The position numbers were made by a program, and so were the translations under genes. 22,777 nt of DNA, taken from positions 1 to 22,777 of IMG/VR virus record IMGVR_UViG_3300020474_000129; one strand, 5' to 3'. The DNA comes from a virus. Under the pieces are notes generated by a model. The model was not told the DNA's origin. It did no database searches and saw nothing but the letters and a program-made list of their open reading frames with translations. Positions 1-22,777 of the stretch are shown one piece after another. How positions within the stretch are numbered: position 1 is the first letter of the stretch; each line of letters begins with the position of its first letter.

Positions 1-1
1 G

Positions 2-202
2 AATGCACAGGCTAAAGGTGAAGCTATGACGTCTGCAGTTGAATCAACGACTGGCGCTCAAGTTGCTGGTGCCGGAATGAGAGAAGCAGGGGGCATCTTA
101 GGTGGCTTGTTAAGTGGTGGAGGGATGGGTGCAGTTTCTTCTAGCCCATTTGCAGCACCCGCACAGACTGCATTCGGCAGTTACTTCAGAGGTATGAGCT
201 AA
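2..202 (+). CDS. Partial C-terminus of a Gly/Ala-rich phage protein
   Basis: The frame is open from base 2 and stops with TAA at 200-202; its start lies upstream of the window. The 66 visible residues are rich in Gly, Ala and Ser, with a glycine-rich hydrophobic stretch around GGILGGLLSGGG and an aromatic end (FGSYFRGMS). The stop overlaps the next gene's ATG by one base (TAATG), so the two are translationally coupled. The composition resembles the other glycine-rich small proteins of this module, which suggests a virion or ejection-type component. No family was recognised. Coding status rests on the open frame and the stop/start coupling. Confidence 0.6.
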   Translation, partial: NAQAKGEAMTSAVESTTGAQVAGAGMREAGGILGGLLSGGGMGAVSSSPFAAPAQTAFGSYFRGMS

Positions 203-867
203 TGAGATTTGCAGCAGCTGGAGCAAAACTCCAATTCACTCCTACAACATTTTCAGGATCAGGCGGTCAGGGTATAGCCGGTGCCGGTGCTATGTCCACA
301 ATGGCTAAGAACTTCGCAACGTTTAGGAACAGAGCACCTAAGTACGGAACAATAAGTAAAACAGGTATTGCAGCTGCAGCGTCTAAATGGCGCTCCGCTG
401 CCACAGCTAAAGCTAAGGTCACAGCTAACACTATTCGAGCTGCTGGCTCAGTTCGAGCTAACAAGATTATGGCTGATTCGTATAAGTCTGCAGCAGCTAA
501 GAAAGCGTCAGGTTCTATGGCAGCTGGAGCCATTGGAATGGTTGGTTCTATTGGGGCAGCGCTGTTGAGTGACGAACGCGCTAAGCATGACATCAAAGAG
601 CTAGATAATGCACTATCAGTATTGAGGGAATTGAAGCCAGTTACCTTCCACTACAATGAAGAATATACCTGCTCCCCCGAAAGGATGCACTATGGGTTTA
701 TAGCCCAAGAGTATGAGACGGTTATGCCTGACCAAACTTACTTCGATCCGTTTATGGATCGTTATTGCATTGACACTCAAGAACTCATTGCAGTACTTGT
801 GAAGTCAGTACAAGAGTTAAATACTAAGGTCACACGATTAGAAGCTAAAGCAGTCCTTGCCTTATAA
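202..867 (+). CDS. Virion protein with C-terminal S74 intramolecular chaperone domain
   Basis: The 221-residue product ends in a peptidase S74 / intramolecular chaperone auto-processing domain, about residues 120-216. This domain normally sits at the C-terminus of trimeric tail fibres and spikes, helps them fold, then cuts itself off. Seen here: the SDERAKHDI signature with Ser123 and Lys128 as the expected Ser/Lys dyad, then ELKPVTFHY, HYGFIAQE and a terminal helix (ELIAVLVKSVQELNTKV). The N-terminal 120 residues are Ala-rich and helical, not beta-helical fibre, and residues 45-84 resemble the N-terminus of the minus-strand lysozyme protein (2303-3289). The ATG overlaps the preceding stop by one base. 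The S74 call is firm; the virion location is inferred. Confidence 0.85.
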   Translation: MRFAAAGAKLQFTPTTFSGSGGQGIAGAGAMSTMAKNFATFRNRAPKYGTISKTGIAAAASKWRSAATAKAKVTANTIRAAGSVRANKIMADSYKSAAAKKASGSMAAGAIGMVGSIGAALLSDERAKHDIKELDNALSVLRELKPVTFHYNEEYTCSPERMHYGFIAQEYETVMPDQTYFDPFMDRYCIDTQELIAVLVKSVQELNTKVTRLEAKAVLAL

Positions 868-869
868 AG

Positions 870-1421
870 ATGTATACACCAAGACAACAGCTATTAATGG
901 CACAGCAAGGGCTTGACCCTCGTGCAGTGAGGCAAGGAATAGGCATAAACCAAGGCATCTCTGATGCACTGTATTCCACCGCTAGTGGCTTAGGCACAGC
1001 GTACGGGGCATACAACAATGTGGCTAATAAATTTGCCAATAATGCATCTAGTGCAATTGCTGGAGGGTTAGGAAGAGTTGGCGGAATGAAAGCTCGCGGT
1101 GCTATGCGATTGGCTGGCAGTGCACCTGTTATGGGAGTTCTTAGATCAGTACCAGCTTTAGGTATGGTCAGTGGTGTTCTTGGTGCTGGGAATATTTTGT
1201 TAGGTGGAGAGAGTGGGGGTAATAAAGTAATGGACGGTGCTTCGATGGTCACGAGTACATTGCTTGCTCGTAATCGTGGTCCTTTAGCTATGGCAGCTGC
1301 AGCTGGCGGTGGCAAGCTAATAAGTGATGGTGTTCAGTATGCGTTAGGCGGAGGTAAGTCTCCAGAAGAGCGTAAAATGGAACAAGCGCTAGCAATGCTG
1401 CAAACAGGAGCAATGGTCTAA
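870..1421 (+). CDS. Glycine/alanine-rich hydrophobic protein, probable virion or ejection protein
   Basis: The 183-residue product has no recognised family. It begins MYTPRQQLLMAQQG and is dominated by Gly/Ala with small-residue hydrophobic runs at about residues 85-112 (AGSAPVMGVLRSVPALGMV) and 137-146 (LAMAAAAGGG), typical of glycine-zipper segments that insert into or associate with membranes. A charged helix (SPEERKMEQALAMLQ) closes it. It starts two bases after the upstream stop, and its own stop overlaps the next ATG (TAATG), so it is part of a coupled operon. The N-terminus resembles that of the gene at 17248-17643. A role in genome ejection through the host membrane is a guess from composition. 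Confidence 0.75.
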   Translation: MYTPRQQLLMAQQGLDPRAVRQGIGINQGISDALYSTASGLGTAYGAYNNVANKFANNASSAIAGGLGRVGGMKARGAMRLAGSAPVMGVLRSVPALGMVSGVLGAGNILLGGESGGNKVMDGASMVTSTLLARNRGPLAMAAAAGGGKLISDGVQYALGGGKSPEERKMEQALAMLQTGAMV

Positions 1422-2302
1422 TGGAATTTACATTTACACCAGAAGAATTAGAAGTAGCTGATTACAGTCATATTGACCCTAGGCGCTATGGCGAGCAAAC
1501 AGTTGGTGCAGGTAATGTAGGCGTAGGGAAAAATAAAGCTAATTCCATTCAAAATTCTATTCAGCATAACGCTATTCAAGCAATCCTGAAGCGAGGTTAT
1601 GGTAAAGGTAATCCCAACAAATGGGATGAAGGGGATATCTCAGGACCAGTAGCTAAGGCATCTGGCGTAACAGTTCAACAGATTGAAGATGCTGAGCGTT
1701 CACGTGACCTTCCGTTGCTTGAAAAGGAGTACAACTCAACCTTAAAAGCCTTAGGCGTTAAGAACAAAGATGGCTCAGCACGCCAAGTTCAATGGGGTGA
1801 CACAGCAGCTGATATACAGGTAATCATCAAAAACCATCAGGAAAAGAAAAATTTAGATAAGACTGAGCCCAGTCGTATTCGTACTGCAAAGGCTATTGAA
1901 AATAGAAGGGTTGATAGCGCAAACAAAGGTATCGAAGCTAGGAATCAGGCTGGCACCCTGCAAGCACAGCAGCTTAACTATCAAAAAATTGAGGGTGAGA
2001 AGAACAGAGAAGAGCGGGAGGGAATTAGAGAAGCAGACAGCCAGTGGCGAAAAAATCGGGCAGCAGTAGAAGATAAGCGCTACTACGAAGACAAAGCTGC
2101 AAGGCGTGAAGAAGCAGCACTAATTCGTGCTGAAGGTGCTGCTGATCGAGCCGCAAGTATGAAGATGAAGATCTACGAAATTGATGCAAATAATCAGTAC
2201 CGTCAGGAAGAAGCTCAGTATCGCCGTGAGCTAGACCAACGTAACAAGAATGCATCTATTGTTGCTAGTCTTGCTTCTCTTGCTGGTCTGTTTGCAGTCT
2301 GA
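1421..2302 (+). CDS. Coiled-coil virion protein of unknown function
   Basis: The 293-residue product has a mixed N-terminal half (to about residue 150) and a long, highly charged helical region from about 150 to 280, rich in Arg, Glu, Gln and Ala (for example EKNREEREGIREADSQW and KAARREEAALIRAEGAA). It ends with a short hydrophobic tail (SIVASLASLAGLFAV) that could be a membrane or protein anchor. The ATG overlaps the upstream stop by one base. The stop at 2300-2302 abuts, with no gap, the stop codon of the convergent lysozyme gene. Context suggests an internal or tail-associated structural protein; no family was recognised. Confidence 0.75.
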   Translation: MEFTFTPEELEVADYSHIDPRRYGEQTVGAGNVGVGKNKANSIQNSIQHNAIQAILKRGYGKGNPNKWDEGDISGPVAKASGVTVQQIEDAERSRDLPLLEKEYNSTLKALGVKNKDGSARQVQWGDTAADIQVIIKNHQEKKNLDKTEPSRIRTAKAIENRRVDSANKGIEARNQAGTLQAQQLNYQKIEGEKNREEREGIREADSQWRKNRAAVEDKRYYEDKAARREEAALIRAEGAADRAASMKMKIYEIDANNQYRQEEAQYRRELDQRNKNASIVASLASLAGLFAV

Positions 2303-3289
2303 TTAGCGGTTGTTGTAAGCGTTCAACAAAGCTTGAGCATTGCTTAATCGTTGCGGTGTGTTTTGCACATCGGGGTTAGGACGCAAGTAATTATCTTGGA
2401 ACGCATTGACAGACTGAGTTAGGTCAGAAATTTGATTAAAGCTGTTGGTATTCATACCGCCAGTCCAGTGCGCACCCCCTTTCATTTCGTGCTGCAGATA
2501 ACCAAGGTTTGCTTGATAACTGGTTGGGTCAAGATTTTGGGATTTAGCCCAGTTAACGAACTCTGAACGACGGCTAGAGGAAGGACTATCAGTCCACATC
2601 ATTACACCTAAGCCTTTAGTGCCATGGGCGTTTGGAGCGTATTCTTCCATTGCCTTAAAGCCATCAGTTTCATATTGTGCGTTACCGGCAATTGATGCCG
2701 CAGCAGTTGGAGAATACCCACCCTTAACAAGGTCAGTCATTAAGCGCATACCGTAATCACTAGGTGCAACTTTTTCTATTGGGGTTGTTGGGGTTGATTT
2801 GGTTGGGGTACTATCGTCAGATTCACCACCTTCATACACATAATTGCTGGCCTCCTCTGCTTCCGCTTTATACTTACCTTCAAGTTCGTTAAGTCGGTTA
2901 ACCTCATTCTGAAGAATTGAAGTGTCTACTTTCCTGACTGGCTTCTCAGGTGTTTTCGCTAATCCCTGACCGAGCAGGCCACCAGCTTTAACCAAGATGC
3001 CAGCCTTGCGCATAGAACTCTTGGCCTTTTCATCAGCCTCAAATACTTCTTTCTTTTGATTGGCAATAGAAACAGTTCCAGCAGCGTTAGTGGCTGCATT
3101 TATAAAAGCAGTCTTAGCATTAACAGCGGTGTCATACTTGGCTGCATCTTGCTTGATTGATTCCTTAACTTGCTCTTCATACCTAGGTGCGTTATCCCTG
3201 GCTATCTGCGCAAACGCTGAAGATTGTTCCGCAGCTATCTGACCCGCAGTGACATAGTTAGCAGCACTTACTCGACCGGCGAATCTCAT
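2303..3289 (-). CDS. Virion-associated lysozyme (phage tail lysozyme domain)
   Basis: The 328-residue product has an Ala-rich helical N-terminus (1-115), a coiled segment (about 120-150), a Thr/Pro/Ser linker (about 157-172) and a C-terminal domain (about 178-328) matching the phage tail lysozyme family. Seen: SPTAAASIAGNAQYETDGF with Glu207 as the likely catalytic acid, then GLGVMMWT, an Arg pair and ELQ-type helix (LGYLQHEMKGG). Such domains cut peptidoglycan during DNA entry. The gene is on the minus strand amid plus-strand genes, converging on the coiled-coil gene and diverging from the repeat-protein gene. Residues 34-73 resemble the S74 protein, suggesting a shared docking module. A TACAAT element lies 25 bases before the ATG. 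Confidence 0.85.
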   Translation of the reverse strand: MRFAGRVSAANYVTAGQIAAEQSSAFAQIARDNAPRYEEQVKESIKQDAAKYDTAVNAKTAFINAATNAAGTVSIANQKKEVFEADEKAKSSMRKAGILVKAGGLLGQGLAKTPEKPVRKVDTSILQNEVNRLNELEGKYKAEAEEASNYVYEGGESDDSTPTKSTPTTPIEKVAPSDYGMRLMTDLVKGGYSPTAAASIAGNAQYETDGFKAMEEYAPNAHGTKGLGVMMWTDSPSSSRRSEFVNWAKSQNLDPTSYQANLGYLQHEMKGGAHWTGGMNTNSFNQISDLTQSVNAFQDNYLRPNPDVQNTPQRLSNAQALLNAYNNR

Positions 3290-3309
3290 CTTGATAGAGC
3301 CTAAATATA

Positions 3310-3327
3310 TCTACATTGTAGAATGTA
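3310..3327. promoter_or_regulatory. Overlapping divergent -10-like elements inside a palindrome
   Basis: The 61-base divergent spacer holds TACATT-GTAG-AATGTA (3312-3327) and the overlapping TCTACA-T-TGTAGA (3310-3322). On the minus strand this gives TACAAT (3320-3315), 25 bases before the lysozyme ATG. On the plus strand it gives TAGAAT (3319-3324), 26 bases before the ATG at 3351. The two candidate -10 boxes share bases, so opposite-direction transcription would compete, or a regulator binding the palindrome could control both. No -35 box is visible either way. Confidence 0.45.
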
Positions 3328-3350
3328 ATTATCCGTGAGTATTACTCGTA

Positions 3351-4787
3351 ATGGCTGAGCTGATAGGACCGGGTGGTCTAAGTTATAGAACTAACGACAT
3401 TCCTGGTGTCAACGAGAAGTTGAAGGGCGAACAGCAAAAACAAAGTGAAGCCTATAACAAGAAGTATGGTGTAGATACTGGCATCTTCAACCTGCAAGGG
3501 ATGATGACAGACTTCTATGGTTTTGCACCTGAAAAAGACGACGCTGAAGGTCGGGGTATTAAGCGCACATTCCAAGCAAATATGGTGCAGTCTGCGTTTG
3601 ATACGCAGATGGCCAAAGACTTAGCATTCGCTAACCAAGAGGTTGCATCCGGTGCAATGAACCAGGCTGCTGACCTGGAGATGCGTAACCAAGCTCAGGT
3701 AATGAAAGATGAGTTTGATTACGGTATGCAGAAGATGGGTTCAGAATTTGATCTACAGAACCGCTTTGCAACTGATGAGGCTGCACGTCAAACACTGTTG
3801 ATGAGTCATGCCGGTAATGTTCAACAGAATCAAACCAAGACCGAAGGCAGTGAGAACCGTTTAGGTCTTGCGACCTCAGGCGAACAAGAGCGTTTGACCT
3901 TAGACAAGAGTGGTCAAATTCAAGCTGGTCTGCAAGCACTGCAAGGAGCACAGGCTTTAGAGCAGATCAAGGAACAAGGTGATCAGTCTGCCAGACAAAT
4001 TGGTGCCACAGGAGTTGAAACGCGCTTGACGCAAGAGCAACGTGGTGGCCAAGAGATGTCCCAGTTGACTAAATCAGGCGAACAAGCTGTTGAACAGATT
4101 GGTGCTTCAGGTGATGAAGCTGTCCGCCAGATTGGTGCTACTGGTTCTGAGACACGTGAGACCATTGATACACAAGCTACGGCTGACATCAAGACTGCAG
4201 GTGGCACACAGAAAGATTTGATTGGTGCGCAGGGTGATGAATCTGTAAGACAGATTGGTGCTACAGGAACAGAAGCGCTCAAACAGATTGGAGCTACAGG
4301 TATTGAGTCGCGAGCAAATATTACTGCTCAGTCAAAAGCTAACATTGCTGAAGCAGGTGGAACACAGAAGGACTTGATTGGAGCTTCGGGTGATGAAGCT
4401 GTACGTCAGATCGGAGCTACCGGAACAGAAGCCTTAAAACAGATTGGCGCATCTGGTGACGTTGAAAAGACTTTGCAAAATATGCGTGGCATTCAGGCTC
4501 TAGATCAAATCAAAGGTCAAGGTGCAGAATCTTTGAAGCAGATTGGTGCATCTGGTGACATTGAGAAGAGCTTGCAGAATACTCGTGGTGCCCAAGCCCT
4601 ACAACAGATTGGTGCTTCAGGTAATGAAGCCGTAAGACAGATCGGTGCTTCCGGTGATGAAAACGTCAGAGGCATTCAGACCACTGGTGCTGAAGAGCGT
4701 AAGGGAATGGAAACTCAGCAGCGCATGACTGCTAAGGACCGGGCTAACCAGTCTATGTATGCACGTCGTCTCGCAGGTATGATGTGA
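3351..4787 (+). CDS. Virion protein with tandem 11-residue QIGA(S/T)G repeats
   Basis: The 478-residue product has a unique N-terminus (about 1-130), a Gln/Met-rich middle and, from about residue 216 to 435, tandem units of 11 residues built on QIGA(S/T)G-x-E-x-(V/L)-(R/K). I count ten QIGA[ST]G cores and two variants DLIGA[QS]G. An 11-residue period is that of hendecad coiled coils, which form straight, rod-like helices, so an elongated fibre or internal rod is plausible. The end is basic (MYARRLAGMM). The gene follows the divergent promoter and overlaps the next gene (TGATG). It lies just upstream of the terminase genes, where some phages carry internal or tail proteins. No named family was recognised. 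Confidence 0.8.
   Translation: MAELIGPGGLSYRTNDIPGVNEKLKGEQQKQSEAYNKKYGVDTGIFNLQGMMTDFYGFAPEKDDAEGRGIKRTFQANMVQSAFDTQMAKDLAFANQEVASGAMNQAADLEMRNQAQVMKDEFDYGMQKMGSEFDLQNRFATDEAARQTLLMSHAGNVQQNQTKTEGSENRLGLATSGEQERLTLDKSGQIQAGLQALQGAQALEQIKEQGDQSARQIGATGVETRLTQEQRGGQEMSQLTKSGEQAVEQIGASGDEAVRQIGATGSETRETIDTQATADIKTAGGTQKDLIGAQGDESVRQIGATGTEALKQIGATGIESRANITAQSKANIAEAGGTQKDLIGASGDEAVRQIGATGTEALKQIGASGDVEKTLQNMRGIQALDQIKGQGAESLKQIGASGDIEKSLQNTRGAQALQQIGASGNEAVRQIGASGDENVRGIQTTGAEERKGMETQQRMTAKDRANQSMYARRLAGMM
3990..4670 (+). repeat. In-gene tandem 33-bp repeats (11-residue units)
   Basis: About twelve 33-bp units encode QIGA(S/T)G-type elements. The DNA copies differ mainly at synonymous positions (cagattggtgct, cagatcggagct, caaattggtgcc), while the peptide is kept. 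Two larger units that begin AGGTQKDLIGA are 52 residues apart, and both contain the same 8-residue short step that breaks the 11-residue phase. Confidence 0.85.
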
Positions 4788-5326
4788 TGAATGCTTCTAA
4801 AGTAAACGGCGGAAAGGTATACGTAACCTATGTGGACGAGTGGCTAGATACTCTCCCGGCAGCTGATGCAGAAGACTTTAGAGAATTTGCTGAGATCACT
4901 CCGTCAGTAATAGAAATTTGGGTATATGCAGGAGTACTGAAATATCCAGGCACGTTTAATGACCTAGCGAGATGGGTCAAAATGAAATATAAGAAATTAG
5001 ATCGTCGTGGTATCCTTAATAGCGAGATTAGTGCTCTTCATTCCGATATACAAGAGCTTAGAATGGCAATTACCTCGGGTGAAATTAAGGGCGACAATGG
5101 TGCTGCTCGACTGGGGGCGCTTGAAAAAGAACTTAGAAGCCATATTGAAACTTCTGAACGAATGAATAAAACCACGGATAAGCGTGGCCTGATCTTGGCT
5201 GGTGCTGACCGTGTAATGCGTGAGATGACAGCCATCTTTAAAGATGACCCGCAGTTTGCAGAGCCAATGGACAATGCAATGAATGCGGTGTGGGCCAAGA
5301 TCTACAGCGAGATTTCTAACCAATGA
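4787..5326 (+). CDS. Probable terminase small subunit
   Basis: The product is about 179 residues from the ATG at 4787, whose A is the last base of the upstream TGA; an in-frame GTG three bases earlier is possible. No diagnostic motif is visible, so the call rests on position directly before TerL, on size, and on architecture: an N-terminal helical region that could form a helix-turn-helix (VIEIWVYAGVLKYPGTFNDLARWVKM, about residues 40-68), a central helical oligomerisation region (about 80-135) and a C-terminal acidic segment that could contact TerL. Small terminases recognise viral DNA and load the motor. The stop overlaps the next gene's ATG (ATGA). An unrelated structural protein is the alternative. 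Confidence 0.55.
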   Translation: MNASKVNGGKVYVTYVDEWLDTLPAADAEDFREFAEITPSVIEIWVYAGVLKYPGTFNDLARWVKMKYKKLDRRGILNSEISALHSDIQELRMAITSGEIKGDNGAARLGALEKELRSHIETSERMNKTTDKRGLILAGADRVMREMTAIFKDDPQFAEPMDNAMNAVWAKIYSEISNQ

Positions 5327-5580
5327 TTCCTGAAGTTCCAGAGATACCAGAGCTACAGCTTCAACAGCTGGGAGCTATGCGGCTGCAGAGGCCAGCCACC
5401 CCTGGCCTACCTCAACTACGTACCGAAAGTATTCTGGGATATGACCCACGTGCAGTAGCTGCAGCTCAATATGCAGAAGCTGTGCGTGTTGCTTATGAGG
5501 CGTCTCGTATTCAAGACGCGATTATGAGAGCAAAGGCTCGTAGAGAAGAAAGAGAAGAAGCGGCATACTATAGGTATTAA
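5323..5580 (+). CDS. Small protein of unknown function between TerS-like and TerL genes
   Basis: The 85-residue product starts MIPEVPEIPELQLQQLG, with a Pro/Glu/Leu-rich first third, and ends in a strongly charged helix (RAKARREEREEAAYYRY, about residues 68-85). Its ATG shares four bases with the upstream stop (ATGA), implying coupled translation with the terminase small-subunit candidate. It ends 25 bases before TerL. The position suggests a packaging accessory or small structural protein, but no family was recognised. It could also be a holin-like or spanin-like lysis gene by position in T7-like orders, but it lacks a membrane segment, so I do not favour that. Confidence 0.6.
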   Translation: MIPEVPEIPELQLQQLGAMRLQRPATPGLPQLRTESILGYDPRAVAAAQYAEAVRVAYEASRIQDAIMRAKARREEREEAAYYRY

Positions 5581-5583
5581 GAT

Positions 5584-5607
5584 ATAAATACCCTAGAAAG
5601 TATTTAT
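5584..5607 (+). promoter_or_regulatory. Inverted repeat covering the TerL start codon, with TATAAATA box
   Basis: ATAAATAC (5584-5591) and GTATTTAT (5600-5607) are perfect 8-base inverted arms around an 8-base loop. The right arm includes the first two bases of the TerL ATG (5606-5608). The left arm overlaps TATAAATA (5583-5590), the same string as the T4 late promoter core. In RNA the stem could hide the start codon; in DNA it could be an operator. Either role is inferred. Confidence 0.4.
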
Positions 5608-7144
5608 GTCTAGCCCTAGCATTGCTTTAGCGTATCGCCGTAGCGCTTTGATGACGGCTACCAAAGTAACGACTAAGCCACCATCTGCAGAGGTGTTGCG
5701 GGCACGAGATAACTTCGTTGATTTCTGTACGTATATGGGTAAGCCCCCAGCTAAACATATGCTGGAGTGGCACGCAGAATTATGTACTGGCACAGATAGT
5801 GAATGTTTAATAGGCGTTGGTGGACCCAATACTTCTATTCTCGCTCCACGTGGATCAGCTAAGTCAACAGTATTAGGTTTGTTCGCTGCTTGGATGATCG
5901 GACGACATACTGCAGTAAAGCAGATGTTGCGCATCCTGTATATCGCTTATATGGTTGACATCTCCCGTGCAAAAAGTGCCACTATAAAAGGTATCCTTAC
6001 ATCTAACAAATACAGGGAAGTATTCCCTATGGTTAGATTGTCGAAGATAAAACGTTCAGACGAATATTGGAGTATAGATTATGACTTTGCAGGCATTGAT
6101 ACGGCAGGTGAAGAAGCTTTCACCATTGCTTGTGGAGGTCTCAAGGGAGCAATTACATCGAAAAGATCGCAATTGGTGCTTATCGATGACCCTATTAAAT
6201 CCGCTGCATCCATCAATAATCCTGACATTAGAAGGGAGATGGAACAAACGTGGTCCAATGTCATTGCACCTACTATGTTCCAAGGTGCACGGGCCATCTG
6301 TTTGGGCACCCGATTCCATTTCGACGACATACACGCAACTCTATTTATCCCCAAAAATAACTGGAAGCAAATTGTCCAAAAAGCAGTCATAACAAACGAG
6401 GAGGGTAAGCAGCGTTCGTACTGGCCAGAGTTCTGGTCAATGAAGTATCTAAATGAACGTAAGAGTGAAGACCGGGTCGCATTTGCGTATCAGTATCTCA
6501 ACACTGCTGTTCAGTCCAGTGACGTTGGCATCTCACCAGAGTTAATCACTAAGGGTGTGGTGCCCGATGACTACGACTGTATTGGCGTAGGTATTGACCT
6601 TAGTGCTGGCTTGAATGAAAAGAACGACTGGACTGTCTTCACGTTAGGTGGCATCAAAGAAGGCAAGATCTACTTGATTGACCAACGTCGCCTTAAATCT
6701 ATGGGAAACATAGAAAAGATGGATACGTTATGCGAGATGCTTGCTGACTGGAATATCTTGCTTGAAAACGAAAGAGGGCAGTACTTCCCTACAAACTCAG
6801 TATGCACAATCTGGCCTGAAGCAGTTGCATATCAGTCTTCATTTGAGGGTGACTTCAAACGAATTATGTTTGACAATCGTGCCCTCTACAATCTGAACTG
6901 TAGTCCTGTCAAGGGATTCAAAGGAGACAAGCTAGCTCGACTGCGTGGTGTCTTAGGACTTTACGAACACCGCAAAGTTGTGTGGAATAAATGGCGAAAG
7001 TGGGATGTACTTGAAGACGAACTACTAAACTTTGGTCACGCATCACACGATGACGCAGTGGACTCAATGGTACTAACTATGGGAGGTTTGCTAAGAAGGG
7101 GTTCGTTACAATTAGATTACAATAACGATAGCCAGTACCTGTAA
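5606..7144 (+). CDS. terL: Terminase large subunit (packaging ATPase/nuclease)
   Basis: The 512-residue product is the DNA-packaging motor, which hydrolyses ATP to pump DNA through the portal and cuts concatemers. Seen: Walker A-like LAPRGSAKST (about 79-88), Walker B VLIDDP (191-196), the coupling motif GTRFH (234-238), and an RNase H-like nuclease domain with GVGIDLSAG (Asp331), an acidic position near WPEAVAYQ (Glu405) and the terminal GHASHDDAVDSM (Asp482/Asp483/Asp486 area). KGFKGDKLARLRG (437-449) is typical of TerL C-termini. The length is normal. The ATG lies in the right arm of an inverted repeat, with no clear Shine-Dalgarno sequence. The next gene begins four bases after the stop. 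Confidence 0.96.
   Translation: MSSPSIALAYRRSALMTATKVTTKPPSAEVLRARDNFVDFCTYMGKPPAKHMLEWHAELCTGTDSECLIGVGGPNTSILAPRGSAKSTVLGLFAAWMIGRHTAVKQMLRILYIAYMVDISRAKSATIKGILTSNKYREVFPMVRLSKIKRSDEYWSIDYDFAGIDTAGEEAFTIACGGLKGAITSKRSQLVLIDDPIKSAASINNPDIRREMEQTWSNVIAPTMFQGARAICLGTRFHFDDIHATLFIPKNNWKQIVQKAVITNEEGKQRSYWPEFWSMKYLNERKSEDRVAFAYQYLNTAVQSSDVGISPELITKGVVPDDYDCIGVGIDLSAGLNEKNDWTVFTLGGIKEGKIYLIDQRRLKSMGNIEKMDTLCEMLADWNILLENERGQYFPTNSVCTIWPEAVAYQSSFEGDFKRIMFDNRALYNLNCSPVKGFKGDKLARLRGVLGLYEHRKVVWNKWRKWDVLEDELLNFGHASHDDAVDSMVLTMGGLLRRGSLQLDYNNDSQYL
7118..7123 (+). promoter_or_regulatory. -10-like TACAAT before gene at 7149
   Basis: TACAATAA lies within the last codons of TerL, 25 bases before the next ATG, matching the spacing of the TANAAT series. 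A second TACAAT (7107-7112) precedes it by 11 bases. No -35 box is visible. Confidence 0.35.
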
Positions 7145-7148
7145 TCTA

Positions 7149-8471
7149 ATGGCCAATAGATATAACTCTCAGCCTAAGCGCGGCGGCAAAGGTGTGCTTC
7201 GCAACCCTGCTGATGCTGAGAAACCAGCACAACTAGATAAATACAACACGAAGGGTGGAGGCAATAAGGGTGTTGCTCCTCAGAGAATGAACAAGAGGGG
7301 TAATGCACGTCCTGGACGTAGAGGCACCTTTGCTGATGGCACTACTTATAACAGCAAGAGCCAAGGTTCTAATAAGTTCCAAACAGCTGACGTAGAGTTT
7401 CTGCGTGGTCAAGGTCGTACCGACCAAGAAATCGTCGATATGATGAACACGATGGATCCCCGTAACGTGGGTTCCAACGCTCAGTACGAATTAGGTCTTG
7501 GTAAGCGCAGTGGTGACTACGAAAGTCTTGCTGATTTCAATCCCGCTGAATTTGGCAATGCTAGGGTCAACACTGGTGATGTAAAAGCTGCCCTCGAAGG
7601 TGGCGAGTTCACTGCTCGTGAGCTAAACAAGCACATCAAATCAAAAGGATATGGCGTAGGCCGCAGTGCCCAGAAACTACTTAACAGCCGTATTGAGCCA
7701 CTTAAGAATGAAGTTGCAAAAGCCCAAGGGAAGGATGGTGCTACAGCTCCTGGCCCCAGTGAAGCCACAGCTGTTCCTGGTGAACCGTTCACGAATCTGT
7801 CCACTACTACAACAACCCAAATAGGGTTAGCCGGTGACGGTACCCTTGGTGACGATAACGTTGGCCCTAAGCAGGAAATCGAACAAACGCTGAACGATCA
7901 AGACACGATTAACAGCGATAAGCAGAACATTGGTGGTAACTTAACGAGCGACATTAGCGGCATTAACTACGGTTCTAACCTTGTCAACAGTGACCTCAGC
8001 GTAAACATTAACAGTGGTGCACAGCAGGGGATGAACGCTGCTAATTCCAGAAGCTCTGCTGGTGGCAGTGCTGGTCAATCCACTGGTTCTATGGGCTTCA
8101 ACGACTTAGGTCTTGATAACCTTGCTTCTGCGACTGCAACTAACGCACTACTGAACAACCAACTTCAGCGTTCACGTGCAGATATGACAGGTATGGGACG
8201 TGGTGCAGCTGCATCTGCTGCTGCTGAAAACATCACTGGTTCTAAGGATCGGGTTGCAACTCTTGATTACTACACCCAGATGAATCCTTACTACAATCAG
8301 GCTAAGTCTGATGAGTACACTAAGCTTGCATTTGGTGATGTATATAACAATAACTTCGCTAATCGTCTTGGTGGTGGCCTTGAATTTGCGAGACCTGAGT
8401 CTCCAGTGAATCCCGAAATGGACTATGACCTCGATGACACCCTCGATAAAATCAAAAAAACCGGCGGCTAA
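7149..8471 (+). CDS. Basic N-terminus, Asn/Gly/Ser-rich structural protein of unknown function
   Basis: The 440-residue product opens with a strongly basic, Gly/Arg-rich segment (about 1-70; for example RMNKRGNARPGRRG) that could bind nucleic acid. This is followed by a helical part with repeated short motifs around 75-200 (VEFLRGQGRTDQEIVDMM, FTARELNKHIKSKGYG), a low-complexity Thr/Asn/Gly/Ser-rich middle (about 210-320), and an acidic end (MDYDLDDTLDKIKKTGG). It sits between TerL and the portal gene with a TACAAT element 25 bases before the ATG. A virion protein is likely from context. The two related helical segments suggest small SAP- or LEM-like helix pairs, but that is weak. No family was recognised. 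Confidence 0.75.
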   Translation: MANRYNSQPKRGGKGVLRNPADAEKPAQLDKYNTKGGGNKGVAPQRMNKRGNARPGRRGTFADGTTYNSKSQGSNKFQTADVEFLRGQGRTDQEIVDMMNTMDPRNVGSNAQYELGLGKRSGDYESLADFNPAEFGNARVNTGDVKAALEGGEFTARELNKHIKSKGYGVGRSAQKLLNSRIEPLKNEVAKAQGKDGATAPGPSEATAVPGEPFTNLSTTTTTQIGLAGDGTLGDDNVGPKQEIEQTLNDQDTINSDKQNIGGNLTSDISGINYGSNLVNSDLSVNINSGAQQGMNAANSRSSAGGSAGQSTGSMGFNDLGLDNLASATATNALLNNQLQRSRADMTGMGRGAAASAAAENITGSKDRVATLDYYTQMNPYYNQAKSDEYTKLAFGDVYNNNFANRLGGGLEFARPESPVNPEMDYDLDDTLDKIKKTGG

Positions 8472-8500
8472 TCGCTAGTATATAAAAAAGGGTACATTAA

Positions 8501-10732
8501 ATGAACTACGGGGACGGCTTTAAGCAAATACTTGAGGCTGCGAAAGATCGCAGAGGTGATAGCTCCACTGATACGATGATCGTAGCTTCGCATCTCTCAC
8601 AGATGCGGACATTTATCTTACGTCGTGGCCTTGAGTTCTACTGTGATCAAGATAGTTACGGTAAACGGAAAGAGTTTCTAGCGAAGATATATAGCGATAA
8701 TATGCTGGAGATGAAACTCGACAGCATTGTTGACTACTTCTTGTGTGACGGACAAGGATTGTTCTATTTCCGCCCCTCCGGTGACACCTATCAGCTGCTG
8801 TACTTCCCTAAGGACAGATATAGGTGCTATCGCAATCAGATGGGCGAGATTGACAACGTAGTGCTGGTCTACAGTTTTGGTGTCAAAGGTAAGGATCAAC
8901 TGGCTGGTATGTACGCACAGCCCAACAGCCGTGGCGGTAAGAAAAAGTATATCAAGCTGAGTGTATTCAAAGATCGTATTGAGCAGACTGTCAGTGACGA
9001 GAAGATAAACTTTGAAGATGAAAACCCCCTAGCTACTTCCAATATGCAGGGGCAGACAGAGACGCTAACCAACTCCCTTGGTTTCATCCCTGCTATTGAG
9101 GTATTCAATCACCTTGATTGCACAGGTGAATCAACAGGTCGTGGTGAGTTTGACTGGCTCTCACATCAGATTCTGTATCACGACGAGCTGGTGCGGAACA
9201 TCCGTAAGAACATGAAGTTCTTCGGCAACCCCACACTCCTATCTTCACGTCCTAAGCACGACATTGTCGAAAGTGGTGATGGAGAGAACGGAATGCGCCC
9301 GACGATCAGCTCACAAGCTGGCTTCAGGCCAATGTCTACACCCAACCAACCCTTCGGTGCCCCGTCTCCTATTGATGGGCAGATCAAAGTTCCTAGGGTG
9401 ATTGCAAACCTGGAGCCTACTGATCGTGTCAATTACTTAACTCCTGACAGTGTGTCAGGTGACCAGAACCTTTATGTCAAACAGTATCGCTCAGAAATTC
9501 GCTTGGCTCTTGGTGGTGTTGACGATATCGATATCAACACTGCGGCTACTGCCTATGAAATCAAAACCCTGTACGGACGGGTTGCAGCTACAGCTGAAAA
9601 GAAAGCCAAAGCTATGTTTGAGTATGGCTTATGTAAGCTGATGTCGATGATGATTCAACACGAAGAGTTTCTCTTTGAAGAATCATTTGCACAGGCTATG
9701 GGTCTAGTAAAACCAGAAGTCCCGTTGCCTGAAAACTTTGCAACGCCAGTTGAATATGAAGAAGCGATGCTTGCTTATAACGAACAGCAAGTGAAGTTTC
9801 TTGCAACTAGGGACGAAATGTTCCGTGTTAAACTTGAGGCAGGCGAGATCCCACCGGGGGTCACTGGCCTCATCCCTGACGGCAACACTAAAGTTAGTTG
9901 GCGTTGGACTGGGCAAGTATTTGAGGATGACAGTAATGACGTACTTCAGAACAGTATTGTTGTTCGTAACCTCCAAGAACTAGGTGTTGATTCAATCGAA
10001 GCACTTAAGTTCCTGTTCCCAGGTAAAACTGATGAGGAGAGAGCATCAATGCTTTCAGGCTATCCCTTCAGGATGGTTCAGCAAACACAACAGTCTTTAA
10101 ACCAATTTATTGGTCTTCTCGGCAACCTATATCAATTGCCTCATCCTCAGACACCAAACTTACCTTTGGCATCTGACCCAAATCTGGATATCACCGGATT
10201 CTTATACCGATCACTCGAATTCTTACGCAAGGAGTTAAGTTACAGTGGAACATACAAGTCAAGCAGCACCGACGATCGCCCAACCAAGCTCAGCGATGCC
10301 GACCGCAAGCGTGCCCAGCGCGGTCAGCCAACACGTGATGAGCGACCCGTCTCAATTCCAGGCATCAACGGTCCAACCCCAGGCACCTCAGGTGCAGGCG
10401 GCTCCGGTTTACCAACAGACAGCGGCTCCGGCAGCTCAGGGGAATCCATGGCAAGAAGCATTTCAGGCGCTGAGCGCAAGTCTGACTACGCCCAGCCAAT
10501 CCCAGGCCCAGGTACCGTACTCGGCTTACCAGACTCCAACACCACAGGCTCCTTCCCAAGCAGCTTGGGCTTCGCAAGCCCCAGCTCCACAGCACCAGTA
10601 TTCGGAAGCCCAGACATACAGTCCCCAAGCTTCAACCCAGGCGTATTCGGCCCAGGAAGTACAAGCCCTGATGGCGCAGCAGGCGGCAATGCAAAGCCAG
10701 CCCGCCGCTCCAGCCGTTCAAAGCGGAAGTGA
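8501..10732 (+). CDS. Portal protein
   Basis: The 743-residue product has features of a gp6-type portal, the dodecameric ring through which DNA enters and leaves the head. Seen: an N-terminal region with LRRGLEFYCDQDSYGKRK, a beta segment around LFYFRPSGDTYQLLYFP, a helical stem candidate (DELVRNIRKNMKFFG, about 227-241), and TAATAYEIKTLYGRVAATAEKKAKAMFEYGL (about 347-377), the usual long helix of portals. The core seems to end near residue 600. Residues 582-743 form a Gly/Ser/Pro-rich tail with a basic end (RRSSRSKRK), encoded in the region that also encodes the next gene in another frame. GC-rich, T-poor composition marks that stretch. The portal call is strong; the tail's use is uncertain. 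Confidence 0.85.
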   Translation: MNYGDGFKQILEAAKDRRGDSSTDTMIVASHLSQMRTFILRRGLEFYCDQDSYGKRKEFLAKIYSDNMLEMKLDSIVDYFLCDGQGLFYFRPSGDTYQLLYFPKDRYRCYRNQMGEIDNVVLVYSFGVKGKDQLAGMYAQPNSRGGKKKYIKLSVFKDRIEQTVSDEKINFEDENPLATSNMQGQTETLTNSLGFIPAIEVFNHLDCTGESTGRGEFDWLSHQILYHDELVRNIRKNMKFFGNPTLLSSRPKHDIVESGDGENGMRPTISSQAGFRPMSTPNQPFGAPSPIDGQIKVPRVIANLEPTDRVNYLTPDSVSGDQNLYVKQYRSEIRLALGGVDDIDINTAATAYEIKTLYGRVAATAEKKAKAMFEYGLCKLMSMMIQHEEFLFEESFAQAMGLVKPEVPLPENFATPVEYEEAMLAYNEQQVKFLATRDEMFRVKLEAGEIPPGVTGLIPDGNTKVSWRWTGQVFEDDSNDVLQNSIVVRNLQELGVDSIEALKFLFPGKTDEERASMLSGYPFRMVQQTQQSLNQFIGLLGNLYQLPHPQTPNLPLASDPNLDITGFLYRSLEFLRKELSYSGTYKSSSTDDRPTKLSDADRKRAQRGQPTRDERPVSIPGINGPTPGTSGAGGSGLPTDSGSGSSGESMARSISGAERKSDYAQPIPGPGTVLGLPDSNTTGSFPSSLGFASPSSTAPVFGSPDIQSPSFNPGVFGPGSTSPDGAAGGNAKPARRSSRSKRK
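10229..10234 (+). promoter_or_regulatory. AAGGAG ribosome binding site inside the portal gene
   Basis: AAGGAG lies 10 bases before the GTG at 10245. Most genes in this window lack a clear Shine-Dalgarno sequence, so a full one here supports the internal start of the overlapping scaffold-like gene. Confidence 0.65.
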
Positions 10733-11267
10733 TTCTTATCTGAGCCAGATCTCTGATACTTCACTTGAAGTTCTTGAGCACTTTGGCGCTGAAGCTCCTG
10801 CTCTTCTGAACCAGTACGCTTGTGCTGTTGAAGATGCACTGATCGAACAGGTTCGCACTACTCAGTCAATGAACCTGATGCTTAACGCTGCTGGCGAAGA
10901 GCGTGCAGCTATGAACATTATGTTGACTGATCCAGACATCCTGGCTGACTACGTCAACGACTTCTTCGGTGCTAACGGTCCTTATCCGACCGAAACTCCT
11001 CAGGAAGCTTATGAGCGTGAGCAAATTGAAGCTGCTCAACAGTTCGAGTCTGAAATCGAAGCTCAAGAGCAACGTCAAGTTCCTCAGAACTTCCAGCGTC
11101 CTCAGATGGAAATGCCTACCCCTGGTCAACACCAGAACGGTGAGGCTGCCAACTTCTGGGGTCAGTTCTCTCAGATGATGGATAGCAACCCTGAGAATGC
11201 TTGGCAGTATCTCTCCGGTGCTAACCCTGCTGCCTTCCAGCAGAAGATGATGATCCAAGATCTTTGA
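10245..11267 (+). CDS. Scaffold-like capsid assembly protein overlapping the portal gene
   Basis: The 340-residue product starts at a GTG with AAGGAG ten bases upstream and overlaps the portal gene by 488 bases in the +1 frame. Residues 1-162 (overlap) are Pro/Ala/Gln/Ser-rich and low in complexity. Residues 163-340, encoded alone, look like a folded, acidic helical protein (LEVLEHFGAEAPALLNQYA, IMLTDPDILADYVNDFFG) ending in a Gln/Met-rich segment. Its position directly after the portal, acidic helical nature and Gln-rich composition fit a scaffolding protein, which shapes the procapsid and then leaves or is cleaved. A cUUCGg hairpin follows the stop. The scaffold role is inferred; the coding status of the unique part is strong. 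Confidence 0.75.
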   Translation: MEHTSQAAPTIAQPSSAMPTASVPSAVSQHVMSDPSQFQASTVQPQAPQVQAAPVYQQTAAPAAQGNPWQEAFQALSASLTTPSQSQAQVPYSAYQTPTPQAPSQAAWASQAPAPQHQYSEAQTYSPQASTQAYSAQEVQALMAQQAAMQSQPAAPAVQSGSDSYLSQISDTSLEVLEHFGAEAPALLNQYACAVEDALIEQVRTTQSMNLMLNAAGEERAAMNIMLTDPDILADYVNDFFGANGPYPTETPQEAYEREQIEAAQQFESEIEAQEQRQVPQNFQRPQMEMPTPGQHQNGEAANFWGQFSQMMDSNPENAWQYLSGANPAAFQQKMMIQDL

Positions 11268-11275
11268 TCTTAAGT

Positions 11276-11293
11276 GGGGGTCTTCGGACCCCC
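11276..11293 (+). terminator. Extra-stable cUUCGg hairpin after scaffold-like gene
   Basis: GGGGGTC (11276-11282), loop TTCG and GACCCCC (11287-11293) form a perfect 7-base-pair stem with the classic C(UUCG)G tetraloop, nine bases after the stop. No T-run follows, so it may be a weak terminator, a pause site or a 3'-end stabiliser. A TACAATAG element starts at the next base. Confidence 0.55.
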
Positions 11294-11299
11294 TACAAT
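11294..11299 (+). promoter_or_regulatory. -10-like TACAAT before gene at 11329
   Basis: TACAATAG begins directly after the hairpin and lies 29 bases before the ATG. The position where a -35 box would fall is inside the hairpin and is not TTGACA-like. Confidence 0.4.
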
Positions 11300-11328
11300 A
11301 GTTATTAAGAACGAATTACTGCATAACA

Positions 11329-11793
11329 ATGAACGGAATGCGCCCTGGTTCACCTGCAATGCACGGTCTGCAGGACAATATGCCTCAAGGATATGAAGCA
11401 ATGATTCCTGGTAATCAGGGACTTGCTAATGCATACGACGGTGCGATGACCGGAGGAAAAAGTGGTGGCGGGATGAGCAAGGTCTATGCCGAGCCTCAGG
11501 CTGAGCGTGCTCAATATCAGTCAGAGCAGTTGACTAACCTCAACATGCGTGATGCATCAACATACGCACAGAACCAAGCTCTTGGTAATGCTCGTCAGAT
11601 GCAAATTGAGGAAGCAGGAGTGCAGAGCAGAATCAACCGTGGCCTTAATCAAGTGATGGGCGACCTGATTATGCACGACAGACGTATTCCTTCTGGTGGT
11701 GCACACCTACAAGAACTAAGCCGTCAAATGGAAGGTGACGGTGGCGTTGAATTTAGAAAGCGTATCGGTAATGCACGTCAGCAATTTGGATAG
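11329..11793 (+). CDS. Small Gly/Met/Gln-rich structural protein
   Basis: The 154-residue product has a flexible Gly/Met/Pro-rich N-terminus (about 1-55, with KSGGGMSK) and a helical, Gln/Asn/Arg-rich C-terminal two thirds (TYAQNQALGNARQMQIEEAG and QELSRQMEGDGGVEF). No family was recognised. It has its own candidate -10 element and follows the hairpin after the scaffold-like gene. Its stop TAG forms the first bases of the next candidate promoter (TAGAAT). Location between scaffold and capsid genes suggests a head-associated protein. Confidence 0.7.
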   Translation: MNGMRPGSPAMHGLQDNMPQGYEAMIPGNQGLANAYDGAMTGGKSGGGMSKVYAEPQAERAQYQSEQLTNLNMRDASTYAQNQALGNARQMQIEEAGVQSRINRGLNQVMGDLIMHDRRIPSGGAHLQELSRQMEGDGGVEFRKRIGNARQQFG

Positions 11794-11796
11794 AAT
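11791..11796 (+). promoter_or_regulatory. -10-like TAGAAT overlapping a stop codon
   Basis: TAGAATAAG starts on the TAG stop of the preceding gene and lies 24 bases before the GTG at 11821. It is followed by GGGTAC and then by a perfect palindrome at 11804-11818. Confidence 0.4.
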
Positions 11797-11803
11797 AAGG
11801 GTA

Positions 11804-11818
11804 CTAAATAATATTTAG
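11804..11818. promoter_or_regulatory. Palindrome CTAAATA-A-TATTTAG before GTG start
   Basis: Perfect 7-base inverted arms around a single base end two bases before the GTG at 11821, downstream of the candidate -10 box. The place and symmetry fit an operator; the CTAAATA string also occurs in the divergent spacer at 3301. No regulator is identified. Confidence 0.35.
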
Positions 11819-11820
11819 CC

Positions 11821-12126
11821 GTGTCAGAATGTTCTTGCCGTAAGGCTGGAGATATCCAGGAACATAATCCTGAAGTCTTCCAGACAATATGGAAACACTT
11901 AAAGTCTGACGGAATGCAGGATCAGGCTGCCAATCATTTGACAGCCGAGATGTTGCATCATGGTGAGGACTTCGAGTCCTCTATTGATCTTTATCAGCAG
12001 AACTACGACAACTACATATCCAAGGGATTTAATGAGCACGCTGCTCAAGCAATGGCCGTAGAAAGTATGGAAGAAGGTGCAGAACAGCCAGTCAAAAGTA
12101 TTAGATTTGCGATGCTAAATGGTTGA
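11821..12126 (+). CDS. Small acidic protein upstream of the sigma factor
   Basis: The 101-residue product starts at GTG (the nearby ATG is out of frame). It begins MSECSCRKAG, with the only two cysteines spaced CxC, and continues as an acidic helical protein rich in His, Met and Gln (TAEMLHHGEDFESSIDLYQQNY). No family was recognised. Its TGA stop at 12124-12126 lies inside the TTGACA -35 box of the sigma-factor promoter, so the genes abut closely but the sigma gene has its own promoter. A role linked to the sigma factor, such as an anti-sigma partner, would be a guess from adjacency only. Confidence 0.6.
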   Translation: MSECSCRKAGDIQEHNPEVFQTIWKHLKSDGMQDQAANHLTAEMLHHGEDFESSIDLYQQNYDNYISKGFNEHAAQAMAVESMEEGAEQPVKSIRFAMLNG

Positions 12127-12152
12127 CATAAATGACATTTAGTAGGTATACT
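12123..12152 (+). promoter_or_regulatory. Consensus sigma-70-type promoter of the sigma-factor gene
   Basis: TTGACA (12123-12128), an 18-base spacer and TATACT (12147-12152) stand 23 bases before the ATG at 12176. This is the only site in the series with a full -35 box, so host RNA polymerase with its primary sigma should be able to read it. The -35 box overlaps the stop codon of the preceding gene. Confidence 0.7.
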
Positions 12153-12175
12153 ATATTGTATTCAACTAAAGTTAT

Positions 12176-13111
12176 ATGCCACAAAAAGGTACAGGCGATT
12201 CAGTTAGAGCTTATTTGAGAGATATCGGACGTATCCCACTTCTTGAACACGACGAAGAAATACTTTTAGGTCGCCAAGTTCAACAGATGATGAAGCTGAC
12301 GGATATGCAGAAAGAGCTGGAGCTTGATCTGCAAGGTGTAGCTGATGCGATGGAGATACCACTCAAACAACTTAAGCGGGAGATGCGTGATGGCAAGCGT
12401 GCGAAAGAAAAGATGGTCACAGCCAACCTTCGTCTGGTGGTGTCTGTTGCCAAAAAGTACACGAAGAGAAATATGGAACTCTTGGACATCATCCAAGAAG
12501 GCACGATTGGTCTCGTCCGTGGTGTTGAAAAGTTTGACCCTGGCCGTGGCTACAAGTTTTCTACCTACGCTTACTGGTGGATTCGTCAAGGGATCACACG
12601 CGCTATCGCGGAGAAAAGTCGAGCAATACGACTACCCATCCATGTTACTGAGAATCTCAACCGACTTAAGAAAGCCCAGCGTGAACTATCACAGCTGAAT
12701 GGACGTATGCCAACTGTTGCTGAGTTAGCAGTTGAACTCAACATTACTGACGACGAAGTCAAAGACCTGATGTGCAAAGCACGTCAACCAACTTCCCTCG
12801 AAATTAAAATCGGAGAGAATCGTGACACTGCTTTGGTTGATCTACTCGAAGATGAAACGCAAATACCAGAAGACATACTGGAAGCGATGTGCATCAAAGA
12901 AGATATCCGAGAGCTTATTGCTGACCTTCCTCAGATGCAGTCAAACGTTATTTCTATGCGTTATGGAATTGGAGATGAAATGTTGGAACCGATGTCAATG
13001 ACAGCTATTGGCCAAGTTTTGAATATGTCTCGTGACCGGGTACGCACACTGGAGCAGAAAGCGCTGAAAGCTTTGCGTGATAATTCTTCCGGGATCAGTG
13101 AATATCTCTAA
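12176..13111 (+). CDS. RNA polymerase sigma factor, cyanobacterial primary/group-2 type
   Basis: The 311-residue product directs RNA polymerase to promoters. Seen: region 1.2 (SVRAYLRDIGRIPLL, about 9-23), which in this form is typical of cyanobacterial RpoD-like sigma factors; region 2.1-2.3 (ANLRLVVSVAKKYTKRNMELLDIIQEG); region 2.4 (GYKFSTYAYWWIRQGITRAI, 125-144) with the -10-contacting Gln138 and Thr141 and the Trp134-Trp135 melting pair kept; region 3 (IRLPIHVTENLNRL); and region 4 (about 250-302). The -35 recognition helix reads SRDRVRTLEQKALKALR instead of the usual (T/S)RERVRQ(I/L)E, so the Glu and Gln that contact the -35 element are replaced by Asp287 and Thr291. No long non-conserved N-terminus is present, as in group 2. 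Probably acquired from a host. Confidence 0.95.
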   Translation: MPQKGTGDSVRAYLRDIGRIPLLEHDEEILLGRQVQQMMKLTDMQKELELDLQGVADAMEIPLKQLKREMRDGKRAKEKMVTANLRLVVSVAKKYTKRNMELLDIIQEGTIGLVRGVEKFDPGRGYKFSTYAYWWIRQGITRAIAEKSRAIRLPIHVTENLNRLKKAQRELSQLNGRMPTVAELAVELNITDDEVKDLMCKARQPTSLEIKIGENRDTALVDLLEDETQIPEDILEAMCIKEDIRELIADLPQMQSNVISMRYGIGDEMLEPMSMTAIGQVLNMSRDRVRTLEQKALKALRDNSSGISEYL

Positions 13112-13112
13112 G

Positions 13113-13118
13113 TACAAT
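13113..13118 (+). promoter_or_regulatory. -10-like TACAAT before gene at 13142
   Basis: TACAATAG lies just after the sigma-factor stop and 23 bases before the next ATG, followed by AGGTATTG. No -35 box is visible upstream. Confidence 0.42.
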
Positions 13119-13141
13119 AGAGGTATTGCACGGATTAGAGA

Positions 13142-13828
13142 ATGGACGTTTCTAAGCAAATAGAGCAATACGATAGGCAATACGGCGGTATGGGCAGCAC
13201 AAAGCAAGAAGCTTTGGTTGCTAACCGTCGTTTGGACTATGCACGTGGTAACACGATTCAATCCCCTGCTCAAGAAACTGTCAACGTTTCGCCAGCAGAG
13301 ATTACATTTGAAGATTCAGTTGGTTTGTTCGGTAGTGAAAATACCTTCATTAAAGTGAATATGAATATAATTAGTGCAGTTAAAGCAGAAGAACAGGAAG
13401 GGCAAGGTGAGTATAGTTCTGCTGTCATTCTGCGCCGTGCTACTGAAGGTGACGCACCAACGTACGCCGCTGCATTTATTAATTACGCTATTGACATCAA
13501 TACTATCAATGACTTTGAGCCAGCAGACTCAAGCGACAACTTGGCACTGTCAACTGATTTTATTGTCAGTGTGACGTTAAACAATTTAAAGACTAACAAT
13601 ATCTACGTTGATAGCTGGATTGATGCTCGTCTCTATGGACCAGATCGCAGACCTTTAGAAGGTGACACCGTATACGTAGGCATACATGATTACTTTTACG
13701 TAGGTATCCACGCACGCCGAACCAAAAGACTACCGTACAGAATACAGCTGTCAGTTGGTCAAACGCTTGGTTCTTTGTTTGAATTAACAGATGAGCAACG
13801 TAAATATCTAATCAAGCCACTGACGTAA
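13142..13828 (+). CDS. Beta-rich structural protein of unknown function
   Basis: The 228-residue product has a short polar N-terminus (about 1-50) followed by an alternating, beta-rich pattern (for example NLALSTDFIVSVTLNNLK and DTVYVGIHDYFYVGIHARR), which includes a near-duplicate YVGIHDYF/YVGIHARR pair, and a helical end (ELTDEQRKYLIKPLT). No family was recognised. Beta-sandwich neck, decoration or baseplate-type proteins have this look. It has its own -10-like element and ends in a 17-base overlap with the convergent minus-strand gene. Confidence 0.7.
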   Translation: MDVSKQIEQYDRQYGGMGSTKQEALVANRRLDYARGNTIQSPAQETVNVSPAEITFEDSVGLFGSENTFIKVNMNIISAVKAEEQEGQGEYSSAVILRRATEGDAPTYAAAFINYAIDINTINDFEPADSSDNLALSTDFIVSVTLNNLKTNNIYVDSWIDARLYGPDRRPLEGDTVYVGIHDYFYVGIHARRTKRLPYRIQLSVGQTLGSLFELTDEQRKYLIKPLT

Positions 13829-14477
13829 TAGTTGCTGAGGCAACACCAGTTCCACCAGTCTCGGTAATAGTCACAGTCTCCCCAATCTGGAAGGTTGCGT
13901 CAGAGCTATTAATGACTTCAAGGTTGACAAACAGATCACCACCAGTGACACCATCTGCACTTGCAGAAGCACCACTTACGTCACCCAAAATCTCAATAGC
14001 AACACCATTCGTATCTTCATTCGTGAAGCCTACCGAGTTACCAACACTACCCAGTGACGTGATAGTCAGCGTACCTGTGATCGGATTGTCTGGGAGATTA
14101 GAAATGGTGCGCTTAAGCGTTGCTCCACCAGAGATCTTACTGAACTGATATTCCTGCAAAATAGTATCGTCAGAAGCATTAGCAATGACAACGCGGTCAA
14201 TACCACGATGAACAGGAAACTTAAACGTGTCTGTCGAATCATCCCACAGCAGTTCGATATGAGATTTAAGTGATGTCGGGACAATGCATCTAACATTTCC
14301 CTCAGGTCTTGTGACAGTGAAGATAGCGCAATTCACATATTGAACCGATCCCTTCTTATCCCACCATTTAGGGAATAGATGAAAGTCACGTCCAGAGGTA
14401 GGACGAATGAATGTTAAATCAGTGCCAGTCTGGGCAGTGACATCATCATATCCCTTTAAAGTAAGACGGTCAGCCAT
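13812..14477 (-). CDS. Minus-strand beta-rich protein, probable structural
   Basis: The 221-residue product has an N-terminal domain with Trp/Phe-rich strands (GRDFHLFPKWWDKKGS, about 29-44; IELLWDDSTDTFKFP) and a Gly/Thr/Ser/Val-rich C-terminal half with repetitive beta character (GTLTITSLGSVGNSVGF; GETVTITETGGTGVASATI), similar to Ig-like or surface-decorating modules. No family was recognised. A TACAATAG element 25 bases before its ATG overlaps the stop of the HNH gene on the same strand. The two form a minus-strand island between plus-strand structural genes, and its 3' end overlaps the plus-strand gene by 17 bases. A head or tail decoration protein is a guess. Confidence 0.65.
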   Translation of the reverse strand: MADRLTLKGYDDVTAQTGTDLTFIRPTSGRDFHLFPKWWDKKGSVQYVNCAIFTVTRPEGNVRCIVPTSLKSHIELLWDDSTDTFKFPVHRGIDRVVIANASDDTILQEYQFSKISGGATLKRTISNLPDNPITGTLTITSLGSVGNSVGFTNEDTNGVAIEILGDVSGASASADGVTGGDLFVNLEVINSSDATFQIGETVTITETGGTGVASATITSVA

Positions 14478-14500
14478 CTTTTACGTCGTCGACAATATCA

Positions 14501-14875
14501 CTATTGTAAATGATTTCTAGTCGACCATTTCAAATTATTTGCTGAACAGTCGGAACGATTACCGTTCTTGTGAGTAACTCCAGAGCAACCTTTGCTTCGC
14601 CCATAGGGTGTAGGTGATGGTCCTAAGAATGCAAGAGCAACAAGTTTATGAACATATACTGAGACTACAGTTTTGCGTCCAATACGCTGAGTCAAGTTGA
14701 CCGAGAGATAACCTTTCTTATTTATCTTCGGCTTTAAGATACGCTCTACCGCTCCCTTAGTGCTTTTAACCTGGCCATATTTGTTTACGTAATACTCTAT
14801 ACAGCACTCAAAACCAGGCAGGCTGTGGATTGGCTTCCACAGTCCTGTATCTACAAATTCCATTACCCCTAACAT
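14501..14875 (-). CDS. NUMOD4/HNH homing endonuclease
   Basis: The 124-residue product matches phage homing endonucleases: a NUMOD4-like N-terminus (LWKPIHSLPGFECCIEYYVN, about 12-31; YGQVKS; LKPKINKKGYLSVNL) and an HNH motif (VHKLVALAFLG, then VTHKNGNRSDCSANNLKW). The metal-site His of THKNG and the Asn pair are present; the usual acidic residue before the His is Thr here, and the protein stops soon after the HNH (STRNHLQ), without the DNA-binding NUMOD tail, so activity is uncertain. Such enzymes cut a site in related genomes lacking the insertion, spreading the gene. The likely target is the neighbouring capsid locus. ATG14875 and a start 12 bases in (MEFV) are both possible. Confidence 0.85.
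   Translation of the reverse strand: MLGVMEFVDTGLWKPIHSLPGFECCIEYYVNKYGQVKSTKGAVERILKPKINKKGYLSVNLTQRIGRKTVVSVYVHKLVALAFLGPSPTPYGRSKGCSGVTHKNGNRSDCSANNLKWSTRNHLQ
14503..14508 (-). promoter_or_regulatory. Minus-strand -10-like TACAAT before gene at 14477
   Basis: Reading the minus strand, TACAATAG overlaps the stop (CAA TAG) of the homing endonuclease and lies 25 bases before the next ATG, the same geometry as the plus-strand examples. Confidence 0.42.
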
Positions 14876-14923
14876 TTATGGTACTTCACCCATAATAATC
14901 AATTAACGAATACTATTTGTATA

Positions 14924-14968
14924 TGTGACTAAGTCGAGGTCACAATAAATACTTTTTAGTTTCTGGAG
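14924..14968 (+). promoter_or_regulatory. Leader of the major capsid gene: inverted repeat, AATAAATA box, GGAG site
   Basis: TGTGAC (14924-14929) and GTCACA (14939-14944) are inverted arms around a nine-base loop. AATAAATA (14944-14951) overlaps the right arm, and GGAG (14965-14968) stands ten bases before the ATG. This is one of the few genes here with a usable Shine-Dalgarno sequence, fitting strong expression of the capsid protein. The promoter role of the AT-rich box is inferred. Confidence 0.4.
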
Positions 14969-14978
14969 ATTAATCCTA

Positions 14979-16127
14979 ATGTGGATTGATAATGATTTTC
15001 CGAAACTTCTTGGTGCAGAGCTTTATCGTCCCCACCCCGCCTACATAATTGAAATGGCGGTTGAACCAGTGGTGGTCCACGATTTCAGTAAGCAGCCCGG
15101 TCAGACAGTTCAGCTTGACCGCTATCGCTTCTGGGGCAAGCCTGGCACTAAGGAGTCCCGTGAGCGTACTGCTGACCAAACTCTTGGTACCTCCTCCGCA
15201 CGCAACATTGTGAAGGACAAGGTGCTGGTTACTCTTCGTGAGTACACCGGACCTGCAGATACCCGCGATTCCGCTCAGCCTTCAACCTTCAAGGTTGCTC
15301 GTGAGACCCTGATCACTGCTCAGCGTCTGCTTCTTGATACTGGCAACCTCAACGTCTTCCACCAGTCGATCGGAAGCTTGACTTTGCTTGATGACTACCG
15401 TCGCTGGCGCGATCGGGTGTTCGCTAACGAACTCCTGAAAGCCGAAGCAAATGGTGCTGCTGATAAAGAGCAAGGTGGTTACTACCTTCCCGGTGGTAAG
15501 GCCAAAGGTGGTTCCGGTGGAACCCTAGGTGTTACTTACGCCGCTGGTGAGTCCGCCAAGTTTGACATCACCACTGACCTTCTCGAAGTCGTCAAGGACA
15601 TGCGTAAGCGCAACGTCCCGACCTTCGCTGACGGTTACTACCGCTGCATCGTGGACCCTACCGCGATGATGCACCTGCGTCAGAATTCTGACTTCCGCGA
15701 GATTGCTCGCTACCCCGGCCAAGGCATGATCAACCCGATGCAGCCAAACGCCGCCCCTAACGCCAACTTCTACCAGGGAATGGGACCGGCATACGGTCAG
15801 GCTGGCTTTGTTGCCGGACAACCTGTGATGCCTACCGGCTTCCTGTTTGAAGGCGTTCGTTGGTTCGAGAGCACCAACCTCCCCGAGACTACCTACAACC
15901 TCGTGGTTACCGATAAGTCCAGCTCTGCTGCTGATTACGGCGCATCCCAGCTGGTCTTCTTTGGTCCTCAGGCAGTCGGCGTCGGCATCGGTGGAAACAA
16001 TGCTCAGATCCTTCTGAACAACAACGACGACTTCAGCCGCTTCATCATCATGATTTGGAGCCTGTTTGCTGGGTTTGAAGTTCTGAATAAGGACTTCATC
16101 ACTGTTGGTTACTCATTCGTTTATTGA
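14979..16127 (+). CDS. Major capsid protein
   Basis: The 382-residue product fits a HK97-fold capsid shell protein: an extended basic/acidic N-arm region (FSKQPGQTVQLDRYRFWG, about 36-53), a helical spine region (TFKVARETLITAQRLLLDTGN), a P-domain to A-domain stretch (YRCIVDPTAMMHLRQNSDF, about 222-240), the GFLFEGVRWFESTNLP segment (287-302) and a closing A-domain strand (QLVFFGPQAVGVGIGG). Its position after portal and scaffold-like genes agrees. Codons are strongly biased to C-ending forms (ggc, acc, cgc, aac), unlike most neighbours, as expected for a very abundant protein. GGAG lies ten bases before ATG. The next gene, 15 bases on, has its own AGGAG. Confidence 0.88.
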   Translation: MWIDNDFPKLLGAELYRPHPAYIIEMAVEPVVVHDFSKQPGQTVQLDRYRFWGKPGTKESRERTADQTLGTSSARNIVKDKVLVTLREYTGPADTRDSAQPSTFKVARETLITAQRLLLDTGNLNVFHQSIGSLTLLDDYRRWRDRVFANELLKAEANGAADKEQGGYYLPGGKAKGGSGGTLGVTYAAGESAKFDITTDLLEVVKDMRKRNVPTFADGYYRCIVDPTAMMHLRQNSDFREIARYPGQGMINPMQPNAAPNANFYQGMGPAYGQAGFVAGQPVMPTGFLFEGVRWFESTNLPETTYNLVVTDKSSSAADYGASQLVFFGPQAVGVGIGGNNAQILLNNNDDFSRFIIMIWSLFAGFEVLNKDFITVGYSFVY

Positions 16128-16142
16128 TAGGAGTTACTAACT

Positions 16143-16700
16143 ATGTCTGTGATTTATCCCGGCAATTACGTTGCCCACCTGAATGCTTACAAAGGACAAG
16201 GCGTTGAAGCCCTGCCTGGCGTTGAGTTCTACAAGGCTATCGGTGTTTACACCGCTACCAGTACTGTTTCCAGTGGCACCCTTGCTCTGGTAGTTCAGTC
16301 CCCTGACCAACGTGGTGACGACAAGCCTCGGCTTGACAAGAACTTCGTCATCCCCGCTGGTGCAACCATCTACCGCACGGCAGTTGGTGTCTACAACCTG
16401 AAGTCAACAGGTTCCGCAACCATCCAGGCAACTGGTATTTCTGGTGGCGTGACCCTTACCGCTTCTTCCGGTGCATTCGACGAGAACGGAGCAGCTTCTG
16501 CTTTCGATCTCTCCGGTTCACTGTCTGCCCTTGGTTCCGCCACTGCTGTTACCGCAGCTGCCTCCGCGAACCTTGAGCTGGTTGACGTCAACAGCATCGG
16601 TGCTGTTCTCGTTGAGGTTTGCTACTACGTTGACGCTCCTGCCCCTAGCAGCGACGACGTTCACCTCCCCTACAAGATTGAAGCTGGTCAGTCTGCCTGA
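16143..16700 (+). CDS. Probable head decoration or second major structural protein
   Basis: The 185-residue product is rich in Ala, Gly, Ser, Thr and Val with beta character (GTLALVVQSPDQRGDDK; SATIQATGISGGVTLTA) and ends with HLPYKIEAGQSA. It has AGGAG nine bases before the ATG, follows the capsid gene by 15 bases without an intervening promoter, shares its C-ending codon bias, and is closed by the only strong terminator in the window. Together these show it is co-expressed with the capsid protein at a high level, as decoration (cement) proteins are. The fold and family were not recognised from sequence. Confidence 0.75.
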   Translation: MSVIYPGNYVAHLNAYKGQGVEALPGVEFYKAIGVYTATSTVSSGTLALVVQSPDQRGDDKPRLDKNFVIPAGATIYRTAVGVYNLKSTGSATIQATGISGGVTLTASSGAFDENGAASAFDLSGSLSALGSATAVTAAASANLELVDVNSIGAVLVEVCYYVDAPAPSSDDVHLPYKIEAGQSA

Positions 16701-16719
16701 TCTGCATCAACATAATCAC

Positions 16720-16746
16720 AAGGCCCCCATCGATGGGGCCTTTTTT
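16720..16746 (+). terminator. Rho-independent terminator after capsid operon
   Basis: AAGGCCCC (16720-16727), loop CATCGAT and GGGGCCTT (16735-16742) form an 8-base-pair GC-rich stem running into a six-T run (16741-16746). It closes the major capsid/decoration operon. Confidence 0.9.
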
Positions 16747-16753
16747 GTTGGCT

Positions 16754-16759
16754 TATAAT
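16754..16759 (+). promoter_or_regulatory. -10-like TATAAT before gene at 16785
   Basis: TATAATAA follows the terminator by seven bases and lies 25 bases before the ATG. A CTTAAATACCCTA string sits between it and the start and shares TAAATACCCTA with the TerL leader. Confidence 0.45.
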
Positions 16760-16784
16760 AAACAAAGAAGACTTAAATACCCTA

Positions 16785-17219
16785 ATGTCTAGTAATCTTT
16801 TTCAGGATGATAATACTGGTCAGCTTGTAGAATTTATCAACAAGATTGACGGTGAATATGCAATGGTCCGTGATAGTGGCGGTGGCATACGATATGTAAA
16901 CTTGACTGCACTGACACCTTACTCACAAGAGAAAGGACGTCTTGCCAAAGTAGAAGCACCTCAGATTCAACCTGAGAAGGAAGAGGAAGCACCCAAAACT
17001 GTTGTGCCTTTGGAAGATACCCGTCTCAACCTCAATACAGCCCCTGCAGAAATTATTGCCAAGCGCCTGCCCGGCGTTGGATATGCAACAGCTAAGCGTA
17101 TTGTCGAGCTGCGTATGTCACTTAGCGGTGAGCGTTTCAATAACCTCAAGCAACTTGAGAACATACCCCGTGTGAATTGGGAGCAACTGATTGAAGATGA
17201 CCTCATCTTCATTGCTTGA
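16785..17219 (+). CDS. Helix-hairpin-helix protein in the head-gene cluster
   Basis: The 144-residue product has a small N-terminal beta region (about 1-50; EYAMVRDSGGGIRYVNL), an acidic/Pro linker (about 56-72) and a C-terminal ComEA-like helix-hairpin-helix pair (about 79-144): LNLNTAPAEIIAKRLPGVGYATAKRIVELR, then FNNLKQLENIPRVNW. The LPGVG hairpin is the DNA-backbone-contacting turn of this family. ComEA-type domains bind DNA without sequence specificity. It follows a -10-like element and the terminator of the capsid operon. A role in holding or handling DNA at the head vertex, or in genome processing, is inferred from domain and context. Confidence 0.82.
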   Translation: MSSNLFQDDNTGQLVEFINKIDGEYAMVRDSGGGIRYVNLTALTPYSQEKGRLAKVEAPQIQPEKEEEAPKTVVPLEDTRLNLNTAPAEIIAKRLPGVGYATAKRIVELRMSLSGERFNNLKQLENIPRVNWEQLIEDDLIFIA

Positions 17220-17225
17220 TAAAAT
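17220..17225 (+). promoter_or_regulatory. -10-like TAAAAT before gene at 17248
   Basis: TAAAATAG begins one base after the upstream stop and lies 22 bases before the ATG; AAAGGG further on could serve as a weak ribosome site. Confidence 0.38.
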
Positions 17226-17247
17226 AGTATTACTAAAGGGCAAGTAG

Positions 17248-17643
17248 ATGATTACACCTCAGATGGAGCAGTTACTGCTTCAAATGTCTGCTCAGCGCAA
17301 TCAAGAACAAGAGCCCCTTGGCAACTTAGCCGTAGGAGCTGGTGCTATAGCAGGTGGACTAGCTGGTGTAGGCATCACTCAACCACTGCATATGGTTGGT
17401 CGTCAATTCGGTAAATTAAATGGTCGTAACCATGTGATGCGCCCTGGAGCACGCATGGCTGGTGGTGCAGTGTTGGGAATACTCGGTGGCATCGGTGGTG
17501 ATCAACTCCGTCAAGAGATGATTAGCAACTCACCTGAAGCTGCAATCCTAGCTCGCTATCAAACAGGCACTCAGATGCCTGGCGATGATGTACTTCTAGC
17601 ATCAATGCTTCAGAAGCAATATTCACAAATGGGTATCGGTTGA
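17248..17643 (+). CDS. Glycine-zipper protein, probable membrane-active virion protein
   Basis: The 131-residue product begins MITPQMEQLLLQMSAQ, followed by two glycine-rich hydrophobic segments: AVGAGAIAGGLAGVG (about 29-43) and AGGAVLGILGGIGG (about 71-84), separated by a basic stretch (VGRQFGKLNGRNHVMR). It ends in a polar helix. Two small-residue hydrophobic segments around a basic loop suggest a membrane-inserting hairpin. The N-terminus and basic-plus-glycine order resemble the gene at 870-1421. Possible roles are ejection pore or holin-like; the stop overlaps the next gene's start (TGATG), which ties it to the connector gene and favours a virion role. Confidence 0.72.
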   Translation: MITPQMEQLLLQMSAQRNQEQEPLGNLAVGAGAIAGGLAGVGITQPLHMVGRQFGKLNGRNHVMRPGARMAGGAVLGILGGIGGDQLRQEMISNSPEAAILARYQTGTQMPGDDVLLASMLQKQYSQMGIG

Positions 17644-18125
17644 TGGAATTAGATGATCTTAGTAAGTCCAAAATCCGTTGGCACTTAGGCTTTAATGCAG
17701 GAGCAATGATCCCAGCTGGAGATCGTGCTCGTTTGGAAGAAGCAATGTCCCTAGTGCCTGATGAGTACTGGTATGGAGAACTGATCAATCACATTAGACG
17801 TTGCGACCTGGCATATAAGAACTCAGAGTATTTCCCACAAAATGAAAACGAATCACCCAATTACTCTAGGTTGGAACAAATTGCGGGTGACGTTGCAAGA
17901 ACGATGGCAACGAGTGATCCGCTCAAAGGAGACGAATACTTCAGAGAGATCTACCTCAGAGAAGTGGATCGCCTTGCAGAAAGCTTGTACGTTCCTAACT
18001 ATCGTCGGCCTGAGCAGCGCCGTTATGCTTTCGAGCGTGCTGGTGCCGATTTTATTCTTGCTGTACCTGGGCCTGCGGATACAGCCGTTGGGTCCAGAAT
18101 CCAACTCGCACAGAACTGGCGTTGA
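17643..18125 (+). CDS. Probable head-tail connector/adaptor protein
   Basis: The product is 160 residues from the ATG at 17643 (an in-frame TTG three bases earlier is less likely). It is mostly helical: LSKSKIRWHLGFNAGAMIPA, then an acidic helix with VPDEYWYGELINHIRRCDLAY, and a C-terminal region (FREIYLREVDRLAESLYVPNYRRPE, then FILAVPGPADTAVG). Small helical proteins of this size, placed after the portal, scaffold and capsid genes, are often the ring that closes the head and joins the tail. No diagnostic motif was seen, so the role is by size, composition and position. Translation is coupled with the glycine-zipper gene (TGATG). Confidence 0.6.
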   Translation: MELDDLSKSKIRWHLGFNAGAMIPAGDRARLEEAMSLVPDEYWYGELINHIRRCDLAYKNSEYFPQNENESPNYSRLEQIAGDVARTMATSDPLKGDEYFREIYLREVDRLAESLYVPNYRRPEQRRYAFERAGADFILAVPGPADTAVGSRIQLAQNWR

Positions 18126-18276
18126 AACCACAAAACCACAGTAACCACGCTGCTTATCTATATGTTGAAAATAAATATTAGATAGTAGGGATAGAGGGAG
18201 TAAAAATAGGGATATATAGAAAACCACAGTAGTTAGCGTGGTTCTATAATGGATTTAGGTACATAGAGAGATAGTA
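18126..18276 (+). promoter_or_regulatory. Longest intergenic spacer: 12-base direct repeat, 9-base inverted repeat, -10 box
   Basis: This 151-base gap holds AAAACCACAGTA twice (18132-18143 and 18220-18231), AACCACGCT (18143-18151) with its exact reverse complement AGCGTGGTT (18235-18243), a nested TATCTATA/ATATAG pairing, and TAGGGATA twice (18186-18193, 18207-18214) in a purine-rich loop. TATAAT (18245-18250) follows the right arm at once, 26 bases before the ATG at 18277. It could be a structured leader RNA, an operator pair or a small RNA; no known family was recognised. Confidence 0.5.
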
Positions 18277-18708
18277 ATGCAACCTCCTTTTATGGGTAGG
18301 CCGGATATTGTCAGGATGAAAGGTGACGGTGACTATGCCTCCAAGTTGAGCCAATCTCAACAACTGCAGGACAACGCTTTCATCTTCGGAATGCAGCAAG
18401 CCCTAGTACAAGGGTCAGGTGCTGCTGTCTCTGCTTCTCGCCACCCCCAGTACGCAAACACCAACCGCACGACAGGCGAAACTATCGGCGGTATGAACGG
18501 GAACTTTGCACAGCAATCATTTCCAGGCAACAACCCTGGCTTTGATTTCAACCAAACTGGATACACCATTTCCGGTCAGTCTGCCACAACTGCTCCTCAG
18601 GTTGACCCACGTCAACTAGGACAAGATGCAGCGATGCGTGTTCAGATGATCGCCGCTGGTAAGCAATACCCCGGATATAACAATCGTCAACAAACATTCC
18701 AGGCATAA
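18277..18708 (+). CDS. Small Gln/Gly/Asn-rich structural protein
   Basis: The 143-residue product has a short basic start (MGRPDIVRMKGDGDYA), a helix (QLQDNAFIFGMQQALVQG, about 28-45), a flexible Asn/Gly/Thr-rich middle (GETIGGMNGNFAQQSFPG) and a final helix followed by a Gln/Tyr-rich tail (QLGQDAAMRVQMIAAGKQYPG). No family was recognised. It is the first gene after the structured spacer and TATAAT box. Two bases separate its stop from the next ATG. The composition resembles the proteins at 11329-11793 and 18711-19367 and points to a low-complexity virion component. Confidence 0.7.
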   Translation: MQPPFMGRPDIVRMKGDGDYASKLSQSQQLQDNAFIFGMQQALVQGSGAAVSASRHPQYANTNRTTGETIGGMNGNFAQQSFPGNNPGFDFNQTGYTISGQSATTAPQVDPRQLGQDAAMRVQMIAAGKQYPGYNNRQQTFQA

Positions 18709-18710
18709 CA

Positions 18711-19367
18711 ATGGACCCACGTCAAGCTCGCCGTGAAAAGCACGGAGCCGATAAGCCAGTTAAAAGGTCAGGTACCTCACACGCCGGGTCTCCTGCAGAC
18801 GCGCTGGTTCCTAACCCTATGCTCCCTCAAGGGAAAAATCATCAGGCACTAAACCATAATAATTTCCAAGAACAACCTGCTGGGAACTTGGGTATTGATG
18901 GGGATCCACGTCTTCATCCATTTGGAGACAGCATTCAGGAGAACGATGGTCGTGATGGCTATGTGTCTGGGAACGTGCCACCTTCCGGCACTCCACAGGG
19001 ATATCTAGGATTCCGTGGGCAGAACCTGCCTCGTCAGACTGGTCAAGTTATGGATACTGAAGCCAGCCAATACCCCAAGCTGGATATGGATTACAACGGA
19101 ATGCAGGCATTGAATCAGGCGAATAAGAACTATGCCTCTTCCAGGGACAAAACTCCTTCCTACAACCTTGGTGGTATGGGGATGATGGGCACTGCTGCAA
19201 TGACCGCTAATCCTCAGCTGCAAGAGCCCCCAACTAGAATGGGAGCTGAACTCGGTATGACAGGAATGTCTGCCGCTGGTAAATCACTAAGTATGCAGCC
19301 TGTTGGCGGTGAGATGGTTCCAGGTTCCACACCTACAAAGATACAAAAGAAAAAAGGTAAGAAGTAA
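18711..19367 (+). CDS. Low-complexity Gly/Pro/Asn-rich structural protein
   Basis: The 218-residue product begins with a basic segment (MDPRQARREKHGADKPVKR) and is otherwise rich in Gly, Pro, Asn, Gln and Met, with few predicted strands or helices (for example GQVMDTEASQYPKLDMDYNG). It ends in a lysine run (IQKKKGKK). Such flexible proteins, basic at both ends, often pack inside virions or tether other parts. Its stop overlaps the next gene's ATG by one base (TAATG). No family was recognised and no enzymatic motif was seen. Confidence 0.7.
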   Translation: MDPRQARREKHGADKPVKRSGTSHAGSPADALVPNPMLPQGKNHQALNHNNFQEQPAGNLGIDGDPRLHPFGDSIQENDGRDGYVSGNVPPSGTPQGYLGFRGQNLPRQTGQVMDTEASQYPKLDMDYNGMQALNQANKNYASSRDKTPSYNLGGMGMMGTAAMTANPQLQEPPTRMGAELGMTGMSAAGKSLSMQPVGGEMVPGSTPTKIQKKKGKK

Positions 19368-19879
19368 TGGCCTCAACATCTACTAACAAACAACCTCTGC
19401 TAGTAGACCGCGTATTTAACGAGGTCTACAGTATGAATGACGCCACCATTCTGCAGACAGACGTTACTGGTACGAACTTTGCTCAGTTAGTATTGAGCTG
19501 CGCCACTAACGATGGTGCTGTAATTGAAGACATCTATACGATTTCTCGTGGACAGGATGCTAGTGACAATGACTACGTCGTTAACTTGTATATGTCTAGT
19601 GACGTTGATTTCCTTCGGCCCCCCTCTCAATCTGCTGGAGCTGTCACAGGTGGTATCTTCGTCGGCAGCATTACGGCAGGTTCAACCCTTGGTGCTGTTA
19701 CTCACTCGACAACAATGCCCTTTGTACTTGCCCCTGTTCCTCAGGTAGGCACTGCACAGAAGCTGACTGCGTTCTACGTGCCAAAAGGTAAGAACCTTTG
19801 GGCGGCTCGTCAGACCACAGACTTGACAGACAGTATCACCAACGCACCTCTGCTTGGTGTGCAGGGTGGTTTCTATTGA
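19367..19879 (+). CDS. Beta-rich structural protein, possible tail or neck component
   Basis: The 170-residue product alternates beta-strand-like stretches (TILQTDVTGTNFAQLVLSCA, YVVNLYMSSDVDFLRPP) with Gly/Ser/Thr loops (AGAVTGGIFVGSITAGSTLG), then a strand pair with KLTAFYVPKGKNLWAARQTT. This pattern fits a beta-barrel or beta-sandwich tail, neck or decoration subunit. The KGKNLWA phrase is similar in style to receptor-proximal tail proteins of cyanophages, but I cannot assign a family. It is translationally coupled to the gene before it and ends three bases before the large gene at 19883. Confidence 0.7.
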   Translation: MASTSTNKQPLLVDRVFNEVYSMNDATILQTDVTGTNFAQLVLSCATNDGAVIEDIYTISRGQDASDNDYVVNLYMSSDVDFLRPPSQSAGAVTGGIFVGSITAGSTLGAVTHSTTMPFVLAPVPQVGTAQKLTAFYVPKGKNLWAARQTTDLTDSITNAPLLGVQGGFY

Positions 19880-19882
19880 TCA

Positions 19883-21664
19883 ATGCCACGCAAGAAGAAC
19901 GGTTGGGGACAGGCGGCTAATACTGGTTTTAAAAAGATCAGTCACCGTACAGATGTAGGAGCTAAACGTAGTGCATCTGGATCTTATCCCAGTGACCGGA
20001 CGTTTGGTTCTGTTGTTCAACGTTCTGTTATTGAGCAATTCAATATTGACAGCGACTGGTCCCGCTGGCGTAAAGGACTAGAGTTTTACTATCAGATGGC
20101 GTGGTATCGTCTCAACGAATTAGACAAGGATCCATCGTCATCTACATTTGATGAGTACATAGATAGTATCTATACAGCAAAGCTATATCAGGGTACTGAC
20201 CAAGAGTTTAATGTCAGGTTTGACGGCTATAAGTTTGCAACACAGAATTCAGATACCAACGCTCATTACGTACTAAAGCGTACTCCTATCAATCCACCAG
20301 CATTGGGGACCGTAACAGGCGTGCGTGCTGATCGCGCTGCGTACCCAATCAATTTCGCCAATAAAGAGATTTGGGTATCAGTAAACACCACAGCAGACAC
20401 ACCTCTACTCACGAGCATGAGTGGCGATCGAGTGACTGATGGTGAAACAGAAGCAACTCTCAAGCGCGTATTGACGTCTGACGGTCACCCTGCTCTTTAT
20501 AAAGGGAACTCTAAAGAGACCAAAGTATTTGTAGAAGTGCCTCTAGCAGAGCTACAGAACAACCCCTTTGTGCAAACAAATAACAATCAGATCAGCTCGT
20601 TAGTCGGAAAGATTGGCTACTTAGATGGGCTATACACACGTAGGTCTATAGGTACTGAAGAGTTTATAGATGCAGTAAATACTTTCAGTGTCAAGATTGA
20701 TAGTACAGAAGCTGCTCAGTCATTCCAGATACTTGATCAGAATGAACTACCAGCCACGCTATATGACATTGCTGGGCTCACTGCTCTGTATACAACAACC
20801 AACGCTGTTCCTAAAGTACAGGGTACGTATGAGTTTGATAAAGCTGAATACCAATCATTGTTTGGATCACAGTATTTAACAGCACAGCTTGTGGGAAGTG
20901 AAGCGTCACAACTCAGTTTTGCAATCTTACCGTTTGAGATACGAAGCATTCTGGATCAAGGTGACGGCACTGCTTTGATTGAAGCTGAGATATTCCCTGG
21001 TGAACTAAAGTTATATGCCAATGCAGACAATGGGTTTCTTGTATTTACGGACTTTAGTTTTACTAAGCTGGTTCGTGATGCGTACAACGGACAGTACTAT
21101 CACACACAAACTCCAGGCGGAACAGACTGGATGCGCGTAGAAACAGACATTGATCCGTGGATGGATGAGATCTTTGCAAGCGGTGGAAACATAGTTCCCG
21201 CAACTATCTATAGCTGTAGCTGTCCTAGCTATGCCAGTGCCCAATTGGCTATGCCAGAGCCAACACAAGATGCAGGGACTCGGGCAAACAACAGACAGAG
21301 AAGGTATCCGCTGCCCTCAGCTAAAAGTAAAGCACAGCTGGATGGTGGTAGGTCAGCGGGTAAAGTCCAAAGCTGGGAGAACGAGAGACGGCGGACTAGC
21401 TTCAAGCAATGTAAGCACACCATTGCTGCGAAATTTATCGAGAAGATTAAGACGCAGGAGCCTAAGTCATATCCTTCATCTGATGCTAGAGAAGCATTTG
21501 AAACAAAACTATCTGCTGAGATTCAAAGCGTAGGTCAAGAGTTTACACAGTCTTATAAGCGAGGTGAAATGAGTATTAATGAACTCATCCTTGCTATGTC
21601 ACTAGGCTTGAACTTAGATGAAATTGAACTAGCATACGCTCTACTTAACGGGCAGATACAATAG
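19883..21664 (+). CDS. Large structural protein with split CxC...CxH zinc-finger-like motif
   Basis: The 593-residue product has a basic N-terminus (about 1-45), an aromatic-rich segment (DSDWSRWRKGLEFYYQMAWY, 57-76), a long beta-rich body (about 100-430) and a C-terminal part with CSCPSY (Cys445, Cys447) and CKHTIAAKF (Cys510, His512). CxC...CxH is the arrangement of SWIM zinc fingers, although the 62-residue spacing is much longer than usual, with a Gln/Arg/Ser-rich insert between. A helical tail (about 535-593; ELILAMSLGLNLDEIELAYAL) follows. Size and position among tail-type genes suggest a major neck, tail-tube or adhesion-platform protein. Its TAG stop is shared with the next gene's TACAAT element. 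Confidence 0.75.
   Translation: MPRKKNGWGQAANTGFKKISHRTDVGAKRSASGSYPSDRTFGSVVQRSVIEQFNIDSDWSRWRKGLEFYYQMAWYRLNELDKDPSSSTFDEYIDSIYTAKLYQGTDQEFNVRFDGYKFATQNSDTNAHYVLKRTPINPPALGTVTGVRADRAAYPINFANKEIWVSVNTTADTPLLTSMSGDRVTDGETEATLKRVLTSDGHPALYKGNSKETKVFVEVPLAELQNNPFVQTNNNQISSLVGKIGYLDGLYTRRSIGTEEFIDAVNTFSVKIDSTEAAQSFQILDQNELPATLYDIAGLTALYTTTNAVPKVQGTYEFDKAEYQSLFGSQYLTAQLVGSEASQLSFAILPFEIRSILDQGDGTALIEAEIFPGELKLYANADNGFLVFTDFSFTKLVRDAYNGQYYHTQTPGGTDWMRVETDIDPWMDEIFASGGNIVPATIYSCSCPSYASAQLAMPEPTQDAGTRANNRQRRYPLPSAKSKAQLDGGRSAGKVQSWENERRRTSFKQCKHTIAAKFIEKIKTQEPKSYPSSDAREAFETKLSAEIQSVGQEFTQSYKRGEMSINELILAMSLGLNLDEIELAYALLNGQIQ
21657..21662 (+). promoter_or_regulatory. -10-like TACAAT overlapping stop, before gene at 21683
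   Basis: TACAATAG overlaps the last codons of the large gene (CAA TAG) and lies 20 bases before the ATG at 21683, the same stop-overlapping arrangement as on the minus strand at 14503-14508. Confidence 0.38.
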
Positions 21665-21682
21665 AAGAAAAGCATAGATACA

Positions 21683-22201
21683 ATGGCCGATTACGGACCT
21701 TTAAGGGCGAACTACCAAAGTATGATCGATGTGCTTAACCTCAAGCGCATTGAGAATTATCAGACTCCCCTGGAATATCCTGCAAACTTTGCGGGTATGG
21801 TTGCTGCTCTTACAGACTTAAACTGGGGTCAAGGTAGTACAGGCGTACAGCCACCAAGCTGGGATGCTGCTAACGAAGAGTATTTACAGCCGCCTAGTGA
21901 AGGCGCTCTATGGTTTGACAAACGTCAAGGCAGGCTATTTATATACGTAAATGGTGATTGGTACCAAACTAATGGTGGTGATGGATACGCCACAGTTCAG
22001 TCAACAATTGAACCAACAAATGGCCTTAGAGGTCAGTTTTGGCTTGAGTTTTTAAGTAAAGAATTGTACGTCCACGATGGCATTGGCTTCGTGCCCGTTC
22101 AATCTTCTGCTGTGCTTAATAGAGATTCAATTAAAGCTGTATTGAATGCATCTGCTGACTACGCCAGTTTCAAAACAAATATGCTAAATTTAATCGGTTG
22201 A
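21683..22201 (+). CDS. Tail-fibre-like or tail protein with WF-rich beta motifs
   Basis: The 172-residue product has an N-terminal helical part (about 1-45), then PPSEGALWFDKRQGRLFIYVNGDWYQT (about 70-96) and a second related block (GLRGQFWLEFLSKELYVHDG, about 113-132). LWFD...RLFIYVNGDW and FWLEF...ELYVHDG are repeats of one short beta-hairpin pattern (W-x-(D/E)-x(6)-L-(F/Y)-(I/V)) common in cyanophage tail fibre and structural proteins. A helical tail closes it. It has no ribosome site but a -10-like element. The stop overlaps the frame of the next small gene. A tail or fibre role is likely by motif and context. Confidence 0.7.
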   Translation: MADYGPLRANYQSMIDVLNLKRIENYQTPLEYPANFAGMVAALTDLNWGQGSTGVQPPSWDAANEEYLQPPSEGALWFDKRQGRLFIYVNGDWYQTNGGDGYATVQSTIEPTNGLRGQFWLEFLSKELYVHDGIGFVPVQSSAVLNRDSIKAVLNASADYASFKTNMLNLIG

Positions 22202-22212
22202 TAACTATAACT

Positions 22213-22440
22213 ATGTTTTTTACACCAGAAGATTTTAAACTTCCAATGGAGACTTCCCTCCGTTTGCGAGTGATTAACGATGAGATTGAAGGGTGCAATA
22301 ATGCTGATCTATTAAAAGAGCATCTCAAGGATTGTGTACGCATGACAATGCAGTATCAGCATATGCTTGAGAAAGTTATTGAGAGAACTATCGTCAAAGA
22401 CTTAGATGATTGGATTAATAAGGTAGAAGCTGCTAGCTAA
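22213..22440 (+). CDS. Small helical protein resembling phycobilisome-degradation adaptor NblA
   Basis: The product is 75 residues from the ATG at 22213; an in-frame TTG at 22198, inside the preceding gene, is possible but less likely. It has two helices with the pattern of NblA: DFKLPMETSLRLRVINDEI, a polar turn, then LLKEHLKDCVRMTMQYQHML. NblA proteins (LxxExxFxxRxFxxQVxxM..., then a second helix with Met/Arg positions) guide phycobilisome antenna proteins to the Clp protease in cyanobacteria, and some cyanophages carry them. The match is partial and the C-terminus (IVKDLDDWINKVEAAS) is longer than usual. It lies in the tail cluster, where a small virion protein is an alternative. Confidence 0.45.
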   Translation: MFFTPEDFKLPMETSLRLRVINDEIEGCNNADLLKEHLKDCVRMTMQYQHMLEKVIERTIVKDLDDWINKVEAAS

Positions 22441-22443
22441 AAT
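22438..22443 (+). promoter_or_regulatory. -10-like TAAAAT before gene at 22471
   Basis: TAAAATATATAAAG overlaps the stop of the small gene and lies 27 bases before the ATG at 22471. The region is AT-rich, so chance is a real alternative. Confidence 0.3.
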
Positions 22444-22470
22444 ATATAAAGATGTAGTTGTGGGTCGTAA

Positions 22471-22777
22471 ATGCCAGCTCTTGGTGATGTTAAAACTTTG
22501 CACGGACGGCAATACGTTTACGTAAACCCGGACCAAGCAGTCGGACCCGCCGTTTGGGTATTGTCCTCGCGTGATCTGTCAGCCGCAGCTGCTGGCGACG
22601 ATGCAACAATCGCAGCAGGTTCTGCCACGCTTGACGCGAGCAGTTCTGCAGTTCTGCGCGGTCAGCTTGTAGCATTTACCGCTACCGGAACATTAACCGC
22701 CGCTGTTGCTTCCTCGATAACAACTGGTCAACCTGTCGGGGTCGCACTTAATGGTACTAACCCTGGTCAAGTTTGTA
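22471..22777 (+). CDS. Partial structural protein, N-terminal part
   Basis: 102 codons are visible and the frame stays open to the window edge. The sequence begins MPALGDVKTLHGRQYVYVNP and continues with Ala/Gly/Thr/Ser-rich, beta-type repeats (AGSATLDASSSAVLRGQLVA, TGTLTAAVASSITTGQPVGV). Strand-turn patterns of this kind are typical of phage tail or decoration proteins. C-ending codons are more frequent than in the preceding genes, similar to the capsid and decoration genes, hinting at good expression. The family was not recognised. Confidence 0.7.
   Translation, partial: MPALGDVKTLHGRQYVYVNPDQAVGPAVWVLSSRDLSAAAAGDDATIAAGSATLDASSSAVLRGQLVAFTATGTLTAAVASSITTGQPVGVALNGTNPGQVC

Follow-up and report, generated by a model that had tools for sequence, protein, structure and literature searches.

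An out-of-frame overlap between the portal gene and a probable scaffold gene in S-EIV1-like cyanophages

Can the last part of a phage portal gene encode, in another reading frame, half of a second protein? The question is raised by a viral DNA of 22,777 nt, IMG/VR virus record IMGVR_UViG_3300020474_000129 (hereafter the window, meaning this whole stretch), for which a preliminary description had reported a 488-base out-of-frame overlap between a portal and a scaffold-like gene at 10245-10732. We found these coordinates to be exact and the overlap to be real. The locus consists of the following features:

8501..10732, + strand: portal protein gene, an ORF from ATG 8501 to TGA 10732, 743 aa
10245..11267, + strand: second ORF, putative scaffold, from GTG 10245 to TGA 11267, 340 aa
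10245..10732, + strand: dual-coding overlap of 488 nt, evidenced by depressed synonymous divergence, conditional dN/dS and openness in 242 of 242 distinct relatives

Beyond the overlap, the second ORF continues for 535 unique nt past the portal stop. The base composition of the shared stretch (GC 0.58-0.63, with a negative GC skew and a positive AT skew) agrees with its earlier portrayal as C-rich and T-poor, and the low complexity ascribed to both products is likewise seen, as Gly/Ser/Pro in the portal tail and Ala/Gln/Ser/Pro in the second product.

The portal gene product matches PHROG 20475 ('virion structural protein', head and packaging) with an E-value of 3e-177. Its sequence gave no Pfam hit, and a profile search of PDB sequences matched no solved portal. 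The proposed identity as a tailed-phage portal is supported by the predicted fold, as Foldseek returned 19 PDB matches at E ≤ 0.001 that were all phage portal or portal-tail chains, the best being P-SCSP1u (E = 4e-7), for a model that is itself of low confidence (mean pLDDT 47). According to this model, the portal fold would take up residues 1 to ~580, followed at 582-743 by a Gly/Ser/Pro tail that is mostly disordered and has a basic end. Over the part encoded by the overlap pLDDT is mostly 26-37, and a short predicted helix at residues 599-607 reaches 54-62.

Two frames may of course be open by chance. In shuffles of the window sequence alone that preserved the portal frame synonymously, the second frame stayed open in 7-24% of cases, and as the corresponding p of 0.07-0.24 is high, openness in the window alone is weak evidence. 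The portal frame was open in 0.2-3.6% of shuffles of the second frame (p 0.002-0.04). When sequences were fully resampled and only the portal protein was kept, the second frame was open in 7% of them; with only the second protein kept, the portal frame was open in 0.08%. Relatives were gathered by scans of viral and genome contigs and form three clades, whose names were coined in this analysis: clade A, to which the window belongs, clade B (L235-238-like) and clade C (S-EIV1-like). The census holds 446 loci with both genes resolved, 242 of which are distinct. Every distinct locus has the overlap, with a length of 443-635 nt and in one relative frame, throughout the three clades and including the isolate S-EIV1. 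Openness becomes decisive only with these relatives, because both frames are open across the overlap in 242 of 242 distinct loci; chance, which the window sequence by itself would not reject, is rejected by the census. Neither a portal stop near residue 600 nor a disruption of either frame, the two observations named beforehand as counter-evidence, occurs in any of them. The overlap predates the split of the three clades found here.

Among the isolates of the phage collection, only Synechococcus phage S-EIV1 (KJ410740) is close, with a portal identity of 47.6%. As in the window, both genes are present in the identical relative frame, and the second frame opens at 59287 and overlaps the portal gene by 554 nt. 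No overlap is visible in the S-EIV1 record, where the start of the second gene is placed after the portal stop, and tblastn similarity in this gene begins upstream of the annotated start. Note that the gene, AHV82225.1 (L002, KJ410740.1 59287-60264), is made to start at 59863 in the record and is ~192 codons short.

Comparison of the relatives at synonymous sites, as the preliminary description had suggested, revealed depressed divergence in both frames of the overlap with respect to the non-overlapping parts. The observed/expected ratio in clade A was 0.14-0.50 for the portal frame and 0.33-0.83 for the second frame; the respective values were 0-0.56 and 0.22-0.72 in clade C, and in clade B the portal frame gave 0.17-0.36. 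For the portal frame (clades A, B and C) this corresponds to a drop of 2-7 fold; for the second frame (clades A and C) the drop reaches 3-5 fold. In addition we determined conditional dN/dS with an in-house, OLGenie-like count at ≥90% identity, in which each change is classed by its effect in both frames. The portal frame yielded 0.21 (0.10-0.35) for NN/SN and the second frame 0.14 (0.07-0.19) for NN/NS, while ratios that build on the few SS sites in the count are loose. As judged from these sequence comparisons, the two ORFs are real out-of-frame, dual-coding genes, with purifying selection acting on each frame given the other.

These data also bear on two readings in which a single frame of the overlap is real. 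According to the first, only the second frame counts and the portal frame is a functionless run-on tail, in line with the low complexity and predicted disorder of that tail and with a rate of amino-acid change ~1.5-3 times the portal average. We consider this extremely unlikely in view of the portal-frame dN/dS, of an openness expected in 0.08% of resampled sequences yet found in all distinct loci, and of the motifs Y-[AS]-G, P-x-x-G and G-x-x-D that are kept between clades in the portal tail along with its basic end. The second reading holds that the portal alone is real in the overlap and that the second gene starts downstream, just where the S-EIV1 record places it. It is barely conceivable next to a dN/dS of 0.14 for the second frame within the overlap itself, the conservation of the second-protein motifs NPWxxAF and TPTPQ across clades, tblastn similarity that reaches upstream of the annotated S-EIV1 start, and a Shine-Dalgarno (SD) sequence and start codon that are frozen inside the portal gene:

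10229..10247, + strand: AAGGAG Shine-Dalgarno sequence and GTG start inside the portal gene, where the portal codons AAG GAG TTA AGT TAC AGT GGA are frozen

The AAGGAG (10229-10234) lies 10 nt ahead of GTG 10245, and the rarity claimed for such a site was confirmed, as inspection of 26 gene starts of the window showed AAGGAG at this one only; as other SD-like sites, 16143 is preceded by AGGAG and the major head protein gene (14979) by GGAG. The arrangement of SD and start is common to 111 of 112 distinct loci. Six of the seven portal codons over the start are invariant in 96/96 and the remaining one, TTA, is found in 94/96. In clade A we find AAG in 126/126, GAG in 125/126 and TAC AGT GGA in 126/126, and the second gene starts with GTG in 126/126. 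Clade C carries CAA AAG GAG ATG AGT TAT GCA GGA in 62/62, which comprises an SD and an ATG start. In clade B the start, ATG (51) or GTG (3), sits in the homologous portal codons, as it does in the other clades. Any SD there is weak or missing altogether; the codons ahead of the start vary synonymously and the start itself stays. Since a strong SD is missing there, efficient initiation in clade B would rest on something else. Note that within clade B (e.g. L236, L439, L441) the ATG coincides with portal Tyr-Ala (TAT GCA) in the 51 cases and the GTG with Tyr-Ser (TAC AGT) in the 3. A search for an internal promoter of the sigma-70 type found none near the start.

From the conserved start and the SD frozen in two clades we infer that the second protein is made by internal initiation. 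Ribosomal frameshifting into the second frame, which would produce a portal-scaffold fusion instead, deserves attention because fusions by frameshift are common in phage structural operons. However, a second-frame stop stands 3-6 nt ahead of the start codon in nearly all loci and closes the entry from upstream, and the conserved elements are precisely a start codon and an SD, so that frameshifting appears very unlikely.

The constraint at silent sites does not end at the border of the overlap. Immediately upstream, two further features are found:

9938..10228, + strand: end of the portal fold with reduced synonymous divergence, codons ~480-576, non-overlapping, in all three clades
10181..10200, + strand: small RNA hairpin with a 7-bp stem (10181-10187/10194-10200) and a 6-nt loop, in clade A only

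In this block of ~300 nt the observed/expected ratio of synonymous divergence is 0.26-0.87 in clades A and C and 0.38-0.64 in clade B. Two explanations were tried and rejected for clades A and B: a hidden ORF, as no alternative frame is open, and the use of preferred codons, with CAI values of 0.758 vs 0.771 and 0.735 vs 0.795, respectively. A recombination tract may also account for the low synonymous divergence, with no cis element involved. Inside the portal gene, 28 nt separate the hairpin from the internal SD downstream of it. In clade A, 93.9% of cells are paired vs 88.4% in shuffles, and the alifold z-score is -7.4 with respect to column shuffles. The covariation score of 0.172 vs 0.084 in shuffles (0/500), with lower values in all slid controls, is carried by two variable pairs and is to be read with the relatedness of the sequences not fully controlled. 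A 3'-arm GGA is seen only together with a 5'-arm AAT. Clades B and C yielded no such hairpin, and an Rfam search returned a match at chance level only.

What, then, is the second protein? The gene order is terL - 440-aa gene - portal - second gene - ... - major head protein, so that the second gene is situated between the portal gene and the major head protein gene (14979-16127), with six intervening ORFs. Among the genes of this interval, an RpoD-like sigma factor is encoded at 12176-13111 (PHROG 351, E 3e-81), downstream of the putative scaffold gene and still within the head-gene module, and an ORF at 14501-14875 on the - strand, beside the major head protein gene, resembles by eye an HNH/NUMOD4-type homing endonuclease. 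Residues 1-162 of the second protein fall in the overlap and are rich in Ala, Gln, Ser and Pro, with a conserved NPWQEAFQALS helix in an alignment of 36 members; this first half is predicted to be disordered. The unique residues 163-340 are acidic, with a net charge of ~-18 on average in the clade, and mostly helical, with predicted helices at 184-241, 252-276 and 303-339. Scaffolds typically have just such a layout, with a low-complexity, disordered N-terminal half, an acidic, mostly helical part and short C-terminal helices. No match to known scaffolds was obtained by sequence family or by fold, nor in searches of PDB sequences, which says little because scaffolds diverge so far. The earlier assignment as a scaffold therefore agrees with position and composition and finds no counterpart in a sequence or fold match. 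We infer from position and composition that the second protein is probably a capsid scaffold, a name that, given the lack of a family or fold match, reflects its position and a general resemblance.

The most serious competitor accepts the overlap and questions this name: the second gene may encode an internal head or core protein, an ejection protein or another assembly factor. The lack of a scaffold family or fold match speaks for it, and the distance of ~3.7 kb to the major head protein gene, with six ORFs including a sigma factor in between, points in the same direction. On the other hand, the gene directly follows the portal gene, its product has the scaffold-typical succession of a disordered N-terminal half, an acidic, mostly helical part and short C-terminal helices, and no other small gene in the interval from the portal to the major head protein looks more scaffold-like by eye. 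A function other than scaffolding is thus unlikely, although it has to be taken more seriously than any of the alternatives that dispute the overlap or the mode of initiation.

In our judgment, the sequence data are best explained, with good confidence, by two head-morphogenesis genes of S-EIV1-like cyanophages that genuinely overlap in dual-coding DNA, the second of which probably encodes a scaffold produced by internal initiation. Translation of the second protein would begin inside the portal message, around portal codon 582 and in the other frame. With a strong internal SD, one message could yield more of the scaffold, needed in many copies, than of the portal with its 12 copies, and scaffold synthesis would take place close in time and space to that of the portal, its assembly partner. 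The portal tail, with its predicted disorder and basic end, could bind to the scaffold, which is acidic, or to packaged DNA. A more far-reaching version holds that the two disordered segments encoded in the overlap, one at the end of the portal and one in the first half of the scaffold, cooperate in procapsid assembly, and that the upstream block, with its hairpin in one clade, controls internal initiation as a cis element; this is a speculative extension that we rate as rather improbable. If true, the synthesis of portal and scaffold would be hard-wired at one locus across a large group of cyanophages.

Two known systems invite comparison. In phage lambda, the scaffold Nu3 arises from an internal start inside the head gene C, in the same frame, and shares sequence with the C protease. 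In phiX174 (Microviridae), gene B for the internal scaffold is located inside gene A, in a different reading frame and with its own internal start. The B protein is the internal scaffold of this phage, in which several genes overlap (PMC2935103). The locus studied here resembles Nu3/C in that a putative scaffold would originate from an internal start in a neighboring head gene, but it uses another frame and overlaps the portal gene; the distinction from Nu3 that had been drawn on account of the frame is therefore correct. With B/A it has in common a scaffold gene, in our case a putative one, that is out of frame with its neighbor and has an internal start of its own. Given gene B, the earlier statement that nested scaffold genes are known in the same frame is not correct as a general rule. 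However, B is wholly contained in the replication gene of a 5.4-kb ssDNA phage, whereas in the S-EIV1-like phages half of the second gene overlaps the portal tail in a tailed dsDNA phage. The portal/second-gene overlap consequently belongs to neither type, one sharing its frame and the other being fully nested in a replication gene. In the open-access literature we found no description of a dual-coding, out-of-frame overlap of portal and scaffold in a tailed phage.

Where conserved structural genes overlap out of frame over a long stretch, the viral genome is usually very small, whereas here the overlap is fixed in a widespread group of cyanobacterial viruses with large genomes. For a tailed dsDNA phage with a genome of 79 kb such as S-EIV1, pressure on genome size is a weak explanation. 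As exemplified by the S-EIV1 record, standard gene calling in these phages misses over half the length of a head-assembly protein. Hundreds of natural sequences make the locus well suited to the study of one DNA shared by two proteins, and the same sequences point to the silent-site-constrained block beside the internal start. The misannotation of the second gene in S-EIV1, the upstream silent-site constraint in three clades and the covarying hairpin of clade A are newly seen here.

It remains to consider which frame came first. The preliminary description held that the portal frame had run past an older stop and gained a new tail over an existing scaffold N-terminus, a history that our data do not favor over the reverse order. 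No family member without the overlap was found among the relatives. The one remote portal homologue that we found is ORF063 of Acaryochloris phage A-HIS1 (HMM E 1.3e-8 with eight proteins, tblastn E 0.04), a tail-less protein of 461 aa whose end corresponds, by eye, to about residue 520. It differs from the window in overlapping the next gene by only 4 nt, and a scaffold-like ORF066 is separate and without similarity to the second protein described here; A-HIS1 is too remote to be informative about the second gene. Because this homologue ends where it does, the portal tail looks derived in the S-EIV1-like lineage. A tail-less portal in A-HIS1 would fit a derived tail and, equally well, a scaffold gene whose start moved upstream into an older tail. 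Codon usage is an established criterion for the polarity of overlaps (PMC8227390). In clade A the RSCU correlations are 0.055 and -0.08, both frames being atypical, and as both correlations are near zero they give no verdict on polarity. The portal frame is the closer of the two to the usual codon usage in 96/96 loci of clade A and 59/65 of clade C, again with both correlations near zero, which leans slightly toward the portal frame as the older one.
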